NCBI RefSeq assembly: GCF_014204865.1
Contig: NZ_JACHMG010000001.1
Location: forward strand, 2,480,001-2,544,000
Origin: Amycolatopsis jiangsuensis
Lineage (GTDB): Bacteria > Actinomycetota > Actinomycetes > Mycobacteriales > Pseudonocardiaceae
Reading direction: 5' to 3'
DNA length: 64,000 nt
Positions 1-64,000 of this stretch are shown here, in pieces. The position numbers and the translations under genes are program-made. Every line of letters starts with the position of its first letter. Positions within the stretch are counted from its first letter, which is position 1. The notes under the pieces are model-generated. The model searched no databases. It saw only the letters and a list, made by a program, of their open reading frames with translations, and was not told where the DNA came from.

Positions 1-1223
1 TCCGCGCTGCCCGCTCCGATGTGCACACCGTCCTCAGTGGACAGCCGGCGGACGCCGCCGCCCTCGGTCCGGTAGACGTGCACCTGGGTCGGGTCGGATT
101 CCGAGGCGGTGAAAAGGATCTCGTCGCCCACGTGGAGCACCGCACGCAGCTGCGTGCCCGGCGGCGTCACCGGCTTGCCGTTGACGACGAGCCGGTGGTC
201 GCCGTCCGCGGCGCTCTCCACGACCAGCTTTCCGTCCGTGGTCCACGCGGGCACGCCCTGGACGATCTCCACCCACTGTTCGTCGGTTTCGGTGTGCACC
301 TCGCGCACCGAGCCGTCGGCCGGGTCCACCGCCAGCACCGTCAGCTTCTTCTGGTCCCGTGGCTGCACCGCCAGCAGCGGAGGGCCGCCGGCCGACCAGT
401 GCACGGTGACGAGGTACTCCCAGCCGCGGTGTTCTCCCTCCGGGCGGGCCACCGCGACCCGGCTGCCGTCGAGACCGAGCACGGCGAGCGACACCTCGGC
501 GTTCGGCGAGCCCGCCGACGGGTAGGCCACCACGTTCGCCGGCTGCTGCGGGTTCGCCGGGTCCCCGATCGTCCAGCGGGGCACCGGCCCGCGGTCGGAC
601 CGCTCGACGAGCAGGCTCCGCCCGTCCGGCGACCACCAGTACCCCCGCGTGCGGTCCATCTCCTCGGCGGCGATGAACTCGGCGAGCCCCCACGCGACAT
701 CGTCGCCGCTTTCCTCGACCAGCGCCCGGTCCTCGCCGGTCGCCAGCTCGATCACCCGCAGGCGCCGGTCGCGCACGTACGCGACGTGCGTGCCGGACGG
801 GTTCGGCCGCGGGTCGACGACGGAGCCGTCCACGAGCATCCGGGTGGCGCCGGTGCCCGGGTCGAGGGTGTAGAGCTTGCCCGACAACGTGAAGGTGACG
901 ACGGTGAACGCGTCGTCCACGTCGAAGGCGACCACCCCACCGCCGGTTTCCCTGGCCCGCTCGCGCCGCGCCCGCTCCTCCGGCGGCAGGTCCTCGTCGC
1001 CGGGCAGCAGCTCGGCCGCGTCGACCAGCATCGTCTCCTGGCCGCTGTCGAGTTCGAGCGACCACAGACTGTGCCGCGGATCAGTGCCCGAAGCACTGCG
1101 CAGGAACAGCACCCGGGAGCCGTCCGGAGCGACCCGGAACTGCTTGGGCGCACCGAGGGTGAAGCGCTGGGTACGGGCCTGGCGGCGGAGGAAGGGAACG
1201 TCATCAAGAGCGGAATCGGTCAC
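1..1223 (-). CDS. S9-family peptidase, beta-propeller part (3' end beyond window)
   Basis: The frame opens with GTG at 1221-1223 (VTDSALDDVPFLRRQARTQ) and runs without a stop to the window edge, about 407 codons. The visible part looks like the N-terminal beta-propeller of prolyl oligopeptidase/dipeptidyl peptidase IV-like enzymes: repeated blades of the type 'RVAPDGSRVLFLRS' and 'HSLWSLELDSG'. The Ser-Asp-His catalytic domain would lie to the left of position 1 and is not seen. In this family the propeller filters peptides reaching the hydrolase domain. The start follows the end of the PPK2-like gene by about 20 bases on the same strand, so the two could be cotranscribed. The GTG start was chosen because no ATG lies near the beginning of the conserved region. 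Confidence 0.75.
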   Translation of the reverse strand, partial: MTDSALDDVPFLRRQARTQRFTLGAPKQFRVAPDGSRVLFLRSASGTDPRHSLWSLELDSGQETMLVDAAELLPGDEDLPPEERARRERARETGGGVVAFDVDDAFTVVTFTLSGKLYTLDPGTGATRMLVDGSVVDPRPNPSGTHVAYVRDRRLRVIELATGEDRALVEESGDDVAWGLAEFIAAEEMDRTRGYWWSPDGRSLLVERSDRGPVPRWTIGDPANPQQPANVVAYPSAGSPNAEVSLAVLGLDGSRVAVARPEGEHRGWEYLVTVHWSAGGPPLLAVQPRDQKKLTVLAVDPADGSVREVHTETDEQWVEIVQGVPAWTTDGKLVVESAADGDHRLVVNGKPVTPPGTQLRAVLHVGDEILFTASESDPTQVHVYRTEGGGVRRLSTEDGVHIGAGSA

Positions 1224-1244
1224 GGCTGGCACTCTTTCAGACGA

Positions 1245-2093
1245 TCAGCGGCTCGCGCCAACACTCCTCAACGCTGCGCGCTGTTCGGCGACGTCATAGG
1301 CGGGTTCGGGAAACCGCGGGTCCATCTCGGCGAGCGTCTCGGCGAGCAGTTCGGCGACGGCCCAGTTCCGGTACCACTTGCGGTCGGCGGGCACGACGTA
1401 CCACGGCGCGTGCGCTGTCGACGTCCGCTTCAGCAGATCGGCGTACGCCTGCTCGTAGGCCGGTCACTGCCGCCGCGCCGCCACGTCGGACGGGTCGAAC
1501 TTCCAGCGTTTCTCCGGCCGGTCCAGCCGTGCGGTCAGCCGCCGCAGCTGCTCCTGCGAGGAGATGTGCAGGAACACCTTCACGAGCTCGGTGCCGTTCG
1601 CGGTCAGCTCACGCTCGAAGGCGTTGATCTCGGTGTAGCGGCGGCGCCGTCCGGCCGCACTCAGCTGCCCGGACACCCGCGGCACCAGGATGTCCTCGTA
1701 GTGCGAGCGGTCGAACACCCCGAGATGACCCGGTGTCGGCAGCCGTCGGCGGATCCGCCACAGGAAGTCGTGCCGGAGTTCCGCGGGGGTGGGCTTCTTG
1801 AACCCGGTGTACTGCACGCCCATCGGGTTGACCAGGCCGAGCACGTGCCCGACGGTGCCGCCCTTGCCGGAGGTGTCCATGCCCTGCAGCACGAGCAGCA
1901 CGCTGCGCCGCCCACCCCCGGAACCCTCCGCGTACAGCGCTTCCTGCAGCGCGGCAAGGCGTTCCCCGGCGGACGCGAGCCGCTTCGTGCCCTTGTCCTT
2001 CTTGTCCGGACCCACCGGCGAAGAACCCGGGTCCGGCAGTTCGTCCCCCGCACGGAGTGCCTCGCGTACCCGGTTCCCGTTCTTCTTCGCCAT
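1245..2093 (-). pseudogene. PPK2-family polyphosphate kinase, interrupted by in-frame TGA
   Basis: From ATG 2093 (MAKKNGNRV) the frame encodes a PPK2-type polyphosphate:nucleotide phosphotransferase: Walker A GMDTSGKGG at residues 71-79, and the Walker B/lid segment VFDRSHYEDIL. Codon 210 (1464-1466) is TGA, directly after FDPSDVAARRQ. The same frame then continues for 72 codons with typical PPK2 C-terminal sequence (PAYEQAYADLLKRTSTAHAP, KWYRNWAVAELL) to a TGA at 1245-1247. A tryptophan (TGG) is expected at the stop in this family, so one G-to-A change separates this from an intact 282-residue enzyme. The truncated product would lack the C-terminal helices. Alternatives are a sequence error or stop-codon readthrough. 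Confidence 0.85.
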
Positions 2094-2221
2094 GCCGGGA
2101 CGATAACCGCCGGCGGAGTGTGCAGCGAATCGCCGGAATTCTCGCCGACTGCGCAACGAACAACGATCCCAAGCAACGTTTCCCGGCTGATCTGGCCGCT
2201 CACGGGATCTAGCCTGAACGT

Positions 2222-3451
2222 ATGACGACGTTCGCCGGTACCGGCCTTCCCGCTTCCACCGACGGCTACCTCGCGCTCGACGACCACTGGAGCGCGCACA
2301 ACTACCACCCGCTGCCGGTCGTCATCGCGCAGGCACAGGGCGCCACGGTCACCGACGTCGACGGCAAGTCCTACCTCGACTTCCTGGCCGGCTACTCGGC
2401 ACTGAACTTCGGCCACCGCCATCCGGACCTGATCGCCGCCGCGGTGGAGCAGCTGGGCCGGGTCACGCTCACCTCGCGCGCGTTCCACCACGACCAGTTC
2501 GGCCTGTTCTGCCGCGAGCTGGCCGAGCTGACCGGCACCGAGATGGTGCTGCCGATGAACTCCGGCGCCGAGGCGGTGGAGTCCGCGGTGAAGCTGGCGC
2601 GCAAGTGGGCGCACCGGGTCAAGGGCGTTCCGGACGGCACCGCGGAGATCGTGGTCGCGGGGTCGAACTTCCACGGCCGGACCACCACCATCGTCTCCTT
2701 CTCCACCGACGAGACCGCGCGCGCCGACTTCGGGCCGTTCACCCCGGGGTTCGTCACGGTGCCCTACGGCGACGCGGGAGCACTGCGGGCCGCCATCACG
2801 CCGCGCACCGCGGCCGTGCTGCTCGAGCCGATCCAGGGCGAGGCGGGCGTGATCGTGCCGCCGGCCGGCTACTTCGCCGAGGTGCGCCGGGTGTGTGACG
2901 ACCAGGGCGTGCTGCTGATCGCCGACGAGATCCAGTCCGGGCTGGGCCGCACCGGCACCGTGCTGGCGCTGGACCACGAAGGCGTGCGCGCGGACGTCTA
3001 CACGCTCGGCAAGGCCCTCGGCGGAGGTATCCTGCCGGTGTCCGCGGTGGTCGGCAGCCGCGAGGTGCTGGGCCTGCTGAAGCCGGGCGAACACGGGTCG
3101 ACCTTCGGCGGCAACCCGCTGGCGTGCGCGGTCGGCCGGGCCGTGCTCCGGCTGCTGCGCACCGGCGAGTTCCAGCAGCGGTCCACCGAACTCGGGGCAC
3201 ACCTGCACGAACGCCTGCGCGCGATGATCGGCAGCGGCCTGTCCGAGGTCCGGGGCCGCGGCCTGTGGGCAGGTATCGACCTCGCGCCGGGCGGGCCGTC
3301 CGGCCGCGCCGCGTCCGAGGCGCTGGCCGGGATGGGCGTGCTGTGCAAGGAAACCCACGACCACACGCTGCGGATCGCACCGCCGCTGGTGATCACCCGG
3401 GCCGAGCTGGACCGCGGCCTCGACGCCATCGCGCGCGTCATCCAGTCCTGA
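2222..3451 (+). CDS. rocD: ornithine aminotransferase (class III PLP)
   Basis: A 409-residue class III aminotransferase. It should move the delta-amino group of ornithine to 2-oxoglutarate, giving glutamate-5-semialdehyde. Visible marks are NSGAEAVESAVKLARKW (phosphate-binding loop), LLEPIQGEAGV, ADEIQSGLGRTG, and the PLP Schiff-base lysine K264 in TLGKALGGG. GEHGSTFGGNPLACAVG is typical of ornithine aminotransferases rather than GABA transaminases. It is divergent from the PPK2 gene, with 128 bases between starts. The product feeds the P5C pool that PruA (15078-16706) oxidises. Acetylornithine aminotransferase is the main alternative, but it would normally sit in an arg operon. Confidence 0.87.
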   Translation: MTTFAGTGLPASTDGYLALDDHWSAHNYHPLPVVIAQAQGATVTDVDGKSYLDFLAGYSALNFGHRHPDLIAAAVEQLGRVTLTSRAFHHDQFGLFCRELAELTGTEMVLPMNSGAEAVESAVKLARKWAHRVKGVPDGTAEIVVAGSNFHGRTTTIVSFSTDETARADFGPFTPGFVTVPYGDAGALRAAITPRTAAVLLEPIQGEAGVIVPPAGYFAEVRRVCDDQGVLLIADEIQSGLGRTGTVLALDHEGVRADVYTLGKALGGGILPVSAVVGSREVLGLLKPGEHGSTFGGNPLACAVGRAVLRLLRTGEFQQRSTELGAHLHERLRAMIGSGLSEVRGRGLWAGIDLAPGGPSGRAASEALAGMGVLCKETHDHTLRIAPPLVITRAELDRGLDAIARVIQS

Positions 3452-3503
3452 AGGGCTTCACCGACGACCGCGGCGGCGCCGTAAAGGCCGTAAAGTCGGG
3501 GGC

Positions 3504-4085
3504 GTGACCGCCAGGCGGGCGCTCGCCCTCGTCGCCGCACTCTTCGCGCTCGGCACGCTCGTGCTCGGCCTGCTGGTCGCGCAACGCGGGCCGGGCGCGC
3601 TGGACATGTGGGCCACCGAGGTGACCGGCAGGCTGAGTGAAACGCTGCTCGACGTCCTTCTGCTGCCCACCGAGCCGTACGTGCTGGTCCCCGCCATCGC
3701 GCTGATCGCCGGAAGCTGCCTGTACCTGCGCCGGCGCGGGGACGCGCTGCTCGCCGTGGCCGGGCCGGTGCTCGCCGTGTCGCTCAACACGTGGGTACTC
3801 AAACCGCTGTTCGGCCGCTGGAAGGACGGTGGGCTCGCGTATCCGAGCGGCCACACCGTCAGCCTGGTCAGTGTGCTCGTGCTGCTGGTGCTGCTCGCCC
3901 GGCCGAAGGTGGGCGCCGCGCTGGCGGCGGTGGTGCTGCTGGGCTGCGCGACGGTCGGCTTGGTCGGCGCCGGCTACCACTACCTCACCGATGTGGCGGG
4001 CGGGGGCTGCTTCGCGACGTTCGTGGTCACCGGGATGGGGGCGGTTCGGACACCGCGTCCCGTGCCAACGCCGTCAACCGGCTGA
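3504..4085 (+). CDS. PAP2-family membrane phosphatase
   Basis: A 193-residue multi-span membrane protein starting at GTG 3504. It carries the PAP2/undecaprenyl-pyrophosphatase-type motifs in order: a lysine-containing first motif near KPLFGRWK, PSGHT (second motif, catalytic His), and GAGYHYLTDVAGG (third motif with His and Asp). Several hydrophobic segments, beginning with residues 6-27, place it in the cytoplasmic membrane. The family removes phosphate from lipid phosphates; the substrate here cannot be read. The third motif lacks the usual preceding arginine (SR becomes GAG), so activity is less certain. Its 3' end overlaps the convergent zapE gene by 59 bases. Confidence 0.8.
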   Translation: MTARRALALVAALFALGTLVLGLLVAQRGPGALDMWATEVTGRLSETLLDVLLLPTEPYVLVPAIALIAGSCLYLRRRGDALLAVAGPVLAVSLNTWVLKPLFGRWKDGGLAYPSGHTVSLVSVLVLLVLLARPKVGAALAAVVLLGCATVGLVGAGYHYLTDVAGGGCFATFVVTGMGAVRTPRPVPTPSTG

Positions 4086-5070
4086 CCGCGCGGAGGTACT
4101 TCTTGCGGTAGCCGCCGTTCACCATCTCCTCGCCGAACAGCTCGGGCAGCGGCACGCCGGACACCACGACCGGGATGGCGCGGTCGTACAGCCGGTCGGC
4201 GAACGCGACCAGCCGCAGCCCCACTGTCTGGTCCGGCGCCGGCCGCACGTGCGCCAGGTGCACGCGGCGCACGCCGTCCAGCAGCTTCCCGTAGCGCGAC
4301 GGGTGCAGCCGTGCCAGGTGGTCGGCCAGCGCGCCGAATTCGTCCACAGTGGATCCTTCGTGCGCGGCCGCGGAAGCCGCCAGCTCCTCGTCGCTCACCG
4401 GCGGCGGGGCGTCGGGCAGGCCGCGGTGACGGTAGTCCGGGCCGTCCACGCGGACCACCGAGAACCGCCGGGACAGCGCCTGGATCTCGCGCAGGAAGTC
4501 CTCCGCGGCGAACCGGCCCTCACCGAGCTTGTCCGGCAGCGTGTTCGACGTCGCGGCCACGTGCACGCCGGCGTCGGTCAGCTCCTGCAGCAGCCGGCTG
4601 ACCAGCGTGGTGTCGCCGGGGTCGTCCAGCTCGAACTCGTCGATCGCCAGCAGCCGGTGTTCGGAAAGCCGCCGCACCGCCTCGCCGAAACCCAGCGCGC
4701 CGACCAGGTGGGTCAGCTCCACGAAGGTGCCGTACGCCTTGGGCCCTGGCGCCTCGTGCCAAGTCGAGGCGAGCAGGTGGGTCTTGCCGACCCCGAACCC
4801 GCCGTCGAGGTAGAGCCCCATCGGCCCGGACGGCGCGGGCGCACCGCCGCCGAACAGCGACCGCAGCCGGGATTTCTTCGCCGGGCCTGCGCCGATCCGC
4901 GCGGCGAACGCCGAACACGCCGCCACCGCGGCGGCCTGGCTGGGCTCGTCCGGATGGGGCAGGTAGGTCGCGAACCGGGCCTCGCCGAACCGCGGCGGCG
5001 GCACCAGGGAGGCGATCAGCTCGTCGGCCCCGAGCTCGGGAAACCGGTCGGTCAGGGCAGCTGCGGGCAT
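4027..5070 (-). CDS. zapE: cell division ATPase ZapE (AFG1-like)
   Basis: 347 residues from ATG 5070 (MPAAALTDRFPELGADELI). It is an AFG1/ZapE P-loop ATPase: Walker A GGFGVGKTHLLAS, Walker B LLAIDEFELDDPGD, sensor region VAATSNTLPDKLGEGRF. ZapE in proteobacteria binds the Z-ring and destabilises FtsZ in an ATP-dependent way; the actinobacterial role is less studied. An upstream in-frame ATG at 5166 would add a low-complexity Arg/Gly-rich leader and is not preferred. The 3' end lies over the convergent PAP2 gene end. Confidence 0.86.
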   Translation of the reverse strand: MPAAALTDRFPELGADELIASLVPPPRFGEARFATYLPHPDEPSQAAAVAACSAFAARIGAGPAKKSRLRSLFGGGAPAPSGPMGLYLDGGFGVGKTHLLASTWHEAPGPKAYGTFVELTHLVGALGFGEAVRRLSEHRLLAIDEFELDDPGDTTLVSRLLQELTDAGVHVAATSNTLPDKLGEGRFAAEDFLREIQALSRRFSVVRVDGPDYRHRGLPDAPPPVSDEELAASAAAHEGSTVDEFGALADHLARLHPSRYGKLLDGVRRVHLAHVRPAPDQTVGLRLVAFADRLYDRAIPVVVSGVPLPELFGEEMVNGGYRKKYLRAVSRLTALARDAVSEPPPSR

Positions 5071-5172
5071 GGTCGCAGAGCCTAGCCCCGGCGGGCCGCG
5101 GCGCCGCCGGGCACCGCGTCGCGGCCGGACTGGCATATCCCCCGGTCGAGGCCGCCACGCGACCATGCTGGG

Positions 5173-5934
5173 ATGGCAGCCGTGCGGAGCGTGTGGCCAC
5201 CATCACCGGGCGGGGACGGGGAAAACCCCGAACTGTCCGACGCGGACCTGGAGCGGATCTACGGCTATCCGGACGGCCGCGCGCAGCCGTTCGTCCAAGT
5301 GAACTTCGTGACCTCGGCGGACGGCGCGGTGGCCGTGGACGAGCTGTCCGCCGGACTGTCGAGCCCACCGGACCGGCGGGTGTTCCTGCTCGCCCGCGAC
5401 CTCGCCGACGTGGTACTGGTCGGCGCCGGTACGGCGATCGCGGAGAACTACCGCGGCGCCAGGACGAACCCGGCGCGCACCGCCCGCAGGGAACGCCTCG
5501 GCCGCGCCCCGGTGCCGCCGATCGCGGTGGTCACCCGCAGCGGCAGGCTCGACCCGGCCGCGCCGTTGTTCACCGACACCCGCGTGCCGCCGATCGTGAT
5601 CACCACCGCCCTTGCGGACACCACGGCCCTGGCCGGCGCCGAAGTACTCGTCGCCGGTGACGAAGACGTGGATCTCGCGCAGGCGCTGGCCCTGCTCGCC
5701 GAACGCGGCCTGCGGCGCGTCGACTGCGAAGGCGGGCCACGGCTGTTCGGCGCGCTCGCCGCCGCCGGGCTCGTCGACCAGCTGTGCCTGACCGTCGCGC
5801 CGGTACTCACCGGAGGGGGTGCGGGACGCATCGCGACCGGGCCGCCGGTGGTTCCGCCGCAGCGGCTGGAACTCGCCTCGATCCTCGTCGAGGACGGGTA
5901 CACGCTGCTGCGCTACCGCCGGGGCGACGGTTGA
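5173..5934 (+). CDS. pyrimidine reductase family protein (RibD C-terminal domain)
   Basis: 253 residues resembling the RibD reductase domain: FVQVNFVTSADGAVA at the NADPH/substrate pocket, DVVLVGAGTAIAENYRGAR, and a late VDCEGGPRLFGALAAAGLVDQLCLTVAPVL segment. The family reduces the ribose of 5-amino-6-ribosylaminouracil phosphate in riboflavin synthesis, but stand-alone actinobacterial copies are often of unknown substrate. No deaminase domain is present. Its stop overlaps the sigma-factor start (TGATG at 5932-5936), so the two are translationally coupled and this gene heads the Asp23 operon. No other riboflavin gene is nearby. Confidence 0.82.
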   Translation: MAAVRSVWPPSPGGDGENPELSDADLERIYGYPDGRAQPFVQVNFVTSADGAVAVDELSAGLSSPPDRRVFLLARDLADVVLVGAGTAIAENYRGARTNPARTARRERLGRAPVPPIAVVTRSGRLDPAAPLFTDTRVPPIVITTALADTTALAGAEVLVAGDEDVDLAQALALLAERGLRRVDCEGGPRLFGALAAAGLVDQLCLTVAPVLTGGGAGRIATGPPVVPPQRLELASILVEDGYTLLRYRRGDG

Positions 5935-6482
5935 TGACCAGCGCCGAAACGGCACTCGCCGACCGCAAACTCGTCGAGGACGCCGCCGCGGGCGACCACG
6001 CCGCGTTCGACACGCTGGTCCGGCGGCACACGCCGATGATGTACCGGGTCGCGCTGCGGATCACCGCGAGCCCGCCCGAGGCGGAAGACGTCGTGCAGGA
6101 GGCCTGGCTGTCCGCCTGGCGTTCGCTGCCCTCGTTCCGCCAGGAGTCCCGGGTGTCCACGTGGCTCTACCGGGTGGTCACCAACGGTGCGCTCGCCCAG
6201 CTTCGCCGCCGGCCGCCGACCGTGCCGCTGCACGAGGCGGCCGGCCAGGTCACCGGCACCACGCCGGAGCACCGGGTGGTGGATGCCGAGCAGGTGGACG
6301 CGGTACTGCGCGCCATCGCCCGGCTGGAGGTGTCCCAGCGGGTCCCCCTCGTCCTGCGTGAGCTCGAGGGGCTGAGCTACGAGGAGGTGGCGGACATCCT
6401 CGAGGTCGGGGTCCCGGCCTTGCGTTCCCGGCTGCGCAGGGCCAGGGTGGCGCTTCTCGGCCAGTTGAGGGAGCGGCCATGA
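5934..6482 (+). CDS. ECF-type RNA polymerase sigma factor
   Basis: 182 residues with both sigma-70 domains of the ECF group: region 2 (FDTLVRRHTPMMYRVALRI, then EAEDVVQEAWLSAWRSLPSF and STWLYRVVTN) and region 4 (LEVSQRVPLVLRELEGLSYE followed by EVADILEVGVPALRSRLRRAR). There is no anti-sigma factor with a recognisable zinc-binding HxxxCxxC motif next to it. The following gene begins inside its stop codon (ATGA, 6479-6482) and is an Asp23-like protein. That coupling suggests the sigma factor directs, or is controlled together with, the downstream envelope-stress cluster. Confidence 0.88.
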   Translation: MTSAETALADRKLVEDAAAGDHAAFDTLVRRHTPMMYRVALRITASPPEAEDVVQEAWLSAWRSLPSFRQESRVSTWLYRVVTNGALAQLRRRPPTVPLHEAAGQVTGTTPEHRVVDAEQVDAVLRAIARLEVSQRVPLVLRELEGLSYEEVADILEVGVPALRSRLRRARVALLGQLRERP

Positions 6483-6895
6483 CGGACCCGGAACACGATC
6501 CGCGCTGGGCGGCGGTACGGGCCGCCGGACGCCGCAGGGTGCCCACTCCTCCCGGGCTCGTCGAACGCGTGCTGAGCTCGATCGAGAACGCGCGGTCCGC
6601 CGAACCCCTGCGGCTGCCCTTCGACGGAGGGTCGCTCTCGCTGTCCGAATCCGCGTTTCTGCTGCTCGCCCGCACCGTCGCGGACGCGGAGGCGGCTGCC
6701 ATGCCCGGGCTGTGGGTCTCGGCGGTGGCGCTGGCCGAGGGACGGCTGCAGGTGCTGGCCACGGTCCGCTACGGCGTGGCCGCCACCGAAGCGGCGGACG
6801 CCCTGCGGGAGCGGATCACCGCGGAACTGGACCGGCAGCTGGGCGCCCGGCCGCCGGTGGCCGACGTGCACGTGGTCGACGTGCATCCCGGCTGA
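6479..6895 (+). CDS. small Asp23/Gls24-type protein coupled to the sigma factor
   Basis: 138 residues, mostly soluble, with no membrane span. It resembles a divergent Asp23/Gls24 domain: PGLWVSAVALAEGRLQVLATVRYGV followed by ADALRERITAELDRQLGARPPVADVHVVDVHP, the helix-strand pattern seen in the recognisable family members downstream. The start lies in the stop codon of the sigma-factor gene, a position often held by an anti-sigma factor. It lacks the zinc anti-sigma signature, but a role in restraining the sigma factor is possible and untested. Confidence 0.6.
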   Translation: MTDPEHDPRWAAVRAAGRRRVPTPPGLVERVLSSIENARSAEPLRLPFDGGSLSLSESAFLLLARTVADAEAAAMPGLWVSAVALAEGRLQVLATVRYGVAATEAADALRERITAELDRQLGARPPVADVHVVDVHPG

Positions 6896-7034
6896 CCCCA
6901 CACGTTAACCCTTTCGGGTGAGCTCGCGTGACCTTTCGCCCGGTCGGGACATCGTAGGAACGGGTACGTCCGCAGCGCCGGAGGCGTGGCCCGGCGACAC
7001 TGGAACCCCGCAGGCACACGAGGGAGCGACGACC

Positions 7035-7496
7035 ATGGCCCAGCCGACCCCGCATCCGCCCGATCGCCCGCGCAGCGGGTCCACCGGGCCGCTGGGCGAC
7101 AAGGATGCGGCGGGCGCGGCGGGCCGCACCACGATCTCGCCGCTCGTCGTGCAGAAGGTGGCCGGGCTGGCCGCCCGCGAAGTCGCCGGCGTGCACGCCC
7201 TCGGCGGCGGTGTGTCCCGGGCGTTCGGCGCGCTGCGGGAACGGGTCCCCGGTTCGGGCACCACCTCCACCGCCGGGGTCTCGGTCGAGGTCGGCGAGAA
7301 GCAGACGGCGATCGACCTGGACCTCGTGGTCGAATACGGGGCGCGGATCGCGGACCTCGCACGCGCCGTACGCCGTAACGTGATCACCGCGGTAGAGGAG
7401 ATCACCTCGCTCGAAGTGATCGAGGTGAACCTCGCGGTGAACGACGTCCACCTGCCCGGAGAGGACGACGAGCCGGACTCCGCCAGGGTGGAATGA
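7035..7496 (+). CDS. Asp23/Gls24 family envelope stress response protein
   Basis: 153 residues from ATG 7035, preceded by a strong GAGGGAG ribosome site at 7020-7026. The Asp23 core is clear: TTISPLVVQKVAGLAAREVAGVHALGG, then GVSVEVGEKQTAIDLDLVVEYG and NVITAVEEITSLEVIEVNLAVNDVHL. In Staphylococcus Asp23 is a very abundant membrane-associated protein anchored by AmaP; an AmaP-like gene lies 1.7 kb downstream in the same operon. An upstream GTG at 6918 in frame would extend it through untypical sequence and lacks a comparable ribosome site. Confidence 0.86.
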   Translation: MAQPTPHPPDRPRSGSTGPLGDKDAAGAAGRTTISPLVVQKVAGLAAREVAGVHALGGGVSRAFGALRERVPGSGTTSTAGVSVEVGEKQTAIDLDLVVEYGARIADLARAVRRNVITAVEEITSLEVIEVNLAVNDVHLPGEDDEPDSARVE

Positions 7497-7549
7497 GCCA
7501 GCACTCCCGACGCCAGCATCCCCGACACCAGTACACGGAAGGACACACG

Positions 7550-7726
7550 TTGAACGCAACGCAGACCGGGATCCTCGCCGGGCTGATTCTCGGCCTCGCC
7601 GCCACCCAGGGGTTCACCGCGTTCCTGGTGACGCTCGCGGTCGGCATCATCGGGCTCGTGGTCGGCCGGGTCCTCGACGGCGAACTGGACCTCGGGGACA
7701 TGTTCGGCAAGGGCCGCGACAAGTGA
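7550..7726 (+). CDS. small membrane peptide, DUF2273-like
   Basis: 58 residues from TTG 7550, with GGAAGGA (7537-7543) upstream as ribosome site. Two hydrophobic stretches (TGILAGLILGLAATQGFTAF and the following LVTLAVGIIGLVVGRVL) are joined by a very short turn. An acidic tail DGELDLGDMFGKGRDK follows. Size, topology and position between two Asp23 genes match the DUF2273-type peptides found beside Asp23/AmaP in Gram-positive bacteria. An upstream ATG at 7493 would add a hydrophilic His/Arg-rich leader that does not fit the family. The stop overlaps the next start (GTGA at 7723-7726). Confidence 0.7.
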   Translation: MNATQTGILAGLILGLAATQGFTAFLVTLAVGIIGLVVGRVLDGELDLGDMFGKGRDK

Positions 7727-8109
7727 GCCCGGTGGCGCAGGTCGACCGGCCCCGCAGTGACCTGGCCGAACCGGCCGAGCGTGGTTCGCTGAGCATCGCG
7801 CACGCCGTGGTGCGCAAGGTCGCCCAGCACGCCGCGGACCAGGTGCCCGGCATCGTGGCGAGTGAACGCCGCGTCGCCGGGGTCCACACCGGACAGACGG
7901 GCGCCACCGCGAAGGTGGCCGGTTCGGACAACGACGTCGACCTCGCGCTGGACCTCGCGCTGCGATACCCGGCGCCGGTGCGGACGGTGACCGGCGACGT
8001 GCGGGCGAAGGTCGTCGAGGAGGTCGAGCGGCTCACCTCCTACCACGTGCGCACGCTGGCGGTGACGGTGTCCGCGCTGCTCCCGGACGTCGCGCCGAGG
8101 GTGCAGTGA
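7723..8109 (+). CDS. second Asp23/Gls24 family protein
   Basis: 128 residues starting at GTG 7723 inside the preceding stop. Asp23 features: SLSIAHAVVRKVAQHAADQVPGIVASE, DVDLALDLALRYPAP, VRAKVVEEVERLTSYHVRTLAVTVSALLP. It is shorter than the copy at 7035-7496 and shares the same order of helices and strands. Having two or three Asp23 paralogues in one operon suggests a hetero-oligomeric sheet at the membrane. Its stop overlaps the DUF6286 start. Confidence 0.85.
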   Translation: MSPVAQVDRPRSDLAEPAERGSLSIAHAVVRKVAQHAADQVPGIVASERRVAGVHTGQTGATAKVAGSDNDVDLALDLALRYPAPVRTVTGDVRAKVVEEVERLTSYHVRTLAVTVSALLPDVAPRVQ

Positions 8110-8645
8110 TGCGGGTTTTCGTCCGGCTGCTGTCCACTGTTCTCGCTCTGGCAGTGGCCGCCGGCGGTGCGCTGCTCGCGCTCGAGGTCGGCTGGCGCTG
8201 GTGGCAACCCGGCCGCGGTCCGCTGCTGGTGCCGTGGCCGCTGTGGCGGACCGAGCTGTCCACACTGGACTGGACGAGTACCGCGGTACGGATCACCGCC
8301 GGAATCGCGGTGGTCGCCGGAATCGTGGTGATGCTGCTGGCGTTCGGCGCGGGCGACCGGAAGGTGCGGCTGACCGAACCGGCCGAAGGCGTCAGCGTGA
8401 GCACGTCACCGCGAGCGCTCGCGCGGATGGTCGGGCTCGCGGTGCGCGCGCAGGACAACGTGCGCGGCGCGTCCGTCACGGCCAGCGCCCGTCGCGTGCG
8501 GGTGCGCGCGACGAGCCGGATGGAGAACGAGGAACAGCTGCGGCCGCGGCTGCTGGAAACGGTCGCGGCCGTGCTGGACGACCTTCCGCTGGCCCGCCGG
8601 CCGAAGGTGACCGTGGTCGTCGATTCACCGAAGGACCGTCGATGA
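8109..8645 (+). CDS. DUF6286 domain membrane protein
   Basis: 178 residues from ATG 8109 (a GTG at 8106 overlapping the previous stop is equally possible). The N-terminal half has two membrane segments (VRLLSTVLALAVAAGGALLAL and VRITAGIAVVAGIVVMLLAF) separated by a Trp-rich extracytoplasmic loop. The C-terminal half is a soluble domain with an Asp23-like helix-strand layout (ARMVGLAVRAQDNVRGASVTA, VTVVVDS). This is the usual product of the DUF6286 gene in actinobacterial Asp23 clusters; its function is not established. Confidence 0.8.
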   Translation: MRVFVRLLSTVLALAVAAGGALLALEVGWRWWQPGRGPLLVPWPLWRTELSTLDWTSTAVRITAGIAVVAGIVVMLLAFGAGDRKVRLTEPAEGVSVSTSPRALARMVGLAVRAQDNVRGASVTASARRVRVRATSRMENEEQLRPRLLETVAAVLDDLPLARRPKVTVVVDSPKDRR

Positions 8646-8707
8646 ACAAGCATGCGAGGCAATTGTCCCGCTCCGCCGCGCCGGACGCCCGCGAGGTGCG
8701 CCAGTGA
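8642..8707 (+). CDS. 21-codon ORF coupled at both ends, possible leader or microprotein
   Basis: ATG at 8642-8644 overlaps the DUF6286 stop (ATGA). The 21-residue frame (MNKHARQLSRSAAPDAREVRQ) ends in a TGA at 8705-8707 that overlaps the GTG start of the next gene. The product is short, basic and without hydrophobic segments. Without it, a 58-base gap would break the otherwise unbroken overlap chain from 7723 to 9306. It may simply carry ribosomes across the gap, or encode a microprotein. No homologue is recognised. Confidence 0.45.
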   Translation: MNKHARQLSRSAAPDAREVRQ

Positions 8708-9306
8708 GCAGCGTTGCCGCCGCCCGCCGTGCCCAGGGCCGATCGTATGGCGCCGAGCGCACGCTGACCTGCCTGGTGGGCGCGGTCGCGGTGCTCGCCG
8801 GGGCGGCCGCGCTGGTGGTCGGCATGGGCTGGCTGGGCCGGTTCCGCGGGCACCGTCCCGTACTCGATCCGATCGCGATGGACTGGCTGCACGGGCACGT
8901 GCTGTACGCGCGGATCGGCGCGATCGTGCTCGGGGTGCTGCTGCTGGTGCTCGGGCTGTGGTGGCTGCTGCGCTCCCTGCGTCCGGAACGGCATCCGGAC
9001 CTGCGTCTGGACGAGACGCCGGGTGCCGAACTGACGGTGACCTCCGGCGCGCTCGCCGGCGCCGTCCGGACCGACGCGGAACAGGTCGAGGGCGTCACCC
9101 GCGCCCGCGTCCGCTCGGTCGGCACGGACGCCGAACCGGCCCTGCGCATCACGTTGTGGCTCGGCGAGGGCACCGAGGTGCGGCGGGTGTGGGAGGACCT
9201 CGAAGGCCACGTGCTGACCCGGGCTCGTGAATCGCTGGGGGTCGACACGCTGCCCACCGCGGTGCGCCTGGAACTCGACACGGCGGGTGCGGCGCGCGTG
9301 CGCTGA
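8704..9306 (+). CDS. AmaP-like alkaline shock membrane anchor
   Basis: 200 residues from GTG 8704. Two membrane segments (TLTCLVGAVAVLAGAAALVVG and ARIGAIVLGVLLLVLGLWWLL) flank a loop. A cytoplasmic domain follows with an Asp23-like pattern (GALAGAVRTDAEQVEGVTRAR, LRITLWLGEGTEVRRVWEDL). In staphylococci AmaP tethers Asp23 to the membrane; here it is the last gene of the operon that carries three Asp23-type proteins. The next gene, ligC, starts 27 bases on but belongs to a different process. Confidence 0.75.
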   Translation: MSSVAAARRAQGRSYGAERTLTCLVGAVAVLAGAAALVVGMGWLGRFRGHRPVLDPIAMDWLHGHVLYARIGAIVLGVLLLVLGLWWLLRSLRPERHPDLRLDETPGAELTVTSGALAGAVRTDAEQVEGVTRARVRSVGTDAEPALRITLWLGEGTEVRRVWEDLEGHVLTRARESLGVDTLPTAVRLELDTAGAARVR

Positions 9307-9332
9307 CCGCGGGTTTCGCCCAGAATGCCGGG

Positions 9333-10406
9333 ATGGCCCTTCCCTTGGCGGCACCGCTCAAGCCCATGCTCGCGAAGCCGGCGAAAGCCATTCCCGGCTC
9401 CGGCGGGCTGCTGTTCGAGCCCAAGTGGGACGGGTTCCGCTGCCTCGTTTTCCGTGACGGCGAGGAGATCAGTCTGCAGTCGCGCGCGGAGAAGCCGCTC
9501 AACCGGTACTTCCCCGAGGTCGCGACGGAGCTGCTGGCGAGCCTGCCGGAGCGGATCGTGCTGGACGGCGAACTCGTGGTCGCCCGCGGCGGGAAGCTCG
9601 ACTTCGACGCGCTCACCGAGCGCATCCACCCGGCCGAGAGCCGGGTCCGGTTGCTCGCCCGGGAGTCGCCCGCACAGTTCGTCGCCTTCGACCTGCTCGC
9701 ACTCGGTGACGAGTCCTTTGTGGACGAGCCGACCTCGGCGCGCAGGGCACGGCTGACGCAGCTGTCCGGCGTAGCACTGACCCCGGCCACGACCGATCCG
9801 GCCACCGCACGGCACTGGTTCGAGCTGTTCGAAGGCGCCGGCCTCGACGGGGTGATCGGCAAGCCCCTGGACGAGCCCTACGCACCGGGTAAGCGGATTC
9901 TGGTCAAGTACAAGCATTCCCGCACCGCGGACTGCGTGCTGGCCGGGCTGCGGTGGCACGTCGACTCCGCGCCGGGGGAGGCGGTCGGATCGTTGCTGCT
10001 CGGCCTGTACGACGACGAAGGGCTCCTGCACCACGTCGGCGTCGTCGGCTCGTTCCCGGCGGCCCGGCGGCGGGAACTGGCCACCGAACTGGCGCCGTTG
10101 ATCACCGGCGGCGAGGGCCACCCGTGGCTCGGCGACGCGGTGCGCGAAGGCCAGCGGATCCCGGGCGGAATCACGCGCTGGCGGTCGAAGGAACAGCCGT
10201 GGGTGCCGTTGCGCCTGGAGCGAGTGGCGGAAGTGTCCTACGAGCACACCGAAGGCGGCTATCCGTCGCGGTTCCGGCACACCGCGCAGTTCGGCCGCTG
10301 GCGCCCGGACCGTGAACCGTCCTCGTGCGGGTACGCCCAGCTCGACGAGCCGGCCCGCTACGACCTGGACGCAGTGTTCCGCGGCGAGGTCGTGCGGACC
10401 CGCTGA
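9333..10406 (+). CDS. ligC: ATP-dependent DNA ligase, LigC type
   Basis: 357 residues. It contains the adenylation motif I EPKWDGFR with K31 as the AMP-accepting lysine, LDGELVV (motif III), DLLALGD, GVIGKPLDEPY (motif IV) and KYKHSRTADCVLAG (motif V), followed by an OB-fold region ending in RFRHTAQFGRWRPDR. This size and the lack of polymerase or nuclease domains match the mycobacterial LigC group, used in repair rather than replication. A stand-alone LigD-type polymerase lies at 22270-23292. Confidence 0.88.
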   Translation: MALPLAAPLKPMLAKPAKAIPGSGGLLFEPKWDGFRCLVFRDGEEISLQSRAEKPLNRYFPEVATELLASLPERIVLDGELVVARGGKLDFDALTERIHPAESRVRLLARESPAQFVAFDLLALGDESFVDEPTSARRARLTQLSGVALTPATTDPATARHWFELFEGAGLDGVIGKPLDEPYAPGKRILVKYKHSRTADCVLAGLRWHVDSAPGEAVGSLLLGLYDDEGLLHHVGVVGSFPAARRRELATELAPLITGGEGHPWLGDAVREGQRIPGGITRWRSKEQPWVPLRLERVAEVSYEHTEGGYPSRFRHTAQFGRWRPDREPSSCGYAQLDEPARYDLDAVFRGEVVRTR

Positions 10407-10440
10407 CCGGACGCTTTTTCCCTGGCCGAACGCGGCAGGA

Positions 10441-10466
10441 GCGGCGGGCCGCCGCGCCCGGTCAGC
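10441..10466. terminator. hairpins between convergent ligC and HbpS-like genes
   Basis: Between the two stop codons lies a small hairpin (GCGGC/GCCGC at 10441-10455). A 9-bp pair GCTGACCGG (10402-10410) and CCGGTCAGC (10458-10466) encloses the whole 55-base gap. Each arm contains one of the two stop codons. A bidirectional terminator is plausible; there is a T-run on the plus strand only, inside the loop. Confidence 0.4.
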
Positions 10467-10884
10467 TGGCCGCTTCGAGCACCGCGGCGGCAGCCTGCGC
10501 GATCTTGTCGTCGCCGCTCCAGTGCCCGCCGGACACCCCGATGCCGCCGACCACCTGCCCCTCGACGGTGAGCGGCAGCCCGCCACCGAACGGCACGAAC
10601 CGGTCGATCCGGTCGGCGCGCCGGTCGCGAGCGGCGCGTCCTGCTGCAGGAACTCGTGCCACTGGCCGCTGGGCATCCCGAACCCGGCAGCTGTGTAGGC
10701 CTTGTCCTGGGCGATCTGGCCTGCCTGCAGGGCCGCACCGTCGAGCCGGGCGAACGCGCACAGGTGCCCGCTCGCATCCACGACCGCGATCGCGGAGGGC
10801 TGTCCGGCGGCCTCGGCCGCGGCGACCGCCGCCTCCAGCACCTGCCGTGCTGCCGCGCCGCCGATGCTCGGAATGTGACAGCAT
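10462..10884 (-). pseudogene. HbpS/GlcG-like haem-binding protein, frameshifted
   Basis: Two reading frames are needed to give one HbpS/GlcG family protein (about 140 residues; the family binds haem or cobalamin, or acts as an accessory sensor). The N-terminal part (ARQVLEAAVAAAEAAGQPS, GHLCAFARLDGAALQAGQIA, MPSGQWHEFLQQDAPL) is in one frame. The C-terminal part (RIDRFVPFGGGLPLTVEGQ, VVGGIGVSGGHWSGDDKIA) is in another. The switch lies near 10615-10630. The first ATG (10884) is in the C-terminal frame, not the N-terminal one, so the start is also disturbed. Decay or sequence error are both possible. Confidence 0.75.
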
Positions 10885-11351
10885 GCTGGCTTATCACTGT
10901 CGGCCTGCTCGCCTACCTCAAGCGCGCGGAACAGGCCACGCAGCAAGCGAAGGAGCAGGTGCTGCGCGACTACGGCATCACGCCGGCACAGCAGGCCGCG
11001 CTGACCATCGTCAGCGAACACGAGGGCATCAGCTCCGCCGAGCTGGCGCGGCAGTGCCAGGTCACGCGGCAGACGATGAACAGCACCGTGGGCCGGCTCG
11101 AAGCTCGCGGCCTCATCCAGCGCACACCGCATCCGATGCACCGCACCCTGATCGAGCTCACGCTCACCGGGTACGGCCGCGACCTGTTCGAGCGCGCGGA
11201 CGCGCGGGTCTCCGCGCTCGACACCGACCTCGCCGCCGAGCTCAGCCCCGCCGAACTCAGCACCCTCAAGGACCTGCTCACCCGCGTCACCGACCACGCG
11301 CCCCGCGCCGCCACGCACAAGTTCGAGCAGCCACCGGCGAAGACCCCGTAA
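10875..11351 (+). CDS. MarR family transcriptional regulator
   Basis: 158 residues if begun at GTG 10875. The winged-helix core is clear: QVLRDYGITPAQQAALTIVS, SSAELARQCQVTRQTMNSTVG as recognition region, RLEARGLIQRTPHPMHRTLIE as wing, then DLLTRV. The start is uncertain. The first residues (VTACWLITVGLLAY) are odd, and the gene begins inside the 5' end of the divergent HbpS-like gene, leaving no room for a promoter between them. The true start may be a few codons further in. Confidence 0.8.
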   Translation: MTACWLITVGLLAYLKRAEQATQQAKEQVLRDYGITPAQQAALTIVSEHEGISSAELARQCQVTRQTMNSTVGRLEARGLIQRTPHPMHRTLIELTLTGYGRDLFERADARVSALDTDLAAELSPAELSTLKDLLTRVTDHAPRAATHKFEQPPAKTP

Positions 11352-11369
11352 GGCCGGTCCGGCCGCAAC

Positions 11370-11386
11370 CGGGTCCTGCGGACCCG
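11370..11386 (+). terminator. short hairpin after marR
   Basis: CGGGTCC (11370-11376), loop TGC, GGACCCG (11380-11386). A perfect 7-bp stem lies 19 bases past the marR stop and before the next gene on the same strand. There is no T-run, as is usual in this GC range. Confidence 0.4.
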
Positions 11387-11460
11387 CTCACTGCCTCCCC
11401 ACACCCGCCGTGTCAAGCTCATCGGCGAGTTCGCCCCGGATTCGACGTGAGGACCTGCCC

Positions 11461-13029
11461 GTGCACCGCCGTTTCGCCCGCCGCCTCCGCCTGCGTGCCC
11501 GGCTGGTCGCGGCGACGCTGACAGTCCTCGCGCTGGCCGGGTGCACGACCGGGCCGTCGGTGCGCCCGGCCGTGATCGACAACGACGGGCGCACGGCCCC
11601 GGCGTCGCCGTCGAACGCCGCTCCGGTGCCGCTGCCCGCGCTCACGCCACCGCAGGGGTCTTCCCTGCGCTGGGCCGACTGCGGCGAGGACACCCGCGAG
11701 CGGATCGGCACCCCCGGCGTACCCGCGTCACTGCAATTCGGTTGTGCACGGATGACCGTTCCGCTGGATGCCCCCGAGGACGCCCAGCGCCTGCTGGCGC
11801 GCGTCTACCTGCTGAAGGTGGGCACCGGGCCGATCCCGCTGGTCGTGGTGAACGACGTCGGTGGGGAACCGGGTTCGGTGCACGCCGCGCGGCTGGCCGC
11901 CCAGCTGCCTCCCGCGTTCCTGGAGAAGTTCTCGCTGATCGGCGTGGACCGGCGGGGCACCGGGCTGTCCGGCGGGGTGCAGTGCGCGCCGGAGGAGGTG
12001 CGGCCCGCGCTGCTCGGCGCCGATCCGGCCCAGGGCGGGCTGGGCAGTGTGCTCGACGCCGCCCGCCGGGTCGGTCAGCAGTGCGCGATCGACCTGGACA
12101 CCGCGCAGACCGCGCTGGACAGCTGGCGCACCGCCGGGGATCTCGAGCAGCTGCGGCGGGCACTCGGATCGGACCGGCTCAACGCACTCGGCCGGGGAGA
12201 CGGGTCGAAAGTGCTGTCGGAGTACGCCGTGCGCTATCCCGGGCAGGTGGGCCGGATGGTGCTGGACGGCCTGCCCGATCCGGGCGCCGACCGCGGGGCG
12301 GTGCTCGACGCGGTCGCCGGTGGCGCGCAGGCCGCTTTCGACGCGTTCGCCGCCGACTGCGCCGCCCGCGGATGCGCGCTGGGCGACGCGAAAGCCGCAT
12401 TGAAGACGGTGACCGACCGGCTGCGTACGGCACCGGCCACCACCCCGGGCGGCGTCGCCATGAGCGCGGGAATCGCCACCTACGCGGTCTATCTGGGCCT
12501 CGCCGACCGCACCCGCTGGCCGGCGCTGGCCGATGCGCTGACCGCGGCGCGGGACGGCGACCTGACGGCGCTGGCGACGTTCACCGATCCGGTGCTGATC
12601 GACACCCGCGACCGCGCGTCGCGGATCAGCAGCACCATCGCGACCCGCTGCAACGACTCGTCCACCCGGCTGCCCGCCGACCAGATCGACCGGACCGAGG
12701 CGGGCTTGCGCGGCAAGTACCCGCAGTTCGGCGCCGCCGTCGCCCAGGAACTCGCGTGGTGCGGCGCCTGGCCGGTGCGGCGCGAACCGCTGCCCGCCGC
12801 GGGCGCGCCCGGCGCCCCGCCGATCCTGGTCGCGGCCACCGCGGCCGACCCGGTGACCCCTCAGCTCGGCACGACCCGCGCGGCCGACCAGATGCCCAGC
12901 GCGGTCACCGTCACCTGGCAGGGCGCCGGCCACGGCGCGGTGGGCCCGTCCACCTGCGTGACCACCGCGGTGCAGAGCTTCCTGATCGACGGAAAGGTCC
13001 CGGAGAGCGGCACCCTCTGCCCCGCCTGA
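11461..13029 (+). CDS. TAP-like alpha/beta-hydrolase lipoprotein lacking the nucleophile serine
   Basis: 522 residues from GTG 11461. A twin-arginine-rich start and hydrophobic stretch end in the lipobox LALAGC, so it should be an exported lipoprotein. The fold follows TAP-like tripeptidyl aminopeptidases/proteases: GVDRRGTGLSG, DLEQLRRALG, RYPGQVGRMVLDG, and a C-terminal TAP domain with DPVTP and GAGHGAVGPSTC. At the nucleophile elbow, where GxSxG is expected, the sequence is LGRGDGSK, with Gly at residue 246. The usual Ser is absent while the late Asp and His remain. It is probably an inactive or altered relative. An alternative upstream start at 11410 would place residues before the signal peptide. 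Confidence 0.78.
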   Translation: MHRRFARRLRLRARLVAATLTVLALAGCTTGPSVRPAVIDNDGRTAPASPSNAAPVPLPALTPPQGSSLRWADCGEDTRERIGTPGVPASLQFGCARMTVPLDAPEDAQRLLARVYLLKVGTGPIPLVVVNDVGGEPGSVHAARLAAQLPPAFLEKFSLIGVDRRGTGLSGGVQCAPEEVRPALLGADPAQGGLGSVLDAARRVGQQCAIDLDTAQTALDSWRTAGDLEQLRRALGSDRLNALGRGDGSKVLSEYAVRYPGQVGRMVLDGLPDPGADRGAVLDAVAGGAQAAFDAFAADCAARGCALGDAKAALKTVTDRLRTAPATTPGGVAMSAGIATYAVYLGLADRTRWPALADALTAARDGDLTALATFTDPVLIDTRDRASRISSTIATRCNDSSTRLPADQIDRTEAGLRGKYPQFGAAVAQELAWCGAWPVRREPLPAAGAPGAPPILVAATAADPVTPQLGTTRAADQMPSAVTVTWQGAGHGAVGPSTCVTTAVQSFLIDGKVPESGTLCPA

Positions 13030-13359
13030 GCCACCCCGTCAGCCGGCCGGTGCTGGGCCATGGGGCACGGACGGCTGGGCCATGGGATGGAAGGACGAGG
13101 GCGCTCATCAAGGGCTTGGGCGGGCTGCACCGGGGCGACAACGGCAGCGCACGCATGAGCCGTACCGCGACCGGAACCCTCCTCGCCGAAGGCGTGGGTC
13201 CGGGAATCCGCCCGCGCCGCATCGCGGCACCAGCCGCCCGCGCCGCATCCGGCACCAACCCGCCAGCTCGCCCCGGCGGTCCAACCCACCCGCGCGGGTT
13301 CCCCCGTCCAAGCGACACACCGGATCCGCCCGGAGCCGGGACCGGTCGCGCGTGAGCTG
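13030..13359. other. gene-free gap with a 13-bp direct repeat
   Basis: No coding frame with family resemblance is seen. The only structure noted is GCTGGGCCATGGG present twice, at 13052-13064 and 13074-13086, 22 bases apart. The gap separates the hydrolase from the convergent DUF2630 gene. Confidence 0.5.
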
Positions 13360-13602
13360 CTACTGGCGGTAGCCCTCGACCTCGCCGACCGGGCGGGCTT
13401 GCGCCTCGTCCGGGTTTTCCGCGAACTCGCTGCGTGCGCGGCGCTGGCGCAGCAGGTCCCAGCACTGGTCGAGTTCCTGTTCGAGCCTGGCCAGCCGGTC
13501 CTTGTCCGTTCCCGAGAGCCCGACGCCCACCGAGCGGGCACGCAGGTCGTGCTCTTGGGCGATCAGGTCGTCGATCCGGCCCAGGATGCCGCCGTCCGTC
13601 AT
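13360..13602 (-). CDS. DUF2630 family protein
   Basis: 80 residues, highly charged and helical: GGILGRIDDLIAQEHDLRAR, LSGTDKDRLARLEQELDQCW, DLLRQRRARSEFAENPDEAQ, ending VEGYRQ. The order 'IDxLxxEEHxL...LxxLExxLDxCWDLLRQRRA' is characteristic of the actinobacterial DUF2630 family, which has no assigned role. It is divergent from thioredoxin, with 83 bases between starts; a GAGGAAC ribosome site precedes the ATG. Confidence 0.88.
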   Translation of the reverse strand: MTDGGILGRIDDLIAQEHDLRARSVGVGLSGTDKDRLARLEQELDQCWDLLRQRRARSEFAENPDEAQARPVGEVEGYRQ

Positions 13603-13685
13603 GGTTCCTCCTCAACCTCGGCTGCGGGAGCAGACGCTACCCGCGGCCGGGGAATTCCCGCTCGGTCCGGTTCGTTGGACAGACC

Positions 13686-14066
13686 ATGAGCACACTGGAA
13701 CTGACCGCGGACAACTTCGACCGGACCGTGACCGACAACGAGTTCGTGCTGATCGACTTCTGGGCCAGTTGGTGCGGGCCGTGCAAGCAGTTCGCGCCGG
13801 TCTACGAGAAGGCGTCGGAAAAGCACGAGGACATCGTGTTCTCCAAGGTCGACACCGAGGCGCAGCAGCAGCTCGCCGCCGCGTTCGACATCCGCTCGAT
13901 CCCGACGCTGGCCGTGATCCGCGACAAGACGCTGATCTTCGCCCAGCCCGGCGCGCTGCCGGAGGCGGCGCTGGAGGACGTGATCCGCCAGGCCCGCGAG
14001 GTCGACATGGACGAGGTCCGCAAGGCCGTGGAGTCCGAGCAGGCCGACCAGACGCCACAGAGCTGA
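13686..14066 (+). CDS. thioredoxin
   Basis: 126 residues from ATG 13686. It is a complete thioredoxin fold with active site WASWCGPCKQF (C30/C33), the cis-proline segment RSIPTLAVI, and a C-terminal helix extended by about 20 charged residues (DEVRKAVESEQADQTPQS). It reduces protein disulfides with thioredoxin reductase, which is not in the window. A perfect 46-base palindrome follows the stop. Confidence 0.93.
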   Translation: MSTLELTADNFDRTVTDNEFVLIDFWASWCGPCKQFAPVYEKASEKHEDIVFSKVDTEAQQQLAAAFDIRSIPTLAVIRDKTLIFAQPGALPEAALEDVIRQAREVDMDEVRKAVESEQADQTPQS

Positions 14067-14091
14067 CCCGCGACCACAGGCGAATCGGGGA

Positions 14092-14137
14092 ACGTGCGTG
14101 CAGGCCTCCGTCCGCGGACGGAGGCCTGCACGCACGT
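14092..14137. terminator. perfect 46-base palindrome, bidirectional terminator
   Basis: Two exactly complementary 23-base arms (14092-14114 and 14115-14137) with no unpaired loop lie between convergent thioredoxin and proline dehydrogenase. The last base is the first base of the putB stop codon. The core is GAGGCCTGCACGCACGT-like. Length and perfection are more than a typical terminator needs. Confidence 0.8.
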
Positions 14138-15066
14138 CAGGACCGGGTGGCGAGCCCGCGCAGGAAGAACGCCAGGTTCGCCGGGCGTTCGGCCAGCCGC
14201 CGCATGAAGTAGCCGTACCACTCGTCGCCACACGGCACGTACACCCGCATGGTGGCGCCCGACCCGGCGATCCGCTGCTGTTCCTGCGGGCGGATGCCGT
14301 AGAGCATTTGGAACTCGTGGTCGGACGCGGTGCGCCCGGCGTCGGCGGCCAGCTGCTGCGCGATCGCGATCATCCGCGGATCGTGCGAGGCCACCATCGG
14401 ATAGCCCTGCCCGGCCATCAGCACCCGCAGACAGCGCACATAGGACTTGTCCACTTCGGACTTCTCCTGGAACGCCGCGGTTTCCGGTTCGGCGTAGGCA
14501 CCCTTGCACAGCCGCACGCGTGAGCCAGGGCCGGACAGCTCGCGGCAGTCCTGCTCGGTGCGCCGCAGGTAGGCCTGCAGCACCGCGCCCACCCAGGGGT
14601 ACTCGCCGCGCAGCTTCCGCAGGATGCCGAGCGTCGAGTCCGTGGTGGTGTGGTCCTCCATGTCGAGGGTGACCGTCGCGCCCACGGCCTCGGCCGCTGC
14701 GCAGATCTTCCGCGCGTTCTCCAGTGCGACGTCCTCGCCGTCGCCGGCCAGGAACTGCCCAACGGCCGACAGCTTCACCGACACGTCCGCGCCTTCCGCG
14801 AGGCCCTGTTCCGCCAGCGCGGACAGCAGCTGCTCGTAGGCCTGCACGGTCGCCGCCGCCTGGCCGGCGTCGGTGGTGTCCTCGCCGAGGTGGTCGATGG
14901 TGATCCTGCGTCCGTCCGCGGCCAGTTCGCGGGCGACGCGCACGGCGTCGGCGGTGGCAGCGCCGGAAACGAACCGGCGCACCACGGACCGGGTGGCGGG
15001 CACTGCTTCGATCAACGCTCGCATCCGCCGCGAACGGGCGGCGGCGAGCAACGGGGCACGCAGCAT
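14137..15066 (-). CDS. putB: proline dehydrogenase
   Basis: 309 residues, a monofunctional FAD-dependent proline dehydrogenase (proline to P5C). Visible family segments: FVSGAATADAVRVARELAAD, ITIDHLGEDTTD, DVSVKLSAVGQ, VTLDMEDHTTTDSTLGIL, AVLQAYLRRTEQD, RVRLCKGAYAEP, and the C-terminal substrate loop EWYGYFMRRLAERP, whose paired arginines bind the carboxylate. It lies 11 bases downstream of pruA on the same strand, forming a two-gene proline catabolic operon. Confidence 0.92.
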   Translation of the reverse strand: MLRAPLLAAARSRRMRALIEAVPATRSVVRRFVSGAATADAVRVARELAADGRRITIDHLGEDTTDAGQAAATVQAYEQLLSALAEQGLAEGADVSVKLSAVGQFLAGDGEDVALENARKICAAAEAVGATVTLDMEDHTTTDSTLGILRKLRGEYPWVGAVLQAYLRRTEQDCRELSGPGSRVRLCKGAYAEPETAAFQEKSEVDKSYVRCLRVLMAGQGYPMVASHDPRMIAIAQQLAADAGRTASDHEFQMLYGIRPQEQQRIAGSGATMRVYVPCGDEWYGYFMRRLAERPANLAFFLRGLATRS

Positions 15067-15077
15067 GGCGATCTCCC

Positions 15078-16706
15078 TCAGCCCTGGTGCGGGTAGCGCA
15101 CGGTCGTCGGCGGCACGAAGGTCTCCTTGATCGAGCGCGGGCTCGTCCAGCGAAGCAGGTTGAAGATCGAGCCGGCCTTGTCGTTGGTGCCGGAAGCGCG
15201 GGCCCCGCCGAACGGCTGCTGCCCGACGACGGCGCCGGTCGGCTTGTCGTTGACGTAGAAGTTGCCCGCGGCGAACCGCAGCGCCTCGGACGCCTTCGCG
15301 ACAGCCGTGCGGTCGTTCGCGATCACAGCACCGGTCAGCGCGTACGCAGCGGTCTCGTCGATGACCTTCAGGATGCCGTCGAAGTCGGAGTCCTCGTAGA
15401 CGTACACAGACAGAATCGGCCCGAAGTACTCGGTGCTGAAGATTTCGTGCTTCGGATTGGTCGACACGAGGACGGTCGGCTGCACGAAGTAGCCCACGCT
15501 GTCGTCGGCCGTGCCGCCGGTCAGGATCTCCACTTCGGAGTCACCCTTGACCCGCTCGAACAGCGAAGCGTGCTTTTCGAACGCGCGCCGGTCGATGACC
15601 GCACCGCCGAAGTGGCTGAAGTCGGTCACGTCGCCGTAGCTGATCGCCTCGGTTTCGCGCACGAGACCGTCCTTCAGCTGCTCCCACAGGCTGCGCGGCA
15701 CGTACGCACGCGAAGCGGCGGAGCACTTCTGACCCTGGTACTCGAAAGCGCCGCGGACGAGCGCGGTGCGCAGGACGTCGAGGTCGGCCGACGGGTGCGC
15801 CACCACGAAGTCCTTGCCGCCCGTCTCCCCCACGATGCGCGGGTAGCCGCGGTAGCCGGAGATGTTCGCGCCGACAGTGCTCCACAGGTGCTGGAACGTG
15901 GGCGTCGAGCCGGTGAAGTGGATGCCGGCGAGGTCACGGTGCTTCAGCGCGACTTCGGACACCGCTTTGCCGTCGCCGGGCAGCAGGTTGATCACGCCCG
16001 GCGGCAGGCCGGCCTCTTCGAGCAGCCGCATCGTCAGGTGCGCGGCGAAGCTCTGCGTGGGCGAGGGCTTCCACAGGACGGTGTTGCCCATCAGTGCCGG
16101 CGCGGTGGGCAGGTTGCCGGAGATGGCGGTGAAGTTGAACGGCGTGACCGCGTAGACGAAGCCTTCGAGCGGACGGTGCTCCATGCGGTTCCACACGCCG
16201 GACGAGCTCATCGGCTGCTCGGCCAGCACGCGGCGGCCGTACTCGACGTTGAACCGCCAGAAGTCGGCGAGTTCGCAGGCGGAGTCGATCTCGGCCTGGG
16301 TCGCCGTCTTCGACTGGCCGAGCATGGTGGCCGCGTTGATGGTCGCGCGCCACGGCCCGGTCAGCAGATCGGCCGCGCGCAGCAGGATGGCGGCACGGTC
16401 GTCGTAGGACAGCCCGCGCCACTCCGGCGCCGCCTTCGCAGCGGCAGCGATCGCATCGGACGCGTCCTGCTGCGAAGCGCTCTGGATGGTGCCGAGAACG
16501 TGACTGTGCTTGTGCGGCTGGACAACGTCGATCTTCTCGCCGCCGCCGGCACGCTGCTCGCCGCCGACGGTCACAGTCAGGTCGACCGGTCCGGCCTGAC
16601 CCAGCTTCTTCAACGCGCCCTCCAGCTCGGCGCGCTCGGCGCTGCCCGGTGCGTACGTGTACACCGGCTCGTTCTTCGGGGCGGGGGTCTGGGTCACGGC
16701 GTCCAC
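15078..16706 (-). CDS. pruA: L-glutamate gamma-semialdehyde (P5C) dehydrogenase
   Basis: 542 residues from GTG 16706 (VDAVTQTPAPKNEPVYTYAP), with GAGGGAG just upstream as ribosome site. It is a complete ALDH: YAVTPFNFTAISGNLPTAPA, VLWKPSPTQS, HFTGSTPTFQHLW, IVGETGGKDFVVAH (catalytic Glu), GAFEYQGQKCSAASRAYVP (catalytic Cys), EIFSTEYFGPILSVYVYED. It oxidises P5C/glutamate semialdehyde to glutamate. The divergent PucR-type regulator starts 164 bases away, with repeats between them. Longer in-frame starts upstream run through the repeat region and are not preferred. Confidence 0.93.
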   Translation of the reverse strand: MDAVTQTPAPKNEPVYTYAPGSAERAELEGALKKLGQAGPVDLTVTVGGEQRAGGGEKIDVVQPHKHSHVLGTIQSASQQDASDAIAAAAKAAPEWRGLSYDDRAAILLRAADLLTGPWRATINAATMLGQSKTATQAEIDSACELADFWRFNVEYGRRVLAEQPMSSSGVWNRMEHRPLEGFVYAVTPFNFTAISGNLPTAPALMGNTVLWKPSPTQSFAAHLTMRLLEEAGLPPGVINLLPGDGKAVSEVALKHRDLAGIHFTGSTPTFQHLWSTVGANISGYRGYPRIVGETGGKDFVVAHPSADLDVLRTALVRGAFEYQGQKCSAASRAYVPRSLWEQLKDGLVRETEAISYGDVTDFSHFGGAVIDRRAFEKHASLFERVKGDSEVEILTGGTADDSVGYFVQPTVLVSTNPKHEIFSTEYFGPILSVYVYEDSDFDGILKVIDETAAYALTGAVIANDRTAVAKASEALRFAAGNFYVNDKPTGAVVGQQPFGGARASGTNDKAGSIFNLLRWTSPRSIKETFVPPTTVRYPHQG

Positions 16707-16728
16707 GGCGGCTCCCTCGTTGTCAGTA

Positions 16729-16781
16729 GCTGGCTCGACCAGCCGGCTCGAACACTGCTGGCTCGAAAAACAGCTGGCTCG
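16729..16781. repeat. four imperfect copies of CTGGCTCG upstream of pruA
   Basis: GGCTCG occurs at 16732, 16745, 16760 and 16776, each preceded by CT or CC and mostly followed by A (pattern AGCTGGCTCGA). Spacings are 13, 15 and 16 bases. They lie just upstream of the pruA ribosome site, in what would be its 5' untranslated region or promoter. They could be regulator sites or a repeat expansion. Confidence 0.55.
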
Positions 16782-16812
16782 GATAGCCGAACGGTAACTC
16801 CGCGCACGGCCG

Positions 16813-16860
16813 GAGAGTTTGTCTGATCGGCTAGAATCGCCCGTATGAGTTTGTCCGATC
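16813..16860. promoter_or_regulatory. paired direct repeats, probable operator between pruA and the PucR-type gene
   Basis: GAGTTTGTCTGATCGG (16813-16828) and GAGTTTGTCCGATCGG (16845-16860) match at 15 of 16 bases and start 32 bases apart, about three helical turns, so both face the same side. They lie in the divergent gap immediately before the regulator GTG start at 16871. A dimeric PucR-type activator responding to proline or P5C is the natural candidate to bind here. Confidence 0.65.
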
Positions 16861-16870
16861 GGAGTACCTG

Positions 16871-18469
16871 GTGAGTGGCCCCGATCCCTTCGCCGGCACT
16901 TCGCTTCGGCATGTCCTCGCGACGCTCGGCGAACCACTCGTCCGGGTGCTCGTCGCGCCGCGCGGTCTCGGCGTCCCGGTGCAGGACGTGGTCATCCTCG
17001 ACCCCGAAGACCCACCCGAAACGCATCCTGGTGACCTCGTGCTGGTGATCGGCGCGCGTGGCCGGTCCGCGGCCGCGGCGATCCGCGCGGCCGGCCGCGG
17101 CGGGGCAGCTGCAGTGGCGGTGAAGGGCGAAGGCGGCATCGAGGTTGCTGCCGACGCAGGCGTCGCGCTGCTGACAGTGGGCGCGGAAGCGCGCTGGGAA
17201 CAGGTGGAGGCGCTGGCTCGCGGGGTGGTCGACGCGGCGCGCGCGGGTGGCGAAGCGGAGACCGGTGAGGTGCTCGGCGATCTGTTCGCGCTGGCGCAAA
17301 CGGTTGCCACCCTCACTGGCGGCTTGGTCAGCATCGAGGACACCGCGAGCCGCGTGCTGGCGTACTCGCGCGCGGGCGACGAAGTGGACGAGCTGCGACG
17401 GCTGTCGATTCTCGGCCGCGAAGGGCCGGAGCGATACCTGGCGATGCTTCGCGAGTGGGGCGTGTACCAGCGGCTGCGCGCGGGTGAGGGAATCGTGCGC
17501 GTGGACGAACGGCCGGAGCTCGGGATCCGACGGCGGATCGCTGCCGGCATTCACGCCGGTTCGCAACCGCTCGGCACGATATGGGTGCAGGAAGGCGCAC
17601 AGCCGCTGACCGAGCAGGCCGAGGTCGCGCTGCTCGGCGCCAGCCGCACGCTCGCGCCCCAGCTGATCCGCGCGCGGACGCTTCCCGACCCACAGCTGCG
17701 GCTGCGCGAAGACCTGCTGGCCGGGCTGCTCGACGGCCGGGTCGACGCGGAGTCGGTGGCCGACGACATCGGTGCCGATCCGGCGCGGCCCGCGCAGGTG
17801 CTGGCGTTCACGCTCACCCCGCAGCAGCCGTCCGCCGCGTCGAACCGGCTGTTGCGGCGAGCGGAGCTGGTGCATTTGATCGCCGTGCACACTGCTGCGT
17901 ACCGGCGCAGCGCCTTGGTCAGCGTGCTCGGCGGTCGCGTGTACGCGCTGCTGCCGGACCTTCCGGAACACTCGGACGCTGCCGTGCTCGCTTTGGCGAA
18001 GGAAATCGTCGCAGCGGCGCGAAAGCACCTCGACGCGCCCGTACGCGCGGCGATAGGCGGCGTCGTACCACGGCTGTCCGACGCAGCTGCTTCGCGCGGC
18101 GACGCAGACCGCGTACTGGTGGCGATGACGCGCGGGCATTGGACAGGCAACGTGGCGTCTCTCGCCGACGTACGCGCCGACGTGTTGCTGTCAGAGGTCC
18201 TGGCGTACCTCGCGGACCAGCCGCGCATCCGAGACCCGAGGCTGGCCGAGCTGCTGGCACACGACGCCGACCACGGCGGCATCCTCGTGCCCGCGGTGCT
18301 CGCGTACCTCGACGCCTTCGGCGACGTCCGCGCGGCCGCACGAGAGCTGAACATCCACCCGAACACAGTGCGATACCGCGTACGGCGCGCCAGCGAGGTG
18401 TCCGGCATCGTCCTGACTGATCCGGCGCAACGGTTGCTGACCGAGTTGCAGCTGCGGCTGCCGCGGTAA
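16871..18469 (+). CDS. PucR-type transcriptional regulator of proline catabolism
   Basis: 532 residues from GTG 16871. The N-terminal half is a sensory region without an obvious known domain. The C-terminus ends in the PucR/CdaR helix-turn-helix (VPAVLAYLDAFGDVRAAARE, LNIHPNTVRYRVRRASEVSG). The gene stands divergent to pruA-putB, the classic place of the proline-responsive activator in actinobacteria (PruR/PrnR-type). The position and the paired repeats upstream are the basis for the proposed function; ligand binding is inferred. Confidence 0.82.
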   Translation: MSGPDPFAGTSLRHVLATLGEPLVRVLVAPRGLGVPVQDVVILDPEDPPETHPGDLVLVIGARGRSAAAAIRAAGRGGAAAVAVKGEGGIEVAADAGVALLTVGAEARWEQVEALARGVVDAARAGGEAETGEVLGDLFALAQTVATLTGGLVSIEDTASRVLAYSRAGDEVDELRRLSILGREGPERYLAMLREWGVYQRLRAGEGIVRVDERPELGIRRRIAAGIHAGSQPLGTIWVQEGAQPLTEQAEVALLGASRTLAPQLIRARTLPDPQLRLREDLLAGLLDGRVDAESVADDIGADPARPAQVLAFTLTPQQPSAASNRLLRRAELVHLIAVHTAAYRRSALVSVLGGRVYALLPDLPEHSDAAVLALAKEIVAAARKHLDAPVRAAIGGVVPRLSDAAASRGDADRVLVAMTRGHWTGNVASLADVRADVLLSEVLAYLADQPRIRDPRLAELLAHDADHGGILVPAVLAYLDAFGDVRAAARELNIHPNTVRYRVRRASEVSGIVLTDPAQRLLTELQLRLPR

Positions 18470-18509
18470 AGCACGTGCCCGGCCCGGACCCGCTCGTTAG
18501 AGTGCGGAC

Positions 18510-19166
18510 GTGGACCTCTTCCCCCGCGCCTGGAACGCCCTGCGAGAAGCCGTGCACACGCTGGAAGGCGGGCAGTGGGTCACCCCGTCGGGCTGCGCCG
18601 GCTGGCTCGTGCAGGACCTGGTCGTGCATCTCATCATCGACGCCCAGGACATCCTGATCACACTCGCCTCCACCACCGGCGCGCCGCCGACCCTGACCGC
18701 GCAGAGCTACTGGCAGCGAAGCGGGGAGGCACCGGACGGCACCGACGCGGAATCCGCGTTCGTCCGCCGCAGCGCGGCCGCCTACGGCACCACTGCCTGG
18801 CTCCTCCACCATTTCGACGACCTGACCGTGGCCGCAGGCCGGGCAGCGTCGGCCGCCGACCCGGACACCCGCGTGGAAACCCGCGACGAGGTGCTGACCG
18901 TCGACGCCTACCTCACCACTTACGTTCTCGAGTCCACGCTGCACCACCTGGATCTGGTGGCGCAGCTGTCCGGAGTGGACGGACCACCGGCGGACACCCT
19001 TGCCGCCTCCCGCGCCATGGTGGAGGACGTCCTCGGCTTCCCGCTGCCCCCGGCCCTGGACGACCGCGCAGCACTGCTGGTGGCCACCGGACGACGTGCG
19101 CCGTCACCGGAGGAAGCCACCGCACTCGGCGCGCTGACCGCGAAGCTGCCCGTGGTCCTCGGGTGA
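18510..19166 (+). CDS. DinB-like mycothiol-dependent maleylpyruvate isomerase domain protein
   Basis: 218 residues from GTG 18510. A four-helix DinB/MDMPI-type fold is indicated by WNALREAVHTLEGGQWVTPS, GWLVQDLVVHLIIDAQD (first metal His) and YVLESTLHHLDLVAQLSG (second His-rich helix). Members bind a divalent metal and use mycothiol, the actinobacterial thiol, in isomerase or transferase reactions. The substrate here is unknown. Its stop overlaps the start of the next gene (GTGA). Confidence 0.75.
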   Translation: MDLFPRAWNALREAVHTLEGGQWVTPSGCAGWLVQDLVVHLIIDAQDILITLASTTGAPPTLTAQSYWQRSGEAPDGTDAESAFVRRSAAAYGTTAWLLHHFDDLTVAAGRAASAADPDTRVETRDEVLTVDAYLTTYVLESTLHHLDLVAQLSGVDGPPADTLAASRAMVEDVLGFPLPPALDDRAALLVATGRRAPSPEEATALGALTAKLPVVLG

Positions 19167-19672
19167 TCGTCTGGCTCAACGGCACCTTCGGCGCCGGCAA
19201 GACCAGCACGGCACGCGAGCTGTCCGCACTGCTCGGTGCCCGCGTCTTCGACCCCGAGTTCGTCGGCTACCTGCTGCGAGTCCCGTTCCCCGAACCGGTC
19301 GCGGACTTCCAGGACATTCCCCTGTGGCGACCGCTGGTGGTGGAGACCGCGGCGCGGATCCACGACCACACCGGCGGCCCGCTCGTGCTCCCGCAGACCT
19401 TGCTCGTCGAGACCTACGCCGGGGAAATCTTCGCCGGCTTGGCCGGACGCGGTCTCGAAGTGCGGCATTTCGTGCTGCACGCGGAGGAAGCCGAACTGCG
19501 GCGCCGGATCGAGACCGACCACGCCGAGCCGGGCGCCCGGCAGTGGCGACTGGACCACCTCGGCGCCTACGCCGCGGCACTGCCGTGGCTCCGCACCTGC
19601 GGCACTGTGCTGCACACGGAAGGAAAGCCTCCCGCCGCAGTGGCGCGGGAGATCGCCTCCGCGCTCGGATGA
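19163..19672 (+). CDS. P-loop ATP-binding protein (small kinase-like)
   Basis: 169 residues from GTG 19163. Walker A is NGTFGAGKTSTARELS at the extreme N-terminus. VLPQTLLVETYAGEIFAGLA and RGLEVRHFVLHAEEAELRRR follow as in small nucleoside/aminoglycoside-type kinases; an Arg-rich lid region lies around RRRIETD. The substrate cannot be inferred. It overlaps the upstream DinB-like gene by four bases and is probably cotranscribed with it. Confidence 0.7.
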   Translation: MIVWLNGTFGAGKTSTARELSALLGARVFDPEFVGYLLRVPFPEPVADFQDIPLWRPLVVETAARIHDHTGGPLVLPQTLLVETYAGEIFAGLAGRGLEVRHFVLHAEEAELRRRIETDHAEPGARQWRLDHLGAYAAALPWLRTCGTVLHTEGKPPAAVAREIASALG

Positions 19673-19679
19673 GACGCGG

Positions 19680-20558
19680 TCAGTGTGCTGCCCAGGTCGG
19701 CACCGGCGACGGCTTCGTTGTCGAGGCCAGTGCGGCCTTCGCGGCCTGGGTGAGCGCCGCCTTGGCATCGTCCCAGCCGATCGACTTCGGCCAGGTGGTC
19801 AGCAGCGCCACGGCGAACAGGTGGCCGTCGCGGACGACGCCGGTGGTGTTCAGGACCCGGCGGCCGGCGGAGCTTCCCCAGCCCTGTTTCGCCAGCAGCG
19901 GGTGCACCTCCTCGGCGGCGACGCCGAAGAACTGGCCGAACCCGTCCGCGGCGTGCTCGGAGATGCCGCCGAGGGCTTCGGTCAGGAACACCCGCTCGTC
20001 GCTGTCCAGTTCGCTGGCGAGGTAGCGGTAGACGGTCGTCACGTCGGCCGGCGAGATCCGGGTGTCGCCCCACTGGCCCGGGTCCTCCGGTGGCCGGGTG
20101 TCGGCCAGGCCCAGTGCCGCGGCCTGCCGACGCACGATGGCCGGGCCGCCGCCCTCGCTCCACATCCGGCTGGCCACGGCGTCGTCACTGGCGGCCAGCA
20201 TGCGTTCCAGCTGTTCGGCACCGGCCCCGCCCGGCACGCCGGAGCGGTCCAGCCGGTCCAGCGCGATCAGCAGTTTCACGACCGACGCCGAGGGCGTGGC
20301 CGCGTGCTCCTTCCACGACAGGACCTCGGCGCAGTCGTCCAGATCCACCACGCTCATGCCCAGCACGGGGCCCGCCCCGGTGGCCAGTAGCGCGGCACGG
20401 GCCTTCTCGATCGCCTCTCGCCCCCGTGCGTCCGGCTCGGCCGCCGCGACCGAGTCGCAGTGTGAAACCACGTCGTCCCCGCCGGAACCGGTCGCGATCA
20501 CCACGGTGACCGTCACAGCCACGACCGCCGCCAGCACGAGCAAGATCCCTTTGCGCAT
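19680..20558 (-). CDS. beta-lactamase-fold serine hydrolase, membrane-anchored
   Basis: 292 residues from ATG 20558. An N-terminal signal anchor (KGILLVLAAVVAVTVTVVIA) is followed by a class A beta-lactamase-like domain: SVVK with S92/K95 as the SxxK pair, ASDDAVASRM at the SDN position, and RVLNTTGVVRDG where KTG is expected. The Lys of KTG is replaced, and no clear omega-loop Glu is seen. A cell-wall enzyme or non-hydrolytic relative is therefore more likely than an antibiotic-resistance lactamase. Confidence 0.7.
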   Translation of the reverse strand: MRKGILLVLAAVVAVTVTVVIATGSGGDDVVSHCDSVAAAEPDARGREAIEKARAALLATGAGPVLGMSVVDLDDCAEVLSWKEHAATPSASVVKLLIALDRLDRSGVPGGAGAEQLERMLAASDDAVASRMWSEGGGPAIVRRQAAALGLADTRPPEDPGQWGDTRISPADVTTVYRYLASELDSDERVFLTEALGGISEHAADGFGQFFGVAAEEVHPLLAKQGWGSSAGRRVLNTTGVVRDGHLFAVALLTTWPKSIGWDDAKAALTQAAKAALASTTKPSPVPTWAAH

Positions 20559-20593
20559 GTCTCCAGGACGCCGGACCACCCGGCCAGGTTCAC

Positions 20594-20604
20594 TGTTTAC
20601 CTAC
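20594..20604. repeat. third copy of the TGTTTACCTAC motif
   Basis: TGTTTACCTAC occurs in the gap between the beta-lactamase-fold gene start and the luciferase-like gene end. It is followed by an AT-rich stretch (GAAACTAGTAAATATG). The same 11 bases occur inside the inverted repeats that bound the island at 51542 and 56442. It may be a shared operator or a chance match. Confidence 0.35.
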
Positions 20605-20622
20605 GAAACTAGTAAATATGGC

Positions 20623-21627
20623 TCAGGTCACAATGGTGTCGGGTACCGGCAACCCGGCGAGGTCGGCCAGCGCGGCGAACGAGCCCACCCGCTCGGCCGG
20701 ATCGTAGGTACTGGTGCTGATCAGCAGCTCGTCCGCGCCGGTCTGCTCGACCAGTGCGCCCAGCCGGTCGGCGACCTCGTCCGGGGTGCCGCTGATCTGC
20801 CCGGCGAGCACCTGCTCCAGCCGCGTGCGCTCACGGCCGGTCATCGGCAGCGCCAGGACTTCCGCGGCCGGGGAGAGCGGCGGGAACACCCCGTGGCTGC
20901 GGGAGTACACAGTGGACCAGGCCTCCGGCACCAGTAACCTGCGAGCCCGTTCCGCCGTGTCCGCGACGGCGACCGCGGTCGACACGACGACGTGCGGGTC
21001 CGCGGTGGCCGAACGGAACCGTTCGCGGTAGCGGGAAATCGCGTCGATCATCGCGCGCTCGCCGTGTGCCGGGGCGATCACCAGAGGCAGGCCGAGGCCG
21101 GCGGCGAGGTCGGCGCCCGCGCCGGTGGCGAGCAGGAACACCGGAACGGACTGCCCCTCGGCCGGGATCGCGTGCACCCCCGGGTAGGCGTGGTCCCCGC
21201 GGAAGAACGAGAGCAGCTCCTCCACCTGGCCCGCGAACCCGTCGGCCGCGTCCTTGCCCTGCCCGAGCGCGCGGCGCACGCCTTCGATGAAGCCGACCGA
21301 ACGGCCCAGCCCCAGATCGACCCGGCCGGGATGCAGGGCCGCCAGGACACCGAACTGCTCGGCGATCACCAGCGGGCGGTGGTTGGGCAGCATCACCCCG
21401 CCGGTGCCGACCCGGATCCGCGTCGTGGCGGACGCGATCGCGGCGGCGAGCACCGCCGGCGCCGACCCGGCCACACCGGGCACCCCGTGGTGCTCGGAAA
21501 CCCAGAACCGGTGGTAGCCGAGTGCTTCGATGTCCCGGGCGAACGCCACCGTGTCCCGCACGGCCTGTGCGGCCCCTCGCCCCCGCCGTACCGGCGAGCG
21601 GTCGAGCACGGAAATCGGAACGTCCAC
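20623..21627 (-). CDS. LLM-class flavin-dependent oxidoreductase
   Basis: 334 residues from GTG 21627 (VDVPISVLDRSPVRRGRGAA). This is the luciferase-like monooxygenase group: GYHRFWVSEHHGVPGVAGSA, RIRVGTGGVMLPNHRPLVIAE, QFGVLAALHPGRVDLGLGRS, and a late ISGTPDEVADRLGALVEQTG, GADELLISTSTYDP. Proteins of this subgroup use FMNH2 or F420 and usually have unknown substrates. The start was placed where the conserved 'PxSVLDxSPV' opening begins; an in-frame ATG at 21753 would add untypical sequence. Confidence 0.86.
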   Translation of the reverse strand: MDVPISVLDRSPVRRGRGAAQAVRDTVAFARDIEALGYHRFWVSEHHGVPGVAGSAPAVLAAAIASATTRIRVGTGGVMLPNHRPLVIAEQFGVLAALHPGRVDLGLGRSVGFIEGVRRALGQGKDAADGFAGQVEELLSFFRGDHAYPGVHAIPAEGQSVPVFLLATGAGADLAAGLGLPLVIAPAHGERAMIDAISRYRERFRSATADPHVVVSTAVAVADTAERARRLLVPEAWSTVYSRSHGVFPPLSPAAEVLALPMTGRERTRLEQVLAGQISGTPDEVADRLGALVEQTGADELLISTSTYDPAERVGSFAALADLAGLPVPDTIVT

Positions 21628-21680
21628 GCCAGGGTCAACACGGCGGCCGGAACCGGGATTCCCGGCGCCGGCCGCGTGAC

Positions 21681-22073
21681 TCAGGGGCGCCAGCGTTCGC
21701 TGTAGTCCCCGTGCCCGTTGTAGGGCAGGGCGAGCAGCCGCAGCGTCAGACACCAGTTGGACCCGGCCTCGTCAGCAGGGACGTGACAGGTCTCGCACCA
21801 GTACTCGCTGCCGTAGAGCGGGAAACCCGGCACCTTCTCGGACACCGTGGTGCGGTGCGCGAGCATGATCCGCCGGGTCGCCTCGATCTCGTTGATCATC
21901 TGGTTCACCACGTCCAGCTCACCGTCGCCGAGCGCCCGGATGCGCTGTTCCACCGAGACCTTCGCCTCGCCACGGGTGAGCTGGTCACCGGCCTGCTGCT
22001 TGCGCACCGTCTGCATGATCAGCGCCTGGCGCTGACCCACCCGCGCCGCGAGGAACGCGATCAGGTCGTCCAC
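21681..22073 (-). CDS. DUF6221 family protein
   Basis: 130 residues, helical N-terminus (DDLIAFLAARVGQRQALIMQ) and a C-terminal segment with two cysteines four residues apart (YWCETCHVP) and another at NWCLTLRLLALPY. This 'W..D.....R.LALPYxxHPDYxxxWRP' ending is typical of DUF6221 in actinobacteria, often near phage or mobile regions but also scattered. Zinc binding by the cysteines is possible. Function unknown. Confidence 0.8.
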   Translation of the reverse strand: MDDLIAFLAARVGQRQALIMQTVRKQQAGDQLTRGEAKVSVEQRIRALGDGELDVVNQMINEIEATRRIMLAHRTTVSEKVPGFPLYGSEYWCETCHVPADEAGSNWCLTLRLLALPYNGHGDYSERWRP

Positions 22074-22269
22074 CGGGTCTCCCTCCCGCCGGTCCGCCCA
22101 CCGGCGCGGATAAGTCGCACCGTGACGCCGGAGCGTTACACCCCGGATCCGGCACGGACCGTGCCCGCTCCACGCGAACGAGCACTGAGCAGGCTAAACC
22201 CAGAGCGAAAAAAATCCCGAGCCGAGCGAACTTGATCACCGAACGTGACCACCGGCCGCGATCGGACGG

Positions 22270-23292
22270 TCACTGCGGGTCGGACCGCGCCTTGCTCGGC
22301 TGCACCCGTTTCGGTTCGCCGGGCATCTTCGGATAGTCCGGCGGGTACGGCAGTTCGGCCCCGCCGAGGTCGCGGTCGTCGCGCTCGTACCACTCCAGCA
22401 GCGTCTCGAGCCCGAACGCGGTGGCGTCCATCGGCTCGTGCAGGTCGCCGTGCTCGGCCAGGAACCCGGGCACCGTGCGCACGTCGAAGTCGTCCGGATG
22501 CACCTGCCCGAGCAGGTCCCAGGTCAACGGCGTGGAGACGGTGGCGCGCGGTGTACCGCGCACCGACCAGGACGAAGCGACCGTACGGTCCCGGGCGGCC
22601 TGGTTGTAGTCGAGGAACACCCGGCCGCCGCGCTCCTCCTTCCACCAGGACACCGTCGCCTTGTCCGGGATCCGCCGCTCGACCTCCCGGCCGAGCGCGA
22701 TCACCGCGTGCCGCACCGCGACGAAATCCCACTCCGGGCGGATCCGCACGAGCACGTGCACGCCACGGCCGCCGGAGGTCTTCGGGTACCCGGTGAGCCC
22801 GGCATCGGCGAGCACCTCGCGCACCACCCCGGCCACCTCGACCGCGTCGCCGAAGCCGGCGCGTTCCGGCGGATCGACGTCCACGCGCAGTTCGTCCGGG
22901 CGGTCGAGCTCGGGACGGCGCACCGGCCACGGGTGGAAGTCGAACGTGCCGAGATTGGCCGCCCAGGCGAACACCGCGGGCTCGGTCGGGCAGACCTCGT
23001 CCGCGGTCCGGCCGGAAGGAAAGGTGATCCGTGCCGTCTCGAGCCAGTCCGGGGCACCTTTGGGCACGCGCTTGGCGTAGAACCAGTCCCCGGTGACGCC
23101 GTCGACGTAGCGTTTCAGTGTGGTCGGCCGCTCGCCGATCGCACGCAGCAACGGCGTGGCCACGGCGAGGTAGTACTCCACCACTTCCCGCTTCGTGACA
23201 CCCGGGCCGGGGAAGTACACCTTGTCCGGGTTGGACACCCGCACGGTGCGCTCCCCTGCCTGGTACTCCACCGGATCACCGTGCTTGGGCAT
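22270..23292 (-). CDS. LigD-type polymerase/primase domain protein (NHEJ)
   Basis: 340 residues, a stand-alone LigD polymerase domain: VRVSNPDKVYFPGPGVTKRE, RYVDGVTGDWFYAKRVPKG, the metal-binding LRVDVDPPERAGF, the TSGGRGVHVLVRI loop, and VRGTPRATVSTPLTWDLL. Such proteins fill and extend ends in non-homologous end joining, with a preference for ribonucleotides. It is not fused to ligase or nuclease domains. LigC is 12 kb away; Ku is not in the window. Confidence 0.88.
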   Translation of the reverse strand: MPKHGDPVEYQAGERTVRVSNPDKVYFPGPGVTKREVVEYYLAVATPLLRAIGERPTTLKRYVDGVTGDWFYAKRVPKGAPDWLETARITFPSGRTADEVCPTEPAVFAWAANLGTFDFHPWPVRRPELDRPDELRVDVDPPERAGFGDAVEVAGVVREVLADAGLTGYPKTSGGRGVHVLVRIRPEWDFVAVRHAVIALGREVERRIPDKATVSWWKEERGGRVFLDYNQAARDRTVASSWSVRGTPRATVSTPLTWDLLGQVHPDDFDVRTVPGFLAEHGDLHEPMDATAFGLETLLEWYERDDRDLGGAELPYPPDYPKMPGEPKRVQPSKARSDPQ

Positions 23293-23379
23293 GCGCCCAC
23301 GTTAGCCGCGAACGGCCTCCCGGTCGCGAGAACCGGGCCGCCGCGGCGAGGCCGGGGCCGGGTGCCCTACCGTTGCGGG

Positions 23380-24057
23380 GTGTCCGGCAGAACCAAGCTC
23401 CTCCTCGCGCTCGCTGTGCTCGCCGTGCTCGCGGCGGCCGCGGTGTGGCTGCCGATTCCCGGTCCCGCCCAGCTGCGGCAGTGGGCCGTAGCGACCGGGC
23501 CGGCCACGCCGGTGGTACTGCTGGTCGCGTACTCGCTGCTCGCCGTCGCGCCGATCCCGCGGACGGTGTTCAACCTCGCCGCCGGGCTGCTGGTGGGCAG
23601 CTTCGCCGGGGTGGTCATCGCGCTCGTCGCGACCACGATCGCGGCGGGGCTCTCGTTCGGGCTGGCGCGGGTGCTCGGCCGGGACCTGGTCACCCGCCAC
23701 CTGCACCGCGCGCCGGTCCGGATCGTCAACGAACGGCTGTCCGGCGGCGGCACGCTGGCGGTCACCTCGCTGCGGCTGATCCCGGTGGTGCCGTTCGCAC
23801 CGCTGAGCTACCTGTGCGGTGTGTCGTCGGTGAAACTGCTGCCGTTCCTGGCCGGCACGGCGCTCGGCAGCGTGCCCGGCACGATCGCGGTCGTCGTCTT
23901 CGCCGACGCTCTCACCGGCGACACGCCGCCCGCGCTTCTGGCCAGTTACGCGGTCTTCGCGGCGGCCGGCGTGGCCGGGTTGCTGCGCGTGCTGCGGCGC
24001 CGCACCCCGGCTGCCGCGCCGGAGGAACCCGCGAGGTCGCCGGCACCGGCTGGCTGA
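23380..24057 (+). CDS. TVP38/TMEM64 (SNARE-associated/DedA-like) membrane protein
   Basis: 225 residues from GTG 23380. There are about five membrane segments, with the VTT-domain signature VAPIPRTVFNLAAGLLVGSF, SLRLIPVVPFAPLSYLCGVS and FLAGTALGSVPGTIAVVVF. Relatives of the DedA superfamily are thought to act as lipid flippases/scramblases in the membrane. The substrate is not readable. It begins 87 bases from the divergent LigD-polymerase gene. Confidence 0.82.
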   Translation: MSGRTKLLLALAVLAVLAAAAVWLPIPGPAQLRQWAVATGPATPVVLLVAYSLLAVAPIPRTVFNLAAGLLVGSFAGVVIALVATTIAAGLSFGLARVLGRDLVTRHLHRAPVRIVNERLSGGGTLAVTSLRLIPVVPFAPLSYLCGVSSVKLLPFLAGTALGSVPGTIAVVVFADALTGDTPPALLASYAVFAAAGVAGLLRVLRRRTPAAAPEEPARSPAPAG

Positions 24058-24160
24058 CGGCGGCCGGGTACTCCCGACCGCTACACTCGTTCGCGTGCGC
24101 GAGGGGTATCCGCGCTGAGCACGACCACGAATCATCGGGATTTCGTCAGGAGCGGTCGCC

Positions 24161-25828
24161 ATCGACACCGGGCAGCTGATCGCGGGGCACTATCGCCTCG
24201 TCGAGCACATTGGTAGCGGTGCCATGGGCGTGGTGTGGCGCGCGGTCGACGTGCGCCTGGAACGATCCGTGGCGATCAAGCAGATCCTGCCGCAGCCGGG
24301 CGTGTCCGAGGCCGAGCGCGACAACATGCGCCAGCGCGCCATGCGCGAGGCGAAGAACGCCGCCCGCTTCCAGCACCCGAACGCCATCGTGGTGTTCGAC
24401 ATCGCCGAGCACAGCGGCGACCCGTGCCTGGTGATGGAGTACCTCAACGGGCCCAGCCTGTCCGCGGTGCTGGCCGAGCGCGGCCCGCTTCCGGTGGGCC
24501 AGGTCGCGCGGATCGGCGAGCAGGTCGCCGCCGCACTGGTCGCCGCGCACCGGGCCGGGATCGTGCACCGGGACGTCAAACCCGGCAACATCCTCATCGA
24601 CGAGACCGGCACCGCGAAGATCACCGACTTCGGCATCTCCCGCGCGGCCGGCGACATGACGCTCACCCAGACCGGCCTGATCGGCGGCACCCCGGCCTAT
24701 CTCGCGCCCGAACTGGCCCGCGGGGCCGACCCGGTGCCCAGCTCCGACGTGTTCGCCCTGGGCGCCACGCTGTACCAGGCGATCGAGGGCCAGACGCCGT
24801 ACGGCAACACCACCAACCAGCTCGCGCTGCTCTACGCCGCGGCCAACGGCCAGGTCAACCCGCCCACCCAGGCCGGGCCGGCCACCGCACTGCTGATGAG
24901 CCTGCTGCGCACGGAGCCCGGCGAGCGCCCGAGCATGGCCGAAGCCCGCGAGCGGCTGGCCAAGCTGGCCACCGGCGAGCCGATGGCGCCGCCGCTGATC
25001 GCCGGCGGGCAGGGCACCGGCTCCGGTTCGCGTCCGCCATGGCAGCGCGTGGCCGCGGCGCCGCCGGCGCCGTCCTCGGCACCCATCCCGGCGCAGAAGG
25101 CCCCGTCAAACCCTCCGCGCACACCCACCGCGGCGTTCACGCCGATGCGCTCGCCGTCCGCCCCGCCCGCCACTCCCCCGCGTCCGCAACCCGCCGTTCA
25201 GCAGCCCGCCCAGCGCCCCGCGCCCAGCGCGGCCGCGCCGGACTACCGCGGCGCCGGCGGATCCTCGAAGTCCGGGCGAACCCGCCGGACGGCGCTGCTC
25301 GCCGGCGGCGCCGCGGCGGTCGTCGTGGTGGCGGTGATCGTGTTCCTGGTACTGACCAACTCCGGCGGCTCCGACGGAGGCTCGAACAACGATCAGGCTA
25401 CTCAGTCGGCACCCAGTGCGCCCAGCTTCACTGGCAGCGCCCCGAAATCCAGTCCGATGACCACCAGCTCGACTCCCAACGTGGCCTCGAACGGCGAGGT
25501 CGAATGGCAACCCGCCGGTAAACAGGTGATCGCGTTCTACGGCAAAGTAAACAGCGACCCCGTCGGCGCTTGGGCCATGCTGGCGCCCGACGCGCAGGCC
25601 GTCTACGGAAACCAGGAAACCTTCCAGGCTTTCTGGTCACAGCACCCGTTGAGCGGCTACGGCGGAGCCAACGCCTACAAGCGTGCCAACAACGACGACG
25701 GCTCGGTCGACATCCAGATCATCCTTCACTTCAAGGACATAGCCGACGAGATCAAGACCCTCCGCGTGCTCGATTCCAGCGACGGCAACCTCAAGATCTC
25801 CGGCGACACCCGCAGCGGTCACTCGTAG
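24161..25828 (+). CDS. PknB-like Ser/Thr protein kinase with extracellular sensor domain A
   Basis: 555 residues if begun at ATC 24161 (xDTGQLIAGHYRLVEHIGSG). No ATG, GTG, TTG or CTG occurs in frame between a TGA at 24116 and ATG 24224, which would cut off the glycine loop. AGGAG at 24148-24152 sits 8 bases before the ATC, so a rare ATC start or a lost start codon is suggested. The kinase domain is complete: VAIK (K40), HRDVKPGNILI, DFG, YLAPELA. A Pro-rich linker, one membrane helix (about 376-398) and a 155-residue outer domain follow. Residues 217-400 are repeated at 27524-28075. The outer domain (GAWAMLAPDAQAVYGNQETF) is homologous to, but clearly different from, domain B. Confidence 0.85.
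   Translation: MDTGQLIAGHYRLVEHIGSGAMGVVWRAVDVRLERSVAIKQILPQPGVSEAERDNMRQRAMREAKNAARFQHPNAIVVFDIAEHSGDPCLVMEYLNGPSLSAVLAERGPLPVGQVARIGEQVAAALVAAHRAGIVHRDVKPGNILIDETGTAKITDFGISRAAGDMTLTQTGLIGGTPAYLAPELARGADPVPSSDVFALGATLYQAIEGQTPYGNTTNQLALLYAAANGQVNPPTQAGPATALLMSLLRTEPGERPSMAEARERLAKLATGEPMAPPLIAGGQGTGSGSRPPWQRVAAAPPAPSSAPIPAQKAPSNPPRTPTAAFTPMRSPSAPPATPPRPQPAVQQPAQRPAPSAAAPDYRGAGGSSKSGRTRRTALLAGGAAAVVVVAVIVFLVLTNSGGSDGGSNNDQATQSAPSAPSFTGSAPKSSPMTTSSTPNVASNGEVEWQPAGKQVIAFYGKVNSDPVGAWAMLAPDAQAVYGNQETFQAFWSQHPLSGYGGANAYKRANNDDGSVDIQIILHFKDIADEIKTLRVLDSSDGNLKISGDTRSGHS
24809..25360. repeat. 552-bp direct repeat, copy 1 (inside the kinase gene)
   Basis: Begins at ACCACCAACCAG in the kinase C-lobe and ends at CTGACCAAC, just after the transmembrane helix. 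It matches 27524-28075 at 551 of 552 positions, with no indels; the single difference is G24862 versus A27577, which is silent. On both sides the sequences diverge at once. Confidence 0.97.
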
Positions 25829-26119
25829 ACTCCCGGACACTGAGACGAGCTGTCAGGATTCGACAGCCTGCACACGTCGCCTGTCGGCTTCGGTTACCAC
25901 AGCACCGCAGACGGCCTTCGTCCGAAATTGCGGTAAACGGCCCAGTGCACAGCAAGTTAGCCACTCGATCGATAATTTCGTGCGCCATTTCGCGACACCA
26001 CATATCCAACACAAGCCGACGTCGCGCTTACCGGACCAGGCCCAGCACTCCAATGGAGCATTGATTTTTTAGGTCCTTAACGGTAAATGCCAGAGTGGAA
26101 AACTAATCGAGGAGGGTTC
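25829..26119. other. lower-GC gap between kinase and secreted protein
   Basis: 291 bases, visibly richer in A/T than the kinase gene. No coding frame with family resemblance and no clear terminator are seen. A GAGGAGG ribosome site for the next gene lies at the right end (26109-26115). Confidence 0.5.
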
Positions 26120-26527
26120 GTGAAGCTGCCTTTAATAGCAAGATTTCTCACTTTTACAGTTATCTTAGTCACCTGTACGCTGAACTCAACTTCTCCAGCT
26201 TCCGCCGACTCAACCGGCAAGAACTCAACAAAAGCCGGCCCAGCCTGCCTCGAGCTCGAAAACGGCAGCCTCTGTCTGTACGTGTCGCCCATCAATCAGC
26301 AGGGTCAGATCAACGTCACCTACGAGAAGTGGGCCGGAAGCCCGTTTCTCGCACGCGTGGCGTGGGTGAACCCGACCGGAACCCGATTCAACGGCCCTTA
26401 CGAGCAAATGAGTTACCACCATATTTACGGGAACGTTTGGCCCACATGGGTGGGCTCGGGATGCAACTATGGAATCCTTTCCATCTCCGGTGGCGCGGAG
26501 TACCGGACCCCGGACTTGTGCGTGTAG
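26120..26527 (+). CDS. small secreted protein, four cysteines, unknown family
   Basis: 135 residues from GTG 26120, with a very strong GAGGAGG ribosome site 4 bases upstream. A signal peptide (KLPLIARFLTFTVILVTCTL) ends in a likely cleavage site ASA/DS. The mature part of about 100 residues has four Cys (ACLELENGSLCLY, SGCNYG, DLCV), which could make two disulfides, and many aromatic residues (VTYEKWAGSPF, MSYHHIYGNVWPTWVG). Codon use is far less GC-biased than neighbours, which suggests recent acquisition. No family is recognised. It sits between sensor domain A and an IS element. Confidence 0.75.
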   Translation: MKLPLIARFLTFTVILVTCTLNSTSPASADSTGKNSTKAGPACLELENGSLCLYVSPINQQGQINVTYEKWAGSPFLARVAWVNPTGTRFNGPYEQMSYHHIYGNVWPTWVGSGCNYGILSISGGAEYRTPDLCV

Positions 26528-26542
26528 GTATTGATCGATTTA

Positions 26543-27410
26543 GAGCGTGTCTCATTTGGCGAGTTTCTTGTAACAGGTGATGGTGGCGGCGAGGGTGAGG
26601 AAGGCGAGGTAGTGGCTGGGTTTGCGTTCGTAGCGGATGGTCAGGCGCCGGTAGCTGGTCAGCCAGGCGATGGACCGTTCGATCACCCACCGGTGTCTTC
26701 CGAGTTTCTCGGTGGATTCGATGCCCTTGCGGGCGATGCGCGGGATGATCCCGCGCCGGCGAAGCCAGTCGCGCAGGGCTGGGATGTCGTAGGCCTTGTC
26801 GGCGTGGAGCTTGGCCGGTTTCCGGCGGCGCGGTCCGCGGCGAGACCGGATCGGCGGCAGCGCGTTGACCAAGGGTCTGAGCGCGTGACTGTCGTGAGTG
26901 TTGGCCGCGGAGATCCCAACGGTTAACGGAAGTCCGGCCCGGTCGGACAGCACATGGATCTTCGAGCCGGGCTTGCCGCGATCGACCGGGCTCCGACCGG
27001 TCAGACCGCCCCCCTTTTGGCCCTGACGGATGCTCCGTCCAGGACCGCACGCGACCAGTCGATCATGCCCTTGCCGCCAAGTTCGTCCAGCACCGCCCGG
27101 TGCACATCGCGCCACAGGCCGACCTTGGTCCACTCGGTGAACCGCCGATGCGCTGTCGGCACGGTGACCCCGAAGCTGGGCGGCAGATGTCGCCAGGCGC
27201 AGCCGCTGGTCAGCACGAACACGATCGCGGTGAACACCGCCCGGTCGCCCACTCGTGACATGCCGCCACCCTGCGGGCGCGTCTTTCCCGGCGGGATCAA
27301 CGGTTCGACCAGCGCCCACAACTCGTCGGGCACCAGCCGTCGCGACAACTCGTCCATCACAGCTCATGATCATGCCCACACCTCAACCAACAACCAAGTG
27401 AGACACGCTC
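26543..27410 (-). mobile_element. complete IS5-family insertion sequence (868 bp)
   Basis: Terminal inverted repeats GAGCGTGTCTCATTTGGC (26543-26560) and, on the other strand, GAGCGTGTCTCACTTGGT (27410-27393) match at 16 of 18. They are flanked by the target duplication TTA (26540-26542 and 27411-27413). The single transposase, in two frames joined by a frameshift, fills the element. Length, TTA duplication and two-ORF layout fit the IS427 group of IS5. Both ends and the gene look intact, so it may be active. Confidence 0.93.
26552..27360 (-). CDS. IS5-family DDE transposase, two ORFs with programmed frameshift
   Basis: ORF A (27360 to 27001, 119 residues) begins MMDELSRRLVPDELWALVEP and contains GCAWRHLPPSFGVTVPTAHR and the first catalytic Asp in AVLDGASVRAK; it ends RAKRGAV. 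ORF B continues in the -1 frame from the same point (GLTGRSPVDRGKPGSKIHVL, LHADKAYD with the second Asp, RHRWVIERSIAWL with the Glu) to 26552. The frames meet at an A4G6 run on the coding strand near 27009-27018, a typical slippery site. The joined protein is a full-length DDE transposase. Confidence 0.88.
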
Positions 27411-27425
27411 TTAGTTGGCCTGCGT

Positions 27426-27459
27426 CCTCTGCCTTGGCCGTGGACGGCCAAGGCAGAGG
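27426..27459. repeat. perfect 16-bp inverted repeat in the segment before copy 2
   Basis: CCTCTGCCTTGGCCGT (27426-27441), loop GG, ACGGCCAAGGCAGAGG (27444-27459). A smaller dyad CTACCG/CGGTAG follows at 27465-27479. This 113-base stretch (27411-27523) belongs to neither the IS nor the kinase. In a single-crossover model it is the sequence that preceded the linker in the incoming DNA. It could be a terminator or a recombination site. Confidence 0.7.
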
Positions 27460-27478
27460 ATGGTCTACCGAGACGGTA

Positions 27479-28537
27479 GTGCGCCGCTGGTGGGCTGAGT
27501 GGCTCCAACGGCTTACCGTAGAAACCACCAACCAGCTCGCGCTGCTCTACGCCGCGGCCAACGGCCAGGTCAACCCACCCACCCAGGCCGGGCCGGCCAC
27601 CGCACTGCTGATGAGCCTGCTGCGCACGGAGCCCGGCGAGCGCCCGAGCATGGCCGAAGCCCGCGAGCGGCTGGCCAAGCTGGCCACCGGCGAGCCGATG
27701 GCGCCGCCGCTGATCGCCGGCGGGCAGGGCACCGGCTCCGGTTCGCGTCCGCCATGGCAGCGCGTGGCCGCGGCGCCGCCGGCGCCGTCCTCGGCACCCA
27801 TCCCGGCGCAGAAGGCCCCGTCAAACCCTCCGCGCACACCCACCGCGGCGTTCACGCCGATGCGCTCGCCGTCCGCCCCGCCCGCCACTCCCCCGCGTCC
27901 GCAACCCGCCGTTCAGCAGCCCGCCCAGCGCCCCGCGCCCAGCGCGGCCGCGCCGGACTACCGCGGCGCCGGCGGATCCTCGAAGTCCGGGCGAACCCGC
28001 CGGACGGCGCTGCTCGCCGGCGGCGCCGCGGCGGTCGTCGTGGTGGCGGTGATCGTGTTCCTGGTACTGACCAACAGCAGCGGCTCCGGCCAGTCCGGCT
28101 CCGACCAGGTCGCGCAGCCCCCGCCGTCGAGCGCAGGGCAGCCGAGCGGAAACGCGCCGAGCAGCAGTCCCGACGTCCCGACCGGTCCGCTGGGCCAGAC
28201 CCCACCGGACGGCAAGATCTCCGACTACAGCGCGGCGGGCACCTTCATCACCGACGGTTTCTTCGCCGATCCGGGAGCGAACTGGTCGCGTCTCACCCCC
28301 GCGGCGCAGGGGGTGTACGGCGACCAGGCCGCGTTCCAGCAGTACTGGGCCGCGCACCCGATCGGCAAGTACGAGGACGCACGAGCCGACAGCGGCGGCG
28401 CCAACGCGGACGGCTCGATCACCATGAACCTGACGATCGACGGAACGCGCCGCGGCTACCGCGTCATCTCCTCCGGCGGCCAGATGCTGATCGACAGCGA
28501 CACCAGGCTCGACTCCGGCGGCACGTCGAACCAGTGA
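27479..28537 (+). pseudogene. kinase-less linker, membrane helix and sensor domain B
   Basis: From 27524 the frame repeats residues 217-400 of the kinase exactly, then continues for 154 residues as outer domain B (NWSRLTPAAQGVYGDQAAFQ, QYWAAHPIGKYEDARADSGG, MLIDSDTRLDSGG). Domain B is homologous to domain A but shares few identical residues. There is no kinase N-lobe, no ATP site and no activation loop. The only in-frame start near the junction is GTG 27479 (VRRWWAEWLQRLTVE), with a weak ribosome site. It is either the displaced original 3' end of the kinase gene or a silent sensor cassette. Confidence 0.8.
27524..28075. repeat. 552-bp direct repeat, copy 2
   Basis: Same sequence as 24809-25360 with one silent difference (A27577 for G24862), offset exactly 2715 bases. 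Near-identity over Pro-rich linker codons means the duplication is recent or kept identical by recombination. Confidence 0.97.
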
Positions 28538-28610
28538 CGATCGGCCCGCCCGGTGAGACACCGCACGCAACCCGGTGGGCTAACCCGCCGGCAGGGCTTA
28601 CCGTGGAGCC

Positions 28611-28916
28611 ATGGCCGAGAGCGCTGCTGTGCCGCCGGGCTGGAACCCGCGCTTCCACGACGATCTGATCGGGCTCGACCCGGCGGATCCGGAGGTCCGC
28701 GCGTTCGCCGCCCACCTCGACCGGATGGAGCGGACCGGGCCGACGTTCACCGTCGAGGCCTGTCTCGACCAGGTGGCCGACTTCGCCGAGTCGAGCACCC
28801 GCACCGGCGGGCTGCGGTACTGGGTCTCGGTGCTGTTCGTGGTGCTTCTCGTGCTCGGGCTGCTGGTCACCGCCTGGGACATCGCGACCCACACCATCGC
28901 GTTCCTGTCGAGGTAA
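28611..28916 (+). CDS. hypothetical single-span membrane protein
   Basis: 101 residues: a soluble N-terminal half (GWNPRFHDDLIGLDPADPEV, RAFAAHLDRMERTGPTFTVE) and one C-terminal membrane helix (YWVSVLFVVLLVLGLLVTAW). Ribosome site GTGGAG just before the ATG. No family recognised. It lies in front of msrB with 19 bases to the ATG chosen for that gene. Confidence 0.6.
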   Translation: MAESAAVPPGWNPRFHDDLIGLDPADPEVRAFAAHLDRMERTGPTFTVEACLDQVADFAESSTRTGGLRYWVSVLFVVLLVLGLLVTAWDIATHTIAFLSR

Positions 28917-28935
28917 CGTGGAAGGCGTGAAAGGT

Positions 28936-29364
28936 ATGAAACCCGTGGTCGGCACCACTCCGCGCGTGGTGAAGTCCGAGCAGGAATGGCGCGAGCAGCT
29001 GAATCCGGAGGAGTACGCGGTCCTCCGCCAGGCCGGAACCGAACGGCCGTTCACCGGCGAGTACACCGACACGAAGACCACCGGCGTCTACTCCTGCCGG
29101 GCCTGCGGCGCGGAACTGTTCCGCAGTGACACCAAGTTCGAGAGCCACTGCGGCTGGCCGTCGTTCTACGACCCGGCGGACTCGGACGCGGTGCTGCTGC
29201 GCGAGGACCGCGCCCTGGGCATGCGGCGGATCGAGGTGCTGTGCGCTTCGTGCCACAGCCACCTCGGGCACGTCTTCGAAGGTGAGGGCTACGCCACCCC
29301 GACCGACCAGCGCTACTGCATCAACTCGATCTCGCTGAAACTCGCACCGGAGTCCGACGGCTGA
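28936..29364 (+). CDS. msrB: peptide-methionine (R)-S-oxide reductase
   Basis: 142 residues from ATG 28936 (a GTG at 28918 is possible). Typical MsrB: EWREQLNPEEYAVLRQAGTE, RPFTGEY, zinc pairs CRACG and CASCHSHLGHVF, FESHCGWPSFYDP, and the catalytic Cys in RYCINSISLKL. It reduces methionine-R-sulfoxide in proteins. The stop codon lies within the first unit of a 16-bp tandem repeat. Confidence 0.92.
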   Translation: MKPVVGTTPRVVKSEQEWREQLNPEEYAVLRQAGTERPFTGEYTDTKTTGVYSCRACGAELFRSDTKFESHCGWPSFYDPADSDAVLLREDRALGMRRIEVLCASCHSHLGHVFEGEGYATPTDQRYCINSISLKLAPESDG

Positions 29365-29424
29365 CCCACGGCGCTGCTGACCCACGGCGCTGCTGACACG
29401 CGGCACAGTTGACCCACGGCGCGG
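29361..29424. repeat. four tandem 16-bp units at the msrB stop
   Basis: Units begin at 29361, 29377, 29393 and 29409. The first two are identical (CTGACCCACGGCGCTG); the third and fourth are degenerate (CTGACACGCGGCACAG, TTGACCCACGGCGCGG). The first unit contains the msrB TGA. Confidence 0.85.
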
Positions 29425-29594
29425 CGGCCCCGGCCCGGCGAACGTCGCGTCGGGCAGGGGCAGCGCAGCGGACGCGGTTTGGCCGGCCGCTCAGCCGGGC
29501 TGCGCTGCAGTCGCGGCCCCACTACCCAACCGCAGTGCGCTGCCGCCACGAGCCACCGCCCAGCCGGAACGCGCTGCCGTCATGCTCCGGCTGC

Positions 29595-31007
29595 TCAGCC
29601 GGGCTGCGTTGCCGGAGCCACCTCGCGGCCGGGTGCTGCGCCGACCGGAGACCACACCGCGGTGTCCGCGCCCGGCCGGTGCGTGGCGTGATCCCAGCGC
29701 GGTGGGGCGCCGGGCAGTTCACCGGCCATCCGCACCCTGGTCATCCGGCCGAAGTCGCTGTCGACGTCCTCCAGCAGATCTGCGTCCTCCAGCAGGTCCG
29801 CGAAGTCCGCTTCGGACGACGTGGCGGCACTGCGGCCCAGGGAGTCCAGCCAAGCACCCGTACCGGCCAGCGAAAGCCGTGCCCGCCAGGTTCCGCCCTC
29901 GGTCACGGTGCGGCGCAGCGCGGTCATCACCGCGGCCGCGGTCAGCCAGCCGGTCGCGTGGTCGAGGGCTTGGACGGGCAACGGCGCCGGAGCGTCGGCC
30001 GCGTTCTCCTCGGCGATGCCGGACGACATCTGCACCAGGCTGTCGAACCCGCGGCGACGGGCCCACGGGCCGGTCCAGCCGTACGCGGACAGGTCGGCGA
30101 CGACCAGCCCGGGCCGCAGCTCCGCCAGCTGCTCGGGGCCGAATCCGAGGCGCGCGAGCGCACCCGGCCGGAAGGACTGCACCAGCACGTCCGCGCGGGC
30201 GATGAGCTTCTTCAGCCTCGCCCGGCCGCCTTCGGTGTCGAGCGCGACGAAGGCGGACCGCTTGCCCTGGCCGGTGTCCATGGTGAGCACGGGGATCCGC
30301 GGCAGGTGCGCGGCACCGACGTGCAGCACGTTGGCCCCGTGCGCGGCCAGCACCCGGCCGGCGACCGGGCCGGCGAGCACGTGGGTCAGCTCCAGTACGC
30401 GTACCCCACCGAGCGGCCGGCCGGAATCGAACAGCGTGCGCGGCGGCGCGTCCCCGATCCGGTCCAGCCGCACCAGCGGCAGCTCCGCGACGGCCTGGCC
30501 CTGCGGATGCGCGAGCCAGTCCGCACGGGAACGCATCAGCGCGGCCGCTCCGCCCGCGGTCACCACCGCGGACTCGACTTCGGCGACGGTTTTCCCGGCG
30601 ACGGTCTTCGCCACGGCTTCCCGCACCGCGGGCACACCGAGCGCCCAGCAAACCGCCGCCTCGTGGCGCCGATAGTTGCAGTGCAGCTTGATCCAGCCGT
30701 CGGCCGCGCGGTAGTCGCCCGAGAGCGGGCCCCACGCGCTCGGGGCCGGGTGGCCGTCGATCCGCAGCAGCCGCTCACTGCCGAACGCCGCGGCAGCGTG
30801 CCGGGCGTCGGCCGAGACAGTGCCCGGTTCGATGCCCCGCACCCGCAGCATCTCCCCCGCGGCGAGCGTGGCCGCGGCGATACTCGCGGTGGCCGCGGTG
30901 GGCACCCGAAACGGTCCGGGCAGCACCGAATCGTCGCCGGTCAGCGAAACCGGGGGCAGTTCTTCGCCGGTGAGCGTCCGCCACACCCCGGCCAACGCGT
31001 CCTGCAC
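29595..31007 (-). CDS. CoA-transferase family III (CaiB/BaiF) protein
   Basis: 470 residues. The typical CaiB-type half is RPLGGVRVLELTHVLAGPVA, GRVLAAHGANVLHVGAAHLP, DTEGGRARLKKLIARADVLV, QSFRPGALARLGFGPEQLAE and GFDSLVQMSSGIAEE. It is preceded by a 180-residue domain that looks like a second, degenerate copy (WGPLSGDYRAADGWIKLHCN). The catalytic Asp expected after the 'LxxK' region aligns with LDTEGG. Such duplicated family members occur next to haem genes in some actinobacteria without a known role. It starts 5 bases after hemQ on the same strand. Confidence 0.75.
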   Translation of the reverse strand: MQDALAGVWRTLTGEELPPVSLTGDDSVLPGPFRVPTAATASIAAATLAAGEMLRVRGIEPGTVSADARHAAAAFGSERLLRIDGHPAPSAWGPLSGDYRAADGWIKLHCNYRRHEAAVCWALGVPAVREAVAKTVAGKTVAEVESAVVTAGGAAALMRSRADWLAHPQGQAVAELPLVRLDRIGDAPPRTLFDSGRPLGGVRVLELTHVLAGPVAGRVLAAHGANVLHVGAAHLPRIPVLTMDTGQGKRSAFVALDTEGGRARLKKLIARADVLVQSFRPGALARLGFGPEQLAELRPGLVVADLSAYGWTGPWARRRGFDSLVQMSSGIAEENAADAPAPLPVQALDHATGWLTAAAVMTALRRTVTEGGTWRARLSLAGTGAWLDSLGRSAATSSEADFADLLEDADLLEDVDSDFGRMTRVRMAGELPGAPPRWDHATHRPGADTAVWSPVGAAPGREVAPATQPG

Positions 31008-31012
31008 GGCGG

Positions 31013-31705
31013 TTACGGCAGGGCCGCGACGAGCTCGGCCGGCGGCACCCGGGTGCCGGTGTAGAACGGGATCTCCACCCGCACGTGCCGCCGCGCCTCA
31101 GTGCCCCGCAGGTGGCGCATCAGGTCGACGATGCGGTGCAGCTCGTCGGCCTCGAAGGCGAGGATCCACTCGTAGTCACCGAGGGCGAACGAGGCCACGG
31201 TGTTGGCCCGCACGTCGGGGTAGTCCCTGGCTTCCTTGCCGTGGTCGGCCAGCATCTTGCGGCGTTCGTCGTCGGGCAGCAGGTACCAGTCGTAGGACCG
31301 CACGAACGGGTAGACGCAGATGTACTTGTGCGGTTCCTCGCCGGCGATGAACGCCGGCACGTGGCTCTTGTTGAACTCGGCGGGCCGGTGCACCGCGGTC
31401 TGGCTCCACACCGGTGTCGCGGCGCGCCCCAGCGGCGTCCCGCGGAAGCCGGTGTAGGCGGCCTGGATCTGCTCGATCTCCTCGGCGTGCCACCAGATCA
31501 TGAAGTCGGCGTCGGCGCGCAGCGCGGACAGGTCGTACACGCCGCGCACGGTCACGCCCTTGGCTTCGAGCCCGTCGAGGTACTCCGCGGTCTCACGCCC
31601 CGCGGCCCCGCGGTCCTCGCCGAGCCGCCCCGGCTCGATCCGGAAGACCGACCAGGTGGTGTAGCGGATCGTGTCGTTCAGCTCGTTGTAGTTCAGCCGC
31701 GCCAT
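31013..31705 (-). CDS. hemQ: coproheme decarboxylase (HemQ/ChdC)
   Basis: 230 residues. It belongs to the chlorite-dismutase-fold family with the actinobacterial HemQ signature: [80 protein letters not shown]. It oxidatively decarboxylates coproheme to haem b, the last step of the coproporphyrin-dependent pathway. Its neighbours hemY (oxidase) and hemE support this pathway. ATG at 31705 is the only sensible start. Confidence 0.93.
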
Positions 31706-31751
31706 ACACCCATCCTGGCACTGCACGCGCCGGATGCGCCAAGCGCCTCCG

Positions 31752-33161
31752 TCACACTGTGAGCTGCCCGGCGATCCGCCGTGCCGCTGCGTCCGCAGTG
31801 GCCACGCAGGCGGGCAGGCCCACCCCGTGCAGGGTGGCGCCGGCGACGGCCAGCCGCGGCACGGCGGCCACCGCGTCCTCGATGCGCTCCACACGCTCGA
31901 TGTGCCCGGTGCCGTACTGCGGGAGGCCGCCGCCCCACCTTGTGACGAGAGTGTCGATCGGATCCGCGGTGACGCCGGTGAGCCGCGCGAGATCGTCGCG
32001 TACGGCGGCGACGAGCGAAGCGTCGTCACCGCTCAACGCGCCGGGCTCGCCGAAGCGGCCGACAGAGCCGCGGACCAGGACGGGCTTCTCCGCGCCGTAG
32101 TGCGCCCACTTATTCGAAGAGAAGGTGAACGCCTTCGCCGCGTACGGCACACCGTCTGCGTCTCGCTCCCCCGCGCCGATGAGGATGCCCGAAGCTTCCG
32201 GCAGCGCGGCATCAGGTGGCAACGCGAGCGCCACGACCGCCATGGACGCCAATTCGACTTCGCCGAACGCCGTGGACGCGACAGGAACCACGCCGTCGAG
32301 CAGCTTCCGCGCCCCGGGCGCGGGAACGGCGAGCACTACAGCGTCTACTTCGGCCGGACTATCGACGGGCGCGTGCGCAGCCGCGGCGGCACCGAAGTCG
32401 AGACGCCAGCCCGACGGCGTACGGGCGAGCGCACGCACTGTCGCCGACGTACGCAGCTTCGCGGCCGACAGATCGAGCAGCCGCTGCACGAGGAGGTTCA
32501 GGCCTCCGGTCAGCGTGCCGAACACCGGCGCTGCGCTCGGGTTCTTCGGCAGGAGCGACGCGGCTGCTTCGGTGAGCGAAGCAGCGCCGCGCGCGACAGC
32601 CTCGGCGAGACCGGGCATCGTCGCACGCAGGCCGAGACCGTCGGCTCCACCGGCGTACACACCACCCAGCAGCGGATCGACGAGCCGGTCGACCAGTTCG
32701 TCGCCGAAGCGGCTTCGCAGCAACGGACCCAGCGGCAGGTCACCTTCGCCGAGCTGAACCGGACCCAGCGCACGCTCCTGCTCCACAGCCCGGCGGCCGT
32801 CCTCGGACAGCACGCCTGCCAGAGCCTCGGCCGACGCGGGCACGCCCATGACAGTGCCCGGCGGAAGGCCTTGCACGGACCCGCCGGCGTGAATTTTGGC
32901 GCGCGCCTTCGTCGGGTGCACGAGGCGGTCTTCGAGACCGACCTCGGCGACCAGCGCGGTGACCTCGGGGCGCCGGGCGAGAAAGGCTTCCGCGCCGACG
33001 TCGTAACGGACGCCGCCGACCTCCGCCGTGCGCAGCTTGCCGCCCACTGCGGGCGTGCTCTCGAAAACCGTGATCTCGACGGCGTCACCGAGCAGCCGGC
33101 GCAACCGGTAAGCTGTGGCCACGCCGGAGATACCACCCCCGACGACGGCTACCCGCTTCAC
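31752..33161 (-). CDS. hemY: coproporphyrinogen/protoporphyrinogen oxidase
   Basis: 469 residues from GTG 33161, which overlaps the hemE stop (GTGA). The N-terminal FAD-binding motif is [20 protein letters not shown]; the [20 protein letters not shown] and [20 protein letters not shown] segments and the C-terminal [20 protein letters not shown] with [20 protein letters not shown] are typical of HemY/CgoX. With HemQ next to it, coproporphyrinogen III is the likely substrate. Confidence 0.92.
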
Positions 33162-34240
33162 AGCGAGTGCACCAGCTCGACAACCCGAGTCAGTACGTCC
33201 GGGTCCACGCCGGGCAGCACGCCGTGGCCGAGGTTGAAGATGTGCCCGCGCGCCGCGCGGCCCTCCTCGACGATGCGGCGCACCTCTGCTTCCAGCACCG
33301 GCCAGGACGCGTGCAGCAGCGCCGGATCGAGGTTGCCCTGCACGACCGCTTCGCCGCCGAGCCGGCGCACGGCCTCGTCCAGCGGTACGCGCCAGTCGAC
33401 GCCGACGACGTCCGCACACGCGTCGCGCATCGCGACGAGCAGCTCGCCGGTGCCGACGCCGAAGTGGAACCGGGGCACGCGGTAGGCGGCGACCGCCTCG
33501 AGGACTCGCGTGGAATGCGGCAGGACGAACTCGCGGTAGTCGCGCTCGGACAGCGCGCCCGCCCACGAGTCGAACAGCTGGATCGCGTCGGCCCCCGCGT
33601 CGAGCTGGGCGCGGAGGAAGGTCACGGCGACGTCGGCGAGCCTGCCGGCGAGGTCGTGCCACAGCCGCGGCTCGGAGTGCATGAGGGCCTTGGTGTGCTC
33701 GTGGTTGCGGCTGGGCCCGCCCTCGATGAGGTAACTGGCCAGGGTGAACGGCGCACCGGCGAACCCGATCAGCGGCGTCTCGCCGAGCCGGTCGACGAGC
33801 AGCCCGACACCTTCGGCGACCTTCGCGACCTGCTCCGGCTCGAGCGCGGGCAGGGCACGCACCGCGGCCGCGTCGCGCACCGGCCGGTCCACCACCGGCC
33901 CGGTACCGGGCACGATGTCGATCTCGACACCCGCCGCCTTCAGCGGGACCACGATGTCGCTGAACAGGACCGCGGCGTCGACGTGGTGCCTGCGGACCGG
34001 CTGGAGGGTGATCTCGGCGAGCATTTCGGGGTCGAAGCAGGCATCGAGCATCGGCACGCCCTCGCGCAGCGCGCGGTACTCGGGCAGCGAACGGCCGGCC
34101 TGGCGCATGAACCACACCGGCACCCGCCCCGGCCGCTCCCCCCGCGCGGCGACGAGAAAAGGCGCCCCGGGAAGCGCACGACGAGCGGGAACGACCGCGG
34201 AACGAGCGGGAACAGACGAAACCTCAGGCACGAAACCCAT
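33158..34240 (-). CDS. hemE: uroporphyrinogen decarboxylase
   Basis: 360 residues from ATG 34240. Active-site sequence [96 protein letters not shown] and [10 protein letters not shown]. It makes coproporphyrinogen III, which HemY and HemQ take on to haem. It is the first gene of hemE-hemY-hemQ. The first 40 residues are variable and Ala/Val-rich; ATG 34240 was chosen over longer frames that cross the repeat region. Confidence 0.93.
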
Positions 34241-34652
34241 GCTCCCACGCGAGCCGGACGCCCCTGCTTCGGCGGTACGCGCGGGTGTACGCGGGTGCGC
34301 GTGCGCGGGCTGGCGTGCGCGGGTGTACGCGGGTGCGGGTGTGAGCTGGCGTCCGTGGGTGTGGGCGGGCATACGCGGTTGTGGGCGGGTACGGATGCGG
34401 GCCGGAGCCGCGGGACGATCCGCCGTCACCGGCACAGCACCGTGCTCCACTTCCGCACCTGACCGCAGCGCACCGCACCAACCCCAGGCCTCCGGAATGA
34501 GCGCATCCACCAGGAGCGGGCAAGGCGACACGCCGACGAACGAGTGGCCTGGTTCGTCGGCGCGTCCGGCCGGCGGGGTCCCGGTGCGGCAAGGCGTGGT
34601 CGCTCGGCGCGCCTGCGACCGCAACGGGGCGTCGCCGCCCTAAAGTCGGAGC
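34241..34652. other. divergent gap hemE/DUF3000 with G/T-rich repeats
   Basis: A 21-bp exact direct repeat, GCGCGGGTGTACGCGGGTGC plus G, occurs at 34279-34299 and 34317-34337, inside a 140-base run of G/T-rich motifs (GCGGGTGT, GTGGGCGGG) on the plus strand. The opposite strand is a long C/A-rich tract ahead of hemE. Otherwise no gene or clear promoter is seen. Confidence 0.6.
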
Positions 34653-35216
34653 GTGACCGCGATGACGCCTGTGCCCGAGCTGTTCCGCGAAGCCGTCGCG
34701 GCGTTGCAGTCCGTCCGGCCTCGTCCGGAGATCCGGCTGGAGCCGATGCGGGCGCCGCAGCGGCTGGCGCCGTGGTCGTATGCGCTGAGCTGCGACGTGT
34801 CCGGACCGGCCGACGTACTGGCCTCCGGGCGGCTGGTCCTGCTGCACGACCCCGAAGGCCAGGAAGGCTGGGACGGCGTGCTGCGCCTGGTCATGTACGT
34901 CCGGGCCGAGCTCGACCGCGAGCTCGCCACCGACCCGTTCCTGCCCGCGGTCGGCTGGTCCTGGCTCACCGACGCGCTCGAGGCGTCCGGAGCCACCTCG
35001 AAGGCGCTCGGCGGCACGGTCACCGAAACCTCGTCGGCGCGGTTCGGCGACATCAGCGGCCCCACCCGAACCGACGACCTCGAGCTGCGCGCGTCCTGGA
35101 CCCCCTCCGACGGTGCGCTGCGGCCGCACGGGTTCGCGTTCTGCCAGGTCATGGCGAGTGTGGTTGGCCTGCCGCCGGCCGGTGTCGCGCTGTTCGAGCA
35201 GCGCCAGAGCTCCTAG
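34653..35216 (+). CDS. DUF3000 family protein
   Basis: 187 residues from GTG 34653. The family pattern is clear: FREAVAALQSVRPRPEIRLE, RLAPWSYALSCDVSG, LASGRLVLLHDPEGQEGWDG, VLRLVMYVRAELDRELATDP, GWSWLTDALEASG, LELRASWTP. DUF3000 is found only in actinobacteria, commonly beside hemE and RNase D as here; no function is established. Confidence 0.88.
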   Translation: MTAMTPVPELFREAVAALQSVRPRPEIRLEPMRAPQRLAPWSYALSCDVSGPADVLASGRLVLLHDPEGQEGWDGVLRLVMYVRAELDRELATDPFLPAVGWSWLTDALEASGATSKALGGTVTETSSARFGDISGPTRTDDLELRASWTPSDGALRPHGFAFCQVMASVVGLPPAGVALFEQRQSS

Positions 35217-35888
35217 ATTTCCGAAATTCACCCGGATGGGCTGCCCCCGGAGTGCCCTTGCACGCCCGCGGCGGCGCCTGAGCGGCCGCACCGGGGCTGC
35301 GCCGGACGGCCTCCGGACCCCTTCCGCGAGTAGATCCGAAAGCCGTTCACGTCTGTCCCGGATGGACGGACCCCGTCCGCCGGCCGGACTCGCACGTTCG
35401 TGAAGCGCCACTGATCACAGCCAGTAAACCCCAGGTCACCGCCTCGCGGGCGGTCCGGCGGGCGCCGGCGGGCGGCAGCGGACCGCGGCGCCGCGCGGCA
35501 CCGTCCGGCCGAAAACGTGAAAAAAGATGATCTTGCCCCGGCCGGGGCGCATTTCCGGGAGCCGGCACCCGCCGCGGTCCGCCGCACGCGAAAGCACCGG
35601 CACTTGCACGGGCCGCTGCACGCCCGTTTGAACCGCGGTAACTGAGGTGCATCGCACCCCGTCGCGGAACCGTTAGCAACTGGCCAACCATTAGTCCGAA
35701 CGTGTTATATCGACCGCGCTGGGTGACGATCAGATCCGGATAGATACCCGTTCGATCCCCCCGCAACGGCGTTCGGGCGGCTACAGTGCCTGGGACGACA
35801 CCACTTTCGGTCTAAAGCTGGCGCGGCTGAACGGCCGAAGGTCCCGGTGCCGGTCGGGGGGCACGACCGACTCCAGGGAGGTAGTGAC
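35217..35888. other. 672-base gene-free stretch upstream of the orphan response regulator
   Basis: No coding frame with recognisable family sequence. GC falls around 35640-35780, with AT-rich stretches (CCATTAGTCCGAACGTGTTATAT near 35690-35710) that could hold a promoter. The long leader ahead of the GTG at 35889 leaves room for RNA regulation, but no known riboswitch was recognised. Confidence 0.4.
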
Positions 35889-36605
35889 GTGGCTACCGTC
35901 GGCTTATCTCAGGCCGTCCGATCCACGCCAGCCGGTGCTTTGCCGGCGAGCATGGTTCCGCACCCGCGGGAAGAGCTTTTTTCCGTGTTGGTGGTCGATG
36001 ACCACCCGCTGTTGAGGGAGGCAATCTCAGCACGACTCGCACAAATGGGTGCGGGCACCGTCCACGAGGCCGCCACGGTGGCCGAGGCGAGGGCACGAGC
36101 ACAGGCCACCGGCCCGTGTGACCTGGCCATTCTCGATCTCGGACTGCCGGACGGCAGCGGAATCGAGCTCGTCACCGAGCTGCGCAGCCACGGCTGGCCG
36201 CGAGTGGTGGTCCTCGCATCCTCCGACGATCCGTACGCGGTGCGTTCGGCGTTCCAGGCGGGCGCACAGGCGTACCTGCTCAAATCGGCCTCGCCGGTCG
36301 TCGTCACCGACGGCGTCCGCCGGGTGCTCGAGGGCGGCGTGTACGCCGATCCGAGCGTGGCTCCGGTCCTGGCGACCGGGACCCGGGTCGCGGGGACCGA
36401 CAACACGCCCCGCGAGCTGTCCGCCCGCGAGGTCGAGGTACTGCAGCTCGTCGCCGACGGGCAGTCGAACAAGGAGATCGGGGAGGAACTTTCCCTCTCC
36501 GCGCTCACCGTCAAATCCCACCTCTCCCGGATCGGGCGCAAGCTCGGCACGGGTGACCGGGCCCAGATGGTCGCGCTGGCGATGCGTGCCGGCGTGATCC
36601 GCTGA
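35889..36605 (+). CDS. orphan NarL/LuxR-type response regulator
   Basis: 238 residues from GTG 35889 with GGGAGG ribosome site at 35876-35881. Receiver domain: SVLVVDDHPLLREAI, the phospho-acceptor D83 in LAILDLGLPDG, and VVVLASSDDPYAV with YLLKSA (Lys). The LuxR helix-turn-helix reads LSAREVEVLQLVADGQSNKE, IGEELSLSALTVKSHLSRIG. No histidine kinase is adjacent. A conserved regulator of this type sits near RNase D and DUF3000 in related genomes (from memory, not checked). A strong hairpin follows. Confidence 0.87.
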   Translation: MATVGLSQAVRSTPAGALPASMVPHPREELFSVLVVDDHPLLREAISARLAQMGAGTVHEAATVAEARARAQATGPCDLAILDLGLPDGSGIELVTELRSHGWPRVVVLASSDDPYAVRSAFQAGAQAYLLKSASPVVVTDGVRRVLEGGVYADPSVAPVLATGTRVAGTDNTPRELSAREVEVLQLVADGQSNKEIGEELSLSALTVKSHLSRIGRKLGTGDRAQMVALAMRAGVIR

Positions 36606-36626
36606 CGAGGACGGACCGCGTCCCTG

Positions 36627-36662
36627 CGGGACGGGCGGGCCAGGCGCGGCCCGCCCGTCCCG
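36627..36662 (+). terminator. strong hairpin after the response regulator
   Basis: Perfect 15-bp stem CGGGACGGGCGGGCC (36627-36641), 6-base loop AGGCGC, GGCCCGCCCGTCCCG (36648-36662). It lies 22 bases after the stop and 15 bases before the RNase D start, so it should insulate the two. Confidence 0.8.
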
Positions 36663-36676
36663 TAGGGTCGACAACC

Positions 36677-37939
36677 ATGGGAACTGCACAGGCGGATGGA
36701 GCCCGGTCCGGAGAGCCGACCACCGAGGCGTCCACCCCGCCGGTGCTCCTGCGTGAACCGGCCGAGGGCACTCCGCCGGTGGTCACCGACGCCGCCGCGC
36801 TCGCCGACGCGTGCGCGCGGCTCGCGGCCGGCACCGGCGCGGTCGCGGTGGACACCGAACGGGCGTCCGGCTACCGCTACTGGCCGAAGGCCTACCTCGT
36901 CCAGTTGCGCCGAGCGGGTTCCGGCACGGTGCTGGTCGACCCCATCGCGCTCGAAGGCCACCTCGCCCCGCTGCGCGAGGTCCTGAACGACACCGAGTGG
37001 GTGCTGCACGCCGCCTCCCAGGACCTGCCGTGCCTGGCCGAACTCGACCTGCACCCGCGGTCGCTGTTCGACACCGAACTGGCCGGCAGGCTGGCCGGCT
37101 ACGAACGCGTCGCGCTGGGCACGCTCGTGGAGCGGCTGCTCGGCTACACCCTCGAGAAGGGGCACAGCGCCGCGGACTGGTCGAAGCGCCCGCTGCCGGT
37201 CGACTGGCTCAACTATGCGGCCCTCGACGTCGAACTGCTCAACGAACTGCGCGCGAAGCTCGAGGCCGAGCTGGCCGAGCAGGGCAAGCTGGACTGGGCA
37301 CGCCAGGAGTTCGAGGCCGTCCGCACCGCCCCGCCGCACCCGCCGCGCGCCGAGCCGTGGCGCCGGACCTCGGGGGTGCACAAGATCCGCAGCCCGCGTG
37401 GCCTCGCCGCCGTGCGGGAGCTGTGGCAGGCCCGCGACGAGCTCGCCCGCAAACGCGACCGCGCGCCCAGCCGCATCCTGCCCGACAGCGCGATCGTCAA
37501 CGCCGTGACGGCCGATCCGAAGACCGTCGAGGAGCTGCAGGCCCTGCCGGTCTTCAGCGGCCGTGTGCAGCGCAAGTACAGCGCGAGCTGGCTGCGGCAC
37601 CTGCAGGCGGCGAAGGCGCTGCCGGCCAGTGAACTGCCCACGCCCGCCCAGCATTCCGACGGCCCGCCGCCGGTGAACCGCTGGGCCGACAAGGACCCGG
37701 ATGCGGCCGCCCGGCTGTCCGCGGCCCGCACCGCGCTCGCCGCGATCGCGGAGGAACGCGGGCTGCCGGTGGAGAACCTGCTGCTGCCCGACCTCCTCCG
37801 CCGCACCTGCTGGCGGCCGCCGTCCGAGCTGTCGGAGGATGCGGTGGCCGAGGCGCTGCGCACCGGCGGCGCCCGGCCGTGGCAGATCGAGCTGACCACC
37901 GACGCGCTGACCAAGGCACTGCTGAGCACCGCTTCCTGA
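36677..37939 (+). CDS. rnd: ribonuclease D
   Basis: 420 residues. DEDDy 3'-5' exonuclease: AVAVDTERASGYRYWP (first Asp/Glu), WVLHAASQDLPCL (second Asp), LNYAALDVELLNEL (Tyr and last Asp). An HRDC domain follows at about residues 215-295 (LAAVRELWQARDELARKRDR, APSRILPDSAIVNAVTADPK). It trims structured RNAs such as tRNA precursors. The N-terminal 35 residues are variable; ATG 36677 is the only ATG in that stretch. Confidence 0.92.
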   Translation: MGTAQADGARSGEPTTEASTPPVLLREPAEGTPPVVTDAAALADACARLAAGTGAVAVDTERASGYRYWPKAYLVQLRRAGSGTVLVDPIALEGHLAPLREVLNDTEWVLHAASQDLPCLAELDLHPRSLFDTELAGRLAGYERVALGTLVERLLGYTLEKGHSAADWSKRPLPVDWLNYAALDVELLNELRAKLEAELAEQGKLDWARQEFEAVRTAPPHPPRAEPWRRTSGVHKIRSPRGLAAVRELWQARDELARKRDRAPSRILPDSAIVNAVTADPKTVEELQALPVFSGRVQRKYSASWLRHLQAAKALPASELPTPAQHSDGPPPVNRWADKDPDAAARLSAARTALAAIAEERGLPVENLLLPDLLRRTCWRPPSELSEDAVAEALRTGGARPWQIELTTDALTKALLSTAS

Positions 37940-38104
37940 GCAGCACGCCTGCGCGTGGCGACGCCGGTTCTCATCGGCGCTGCCAGTCACGAGGCGACCC
38001 TCGGGAGTGTGCGCTGTCCCACTCGACCGGGCCACTCCCCTGGTTACCCGTAAGTAACAAGGGCTACGCTGCGGCCAGGATTTCTGTCTACTTCAGGAGC
38101 ATTC

Positions 38105-39346
38105 GTGGCCGCACCAGGTACGCCGCCCCTCGCACCGGATGCGCGGGGCGTGCGGAACGTCGTGTTCGTCGAAGGGGTGCGCACTCCCTTCGGCAAGGCG
38201 GGTGACAAGGGCATCTACGCCGGCACCCGCGCGGACGACCTCGTCGTCAACACCATCCGCGAGCTGCTGCGGCGGCATCCCGGGCTGCCGCCGGAGCGGG
38301 TCGACGAGGTGGCCATCGCGGCCACCACGCAGATCGGCGACCAGGGCCTGACCATCGGGCGCACCGCGGCGCTGCTGTCCGGGCTGCCCAAGTCGGTGCC
38401 CGGGTTCGCGCTCGACCGGATGTGCGCGGGGGCGATGACCGCGGTCACCACCACCGCGAGCGGTATCGGCTTCGGTGCCTACGACATCGCCATCGCCGGC
38501 GGGGTCGAGCACATGGGACGGCATCCGATGGGCGAGGGCGTGGACCCCAACCCGCGGATCGTCGCGGACCAGCTGGTCGATCCGTCCGCGCTGGTGATGG
38601 GCCAGACCGCGGAGAACCTGCACGACCGGTTCCCGGAGATCACCAAGGAGCGCACCGACGCCTACGCCGCGCGCAGCCAGGAGCGCTTCGCCGAGGCGGT
38701 GAAGACCGGCAGGATCGGCCCGGATCTGGTGCCGGTGGCGACCCGCGGCACGAACGGGCAGGGCTGGGGGCTGGCGACCGAGGACGAACCGCCGCGGCCG
38801 GGCACCACCGTCGAGCAGCTGGCGTCGCTCAAGACGCCGTTCCGCCCGCACGGCCGGATCACCGCGGGCAACGCGGCCGGACTCAACGACGGCGCCACCG
38901 CGTCGATCCTCGCCGACGAGGACACCGCGCGCGAGCTGGGGCTGCCGGTCGCGATGCGGCTGGTCGGCTACTCCTTCGCCGGGGTCGAGCCCGAGGTGAT
39001 GGGCATCGGCCCGGTGCCGGCCACGGAGAAGCTGTTCCGGCGCACCGGGTTGTCGATCGACGACATCGGCCTGTTCGAGATCAACGAGGCGTTCGCGGTG
39101 CAGGTGCTCGCGTTCCTCGACCACTTCGGCATCGCCGACGACGATCCGCGGGTCAACCAGTGGGGCGGCGCGATCGCCTGCGGGCATCCGCTGGCCTCGT
39201 CCGGGGTGCGGCTGATGACCCAGCTGGCCCGCCAGTTCGCCGAGCGCCCGGACGTGCGCTACGGCCTCACCACCATGTGCATCGGGATCGGCATGGGCGG
39301 CTCCGTGCTGTGGGAGAACCCGGCCTACGAGGGGGCGAAGGCATGA
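38105..39346 (+). CDS. fadA: acetyl-CoA C-acyltransferase (thiolase)
   Basis: 413 residues from GTG 38105 with AGGAGC upstream. The thiolase triad is visible: nucleophile C107 in DRMCAGAMTAV, His in AIACGHPLASSG, and Cys in TTMCIGIGMGGS, with NEAFAVQVLAF between. It cleaves 3-ketoacyl-CoA in beta-oxidation. Its stop overlaps the fadB start (ATGA), so the two subunits of the trifunctional complex are coupled. Confidence 0.92.
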   Translation: MAAPGTPPLAPDARGVRNVVFVEGVRTPFGKAGDKGIYAGTRADDLVVNTIRELLRRHPGLPPERVDEVAIAATTQIGDQGLTIGRTAALLSGLPKSVPGFALDRMCAGAMTAVTTTASGIGFGAYDIAIAGGVEHMGRHPMGEGVDPNPRIVADQLVDPSALVMGQTAENLHDRFPEITKERTDAYAARSQERFAEAVKTGRIGPDLVPVATRGTNGQGWGLATEDEPPRPGTTVEQLASLKTPFRPHGRITAGNAAGLNDGATASILADEDTARELGLPVAMRLVGYSFAGVEPEVMGIGPVPATEKLFRRTGLSIDDIGLFEINEAFAVQVLAFLDHFGIADDDPRVNQWGGAIACGHPLASSGVRLMTQLARQFAERPDVRYGLTTMCIGIGMGGSVLWENPAYEGAKA

Positions 39347-41454
39347 CTTTCACCGCGGAAGAGGCGAAGGCCGCGTTCCCGGACGAGGTCGTCACCAAGG
39401 CGGTCACGCGGCTGGTGAAGGTGCCCGGCCTCGACAAGCCGATCGCACTGGTCACGCTGGACAACGGCCACGACCACACCCGGCCGAACACCTTCGGCCC
39501 GCAGGGCCTGGCGTCGCTGAACGCCGCGCTCGACGAGGCGTTCGCCGCGCAGCCGGCCGCGGTCGCGGTCACCGGCAAACCGTTCATCTTCGCGGTCGGC
39601 GCGGACCTGTCCGGTGTCGAGGCGGTGGCGGATCCGAAGCTGGCCCGCGAAATCGCGCAGACCGGACACGATGTGTTCCGCCGGCTCACCGACGCGGAGA
39701 TCCCCACCTTCGGGTTCGTCAACGGCGCGGTGATGGGCGGCGGCCTGGAACTGGCGCTGTCGTGCCACTACCGCACGCTGTCGGAGAACACCGCGGCGAT
39801 CGCGTTCCCGGAGGTCTTCCTGGGCCTGTTCCCGGGCTGGGGCGGCACGCAACTGCTGCCGAACCTGATCGGCCCGGACGCTGCGGTCACCGTGATCATC
39901 GAGAACGCGTTGGCACAGAACAAGATGCTCACCGTCAAGAAGGCGGCCGAGCTGGGCATCGTGGACGAGGTGCTGGGGTCCGCGGACTACCTCGAGCAGT
40001 CCCTGTTGTGGGCCGCGAAGGTGATCAACGGCGAGGTCACACCGCCGCGCCGCGAGATCGACCGCGGTGCGGAGTGGGATGCGGCGCTCGCCCGCGCGAA
40101 GTCCATCGTGGACGGTCGCACCCACGGCGCCTCGCCCGGCGCCACCAAGGCCGTGGAGCTGCTGGAGCTGGCGCGGCACAACGATCTCGACCGGGGCTAC
40201 GCGGCGGAGACCGACGGGCTGGCCGAGCTGCTCATGTCGGACGTGCTGCGGGCCGGGCTGTACTCGTTCGGCCTGGTCAACAAGCGGGCCAAGCGTCCGG
40301 CCGGAGCACCGGACAAGTCTTTGGCGCGCACGGTGAACAAGGTCGGCATCGTCGGCGCGGGCCTGATGGCCAGCCAGCTGGCGCTGCTGTTCGTGCGCCG
40401 GCTGAAGGTCCCGGTGGTGCTCACCGACGTCGACCAGGAGCGGATCGACAAGGGCGTGGCCTACGTCCACGACGAGATCGACAAGCTGCTGACGAAGAAG
40501 CGGCTCTCGCCGGACGGCGCGAACCGGCTCAAGGCGCTGGTCACCGGATCGCTGGACAAGGCCGCGTTCGCCGACGCGGACTTCGTGATCGAGGCGGTGT
40601 TCGAAGAGCTGGGCGTGAAGCAGCAGGTGTTCGCGGAGCTGGAGCAGCACGTGTCGCCCGAGGCGATCCTGGCGACGAACACCTCGTCGTTGTCGATCAG
40701 CGCGATGGCCTCGAAGCTGGCGCACCCGGAACGGGTCGTCGGGTTCCACTTCTTCAACCCGGTCGCGGTGCTGCCGCTGCTGGAGATCGTACGCGGCGAG
40801 AAGACCGACGACGCCGCGCTCGCCACCGCCTTCGCGGTCGGCAAGCAGCTGAAGAAGTCGAGTGTGCTGGTGAAGGACGCGACCGCGTTCGTGGTCAACC
40901 GGCTGCTGCTGCGCTTCCTCGGCGAAGTGCTGGTCGCGGTGGACGAGGGCACGCCGTTCGAGGTGGCCGACTCCGCGCTGGAGCCGCTCGGGCTGCCGAT
41001 GTCGCCGCTGAACCTGATGCAGCTCGTCGGTCCGGCGATCGCTTTGCACGTGGGCGAGACCCTGCACGGCTCGTTCCCGGACCGTTTCACCGTGAGCGAG
41101 AACCTGGCGAAGTTCGTCAAGGCGGGCAAGCGCGGGGTGTGGACCTGGGACGAGAAGGGCACGGCGTCGGTCGACCCGGAGGTCGCGCAGCTGTGGACGC
41201 AGGGCGAGCGGCCCTCCACTGCCGAGCAGGTGCGTGACCGCGCGCTGGACGCGATCGCCCAGGAGATCCGGATCATGCTGGACGAGGGTGTGGTCGCAGA
41301 AGCCCAGGACATCGACCTGTGCCTGATCCTCGGTGCCGGCTGGCCGTTCTGGCTCGGCGGCATCACGCCGTACCTGGACCGGGCGGGAGTGTCGGAGCGG
41401 GTGACCGGCAGGCGGTTCCTCGCACCCGGCGTCGCCTCGGTTCCGCCGGCCTGA
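39343..41454 (+). CDS. fadB: 3-hydroxyacyl-CoA dehydrogenase / enoyl-CoA hydratase
   Basis: 703 residues from ATG 39343. The N-terminal enoyl-CoA hydratase domain keeps both catalytic Glu (GAVMGGGLELALSCHYR and IAFPEVFLGLFPGWGG). The NAD-binding HAD domain is VGIVGAGLMASQLALLFVRR, where the usual Gly after Met is Ala, with VGFHFFNPVAVLPLLEIVRG as catalytic His/Glu; the C-terminal HAD domain follows. It performs steps 2 and 3 of beta-oxidation with FadA. Length fits actinobacterial FadB. Confidence 0.93.
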   Translation: MTFTAEEAKAAFPDEVVTKAVTRLVKVPGLDKPIALVTLDNGHDHTRPNTFGPQGLASLNAALDEAFAAQPAAVAVTGKPFIFAVGADLSGVEAVADPKLAREIAQTGHDVFRRLTDAEIPTFGFVNGAVMGGGLELALSCHYRTLSENTAAIAFPEVFLGLFPGWGGTQLLPNLIGPDAAVTVIIENALAQNKMLTVKKAAELGIVDEVLGSADYLEQSLLWAAKVINGEVTPPRREIDRGAEWDAALARAKSIVDGRTHGASPGATKAVELLELARHNDLDRGYAAETDGLAELLMSDVLRAGLYSFGLVNKRAKRPAGAPDKSLARTVNKVGIVGAGLMASQLALLFVRRLKVPVVLTDVDQERIDKGVAYVHDEIDKLLTKKRLSPDGANRLKALVTGSLDKAAFADADFVIEAVFEELGVKQQVFAELEQHVSPEAILATNTSSLSISAMASKLAHPERVVGFHFFNPVAVLPLLEIVRGEKTDDAALATAFAVGKQLKKSSVLVKDATAFVVNRLLLRFLGEVLVAVDEGTPFEVADSALEPLGLPMSPLNLMQLVGPAIALHVGETLHGSFPDRFTVSENLAKFVKAGKRGVWTWDEKGTASVDPEVAQLWTQGERPSTAEQVRDRALDAIAQEIRIMLDEGVVAEAQDIDLCLILGAGWPFWLGGITPYLDRAGVSERVTGRRFLAPGVASVPPA

Positions 41455-41460
41455 TCTGCC

Positions 41461-41493
41461 GGGGCGGTCTCCTCCGTGTGGGGAGGCCGCCCC
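41461..41493. terminator. hairpin between fadB and the convergent pseudogene
   Basis: GGGGCGGTCTCCTC (41461 on) pairs with GGGAGGCCGCCCC (41481-41493) with one G-T pair; loop about CGTGTG. It starts 7 bases after the fadB stop and ends at the stop codon of the minus-strand gene, so it can serve both. Confidence 0.75.
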
Positions 41494-41923
41494 TCAGTAC
41501 TCCCCTGCGGGTGGGCAGGCCGGAAGCGGCAGCTGGTCGGAGTAGGCCTTCACGTCCGTGCGTGGCATCGGAAGCACGGTGACCGAAGCGGGAATCCGGT
41601 CCGGCCGGCTGAGCTCCACCAGGTCCGGACCGTCCTTGACCAGCTCTCTGAACCGCTTCCAGGCCTCGGCTTCGGTCTGCACGAACACCCGCCGGCCTGC
41701 GGATCCCCGGTCAGGTCCCGCGCGCTCCGGCGCATCGCCCGGTCGTCCTCGAGGTACACCTGCACAGCGGCGCACCCCGATGCCCGGCCAGCGGCACCGG
41801 GGTGCGGTCCCCCGGCGGCGCGGGCACCCGGATCGCGCTCACCACCAGGAAGGCCGGCCCGGCCCCCGCGCCGAGCGCGAGCACCAGCACCGGGGCGAGC
41901 CACCGCCGGGGTCGCAGTCCCAT
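41494..41923 (-). pseudogene. FtsX-extracellular-domain-like protein, two frameshifts
   Basis: Three frames together make one short membrane-anchored protein. Frame 1 from ATG 41923: a signal anchor (RRWLAPVLVLALGAGAGPAF) then VPAPPGDRTPVPLAG. Frame 2: VQVYLEDDRAMRRSARDL. Frame 3: RVFVQTEAEAWKRFRELVKD, GPDLVELSRPDRIPASVTVL. The pattern of helix, then TEAEAxxRFxE and 'P..LPASVxV', is that of the FtsX extracellular domain (the part that contacts wall hydrolases), here without the permease. The breaks lie near 41775 and 41700. Either decay or base-calling errors in G/C runs. Confidence 0.65.
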
Positions 41924-41954
41924 CCGCCGATCGTGACACCGCACGGCCGGGAAG

Positions 41955-42356
41955 TCAGAGCTCGTGCACGGTCAGCAGCCGCTCCAGGCCGGCGAAGTCC
42001 TTGGGGTTGCGGGTCAGAAACGGCAGTTCGTAAGCCACCGCGGTGGCCGCGATCTGCAGATCCATCCGGCGCGGGCGCGGGTCGCGGCCGTAGCGCCGGA
42101 CCACCGCGGCCATCGTGCCGTACATTTTGGCCGCCCCGGTGCAGAACGGCAGCACCTCGAACTGCTCCAGCACGGCGTAGTAGCGCTCGGTCCGGGCAGC
42201 TCGCTCGATCGGATCGTCGACATCGAGGCCATAACCGAGTTCGGCAACGGTCACCGTGCTCACCGCGGGCACCGCGTCCGCGAACGGCGTCAGGTCGAGC
42301 CGCTCGAGGTCGATCACCACCGAGGTGTCGAGCAGCACCCGCGCGGAAACGGTCAC
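41955..42356 (-). CDS. vapC: PIN-domain ribonuclease toxin (VapC-type)
   Basis: 133 residues with the PIN acidic set: D10 in VLLDTSVVIDLERLDL, Glu in TVAELGYGLDV, Asp in RRMDLQIAATAVAYELPFLT, and Asp in TRNPKDFAGLERLLTV. VapC toxins cleave tRNA or rRNA when freed from antitoxin. The start overlaps the antitoxin stop (ATGA, 42353-42356), the usual coupled arrangement. Confidence 0.88.
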   Translation of the reverse strand: MTVSARVLLDTSVVIDLERLDLTPFADAVPAVSTVTVAELGYGLDVDDPIERAARTERYYAVLEQFEVLPFCTGAAKMYGTMAAVVRRYGRDPRPRRMDLQIAATAVAYELPFLTRNPKDFAGLERLLTVHEL

Positions 42357-42637
42357 CGCCGGCCCCCGGGCTCTCCCAGGTCATCCGGACCGAATATCTC
42401 GTCCTCCGCTTCGCGCTCACGGCGCCACGCGGCACTGTCCATCGGCGGCAGCCGCCGGAAGATCGCCTGGACCTCGGCGGCCGTCCGCCGGGGCGGTGCG
42501 GGCGGCGGCTGATGAGGCACCAGGTCGGCAACCGGCGTCCCGTTGCGGGTCACGGTGAAGCTCTCCCCCGCGGCCACCCGCCGCATGACGTCCGCATTGT
42601 CATTGCGTAGCTCACGCTGGCCGATTGTGTGCCCCAT
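42353..42637 (-). CDS. Phd/YefM-like antitoxin of the VapC pair
   Basis: 94 residues from ATG 42637 (MGHTIGQRELRNDNADVMRR). N-terminal Phd/YefM DNA-binding fold: ELRNDNADVMRRVAAGESFT, VTRNGTPVADLVP; a C-terminal acidic, toxin-binding tail (MDSAAWRREREAEDEIFGPD). GTG 42646 in frame would add three residues. ATG 42637 is favoured because a -10-like TACAGT ends 7 bases before it, which suits leaderless initiation. Confidence 0.83.
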   Translation of the reverse strand: MGHTIGQRELRNDNADVMRRVAAGESFTVTRNGTPVADLVPHQPPPAPPRRTAAEVQAIFRRLPPMDSAAWRREREAEDEIFGPDDLGEPGGRR

Positions 42638-42644
42638 GGAATCC

Positions 42645-42667
42645 ACTGTAGCACCATTGCGCTACAG
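42645..42667 (-). promoter_or_regulatory. promoter and palindromic operator of the toxin-antitoxin pair
   Basis: CTGTAGC (42646-42652), 8-base spacer, GCTACAG (42661-42667): a perfect 7-bp dyad. On the minus strand it contains TACAGT (42650-42645) as a candidate -10, with 7 bases to ATG 42637. An antitoxin bound here would block its own promoter. The dyad fills the 23-base gap after the kinase gene stop. Confidence 0.6.
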
Positions 42668-42669
42668 CG

Positions 42670-43800
42670 CTACGGCACCGCGGCCGGAAGCCGGATGGTG
42701 ATCGCCAGTCCGCCGCCCACCACGGGTTCCGCCGCGATGCTCCCGCCGTGGGCCTGGACGGCGGCGCGCACGATGGACAGGCCAAGGCCGGCGCCGGAGC
42801 GGGCGGTGCGGGCCACGCCGGCACGGCGGAACGGCTCGAACAGCTCCGGGACCGCCGCCGGATCGAGCAGGCCACCCGAGGACCGCACACGCAGGGTGGA
42901 CCACTGCGCACCGGCTTCGGTGGCGACCTCGATCCAGCCGCCGTCGACGTTGTGCCGCACCGCGTTCTCCACCAGATTGCCGGCGATGCGCTCGAGCAGG
43001 GCCGGGTCGCCGATCGTGCCCGCGGACGGCGTGCCGAACGCCACGCGCAGGCCGCGCTGCTCCGCCTCCGCGCGCACGGCGGCCCAGGCACGCTCCACGA
43101 CCGTCGCCAGGTCCACCGGTTCGCGGATCACGAGGCCGGCCCCGTCGGTCCGGGCGAGCAGCAGCAGGGAGTTCACCAGCTGACCGGCCCGCTCCGTCGC
43201 GTCCCGCACCACGCCGGCCATCCGGCGGAACTCGGCCACGTCCGCCTGGTCGTCGGACAGCGTGACGTCCAGCTCCGTCCGGATCACCGACAGCGGGGTG
43301 CGCAGCTCGTGGCTGGCGTTGGCGACGAAATGCCGCTGCGCGTCGAACGCGGCCTGCAGCCGGTCGAGCATGTCGTCGAAGGTGCGGGCCAGCTCGGCCA
43401 GCTCGTCGCGGGAACGGATCTCGCCGATCCGCTCCCCCAGCGACTCCACCGAGAGCCGCCGGGCGGTGCCGGTGATCTCGCGCAGCGGCAGCAGCACCCG
43501 CGAGGTGAACGTCCAGGCCAGGATCGCCGCCGCGGCCACCACGAAGCAGAACGCCAGCGAACCGAACAGCAGCACCCGGTTCACCGCGTGCTCGCGAAGG
43601 TGCTGGGCGAGCGTGGACGCGTCCACGTCGACGCCGTCGACCCGCACGATGGTGCCCGGCGGCATGTGCGGCACCGCGTCGACCGCGTCGCCGACCAGCG
43701 TCCACGCCAGCCACAGCAGCAGCAGCCCGGCCGCGGCGACCAGCACCGTCGCGAGCACGGTGACCCGGGCCCGCAGGCTCCGGGCGCCGGGCGGGTTCAC
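42670..43800 (-). CDS. two-component sensor histidine kinase
   Basis: 376 residues. Two membrane helices (about 10-36 and 77-98) enclose a small outer loop of about 40 residues (MPPGTIVRVDGVDVDASTLA). HAMP and DHp follow with H164 in FVANASHELRTPLSVIRTEL, then the ATPase N-box NLVENAVRHN and ARSGAGLGLSIVRAAVQAHG. The start overlaps the response regulator stop (43797-43800). The short outer loop limits what it can sense directly. Confidence 0.92.
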   Translation of the reverse strand: MNPPGARSLRARVTVLATVLVAAAGLLLLWLAWTLVGDAVDAVPHMPPGTIVRVDGVDVDASTLAQHLREHAVNRVLLFGSLAFCFVVAAAAILAWTFTSRVLLPLREITGTARRLSVESLGERIGEIRSRDELAELARTFDDMLDRLQAAFDAQRHFVANASHELRTPLSVIRTELDVTLSDDQADVAEFRRMAGVVRDATERAGQLVNSLLLLARTDGAGLVIREPVDLATVVERAWAAVRAEAEQRGLRVAFGTPSAGTIGDPALLERIAGNLVENAVRHNVDGGWIEVATEAGAQWSTLRVRSSGGLLDPAAVPELFEPFRRAGVARTARSGAGLGLSIVRAAVQAHGGSIAAEPVVGGGLAITIRLPAAVP

Positions 43801-44468
43801 TCGGCGGCGTCCACCGGCACCCGGTAGCCCGAACCGACCACGGTCTCGATGATGCCGGGCTCGCCGAGCTTCTTGCGCAGGGTCATCACGGTCACCCGCA
43901 CCGTCGTGGTGAACGGATCGGCGTTCTCGTCCCAGACCCGCTCCAGCAGTTCCTCGCTGCTGACCACGGATCCGGCGGCGGACAGCAGCACCTCGAGCAC
44001 GCCGAACTCCTTGCGGGTCAGCTCGATCGGCCCGCTGGAGCGGCGCACCGTGCGCTTGGCCGGGTCCAGCTCGACGTCGCCCGCGGTGAGCAGCGGCGGC
44101 GCGGCGGGGGTGGCGCGCCTGCCCAGCGCACGCACGCGGGCCACCAGTTCGGGGAAGGCGAACGGCTTGGCGAGGTAGTCGTCCGCGCCCAGCGACAGCC
44201 CGTCGACCCGGTCGGACACCGAACTGCTCGCGGTCAGCATGAGCACCCGGGTCAGCTCACCCGAGGCGACGACCTCGCGGCACAGGTCGTCACCGGACAT
44301 CCCGGGCAGGTCGCGATCGAGCAGGATCACGTCGTACCGGGTGACCGACGACTTCTCGTGCCCGTCGTCCCCGGTGAGCGCGACGTCCACCGCCATGCCC
44401 TCCCGGCGCAGCCCACGGGCGATCGCGTCGGCCAGTGGCTCTTCGTCTTCGACTACCAGAACTCGCAC
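43797..44468 (-). CDS. OmpR-family response regulator
   Basis: 223 residues from GTG 44468. Receiver: VLVVEDEEPLADAIARGLRR, D51 in VILLDRDLPGMSGDD, LMLTASSSVSDRV, and Lys in DDYLAKPFAFPEL. The winged-helix domain reads SGPIELTRKEFGVLEVLLSA, AVSVVSSEELLERVWDENAD-like, TTTVRVTVMTLRKKLGEPGI. It pairs with the kinase that overlaps it. Three direct repeats lie just upstream and may be its own binding site. Confidence 0.92.
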   Translation of the reverse strand: MRVLVVEDEEPLADAIARGLRREGMAVDVALTGDDGHEKSSVTRYDVILLDRDLPGMSGDDLCREVVASGELTRVLMLTASSSVSDRVDGLSLGADDYLAKPFAFPELVARVRALGRRATPAAPPLLTAGDVELDPAKRTVRRSSGPIELTRKEFGVLEVLLSAAGSVVSSEELLERVWDENADPFTTTVRVTVMTLRKKLGEPGIIETVVGSGYRVPVDAAE

Positions 44469-44489
44469 CAGACCACAATCCCACAGTTT

Positions 44490-44516
44490 CCTGAGAGCGC
44501 CTGAGAGACCTGAGTG
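44490..44516. promoter_or_regulatory. three tandem CCTGAG repeats, probable response-regulator box
   Basis: CCTGAGAG (44490-44497), CCTGAGAG (44500-44507) and CCTGAGTG (44509-44516) start 10 and 9 bases apart, so all fall on one face of the helix, as OmpR/PhoP-type regulators prefer. They lie 22-48 bases upstream of the regulator GTG. Autoregulation is the likely use. Confidence 0.6.
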
Positions 44517-44528
44517 GACACTCGCCGG

Positions 44529-46019
44529 TCAGGCCCAGCGCAACGCGAACCACAGCCGCATCCGCGTTTCCGGGTCGGCCAGGTCCACGCCGAGCGTCCG
44601 CTGGATCTGGCCGATCCGGTGCCGCACGCTGTTGCGGTGCACGCCGAGTTCGGCGGCCGTGCGGTCCCAGCCGCCGTGGTTCGCGAGCCAGCTGCGCAAG
44701 GTCGGCAGCAGTGCACGGTCGTGTGTCTCGTCGAGCTCCCGCAACGGCGCCAGCAGCCGGGCCGCGAATGCGCTGCCGGTGTCCGGCGGCACCAGCTCAT
44801 CGAAACCGTCGATTCCGGCATCGGCGGTCACGGCCCGGCCGAGCGCGCGGGCACGGGCCAGCAGGAGTTCGGTGGTGGCCGCGGAAGCAGGCAGCTCGCC
44901 CGCGGGCACCGGCGGCCCGGCCACCGCCAGCCAGCCGTGCCCGCGAAGCTCGTCGAGTCCGCCGGGGACGGTGCCCGCGACGGCCAGGAACCGCGGTCCC
45001 GGCAGCACCTGCACGAGCGGGGTGTCGAGGCGGGCGCGGAGCCAGTCCGGACGGCCGGCGAGCGCGTCCGGCCCCTTCCGGTAGGCGACGCCGGCGATCA
45101 GCCGGGCCCGTCCGGTTCCGGTCACCTCGGCCAGCGCGGCGCCGGCGGGCCGACCGAGCAGCAGCGCGGTGGCCGCGGCGCCCAGTCCGGCGGTGTCCGA
45201 TCCGGCGCGCCCGACGAGCCCGAGCAGTGCCGCGCCGGCGTCGAGGATCGAGCGGTCGCCACGACCCAGCCGGCCGGGCCGGCCGAGCACCACCAGGTGC
45301 GCCGCGCTCGCCTGCGGGTACACCGGCTGCGCGGCCACGTGCGTGCCGTCGGACAGCTCGGTGGTCGCGGTACGGATTCCGCTGCCCGTACGCAGGGTGG
45401 CCAGCAGCTCCCGCACCTGCGGTGGCAACGGCTGCGGTGCTTCACAGGCTGCGACGAGTGCGTCCCCGGCTCCGACCATCGCGACCCAGCCGTGCAGCTT
45501 TCCGGCGAGCACGGTCACCAGCTCACCCAGCCCGCCGCCGGCCGCGCGGGTCAGTGCCTCGCGCGCGTCGGCCAGGCGCCGCTCCTCGTGCCTGCCCGCT
45601 TCGGCCAGTGCCACCGCGACCGCGCGGTTGATCGCCAGGAACGGCGTCGCCGACGGCACCACGAGCAGCGGCAGCCCGTACCGGGCACAGGCTTCGCGCA
45701 GGGATCGCGGCAACGTGTCCGAAACGGTCGGGGTGAGGCCGAATCCGAGCGCGGCCACCCCGGCCTCGCGCAGCCGCCGCACGTAGGGGCCCACGTCGGC
45801 AGGCAGGTTCACCCCTGCGGTCAGCAGCAGTTCCGCACCCAGCAGGTACGGCGCGGGATCGGCCAGCTCGCTCACGTGCGCCCACCGCACCGGCCGGTCC
45901 AGCGCACCGGGCGGGACCGTCTCGGGCACGACGTCGAGTGCCAGTTCCGGGTCGTTCGCCACGGCCCGCAACGGCACGGTCACCCCCGCGGGCAGCGGAT
46001 CGGGGTTCCGGGTCATCAC
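44529..46019 (-). CDS. PucR family transcriptional regulator
   Basis: 496 residues. The N-terminal PucR domain (VVPETVPPGALDRPVRWAHV, SELADPAPYLLGAELLLTAG) is the kind found in purine/allantoin and amine catabolic activators. The C-terminal HTH is LRSWLANHGGWDRTAAELGV, HRNSVRHRIGQIQRTLGVDL. It stands divergent to the transporter-ureohydrolase-TPP operon with 99 bases between starts, and is the likely activator. Confidence 0.88.
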   Translation of the reverse strand: MMTRNPDPLPAGVTVPLRAVANDPELALDVVPETVPPGALDRPVRWAHVSELADPAPYLLGAELLLTAGVNLPADVGPYVRRLREAGVAALGFGLTPTVSDTLPRSLREACARYGLPLLVVPSATPFLAINRAVAVALAEAGRHEERRLADAREALTRAAGGGLGELVTVLAGKLHGWVAMVGAGDALVAACEAPQPLPPQVRELLATLRTGSGIRTATTELSDGTHVAAQPVYPQASAAHLVVLGRPGRLGRGDRSILDAGAALLGLVGRAGSDTAGLGAAATALLLGRPAGAALAEVTGTGRARLIAGVAYRKGPDALAGRPDWLRARLDTPLVQVLPGPRFLAVAGTVPGGLDELRGHGWLAVAGPPVPAGELPASAATTELLLARARALGRAVTADAGIDGFDELVPPDTGSAFAARLLAPLRELDETHDRALLPTLRSWLANHGGWDRTAAELGVHRNSVRHRIGQIQRTLGVDLADPETRMRLWFALRWA

Positions 46020-46118
46020 ATCCTGCCTCGCGCTCGTTCCGGGACAGATCGTCCCATGCCACCGACCGGCCGCGGGACTCTACGGTGTCCGGCAGGACCC
46101 GGCACCCGAGGAGGACCC

Positions 46119-47561
46119 GTGGGCGGCGACTACGCGGTGATCGCGCTGTACATCGCAGGCATGCTCGGCGTCGGCTGGATCGGCCTGCGGCTGGCGAGGA
46201 CGAAGTCCGACTACCTGGTCGCCGGACGGCGGCTCGGCTGGTTCATGTACTCCGGCACGATGTCCGCGGTCGTGCTGGGCGGCGCCTCCACGGTGGGCGG
46301 CGTCAAGCTCGGCTACACCTACGGCGTTTCCGGCGCCTGGCTGGTGATCGCCATCGGCGCGGGGATCCTGGTGCTGCACGCGGTGTTCGCGCGCCGGCTG
46401 GTGAAGCTGCGTGTGTACACCGTCGGCGAAATGCTCGACCTGCGCTACGGCGGCCGCGCCAGTGCGGTGTCCGGGGTAGTGATGTGGGGCTACACGCTGA
46501 TGCTCACGGTCACCTCCACGCTCGCGTTCGCCTCGATCTTCAAGGTGCTGTTCGCGATCCCGAACTGGGCCGGCATCGCGATCGGCGGATCGATCGTGGT
46601 GCTGTACTCGGTGCTCGGCGGGATGTGGTCGATCACGCTGACCGACATCGCCCAGTTCGTGGTCAAGACGGTGGGCATCCTGTTCGTGCTGCTCCCGGTG
46701 GCGGTGGTGTCGGCGGGCGGGTTCGGCGGGATGGCGGACAAGCTCGACGCCTCGTACTTCGAGTTCAGCTCGATCGGCGGCGAGACCATCCTGACCTACT
46801 TCCTGATCTACACCTTCGGACTGCTGATCGGGCAGGACATCTGGCAGCGCGTGTTCACCGCGCGCACGCCGCGGATCGCCACCGGCGGCGGCATCATCTC
46901 CGGCGTCTACTGCCTCGTCTACGGTGTCGCCGGTGCACTGATCGGCACCGCCGCGAAGGTGCTCTACCCGGATTTGGGCAGTGCGCAGGACGCGTTCGCC
47001 ACCATCGCCGAACGCCTGCTGCCCACCGGAGTCCGCGGGCTCGTGCTCGCCGCCGCGTTGTCCGCGCTCATGTCGACCTCCAGCGGTGCGCTGATCGCGT
47101 GCGCCACGACGACGACTTCGGACCTCCTGCGCAAGGTGGGCCTGAAGAGCGGCGAAGTGCTGCGTAACCGCGTCACGACGCTCGTGCTCGGCGTCGTGGC
47201 GATCGGGATCGCGATGATGGTGGACGACGTCGTCAACGCGCTCACCATCGCGTACGACATCCTCGTCGGCGGTCTGCTCGTCACCATCCTCGGAGCGTTG
47301 TTCTGGAAGCGCGGTACCAGCCAGGGCGCGTACGCGTCGATGGTGGCGGGGACGGCATCCGTGATCGCCTTCATGATTGTCGACGGGGTCGCTGCCAACA
47401 GTCCGATCTATTGGGGTCTCGGTGTGAGTCTGGTCGTGTACGTCGCGGTGAGTCTCGCGACGCCGCGTACGCCGGACAGCGTCCTCTCCGTGTGGACGCA
47501 ACGGCTGCGTGGCTCGGCCGAGACCGAAGTAAGCTCAACGAAACAGGAGTTGCACAGGTGA
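46119..47561 (+). CDS. sodium:solute symporter family permease
   Basis: 480 residues from GTG 46119, with GAGGAGG upstream (46108-46114). About 13 membrane segments; SSS family marks include [40 protein letters not shown], and [20 protein letters not shown]. Substrates of this branch are organic acids, amino acids or polyamine-like cations. Its operon partners suggest a guanidino compound. The stop overlaps the next GTG start. Confidence 0.87.
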
Positions 47562-48511
47562 GTGATCTGCCCCCGGTCGGCCCGCTCGACTCGTCGCGCG
47601 TACCGCGATTCGCCGGCTTCGCGACGTTCGCCCGGCTGCCGCGGATCGACGAGGTGCCGCGCGCCGACGTCGCCGTGGTCGGGGTGCCGTTCGACTCCGG
47701 AGTGTCCTATCGCCCCGGAGCGCGGTTCGGCCCGGCCGCGGTGCGGGAAGCGAGCCGGCTGCTGCGGCCGTACCACCCGGAGCTGGACGTGTCGCCGTTC
47801 GCCGAACGACAGGTGGTGGACGCCGGGGACATCGCCGTCAAACCGTTCGCCATCGGCGAGGCGATCGAACAGCTGCAGCAGGAGGCCGAAGCGCTCACCA
47901 CTCACGGAACCCGGCTGGTGACTGTCGGCGGGGACCACACCATCGCGTTGCCGTTGCTGCGCGCGGCGGCGAAGAAGCACGGTCCGGTGGCACTGCTGCA
48001 CTTCGACGCGCACCTCGACACCTGGGACACCTACTTCGGCGAGCCGTACACGCACGGGACGCCGTTCCGCCGAGCGTCGGAGGAAGGCATCCTCGACACC
48101 AGCGCACTGTCGCACGTCGGCACGCGCGGCCCGCTGTACGGCAAGCGTGACCTCGAGGAGGACCGCCGGCTCGGCTTCGGCATCGTCACGTCTGGCGACG
48201 TGCTTCGCCGCGGTATCGACGAGACGGTGGACGCGTTGCGGCAGCGCATTGGCGACCGCCCGCTGTACGTCTCCGTGGACATCGACGTGCTCGACCCCGC
48301 GCACGCCCCTGGTACCGGTACGCCTGAAGCGGGCGGCATGACGAGCCGTGAACTGCTGGAGATCCTTCGCGGACTGCGCGACCTCAACCTCGTCGGTGCG
48401 GACGTGGTCGAGCTGGCCCCGGCGTACGACCACGCGGAGATCACCGCGATCGCCGCGTCCCACGTCGCCTACGACTTGGTGAGCCTGCTGACCCTGGGGA
48501 AGCCCGCATGA
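47558..48511 (+). CDS. agmatinase-family ureohydrolase (guanidinobutyrase-like)
   Basis: 317 residues from GTG 47558 with AGGAG at 47545-47549. The binuclear manganese site is complete: [50 protein letters not shown]. It hydrolyses a guanidino group to urea and an amine. The amine product is not fixed by sequence: agmatine, 4-guanidinobutyrate and related compounds all occur in the family. Coupling to a TPP-dependent decarboxylase-like enzyme favours 4-guanidinobutyrate. Confidence 0.87.
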
Positions 48512-50139
48512 CCCGCATCGGTGGCGACGTGGTCGTCGAAACCCTGCGCGCGCTCGGCGCCGACACTGTGTTCGGACTGCCCGGGCAGCACGCACTGGGG
48601 TTGTTCGAAGCGCTCCGCCGGACGGACAGCCTGCGCGTGATCAGCTCCCGCGTCGAGAACAACCTCGCCTTCGCGGCAGACGGACACGCCCGCGCGCGGC
48701 TGGCCGCGGACCCGCACGGTCCCGTCCCGGTCACGCCGATGATCGTGTCCACCGGACCGGGCGCGCTGCTCACGTTGGCCGCGCTACAGGAGTCGCGGGC
48801 GGCGTCGGTCCCGGTTCTCGGCATCTCCAGCCAGATCCCGGTCGCCGGGCTCGGCGGCGGACGGCACGGCTACCTGCACGAGCTGCCGGACCAGCAGGCG
48901 AGCTTCCGCGACGTGGTCAAGTCCACCCACGTCGTCCGTTCGGTGAGCCAGCTCCCGTCCGCGCTGCGCGAAGCCTGGACGAGCGCGGCGACCGCGCCGT
49001 ACGGCCCGGCGTGGGTGGAGATCCCGCAGGACGTGCTGCTCGCACCGGCGCAGCTGCCGCCGCTGACCGACGTGTCCGCGGCTCCGGCTCCGCCGCAACC
49101 GTTGCCGGAGCTGGTCGCCGAGGCGGCGAAACTGTTGGCCGGCGCGGAGAATCCGGTCATCCTCGCCGGTGGTGGCGCGCTGCGGGCCGGCGCGCACGAC
49201 GCCCTGCGCGGGCTCGCGGAAACCCTGCGCGCGCCGGTCGTGTCCACCTTCGGCGGCAAGGGCGTTTTCCCTTGGGAGCACGAACTTTCCGCCCAGTCCT
49301 GGATGGAGGACTGGCACACGACGCAGTTACTGGCCGACGCGGACGTCCTGCTGGTCCTCGGCTCCGGGCTGGGCGAGCTGTCGAGCAACTACCGGGAGTT
49401 CGCCCCGCGCGGGCGGATCGTGCAGGTCGAAGCCGACCTGGGAAAGCTCGAGTCGAACTACCCGGCGCTCGGGATCCACGCCGACGTCCGGCGGTTCCTC
49501 GAGGCACTGCGCGTGCCCGCGCGCACCGCGGACGGCCGGGCCGAGAACGCGGTGCGGCAGCTGCTCTCCCGCGTCGAGTCCAGATTGGACAGCCAGGACC
49601 TCGCGGCCGAACGGAAGCTCATCGAGGACGTCCGCGCCGCCCTCCCGACGGGCACGCAGACGTTCTGGGACATGACCATCGCGGCCTACTGGGCATGGTC
49701 GGCATGGAATCCCGACGGCGCGCCGATGCACACCGCACAGGGCGCGGGCGGGCTCGGCTACGGCCTGCCCGGTGCACTCGGCGCGGCAGCCGCCGGGGTG
49801 CGCGCGGTGGCCGTCTCCGGCGACGGTGGGGCGATGTACGGGCTGGCCGAGCTGGCCACCACCGTCCAGCACGACCTGGACGTGACGTGGCTGCTGATCG
49901 ACGACGGCGGCTACGGCATCCTCCGCGAGTACCTGACCGGCGCGTTCGGCCGGACCACCGGCACCGAACTGGCCCGGCCGGACTTCGTGGCACTCGCGGA
50001 GTCGTTCGGGATACCGGCCCGGCGCTCGTCCCTGCCCACGGTGCGGGCGGACCTGGCCGAGGCGGTGCGCACACCCGGACCTTCCGTGGTCGTCCTGCCC
50101 GCGGTCCTGAAGATGTTCGCCGCCACCCACCTGGCCTGA
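48508..50139 (+). CDS. thiamine diphosphate-dependent enzyme (2-oxo-acid decarboxylase/AHAS-like)
   Basis: 543 residues, three-domain TPP enzyme: N-terminal PYR domain with the activating Glu in [20 protein letters not shown], a central domain ([20 protein letters not shown]), and the PP domain with [20 protein letters not shown] and [14 protein letters not shown]. The usual Asn pair after GDG is DD here. It is too divergent for biosynthetic acetolactate synthase and has no small subunit nearby. In this operon a 2-ketoarginine decarboxylase (AruI-like) role fits. ATGA overlap with the ureohydrolase. Confidence 0.8.
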
Positions 50140-50152
50140 GGCTGCGCCGGAA

Positions 50153-50965
50153 TCAGCGACCGGCTTCGAGCAGGACGCCGAGCAGTTCCCCGGGTGACTC
50201 CAGCTGCGGCAGGTGGCCGGTGCGCGGCAGCAGGGTGAACGTGGACGTGGGGATCGCGGCGGCGTAGGCCTTGCCGTATCCGGGACCGACGATGCCGTCG
50301 CTCTCGCCCCAGACCACGTGGACCGGCAGGTCGATTCCGCCGAGCCGGCCGGCCAGCGTCGGATCGGTCATCGCCGGGCCCGCGTAGCCGATCAAGGCCT
50401 GTACGTCGGGGCTCGGGCCGGTGCCGCCGGCGGCCGGCGGGGCGGGCGCCTTGGCCGGATCGTGCCAGGAATGCGCCTGGATCTCGGCCGGCGAGAGGCC
50501 CCGGACGTCGGTCATCGGATGGCCCTCGACGGCGATGCCGATCCCGTCGACGATCACCACCTCGCTGACCCGGGGACTGTGCCGCAGGGCGATCTCGGCG
50601 GCCAGCCAGCCGCCGAAGGAGTTGCCGAGCACGGTGACGTCCGTGAGATCGAGCTGGTCCAGCAGCTCGACGTAGGCCTTGGCGAGTTCGGGCACCCCGG
50701 TCAGACCGGCGGCCTTCGGCGTGCCGCCGAAGCCGGGGTGCGTCGGCAGCAGCACCCGGGAGCGGGTGCGCTCGGCGAGAAGCCCGGCGAAACCGGACAT
50801 CGTCGCCACGCCGCCACCACCGTGCAGCAGCAGGAACGACCGGGTGCGGTCGTGGTCCTCAAAGCGCATCTCGACCCGCATCTCGACCGGGCCGACGGTC
50901 GCGGACCGGAGGGTGTGCGTTTCGCTGCGGGCGGGCCGGTGGCCGCCCGGTTCGGGAGTGCTCAT
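50153..50965 (-). CDS. alpha/beta-hydrolase
   Basis: 270 residues, complete fold: RSFLLLHGGGGVATMSGFAG (oxyanion HGGG), VTVLGNSFGGWLAAEIALRH (nucleophile in GNSFGG), VHVVWGESDGIVGPGYGKAY (Asp), TLLPRTGHLPQLESPGE (His). A general esterase/peroxidase-type hydrolase with an unknown substrate. The divergent MarR gene and the repeats between them suggest induction by a small molecule. Confidence 0.87.
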   Translation of the reverse strand: MSTPEPGGHRPARSETHTLRSATVGPVEMRVEMRFEDHDRTRSFLLLHGGGGVATMSGFAGLLAERTRSRVLLPTHPGFGGTPKAAGLTGVPELAKAYVELLDQLDLTDVTVLGNSFGGWLAAEIALRHSPRVSEVVIVDGIGIAVEGHPMTDVRGLSPAEIQAHSWHDPAKAPAPPAAGGTGPSPDVQALIGYAGPAMTDPTLAGRLGGIDLPVHVVWGESDGIVGPGYGKAYAAAIPTSTFTLLPRTGHLPQLESPGELLGVLLEAGR

Positions 50966-50988
50966 GGGTGCTCCATCCGTCTGGTTAC

Positions 50989-51025
50989 CTAAGCAACCTT
51001 ATACAAGGAACCTTATCTAAGCAAC
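50989..51025. promoter_or_regulatory. repeated CTAAGCAAC / AACCTTAT, MarR operator candidate
   Basis: CTAAGCAAC occurs at 50989-50997 and 51017-51025, and AACCTTAT at 50995-51002 and 51009-51016. Together they form an ordered array with local twofold character (CCTTATACAAGG at 50997-51008). It fills the gap between the hydrolase and the marR gene, the typical place for a MarR repressor controlling both. Confidence 0.65.
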
Positions 51026-51053
51026 ATGGCTGTGTACCGTTAGACTTCCGCGC

Positions 51054-51497
51054 ATGAGCCATCGACCAGCGGACGTCGGCCTTGCCGTCAAGCGGTTGCA
51101 GCACCGCCATCACCGCGCGGCGAACCGGGCACTGGCGCCACTGGGGCTCTCCCTGGTGCAGTGGGACACGCTGCGCCACCTCGCGCTGAACCCGGACGCC
51201 TCACTGCACGACCTGGCGGTGCTGACCTTCCAGACCGACCAGTCCTTCGGCTCGCTGGCCACGAGGATGGCCGCCAACGGGCTGATCGAGCGCGTGCCGG
51301 GGCCGGGCCGGGCGGTGAAGCACCGGCTCACCGAGAAGGGCGCCCGCCTGCGCGCCGAGGGCCAGGCCGCCGTGGACGCCGTGCTGCAGACGTCCCTGCG
51401 GCACCTGAGCATCGCCCAGCTCGACCAGCTCGGCGACCTGCTGGACCTCGCACTGGGACCCGACCCCGCTGCCACTTCGGACCACCGCGGTCCGTGA
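51054..51497 (+). CDS. MarR family transcriptional regulator
   Basis: 147 residues. Winged helix: LSLVQWDTLRHLALNPDASL, HDLAVLTFQTDQSFGSLATR, MAANGLIERVPGPGRAVKHR, LTEKGARLRAEGQAAVDAVL. Divergent from the alpha/beta-hydrolase, with a repeat array between. Its stop lies in a terminator-like hairpin at 51495-51509 that also belongs to the inverted repeat bounding the island. Confidence 0.9.
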   Translation: MSHRPADVGLAVKRLQHRHHRAANRALAPLGLSLVQWDTLRHLALNPDASLHDLAVLTFQTDQSFGSLATRMAANGLIERVPGPGRAVKHRLTEKGARLRAEGQAAVDAVLQTSLRHLSIAQLDQLGDLLDLALGPDPAATSDHRGP

Positions 51498-51554
51498 AGG
51501 CCTCCTTCAGGGAACTGGAATCCTTGAAGGCGACTACCTGATTGTTTACCTACT
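51490..51554. repeat. left inverted repeat bounding the accessory island
   Basis: GTCCGTGAAGGCCTCCTT (51490-51507), GGCGAC (51529-51534) and TTGTTTACCTACT (51542-51554) recur in the same order on the opposite strand at 56473-56430. The left copy has an extra 21 bases between the first two blocks. The first block is itself a hairpin (TGAAGG/CCTTCA), probably the marR terminator. Confidence 0.75.
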
Positions 51555-51557
51555 TGT

Positions 51558-51615
51558 GATGTGGGCATTGGTCCGGGCGGTTGAATAGCACGTTGCCCGG
51601 ACCAATGCCCACATC
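51558..51615. repeat. 21-bp perfect inverted repeat with 16-base loop
   Basis: Arm GATGTGGGCATTGGTCCGGGC (51558-51578) and its exact complement at 51595-51615; the loop is AT-richer (GGTTGAATAGCACGTT). It is stronger and longer than a typical terminator and sits just inside the island boundary, 3 bases from the TTGTTTACCTACT block. Nothing similar is at the right boundary. Confidence 0.85.
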
Positions 51616-51652
51616 ATCCGACCTCGCGGTTAATCGTCGCTGGTTGCGACTG

Positions 51653-51793
51653 TCAGTCGTGCGGTCCACGCACTGCAGTGTCCAGGGTTGCGGCGATGTA
51701 GTCGGCGCTGCCCGGGCCACAGGAGATAATGTCCTGGCCGTCGCCGCCGTTCTGGAGCATCGTCAGGACTCGGCCGTGGCCGACTGTGTCCAC
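51653..51793 (-). pseudogene. remnant of a glycine/aspartate-rich C-terminus
   Basis: In the frame ending at 51653, GTG 51793 gives 46 residues including GRVLTMLQNGGDGQDIISCG and PGSADYIAATLD. The GGDGQDxI stretch resembles a calcium-binding RTX-like turn, as seen at the end of longer secreted proteins. A stop lies directly upstream, so the rest is missing or was never there. The remainder of 51498-51905 shows no other coding sequence. Confidence 0.35.
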
Positions 51794-51905
51794 CGGCGGT
51801 CAGTGGGTAGCTTGACAAGCGTTTCCCGTTCGCGCGGTTGGCTACGTAGAACTGGTGCATGACGCTGCGAAGTGCAGCCATTAAGGCACGCACTTCGACA
51901 AGGCA

Positions 51906-52424
51906 TTAAGACTTGGACTCGGGCGTTCCGTCGGGCCATGCACATGGGGAGTCAACTCCGATGTTTAATCGACCTTCCGGCGTGGCTTGCATGCCCATCA
52001 AGTAGTCATCTCGTCTGGCGTTCATGAAAAGATCTTTAGGTCGGTCGTCTACTTCCAGCTTCCACCCGTTGTCAGTCCACCATCGGGCAAGTGCATCGAA
52101 GTAGGCGTTATTGCGCGTGCGATCGATGCTATCTACCCAGAAGCTGACACTCGCGTGAACCTGGCCAGTTGGCCGGTCGCTGACATCAGTGCAGGGAAGC
52201 TGTGGGACAAAGTCATCCGCCAGCTTGTATCCGGCAGGGAAGACTGCCGCAACGGCAGCATGCACCTCATTTAATGCGGCCGTTCGGGCTTGATCAAAAG
52301 AGAGTGAAGATTCCATCGTTTCCCCGCCTCCACAGGAAGTCAAGGTAAATAGCGACAAGACAAGAAGCGCCAAAACGCACTTCAGGCTCGACAGGTAGGC
52401 CTTTACTCGACCAGAATTTGTCAT
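51906..52424 (-). CDS. hypothetical lipoprotein, possible immunity protein
   Basis: 172 residues from ATG 52424. Signal peptide and lipobox LFTLTSC with the lipid-accepting C31; the mature part has an open helix (FDQARTAALNEVHAAVAAVF), VSFWVDSIDRTRNNAYFDAL, ARWWTDNGWKLEVDDRPKDL. No family recognised. Its start overlaps the stop of the lipase-like gene (ATGA), so it is made together with it. A membrane-held lipoprotein is the usual form of immunity to secreted lipase toxins, hence the proposal; not shown by sequence alone. Confidence 0.75.
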   Translation of the reverse strand: MTNSGRVKAYLSSLKCVLALLVLSLFTLTSCGGGETMESSLSFDQARTAALNEVHAAVAAVFPAGYKLADDFVPQLPCTDVSDRPTGQVHASVSFWVDSIDRTRNNAYFDALARWWTDNGWKLEVDDRPKDLFMNARRDDYLMGMQATPEGRLNIGVDSPCAWPDGTPESKS

Positions 52425-54085
52425 GGCTGCCGTCCGGCAATAATGCTGCCCATCGATTTCAGCGATTCCGAACGCGGAAGCCAGTAGTCACTATGAGAGG
52501 TGAGGGGGTTACCGGCGTCGGACTGGAACTGCTGCCCGCCAAACCATGCAGTGGTGGGGTCGGGGCCAAGGGGATCAACGTGATCTAGGCCGATATCTGG
52601 GCCGTCAAAATTGCTGATTATAGGAACGGGATCGGTGGGCGACTTAGTGGAGTAGATGTGCTGGCCAACCTGGTCTTGTGGCGTGCCATCGAGGTGCAAT
52701 TGGTTGGCGTGGTCTACGCCGACGCCGGGGCTGGCGACCATGACGACATTGTTGGCGGGTAGGCCGAGGTCACGCGCGGTCTGTCCGACGACGGTAGTGC
52801 CATAGCTGTGACCGATGACCGTGCTGTTCATTGCCCCGTGGTGTGCAGCCCCGAGGCCGTCTTGAAAATTGCGGAGCGAGGGTTCTGCCTTGTCTGCATA
52901 ACTTGTGCTGATGGCGTCTGGAATGATACTCTGTGGCGCCTCATATCCTACCCAAGTGATCACTGAAGTCGAGGGCGAACCCATTTTTCCCGCCATCGCC
53001 ATCATCGAATCCGATCGACCGATATCGGTGGCCATGCCGTCGTTAAGTCCGGCGGTGGTGCCAGGAACGTAGGTGGCGACGTTGGCGGCAGTGTCGGGGT
53101 TGCCGATGGCGACGATGGCTTGCCCGGAGTTCGCGGGGTTGATACCGAGCAGGTACGCGGGCGGCTGGCCGGGCAGTGCTTGGTCCAGCCGGGTTTTGAC
53201 CTGATCCATTCCGGCAATCTTGCCGTTCAGCGTATCCAGTTGTTCTTCCAGAGCTTGATATTCTTCCTGCTGCTGCGGGTCGCTACGTTTCATCCCGTCC
53301 AGCCGATGCCGGATATCATCTCGCTGATGTTGCAAGTCTTGATAGTCCCGGCCGAACACGATTCGGTTCGCGCGGTCGCGGTCGGTGGCGGGTAGTCCGT
53401 CCATGGCACCGATCGAGCCTGGCCGGTCACGGATGAGGATGTTCCGTCCCGCGTCGGAGAGCGTGGCCCACCACGCAGCTTTTTGTGCCGGGGTCGCGTT
53501 CGGTGGTGGCTCCGGGAGGGTCAGACCGGGGTCATTCATCCCATCCGCTGCGGCGGCGGTGACGGTGGATTCGTCACCCGTGCCGAATTGGCCCGCTGCC
53601 GCCCGGTCCAGCACGGAGGCTAGGTCGGTGTCGATGTCGGTGGCGGTGCGCAGGATCTGCGCGACCTCGTCCACGAGTTGAGTACGTGTCCGTGCCCGGT
53701 CTTCCGGGTGCAGGTCGGGCGGCACCTGTTTGCCTGCGAAGGTATCGACAACACCACCGCTGTCGGTGATCTGGAACCCGTATTTGCGAGCTACTTCTTC
53801 GGCATTGGTCAGGGCGTGCTGAACACCGGTGATCGCGTCGGAGGCTTGCCCAATGGTCTTGCCCAGAACCGCAGCCCCGGCCGCGATGGTGTCCAGCCCG
53901 TGCATCAGCGATCGGTGCTGCGCGGCCGCGTCGTCGGCAGCCGGTCCGCTCCACCCTTCGACCGGCAGGGTTTTGCCATAGTCGTCACCCTCATGGACCA
54001 GGATCTGTGTCCGGGCTTGCAGGACGGAGCAGATCTCGCTCAGCTCGCCGGGATTCCAGGCCCGGAGATCGGCCAGCGACACCAT
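52421..54085 (-). CDS. DUF1023 alpha/beta-hydrolase with WXG-like N-terminus (T7SS-type lipase)
   Basis: 554 residues from ATG 54085. N-terminal about 130 residues form a helical WXG100-like module (LPVEGWSGPAADDAAAQHRS, LMHGLDTIAAGAAVLGKTIG). A central coiled-coil part follows (DYQDLQHQRDDIRHRLDGMK, EEYQALEEQLDTLNGKIAGM). The C-terminal DUF1023 hydrolase has nucleophile S427 in VIGHSYGTTVVG, with ASPGVGVDHANQL and TSHSDYW towards the end. No signal peptide, as expected for a type VII substrate. Overlaps both neighbours by a stop-start pair. GC is visibly lower than in the core genes. Confidence 0.83.
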   Translation of the reverse strand: MVSLADLRAWNPGELSEICSVLQARTQILVHEGDDYGKTLPVEGWSGPAADDAAAQHRSLMHGLDTIAAGAAVLGKTIGQASDAITGVQHALTNAEEVARKYGFQITDSGGVVDTFAGKQVPPDLHPEDRARTRTQLVDEVAQILRTATDIDTDLASVLDRAAAGQFGTGDESTVTAAAADGMNDPGLTLPEPPPNATPAQKAAWWATLSDAGRNILIRDRPGSIGAMDGLPATDRDRANRIVFGRDYQDLQHQRDDIRHRLDGMKRSDPQQQEEYQALEEQLDTLNGKIAGMDQVKTRLDQALPGQPPAYLLGINPANSGQAIVAIGNPDTAANVATYVPGTTAGLNDGMATDIGRSDSMMAMAGKMGSPSTSVITWVGYEAPQSIIPDAISTSYADKAEPSLRNFQDGLGAAHHGAMNSTVIGHSYGTTVVGQTARDLGLPANNVVMVASPGVGVDHANQLHLDGTPQDQVGQHIYSTKSPTDPVPIISNFDGPDIGLDHVDPLGPDPTTAWFGGQQFQSDAGNPLTSHSDYWLPRSESLKSMGSIIAGRQP

Positions 54086-54396
54086 CAGCGCGGCCCCCGC
54101 ATCCCGGGCGTCGCAGACGGGAACACCCCGGCCGCCGCGTGGTCGCCCTGCTGATACCGGTCGGCAGCGACACCCAGGTGCTCGGCGAAACGCTGCGCTT
54201 CGGCACACCACTCGGTGAACGTGGCCGCCAAAGCCTCCCGGCACCGCCCAGCAGCAGCCGCCGCGCTCCCTCCCGGCACCGCCCCCGGCACCCGTCCCAC
54301 CGGCTCCGCACAGTCCGCGCCGTGCAGGCCGCCTACCTTCTCACCAGCGGATCTGCCCGCCGCTCTCAGCGCGTCCACTATCGTCGTGAAACCCAT
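54085..54396 (-). CDS. small WXG100-like ESX partner protein
   Basis: 103 residues. Helical, Ala-rich, with a WxE-like turn in ATFTEWCAEAQRFAEHLGVA followed by ADRYQQGD: the pattern of ESX/WXG100-type proteins that pair with a secreted partner. Its TGA overlaps the lipase ATG (54083-54087). It is the first gene of the three-gene set and may act as the export partner of the lipase. Confidence 0.65.
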   Translation of the reverse strand: MGFTTIVDALRAAGRSAGEKVGGLHGADCAEPVGRVPGAVPGGSAAAAAGRCREALAATFTEWCAEAQRFAEHLGVAADRYQQGDHAAAGVFPSATPGMRGPR

Positions 54397-54504
54397 GTGC
54401 GATCCCTCCCCGTGATCAGTCCGTCACAGGGTACGGGACGTTGACCAGGTGATTCCACACCTGCCAGTACAGCCGAGGGAACCTACCCACCACGGTCCGC
54501 AGGA

Positions 54505-54774
54505 CTACTCACGCGAGGGTGTCGCCATGCGTTGTTCCATGGTGGATAGGGTGTACAGCGCGGTACGCACCTTCCGGCACGGCCAGCAGGAGCCCCCGGG
54601 TTCAGAGCACATTGCCGCTGCTGCGAAATTAGTTCCACACAGTCCCTCGAACCAGCCCGACAATATTCCGGCGACCATGGCGGTGTCTGATACCCAGTGC
54701 TCTACCGGAGCACCGGCGGACGTGACGCGCGCGAGGTGCGACATAGTGTTCGTTCTGGTTTCTGCGCCGTTCAT
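54505..54774 (-). CDS. small Cys-containing hypothetical protein
   Basis: 89 residues from ATG 54774, with AGAGGGG a few bases upstream as ribosome site. Cysteines at GLCGTNFA, MCSEPGG and SCWPCRK may bind zinc. The start SHLARVTSAGAPVEHWVSDT resembles small actinobacterial proteins often found in conjugative-element regions, but the family is not identified. Same strand as the three-gene lipase set, 108 bases upstream. Confidence 0.5.
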   Translation of the reverse strand: MNGAETRTNTMSHLARVTSAGAPVEHWVSDTAMVAGILSGWFEGLCGTNFAAAAMCSEPGGSCWPCRKVRTALYTLSTMEQRMATPSRE

Positions 54775-55077
54775 ATTTCCCCTCTGTGATTTCTTAGTAG
54801 GTGTCGTATGGTCGCCATTCGATACAGGTGGGCCGGGCGCGGGTATCGAACCGGCAACGGGATCACGGTGATCGACATCATCGGCGAGAATATGTCGTCG
54901 AAAATATTCTTTCTCCGAATATGGCACGCGCGGTTTTCCCGGCCGGAGCCGGGGACATTCTCGCGGCGGCATAGCGGTATTCCGGTGCGGGAATAGTTGT
55001 CTTTGTTGTTCCACGGCTTACTTGGGTCATCGGTTCGCAACAGCGGGCCGGAACCCAAAGTAAAGGAACAACACATC
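54775..55077. other. lower-GC gap with a tRNA-like scrap
   Basis: No convincing gene. On the minus strand 54860-54829 reads GTTGCCGGTTCGATACCCGC and on to CGGCCCACC, like the T-arm and 3' end of a tRNA, but the stem does not pair fully and no cloverleaf can be built upstream. It may be what is left of an attachment site. Confidence 0.3.
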
Positions 55078-55284
55078 ATGTCTGAACACAATTCACACGC
55101 CGTTTCGACCGGCGTTTTTTCGATCCAGGAAGTCGCATGGATTCTCGGTGTCAGTAAGTCCGAGGTGTGCCGGTTGATCCGGGTAGGCACGCTGCCTGCC
55201 GTGCGCCGTCACTCCCGGCTGGTCGTGCCCGCCCATGCGGTGGCGCGGCTGCTGCCCGCCCCCGGCGAGAGGGGGCAGGCATGA
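55078..55284 (+). CDS. excisionase-like helix-turn-helix protein
   Basis: 68 residues from ATG 55078. A MerR/excisionase-type domain: GVFSIQEVAWILGVSKSEVC, RLIRVGTLPAVRRHSRLVVP, AHAVARLL. Such proteins help integrases excise elements or act as small regulators. It is first in a chain of overlapping genes (ATGA to the WhiB-like gene). Confidence 0.8.
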   Translation: MSEHNSHAVSTGVFSIQEVAWILGVSKSEVCRLIRVGTLPAVRRHSRLVVPAHAVARLLPAPGERGQA

Positions 55285-55625
55285 ACGAGTACGAGGACGA
55301 GTTCTCTGCCGAACAGAGCGCCCATCGGCTCGACGATATGGAGGTCGTGCCTACCGGCGTGCTGTCTGAGCTGGTCACCCGTGACGGGGCGTGCATGTGG
55401 CTCACGGCCGGGCCGGAAGAACCGGAGTGGGCCGGAGACGAGGCCACTGACCGTGAAGTCGCCGCGCGGATCTGCGCGGGGTGTGGTGTGCGGGACGCGT
55501 GTCTGGAGCTGGAGTTCCGTACGGCCGGGTTCGCCACGGTCGGGGTGTGAGGTGCGCCGGCAGAGGCCGACCGACGCGCCGCGTATCTGGTGTGGTCTGG
55601 GCGGCGGGACGGGGGCCGGGCATGA
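55281..55625 (+). pseudogene. WhiB-like regulator with in-frame TGA in the GVWGG motif
   Basis: The frame from ATG 55281 carries the WhiB iron-sulfur cysteines: GACMW, then ARICAGCGVRDACLELEF. It reaches ATVGV and meets TGA at 55548-55550, exactly where the invariant Trp of GVWGG belongs. After it the same frame reads GAPAEADRRAAYLVWSGRRD, the normal WhiB ending, to a TGA at 55623-55625. That second stop overlaps the ATG of the next gene, as expected for the intact gene. A single TGG-to-TGA change would explain it. The truncated form lacks the DNA-binding tail. Confidence 0.85.
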
Positions 55626-55933
55626 ACCTGTCTCCGACTCAGTTGCTCGCGGCGCTCGGGGTGGTGGTGTGGATCTGGCGTGCGTCGGCACGGCGGGCCC
55701 GACGTGCGGCGGATGCGGCTCGTGCGGGTGCCCGGTTGCTGTCGCTGACCGGCCGGGTGGTGGCCGGGGCGGCAATCCTGACCGGGGTGCAATGGCTGGC
55801 GTTGACCTACCCGGGTGCGCCGTGGCCGGTGCGGGTCGCCGCGTTGGGTCTGCCTGCCCTGTTCACCTCCTACACGCTCACGCGGGCGCTCACGGTGGAC
55901 CTGCGGAGGGAGACGCGGGGTGGTCGCCGATGA
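55622..55933 (+). CDS. small two-span membrane protein of the island
   Basis: 103 residues from ATG 55622. Membrane segments near residues 7-20 (LLAALGVVVWIWRA) and 41-62 (LTGRVVAGAAILTGVQWLAL), with Arg-rich stretches on either side (RRARRAADAARAGARL, RRETRGGRR). It resembles the small transfer-region proteins of actinobacterial integrative elements. Start overlaps the extended WhiB frame; stop overlaps the next ATG. Confidence 0.65.
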   Translation: MNLSPTQLLAALGVVVWIWRASARRARRAADAARAGARLLSLTGRVVAGAAILTGVQWLALTYPGAPWPVRVAALGLPALFTSYTLTRALTVDLRRETRGGRR

Positions 55934-55990
55934 CCACGCCACGGCATGGAGAGCCGATCGCACGTGTCGCGGTGCAGGTGGACCGGTTGT
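55930..55990 (+). pseudogene. 5' fragment of an unidentified island gene
   Basis: ATG 55930 overlaps the previous stop and gives MTTPRHGEPIARVAVQVDRL before CAACATSIRR. From about 55990 on the DNA is the reverse strand of a recombinase gene, so the frame beyond is artificial even though it stays open to 56307. The fragment marks a deletion or recombination joint. Confidence 0.5.
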
Positions 55991-56429
55991 GCGCCGCGTG
56001 CGCCACTTCGATCCGCAGAATGAACCGGTCGTCCGGGTCGGCCAAGTCCCGCTCACCATGCGCGGAATACACCTTGAACCCGCGCTCAACAAGCTCGATC
56101 AACGTTCCAGATCGCGCGGCTGCCGGAACAGGCGATCGGTATGCCAGACCACCATCCCGTCCGACTCACCCGACTCCACCCGCTCCAACAGCCGCTCCCC
56201 ACCCCGGCCGACGCACCCCCCGCTTCCACGCCGAGAGCCCGCCCTTCAACTCCACACCCAGACAGGCTCCCACCCGTTTGATCACCGTGCGGTTGTCCGC
56301 CCACTGAGTGTCGATCTTCTCCAGCTCACCCGTCTCCGGCACCTTCGACAACCGACCATACGAGTCCAACACCGGCCGCCGCCCGCCCTGACCTGCACTA
56401 ACCTCGTCGTTGCCACCGATGACAACCAC
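55987..56429 (-). pseudogene. serine recombinase N-terminal remnant, two frameshifts and truncated
   Basis: From GTG 56429 three frames make the resolvase-like N-terminal domain: RPVLDSYGRLSKVPETGELE (catalytic Ser in RLSK), TVIKRVGACLGVELKGGLSA and WKRGVRRPGW; then ERLLERVESGESDGMVVWHT, DRLFRQPRDLER; then LIELVERGFKVYSAHGERDL, ADPDDRFILRIEVAHA. An extra G near 56190 and a missing base near 56099 break the frame. The zinc and coiled-coil parts of a large serine integrase are gone at about 55990. It begins next to the right boundary repeat. Confidence 0.82.
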
Positions 56430-56473
56430 AGTAGGTAAACAAGACTGATGTCGCCAAGGAGGCCTTCACGGAC
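56430..56473. repeat. right inverted repeat bounding the accessory island
   Basis: Reading the minus strand from 56473: GTCCGTGAAGGCCTCCTT (to 56456), GGCGAC (56455-56450), TTGTTTACCTACT (56442-56430). The three blocks repeat those at 51490-51554 in opposite orientation. The recombinase GTG lies directly next to the last block. Confidence 0.75.
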
Positions 56474-56536
56474 TTCCCCCGCGAACTGCGAGGCGGGAGC
56501 CGGAGGCGTGAGCCAGCAGCCTGAGCCGAAACCGGG

Positions 56537-58447
56537 TCAGGCGCGGGGCTTCTCCCCCGCGGTCGCGGTGACGTCGGCGCCGAGGCGACCGGCCGCCCAT
56601 TCGGTGATCCGGCGGGCGATGTCCTGGGCGGTCAGGCCGACCCGGTCCAGGACCTCGTTGCGTGAGCCGTGCTCGTGGAAAGCCTGCGGCACCGCGAGAT
56701 CGCGCAGCGGCACGTCGCATTCGGCGTCGCGCAGGACCGCGGCCAGTGCGGAGCCGAAACCGCCGTGCCGGCCGCTGTCCTCGACGGTCACCACGAGCTT
56801 GTGCTGTTCGGCCAGCGCGACCAGCTCCGCGGGCACCGGCACCACCCAGCGCGGATCGGCCACGGTGACCCCGATGCCCTGGTCGGCCAGCCGGTCCGCG
56901 GCGGTCAGGGCGAGCTTCGCGAACGCGCCCACGGCCACCAGCAGCACGTCCGGCGACGTCTTCGGCCGGCGCAGCACGTCGACCGTGCCCAGCCGCTCCA
57001 CGGCCGGGACGTCCGGGCCGACGGTCCCCTTGGAGAACCGCAGTGCGGTCGGGCCGTCGGAGACCGCGACCGCCTCCCGCAGCTCCTCGCGCAGCGTGCC
57101 CGGGTCCCGTGGGGCGGCCACCCGCATCCCGGGAACCATCCCGAGCAGCGAAAGGTCCCAGATTCCGTGGTGGCTCGGGCCGTCCGGACCGGTGATGCCC
57201 GCGCGGTCCAGCACCAGCGTGACCGGCTGGCGGTGCAGGGCCACGTCCATCAGGACCTGGTCGAACGCGCGGTTGAGGAACGTCGAGTACACCGCGACGA
57301 CCGGGTGGTAGCCGCCCATCGCCAGGCCGGCCGCGGAGGTCACCGCGTGCTGTTCGGCGATGCCGACGTCGAACCAGCGGTCCGGGAACCGGTCGGCGAA
57401 CTTCTCCAGCCCGGTCGAGCGCAGCATCGCCGCGGTGACCGCGACGACGTCCTCGCGGTCCGCGCCGATCTTCGCCAGCTCGTCGCCGAACACCCCGGTC
57501 CAGCTCGGCCCCTTCACCGGGGGCAGGCCGGTCTCCGGATCGATCGGATCGGTCTGGTGCATCTGGTCGGCCTGGTGGTTCACCGCGGGCGCGTAGCCGT
57601 GGCCCTTCTCGGTGACCACGTGCACGATCACCGCGCCGCCGAACGCCCGCGCGCTCTGGAACGCCTTCTCCAGCGCCACCAGGTCGTGGCCGTCGACCGG
57701 GCCGAGGTACTTCATGCCCAGGTCGGAGAACATCACCTGCGGGCTGAGCGCGTCCTTGATCCCGGCCTTCGCGGCGTGCAGCGCGGCGTAGATCGGCTTG
57801 CCCACGACCGGTGTGCTGCGCAGGATCTCGCGGCCGCCGTCGAGCAGCCGCTCGTAGCCCGGCTGCAGCCGGAGCGCGGCCAGGTGGTCGGCCATCCCGC
57901 CGATGGTCGGCGAATACGACCGGCCGTTGTCGTTGACCACGATCACCACCGGACGGTCCCGGTTGGCCGCGATGTTGTTGAGCGCCTCCCAGCACATCCC
58001 GCCGGTGAGCGCCCCGTCGCCGACCACCGCGATCGCGTGCCGGCGCGGCCCGCCGGACAGGTCGAACGCCTTCGCCAGCCCGTCCACATAGGACAGCGCG
58101 GTGGACGCGTGGCTGTTCTCGACCAGATCGTGCTCGCTCTCGCCGCGGCTCGGGTAGCCGGTCGGCCCGCCCTGCTGGCGCAGCCGGTCGAACGCGCTGT
58201 GCCGGCCGGTGACGATCTTGTGCACGTACGCCTGGTGCCCGACATCCCAGACGATCGCGTCGCGCGGCGAATCGAAGACCCGGTGCAGGGCCAGGGTCAG
58301 CTCCACGACCCCCAGGTTCGGCCCGAGGTGCCCGCCGGAGCGGCGCACCTTGTCGACGAGGAAGTCCCTGATCTCGGCCGCCAGCTCGCCGAGGTCCTCG
58401 ACGCTCATGCGCTTCAGGTCCGCCGGTCCGTGCACCGAGTCCAGCAT
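56537..58447 (-). CDS. dxs: 1-deoxy-D-xylulose-5-phosphate synthase
   Basis: 636 residues from ATG 58447, with GGTGGAG 6-12 bases upstream; GTG 58459 in frame is possible. TPP-dependent [43 protein letters not shown], the cofactor motif [40 protein letters not shown] with the activating Glu, and [20 protein letters not shown]. It begins the MEP isoprenoid pathway. The start of the core genome right of the island. Confidence 0.95.
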
Positions 58448-58668
58448 CGTCAGCTCCACCTCGCCCGTTCCCGCTGTCCGTTTCCTCCGCCGGTTCCGGC
58501 CAGTCTACGGACGGCCGCCACCGGCCCCCCGGTGCCCGCGGCGCGCGTCACAGCCGCAGCCCTCCGCGCAAGGACACGACCGGGCGAATGTGAGCCTGAT
58601 CGGCCAAGTCGCGCCTCACCCCGGGTAGCCGCGATAATCCGCACCGACCCCGAGCCCGAGAGGACCCC

Positions 58669-60138
58669 ATGGCGGACTTGTACATCGACGGCGAATGGGT
58701 GGACGCGCGCGCGGGCGGGCGACGCGAGATCCGCTGCCCTGCCGACGGCACCCTGGTCGCCGAGGTGGCCGAAGCGACCCGCGAGGACACTGAGGCCGCG
58801 ATCGCCGCCGCGCGCCGCGCGTTCGACACCGGCCCGTGGCCGGGCACCGCGGCCGCCGAACGCGGTGACCTGCTGCTGCGCGCGGCCGCCCTGCTCGACC
58901 GCGACGCCGAGATCTTCGCCAGAGCCGAGTCACTGGACACCGGCAAGCGGCTGGTGGAGAGCCGCTACGACATGGCCGACATCGCTGCCTGCCTGCGGTA
59001 TTTCGGCAAGCTTGCGGGCAACGAGGCCGGCCGCGTGGTGGACACCGGCAGCCCGGACTCGTTCAGCCGGATCGTGCACGAGCCGGTCGGGGTGTGCGGG
59101 CTCATCACGCCGTGGAACTACCCGCTGCTGCAGACGGTCTGGAAGATCGCGCCGGCACTGGCCGCGGGCAACACGTTCGTGCTCAAGCCGAGCGAGCTCA
59201 CCCCGCACACCGCGATCCTGTTCCTGAAGCTGCTGACCGAGGCCGGGCTGCCCGGCGGCGTCGGCAACCTGGTGCTGGGCGCCGGACCGGAGGCCGGTGC
59301 CCCGCTGTCGGAACATCCCGACGTGGACCTCGTGTCCTTCACCGGCGGGCTCGTCACGGGACGGCTGATCGCCGCCAACGCGGCCGCGACGGTCAAGAAG
59401 GTCGCACTCGAACTGGGCGGCAAGAACCCGAACGTGGTCTTCGCCGACGCCGACTTCGAGACCGCGGTGGACTACGCGCTGACCGCGGTGTTCCTGCACT
59501 CCGGCCAGGTGTGTTCGGCCGGCGCGCGGCTGATCGTGCAGCGCGAGTGGCACGACGAGTTCGTGGCCGAGCTGGTGCGCCGCGCGGAACGGATCCGCCT
59601 CGGCGGGCCGTTCGACGAGCGGGCCGAGACCGGGCCGCTGATCTCCGCCGCGCACCGGGAAAAGGTGGAACGGTACGTGGCCACCGCGCTGGAAGAGGGC
59701 GCGGTGCTGCGCACCGGCGGCAAGCGGCCCGACGACCCCGCGCTGGCCGACGGTTTCTACTACCTGCCCACGATCCTCGACGAGGTGCGCCAGGGCAGCA
59801 CCGCGGTCGTCGAGGAGTCGTTCGGGCCGGTGCTCACCGTGGAGACCTTCACCGACGAGGACGACGCGGTCCGCATCGCCAACGACACCCACTACGGGCT
59901 CGCCGGCGGAATCTTCACCTCCGACGCGGCCCGTGCCCAGCGCGTGGCGAACCGGCTGCGCCACGGCACGGTGTGGATCAACGACTTCCACCCGTACCTG
60001 CCACAGGCCGAATGGGGCGGCTACAAGCAGTCCGGCTTCGGCCGCGAGCTCGGTCCCACCGGCCTCGCCGAGTACACCGAGGTCAAGCACATCCACCAGA
60101 ACCTGCGCCCCGGTCCCCAGCACTGGTTCGCCGGCTGA
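58669..60138 (+). CDS. betB: aldehyde dehydrogenase (betaine-aldehyde type)
   Basis: 489 residues. ALDH family with E248 in KVALELGGKNPNVVFADAD and C282 in FLHSGQVCSAGARL; PWNYPLLQTVWKIAPALAAG and FGPVLTVETFTDEDDAVRIA are typical. First of a three-gene run with an APC permease and a GMC oxidoreductase; together the layout suggests choline to betaine oxidation with uptake, although another amino-alcohol cannot be ruled out. Confidence 0.88.
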   Translation: MADLYIDGEWVDARAGGRREIRCPADGTLVAEVAEATREDTEAAIAAARRAFDTGPWPGTAAAERGDLLLRAAALLDRDAEIFARAESLDTGKRLVESRYDMADIAACLRYFGKLAGNEAGRVVDTGSPDSFSRIVHEPVGVCGLITPWNYPLLQTVWKIAPALAAGNTFVLKPSELTPHTAILFLKLLTEAGLPGGVGNLVLGAGPEAGAPLSEHPDVDLVSFTGGLVTGRLIAANAAATVKKVALELGGKNPNVVFADADFETAVDYALTAVFLHSGQVCSAGARLIVQREWHDEFVAELVRRAERIRLGGPFDERAETGPLISAAHREKVERYVATALEEGAVLRTGGKRPDDPALADGFYYLPTILDEVRQGSTAVVEESFGPVLTVETFTDEDDAVRIANDTHYGLAGGIFTSDAARAQRVANRLRHGTVWINDFHPYLPQAEWGGYKQSGFGRELGPTGLAEYTEVKHIHQNLRPGPQHWFAG

Positions 60139-60183
60139 CCCCGGATTCCCCCACCCCCATCCCCACCGGACGGAAGGACGCCG

Positions 60184-61707
60184 TTGAGCGACACCGGCGA
60201 TCGCGAACTGAGCGAGTTCGGCTACACCAACCAGCTGAAGCGGACCCTGGGCAGCTTCCACACCTTCGCCGCCGGGATCAGCTACATCTCGGTGCTGACC
60301 GGGGTGTTCCAGCTGTCCTACCTCGGCCTGTCCGAGGGCGGGCCGGCCTACTGGTGGTCCTGGCCGATGGTCTTCGGCGGCCAGCTCATGGTGGCGCTGT
60401 GCTTCGCCGAGCTGGCCGCGCAGTACCCGGTCGCCGGTTCGGTCTACAACTGGGCGAAGAAGCTCAGCAATCCGCACCTGGCCTGGATGGCCGGCTGGAT
60501 GATGCTGCTCGCCTCCATCGTGTCGATCTCCGCGACCGCGCTGGCGTATCAGCGCACGCTGCCGCAGATCACCTCGTTCTTCCAGTTCATCGGCGACGGC
60601 ACCGGGACCAGTGACGCGGCCAACGGCGTGCTGCTGGCCGGGATCCTGATCGTGTTCACCACGCTGGTCAACGCGTTCGGCGTCAAGCTGATGGCGCGGA
60701 TCAACAGCGCCGGGGTGTTCATCGAGCTGTTGTTCGCGGTGCTGCTGGTGGTGTTCCTGGTCTTCCACTTCGTCCGCGGGCCGGGCGTGGTGACCGAGAC
60801 CAACGGCACCGGCGCCGGTCATTCGGCCGGCTACCTCGGCGCGTTCCTGATCGCGGGCATCGCCTCGTCGTACGTGATGTACGGCTTCGACACCGCGGCG
60901 TCCCTCGGCGAGGAATCGGTGAACCCGCACCGCAACGCGCCGAAGGCGATCCTGCGTGCGCTGGTCGCCTCGTTCGTGCTGGGCGGGCTGATCATCCTCT
61001 TCGCGCTGATGGCCGTCGGCGACCTCAACGCCCCCGAACTGGGCACGGTGGGGCTGCAGTTCGTGCTCACCGACGCGCTCGGCCCGGCGATCGGGCGGGT
61101 GTTCCTGTTCGTGGTGTTCATCGCGATCACGGTGTGCGTGCTGGCCGTGCACACCGCGGCGATCCGGATCGCGTTCGCGATGGCGCGGGACAACGCGCTG
61201 CCCGGCGGCTCGAAACTGGCGCGGGTCAACAAGAAGACCGGCACCCCGGTGCTGCCTGCGGTGGTGATCGGCGTGCTCGCGATCGCGCTGCTGCTGCTCA
61301 ATATCAACTCCACGCAGATCTTCTCCGCGGTGACCAGCCTGGCGATCATCCTGATCTACCTGTCCTACCTGCTGGTGACCGTGCCGATGCTGGTGCGCAG
61401 GCTGCGTGGCGGCTGGCCGCGCAAGGACGCCCCGGCCGGCCGCTTCTCGCTCGGGCGCTGGGGCCTGCCGGTGAACGTGCTCGCGATCCTGTGGGGCGGC
61501 GCGATGACGATCAACCTGGCCTGGCCGCGCAACGAGATCTACAACGCGTCCCCGCCGTTCCACTGGTACCTGCGGTGGATCTCGGTGCTGTTCGTCGGCG
61601 TGTTCGCCGCCGGCGGCTTCGCCTACTACTGGTTCGTGCAACGGCACAAGATCGGGGTGCTGGCCGACCACGCCGCCCCCGTGTCCGAAGAGGAGGTTTC
61701 CCGGTGA
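60184..61707 (+). CDS. APC-family amino acid/amine permease
   Basis: 507 residues from TTG 60184, with GGAAGGA upstream. Twelve predicted membrane segments; APC marks: FGYTNQLKRTLGSFHTFAAG, ALCFAELAAQYPVAGSVYNW, IASSYVMYGFDTAASLGEES and a late VLPAVVIGVLAIALLLLNIN. Substrate probably choline, betaine or a related amine, from its partners. The stop overlaps the oxidoreductase start. Confidence 0.86.
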   Translation: MSDTGDRELSEFGYTNQLKRTLGSFHTFAAGISYISVLTGVFQLSYLGLSEGGPAYWWSWPMVFGGQLMVALCFAELAAQYPVAGSVYNWAKKLSNPHLAWMAGWMMLLASIVSISATALAYQRTLPQITSFFQFIGDGTGTSDAANGVLLAGILIVFTTLVNAFGVKLMARINSAGVFIELLFAVLLVVFLVFHFVRGPGVVTETNGTGAGHSAGYLGAFLIAGIASSYVMYGFDTAASLGEESVNPHRNAPKAILRALVASFVLGGLIILFALMAVGDLNAPELGTVGLQFVLTDALGPAIGRVFLFVVFIAITVCVLAVHTAAIRIAFAMARDNALPGGSKLARVNKKTGTPVLPAVVIGVLAIALLLLNINSTQIFSAVTSLAIILIYLSYLLVTVPMLVRRLRGGWPRKDAPAGRFSLGRWGLPVNVLAILWGGAMTINLAWPRNEIYNASPPFHWYLRWISVLFVGVFAAGGFAYYWFVQRHKIGVLADHAAPVSEEEVSR

Positions 61708-63251
61708 GCGAGTTCGACTACGTGGTCGTCGGTGGCGGCACGGCGGGGTCGGTGGTGGCCGCGCGGCTGTCGGAGGACCCGGACGTGACGGTCTGTCTCC
61801 TGGAGGCCGGTCCGTCGGACGCCGGGGCCCCGGAGGTACTGGCGCTGACCCGCTGGATGGAGCTGCTGGAATCCGGGTTCGACTGGGACTACCTCGTGGA
61901 GCCCCAGGAATCGGGCAACTCCTACCTGCGCCACGCACGGGCCAAGGTGCTCGGCGGATGTTCCTCGCACAACTCGTGCATCGCGTTCTGGGCCCCGGCG
62001 GAGGACCTCGACGAATGGGCCGCGATGGGCCTGTCCGGCTGGTCCGCGGCCGACGTCTTCCCGCTGTACACGCGGCTGGAGACCAATGACGGGCCCGGCG
62101 AGCACCACGGTCGTTCCGGGCCGGTGACGATCCGGTCCGTGCCGCCGCACGATCCGACCGGCGTGGCGCTGCTGTCGGCGTGCGAGCAGGCGGGTATCCC
62201 GACCACCGAGTTCAACTCCGGCTCCACCGTGACCCACGGCGCGAACTGGTTCCAGATCAACGCCCGTGAGGACGGCACCCGGTCCTCTGCCTCGGTGTCC
62301 TACCTGCACCCGATCGAGGGCAAGCGGCCGAACCTGGAGGTCCGCACCGGTGCGCGGGCCAAGCGGCTGCTGTTCGACGGCCGCCGCTGCACCGGCGTCG
62401 AGGTGCTGGCCCCGGACCTGATCCACAGCGAGCGGCTCACCGCGCGACGCGAGGTCGTGGTCAGCTCCGGCGCGATCGACACGCCGAAGCTGCTGATGCT
62501 CTCGGGGATCGGCCCGGCAGGGCACCTGCGCGAGGTCGGCGTGGACGTGCTGGTGGACTCCCCCGGCGTCGGCGCGAACCTGGAGGACCACCCCGAGGGC
62601 CTGGTCATGTGGGACGCGCTGCAGCCGATGGTCACCGAATCCACGCAGTGGTGGGAGATCGGCATCTTCACCACCACCGAGGACGGCCTTGACCGGCCGG
62701 ACCTGATGTTCCACTACGGTTCGGTGCCGTTCGACCTCAACACCGTGCGCTACGGCTACCCGACCACGGAGAACGGCTTCTGCCTGACCCCGAACGTCAC
62801 CCGCAGCCGGTCGCGCGGCACGGTCCGGCTGCGCACCCGGGACTTCCGCGACAAACCCCGCGTGGATCCGCGGTACTTCTCCGACGAGCACGACATGCGC
62901 GTGATGACCCACGGTGTGAAGCTGGCCCGCACGATCGCCGAGCAGCCCGCGCTCGACGAATGGGCCGGCGTCGAGCTGGCACCGGGTCGCGACTGCGTGA
63001 CCGACGACGAGATAGCCGACTACATCCGCAAAACGCACAACACCGTGTACCACCCGGCGTCCACCGCGCGAATGGGCGCGGACGGCGACCCGGACGCGGT
63101 GCTCGACGCGCGGCTGCGGGTCCGCGGCGTCGAGGGCCTGCGGGTGGCCGACGCATCGGTGATGCCGTTCCTGGTCACGGTGAACCCGTGCATCACCACC
63201 ATGGCGATCGGCGAGAAGTGCGCCGACATGCTCAAGGAGGACCGCGGCTGA
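61704..63251 (+). CDS. betA: GMC-family FAD oxidoreductase (choline dehydrogenase-like)
   Basis: 515 residues from GTG 61704, preceded by AGAGGAGG (61690-61697). FAD motif YVVVGGGTAGSVVAARLSED; VLGGCSSHNSCIAFW as second GMC signature; the C-terminal active site NTVYHPASTARMGADGDPDA and VNPCITTMAIGEKCADML. It oxidises an alcohol, probably choline, to the aldehyde used by the dehydrogenase two genes upstream. Terminator hairpin follows. Confidence 0.86.
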   Translation: MSEFDYVVVGGGTAGSVVAARLSEDPDVTVCLLEAGPSDAGAPEVLALTRWMELLESGFDWDYLVEPQESGNSYLRHARAKVLGGCSSHNSCIAFWAPAEDLDEWAAMGLSGWSAADVFPLYTRLETNDGPGEHHGRSGPVTIRSVPPHDPTGVALLSACEQAGIPTTEFNSGSTVTHGANWFQINAREDGTRSSASVSYLHPIEGKRPNLEVRTGARAKRLLFDGRRCTGVEVLAPDLIHSERLTARREVVVSSGAIDTPKLLMLSGIGPAGHLREVGVDVLVDSPGVGANLEDHPEGLVMWDALQPMVTESTQWWEIGIFTTTEDGLDRPDLMFHYGSVPFDLNTVRYGYPTTENGFCLTPNVTRSRSRGTVRLRTRDFRDKPRVDPRYFSDEHDMRVMTHGVKLARTIAEQPALDEWAGVELAPGRDCVTDDEIADYIRKTHNTVYHPASTARMGADGDPDAVLDARLRVRGVEGLRVADASVMPFLVTVNPCITTMAIGEKCADMLKEDRG

Positions 63252-63265
63252 GGCTTCCCACCACT

Positions 63266-63295
63266 GCGGCCCGGTACCGGCTGGTACCGGGCCGC
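63266..63295 (+). terminator. strong hairpin after betA
   Basis: Perfect 13-bp stem GCGGCCCGGTACC (63266-63278), 4-base loop, GGTACCGGGCCGC (63283-63295), 14 bases after the betA stop and before the convergent hydrolase end, so it can act for both strands. Confidence 0.82.
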
Positions 63296-63311
63296 GGCGG
63301 TTTACGGCGGG

Positions 63312-64000
63312 TCACGGCACCGGCTGCGGTTCCGGAATCGGCGGACCGTCGCAGCTGCCGGTGGCCGGTTCCCCGGTCTCGAAGAACCGAGTCACCTCGC
63401 TCGCGCAGGCGAGCGTGGCCACCGACGCGTGCACGTCGTTCTGCACGGTCAGCACCGAACCCCCGATGCGCCGCTGCATTTCCGAGGTTCCTTGGTAGGG
63501 CGTCACGGATTCGTAGCGGTGCGCGATGAGCTGGAGTTGGCTGCGGCCCGGCCGGTAGCCGACGTTCTTCCCGGGTGCCGGCCACTGCACACAGCTGCCG
63601 GCGTAGATCGGCTCGGACGCGGCGGACACCGGATAACGCTGCCGCAGCACGCTGAAGTCCTGCCACATCGCTTCCAGGTCACGGGTTCCGGTCGAGTCGG
63701 CGCAGTTGATCGCATGCTGCACGAACCGGTTGAGCACGTACGGACGCTCTTCGTCCCAGCCGAAGCCGGCCGGCTGCGTGCCGTGCGGGTCGGGCGGCGG
63801 GTTCTTGCCCGCCCGCACGGCGGCGAGCGCCGAAGCCGCGTAGCCCCACTGCGGTGACAGGCTCCCGGCCTGGTTGCTCACCCACGTTCCGTTCAGCGTG
63901 GCCGGCTGCCCGCCCTCCTCGATCGGGCGCGGGTGCGCTTCGAGTTCGTCGCGGAGGGCCAGCACGGTGGCGAACACCTGGTCCGCGGTCGTGCCCAGGT
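63312..64000 (-). CDS. C-terminal part of a TAP-like alpha/beta-hydrolase (5' end beyond window)
   Basis: The open frame reaches the right edge. It contains the C-terminal half of a secreted TAP-like hydrolase: FATVLALRDELEAHPRPIEE, QWGYAASALAAVRAGKNPPP, EPIYAGSCVQWPAPGKNVGY, SVLTVQNDVHASVATLACAS (catalytic His region), FFETGEPATGSCDGPPIPEP. The nucleophile region is outside, so activity cannot be judged. It is not in an operon with the convergent betaine genes. Confidence 0.78.
   Translation of the reverse strand, partial: LGTTADQVFATVLALRDELEAHPRPIEEGGQPATLNGTWVSNQAGSLSPQWGYAASALAAVRAGKNPPPDPHGTQPAGFGWDEERPYVLNRFVQHAINCADSTGTRDLEAMWQDFSVLRQRYPVSAASEPIYAGSCVQWPAPGKNVGYRPGRSQLQLIAHRYESVTPYQGTSEMQRRIGGSVLTVQNDVHASVATLACASEVTRFFETGEPATGSCDGPPIPEPQPVP

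Follow-up and report, generated by a model that had tools for sequence, protein, structure and literature searches.

The outer sensor of a Hanks-type receptor Ser/Thr kinase of Amycolatopsis is very probably an exchangeable module, and in Amycolatopsis jiangsuensis one such module, carrying sensor A, appears to have entered beside the native sensor B. This reading comes from a stretch of 64,000 nucleotides, hereafter the window, and from its comparison with the loci of related species.

Layout of the locus

The features of the locus are as follows.

24161..25828, + strand: Hanks-type receptor Ser/Thr kinase with sensor A, composed of a kinase domain, a Pro-rich linker, one membrane helix and the outer sensor (Pfam Pkinase, 4.2e-47)
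24809..25360, + strand: repeat copy 1, with the end of the kinase domain, linker and membrane helix (sequence comparison)
25361..25825, + strand: stalk and sensor A (folded part, 25490-25825, predicted NTF2-like)
26120..26527, + strand: ORF2, small protein with an N-terminal export signal recognized by eye, putative part of the imported module (homologues P0002, 81%, and P0003, 82%)
26543..27410, - strand: IS5-family insertion sequence with TTA on both sides, a bystander (NCBIfam NF033580)
27425..27460, no strand: perfect inverted repeat of 17 bp with a 2-base loop, perhaps the ORF2 terminator (sequence)
27481..27523, + strand: putative end of the imported segment, a remnant of the donor 611 promoter region joined to kinase codon 217 (alignment)
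27524..28075, + strand: repeat copy 2, without kinase domain (sequence comparison)
28076..28537, + strand: sensor B, apparently native and displaced (77% identical to the sensor of G073, a relative)
28611..28916, + strand: gene 611, small membrane protein, the stable right-hand neighbour (after the kinase in 76/76 whole loci)

The two repeat copies (24809-25360 and 27524-28075) are in direct orientation, 552 bp long, spaced by 2715 bases and 99.8% identical. Their single mismatch (24862 G, 27577 A) is silent, CCG and CCA both coding for Pro, and identity stops abruptly at both ends. Sequence comparison thus confirmed the repeat as described in the initial annotation; it is far beyond chance, which was rejected as its origin. 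As also described there, copy 1 belongs to a complete kinase with A and copy 2 has no kinase and precedes B: the Pkinase match concerns the copy 1 gene only, and copy 2 is an open frame without Pfam match at E 0.1, which lies downstream together with sensor B and has no obvious start. A and B are 35% identical by BLAST, in keeping with their being homologous yet strongly diverged. Between the copies are ORF2, the IS5-family element and then an informative segment of 112 bp.

The product of the kinase gene is a Hanks-type Ser/Thr receptor kinase, with the catalytic motifs VAIK, HRD, DFG and APE and one membrane helix read from its translation. PknA is the nearest solved kinase, and PknB is also among the nearest ones; similarity to phage proteins is limited to the kinase domain in the best 8 of 25 matches. 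No ATG, GTG or TTG start was found upstream of the glycine-rich loop. The apparent start is the N-terminal codon ATC at 24161, and the same codon is ATC in 79/79 genus loci. The Pfam scan detected no PASTA domain, and NCBIfam NF033483 scored 242 bits against a cut-off of 450. With no extracellular PASTA repeats by Pfam, the protein was not placed among the PASTA kinases (PknB/Stk1).

The folded part of sensor A is predicted to adopt an NTF2-like fold, with helices packed on a curved beta sheet. No toxin family was matched in the C-terminal domain by Pfam, and the sensor profile yielded two chance-level matches among solved sequences. The structure prediction of ORF2, made from 3 sequences, reached a pLDDT of 61; no matching solved structure was found, and the comparison with plasmids gave one weak Streptomyces match. 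ORF2-like matches also occur outside the genus Amycolatopsis. The IS5-family element is present in 9 copies in the genome at 98-100% identity, with TTA flanks in 8/8 copies checked.

Sensor types across Amycolatopsis and provenance of the A module

The comparison set comprised 79 Amycolatopsis relatives, of which 78 loci were compared, the split locus of G074 being left out. Two of them (G037 and G038) stop within the kinase, and 76 are whole. All 76 harbour one kinase and one sensor at the same place, with gene 611 about 2.6 kb from the kinase in 4 cases. For 28/76 relatives the sensor of the nearest neighbour is less than 50% identical, 5 of these nearest-neighbour cases having core DNA identities below 85%.

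The sensor tree conflicts with the core tree, and sensors of one type turn up at scattered places in the species tree. The 13 types, which we assigned from a sensor tree built on few columns (113), require 26 changes, with a minimum of 12 if congruent and 43-53 in shuffles, as counted on 67 of 77 rows, the 10 rows without a type label being excluded. The rows labelled A1 do not form a separate clade: they share a 10-row clade (99/93 support) with A3 and the window's sensor, which make up its other half. A coarse count, which is independent of the A1 labelling, gave 19 changes for 6 classes.

Identity was profiled along 13 pairs of loci, 9 of different and 4 of the same sensor type. In 9/9 pairs of different type, it falls and then recovers at sharp borders near those of the window, namely the membrane helix end and the gene 611 promoter. 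Same-type pairs are mostly more than 75% identical in the sensor, except for G012/G071 (68%) and G054/G056 (56%). The G046/G068 pair dips in the linker as well. As a control, the ectodomains of two PASTA kinases proved conserved, with no drop, in 6/6 pairs picked for their differing sensors. These alignments show stable inheritance of the kinase, linker, membrane helix and flanking genes, whereas the region from about the end of the helix to the 611 promoter, which holds the sensor and in some species a gene for a small exported protein, differs by type between close species.

In the window, B looks native and A looks like a newcomer. In G073, the closest relative by core DNA, a kinase is joined to a B-type sensor (B1) at an uninterrupted site, and kinase-joined sensors of this type are also present in P0012 (A. 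ultiminotia) and P0013 (A. panacis). Sensor B of the window is followed by its own 611 region, which aligns with that of G073 up to position 29366. Kinase-A is found in another clade, followed by ORF2 in some members. G021, which ranks second after G073 in closeness, carries a sensor of type A2, an A type different from that of the window; this runs counter to so simple a picture. The initial annotation had taken B as original and A as incoming, and had proposed a search for relatives with the kinase joined to B or with a different cassette. The former are the three just named, and the latter are borne out by the sensor types differing across the genus, down to nearest neighbours. That A might be the older state here was rejected on account of the B1 site of G073 without insert, the 611 region of B, and the nearest matches of A and of the promoter remnant, which point to another clade.

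The insert is collinear with the G067 locus (sensor A, ORF2, 611 promoter) up to the 611 promoter, and this order continues across the IS. Its last segment, 27481..27523, corresponds in 14 genomes of another clade to the bases immediately upstream of the 611 ATG (81% identity for G067). Given this donor-type order and the kinase-B arrangement of G073, module A and ORF2 probably came from another Amycolatopsis lineage, displacing native B without deletion. ORF2 is encoded behind sensor A at the same locus in G067 and also in G030, where it has an internal stop. It is present in 3/5 A1 loci, and an unrelated small protein is found in 4/7 type C loci. ORF2 may be considered a candidate partner of sensor A. 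The G+C content of the insert is low (63% in sensor A, 55% in ORF2); an origin outside the genus was not retained as an explanation, the modules of G067 and G030 being low as well.

In the proposed course of events, the A module (sensor A, ORF2 and the donor promoter end) would enter beside native B, and the kinase would gain A. The left side might have been joined by homologous recombination within or at the end of the repeat, and the right side by end joining, either of a linear fragment or of one that was circularized and then integrated. The right junction, between the donor 611 promoter and kinase codon 217, is not homologous, so that at least one illegitimate joining would be needed, whether for circle closure or for the insertion of a linear fragment. 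Of the single-crossover integration of a circle proposed in the initial annotation, the displacement of B from its kinase by A is supported; the circle and the single crossover are not established, given this junction. Both repeat copies are native in type, which implies a donor without its own linker. One-step integration from the other clade would then be insufficient, and the course requires either a conspecific donor strain that already carried A or a crossover falling right at the repeat's end. Counting against this course, no exact donor was found, the nearest sensor A elsewhere being 66% identical.

Alternative explanations

Sensor diversity might have arisen with no exchange at all, through very fast sensor evolution or the sorting of old alleles among species. 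A rare type shared within one clade fits this unlikely explanation, an example being A3, which G013, G014 and G015 carry amid type O, but some sensors resemble those of another clade more than that of a sister species. Thus, the sensor of G016 is 64-65% identical to those of G029 and G056 and 29% identical to that of G032, whereas the core DNA identities are 85-86% and 97.9%, respectively. Lineage sorting of long-kept alleles and transfer are not fully separable. Two similar modules side by side might also suggest that the kinase gene was duplicated in tandem, and that the second copy then lost its kinase domain by decay while its sensor diverged. In its simple form this is refuted by linkers at 99.8% versus sensors at 35% identity, by the attachment of B to the kinase in G073 and by the start of copy 2 at a donor promoter remnant, and we give it almost no credence.

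The same goes for a rearrangement driven by the IS. A multicopy element does sit between the modules, but its TTA flanks are equal, as in its other copies, the donor order of sensor A, ORF2 and 611 promoter runs on across it, and no repeat border lies at an IS end; this explanation was rejected. An assembly artefact is highly improbable: the 552-bp repeat and the IS are both repeated sequences, but the genome is in 2 contigs and 97% complete, the IS flanks and the preserved donor order argue against a false join, and the promoter-kinase junction lies away from the repeated IS sequence. Somewhat less improbable, yet still very unlikely, is a frequent or programmed switch, in which the copies would recombine often and cells alternate between kinase-A and kinase-B. 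By its structure, the locus could undergo a crossover between the copies, which would put B back on the kinase with loss of A, ORF2 and the IS. A direct repeat of this length and identity is ample for homologous recombination, and in the accessible text of one study the repeat of the main and orphan rhs genes of Salmonella (522 bp, 95%) recombines under selection (PMC3967940). However, among 79 genomes with any strong sensor match only this one has two (0/78 relatives), the crossover removes A and does not store it, and no recombinase, such as an invertase or integron switch would use, was found besides the IS5 transposase among the selected ORFs scanned.

Known systems and possible meaning

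With a Hanks kinase, a linker, one membrane helix and an outer domain, the receptor with the exchangeable sensor is built like the PASTA kinases (PknB, StkP), but it has no PASTA match, and the PASTA kinases of the same species pairs have kept their ectodomains conserved. The ComQXPA and agr quorum-sensing receptors have a variable half, and we know of no displaced receptor half among them. As far as the accessible text goes (PMC4408185 for ComQXPA), they resemble the locus as kinase receptors with a variable sensing part whose type differs between close strains; unlike the Ser/Thr kinase described here, they are histidine kinases with a known peptide ligand.

The displacement of B recalls Rhs/CDI proteins. 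In the portions available of PMC2935791 and PMC3967940, a constant front is followed by a variable C-terminal module and a companion small gene, and displaced modules persist as orphans behind a truncated, near-identical constant piece with no clear start, like copy 2 and B. The window likewise combines a constant part, an exchangeable C-terminal module and a displaced orphan copy. Nevertheless, its variable part is a predicted NTF2-like outer kinase domain and not a toxin, a single displaced module is present, in one genome, and the companion gene is missing from part of the kinase loci. The locus works like Rhs tip displacement, in a receptor kinase, and does not belong to the Rhs/CDI polymorphic toxins; with this predicted fold and no Pfam toxin, a toxin with cognate immunity was rejected. 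Effector displacement in the Vibrio cholerae T6SS, described as homology-facilitated illegitimate recombination in the accessible text of PMC5361080, resembles the locus in that one side is anchored by homology, the other is joined illegitimately and the old gene is kept downstream, plain replacement being commoner. There, immunity genes pile up in arrays, whereas here the sensor fragment is kept once.

An antigenic-variation system, in which several silent cassettes feed one expressed gene, was also rejected, with one displaced module here and 0/78 in relatives. Rhs tip displacement and quorum-sensing receptor polymorphism being precedents, the 'new kind of signalling variation' announced earlier is too strong a claim. 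Our literature search, which covered few subscription papers, found no report of outer-domain exchange in a bacterial Ser/Thr kinase.

For most bacterial receptor Ser/Thr kinases, no activating signal is established to our knowledge. Outside signals would reach the kinase via the membrane helix, so that sensor exchange would change what the same pathway responds to. A more speculative reading, which we regard as rather unlikely, is a polymorphic recognition system whose outer-domain alleles bind different partners, including small exported proteins of the same module, B being a short-lived archive for restoring the old specificity. If so, ORF2 would pair with A1 sensors and the unrelated small protein with type C sensors. 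Sensor and partner would travel together, and a species would thereby change in one step what is heard or who is recognized, while keeping its kinase pathway. The pairing of a nearly constant kinase with different outer domains in close species amounts to a natural domain-swap experiment run many times. Its natural borders would tell where to cut, and the small exported proteins of some modules are candidate partners. The window genome, in which the old and the new module coexist, may illustrate one route by which a receptor changes before its former version is lost.

The 552-bp repeat and its two sensors

In a receptor Ser/Thr kinase gene, the initial annotation had described a 552-bp direct repeat with a single silent mismatch between copies 2715 bases apart, each followed by one of two diverged, homologous outer domains. 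Reading frames and a domain scan confirmed this layout: copy 1 lies in a complete kinase with sensor A, copy 2 in an open frame without kinase domain, with sensor B, and the two sensors share 35% identity. The repeat's end coincides with that of the membrane helix, 1199 bases past the kinase start.

Features of the kinase locus (window positions)
24809-25360: repeat copy 1, inside the complete kinase, running on into the stalk and sensor A (25361-25825)
26120-26527: ORF2, 135 aa, putative export signal
26543-27410: IS5-family element, 868 bp, TTA at either side
Right of the IS element, up to repeat copy 2: 112-bp remainder, a perfect stem-loop, then a stretch resembling the upstream region of 611
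27524-28075: repeat copy 2, open frame without kinase domain, running on into sensor B (28076-28537)
28611-28916: 611, small membrane protein gene

Directly behind sensor A is a stretch of lower G+C content that contains ORF2. As nine copies of the IS5-family element are present in the genome at 98-100% identity, with TTA flanks in 8/8 copies examined, it represents a separate insertion. The last stretch of the 112-bp part matches the bases just before the 611 start in 14 genomes (76-87% identity, 39-63 bases aligned, E between 3e-7 and 4e-3), all from another clade, of 27 rows, in the core tree. This remnant breaks off just before the 611 ATG and is fused to kinase codon 217.

Comparison with relatives indicates that the native module is B, in line with the earlier proposal that it was pushed away from its kinase. 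The closest relative, G073 (core DNA 91.5% identical), has a sensor 77% identical to B, and B-type sensors are joined to a kinase in A. ultiminotia (77% identity, covering 73% of B) and A. panacis (67%). G073 represents the uninterrupted site, since its DNA aligns to window positions 23359-25381 and, separately, 27524-29366, and these blocks overlap in G073 on the repeat. Kinase-B occurs there without insert, and other relatives carry other sensors. The proteins nearest to sensor A are P0006 (66%) and P0007 (64%), and those nearest to ORF2 are P0003 (82%) and P0002 (81%). The contig sizes are equal within P0006/P0003 (49651) and P0007/P0002 (20385), and therefore sensor A and ORF2 are probably adjacent in both. 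G067 aligns to the window across sensor A, ORF2 and the sequence ahead of the 611 ATG, with the order unchanged. The window's linker and helix are closer to those of G073 (73% identity) than to those of P0006, P0007 and G067 (53-61%); thus, the two copies of the repeat are both native in type, and the donor linker was left behind.

Translation of the kinase apparently begins at an ATC codon. This apparent start codon, at 24161 in the window, is found in 79/79 genus loci and in 80/80 loci of an overlapping second set including Nocardia, and it is preceded by a conserved GGAG. In the window, an in-frame TGA is located at 24116, with no ATG, GTG or TTG between it and 24161; a canonical in-frame upstream start is likewise absent in 29/80 loci of the second set. 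Gene calls beginning at Met22 drop the glycine-rich loop.

Probable sensor exchange in Amycolatopsis

A kinase match was detected in 80/80 genus genomes, three being truncated by contig ends. The locus comparison covered 78/79 relatives' loci, 76 of them whole, and each of these 76 encodes one kinase with one sensor, with 611 behind. In four of them (G026, G057, G003 and G053; L173, L177, L178 and L181), two additional genes separate the kinase from 611, one of 367 codons that looks amidohydrolase-like on visual inspection and one of 453 codons that looks glutamine-synthetase-like; this insertion, common to the four, sits where the module ends on the right. Identity of the N-terminal kinase region to that of the window is 93-99% for the 19 loci first read and 85-99% genus-wide.

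The sensor tree (82 rows) conflicts with the core tree, built from the upstream gene, the kinase and msrB (77 rows). Thirteen sensor types over 67 labelled rows require 26 changes, against 12 for a single origin per type and 43-53 in 1000 shuffles; six coarse classes require 19. The nearest neighbour's sensor is <50% identical in 28/76 relatives, and among 20 pairs with core DNA identity of at least 97%, the sensors are <50% identical in eight and at least 80% in eight. Between G016 and G032 the kinase domain is the same and core DNA is 97.9% identical, with sensors at 29%; the G016 sensor reaches 64-65% identity with its counterparts in G029 and G056, at core DNA identities of 85-86%. P0006 and P0020 have nearly identical linkers, helices and stalks, yet they end in an A-type and a B-type sensor, respectively. 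Transfer cannot be distinguished completely from the long retention of old alleles, but simple descent of a single sensor along each species line does not match these data. P0020 itself is a 234-aa predicted protein with linker, helix and B-type sensor but no kinase domain, on a 15.9-kb contig; it may be a second displaced module, or a gene truncated by a frameshift or by the end of its contig.

In nine different-sensor pairs (60-base bins), DNA identity is mostly 85-100% as far as roughly where the membrane helix ends and, likewise, beyond the promoter or start of 611; in between it is mostly 30-75%. The window has the same module borders, since its repeat ends at the helix end and the imported segment in the 611 promoter. 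The sensor divergence is a local effect: in six of these pairs, picked because their kinase-locus sensors differ (29-51% identity), the outer domains of two PASTA kinases are 75-94% and 94-98% identical, a control that addresses locality and no rate.

Companion genes

At genus loci, ORF2 is found only behind A1 sensors, in 3/5 A1 loci (the window, G067 and, with an in-frame stop, G030). Some match to it exists in 14/390 family genomes, with >45% identity only in G067 and G030 besides the window. A second small, putatively exported protein is encoded at 4/7 type C loci (G068, G059, G055 and G010). It bears a '(V)NIRQTPW' motif (L110, L112, L121 and L125) and occurs at the kinase locus only with type C sensors. 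BLASTP detected no likeness between it and ORF2, and elsewhere in the 80 genomes it has only two weak matches, both in G016. This pattern is both the basis and the weakness of a reading in which the sensor would bind a small exported protein: a companion gene is not required, as it is absent from two A1 and three C loci and broken in one. In G015 (L159), which has an A3 sensor, the 314 bp between the kinase and 611 contain neither ORF2 nor any other gene that could be recognised; this stretch is perhaps a companion-gene remnant.

Possible routes of displacement and precedents

The left junction would have formed by homologous joining within the repeat or at its end; the right junction has next to no bases in common. 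The product could arise from a linear fragment homologous at one end, a model proposed for Vibrio effectors (PMC5361080). It could equally arise from a fragment that was circularised by end joining and then integrated by a single crossover, comparable to the circle model for rhs (PMC2935791). The circle integration suggested initially is one of two candidate models, with end joining needed at the right junction. Native-type linkers on both sides would further require a same-species donor, or a crossover right where the repeat ends plus duplication.

A LigD primase-polymerase domain gene lies 0.9 kb upstream of the kinase (22270-23292, minus strand), and such enzymes are part of bacterial end joining. 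This gene is clear near the kinase in 17/19 relatives' loci read and weak in one more; it is a close neighbour of the kinase in most of these relatives, and any link to the insertion event would be hypothetical.

Receptor polymorphism has a precedent in agr. The literature searched held no report of such outer-domain exchange in a Ser/Thr kinase. ComQXPA is another precedent for receptor polymorphism (PMC4408185) and Rhs tips are one for displaced modules (PMC2935791, PMC3967940); main and orphan rhs have 522 bp in common at 95%, and recombination lets the orphan be expressed (PMC3967940).

The sensor profile search gave two strong matches (E <1e-15) in the window's genome, one in each of 78 relatives, and none in G038, whose locus is cut by a contig end. 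Displacement with the old module retained was thus seen in 1/79 genomes, which makes a kept switch unlikely as a genus-wide feature. The other genomes have no second copy left, the outcome expected from clean replacement.
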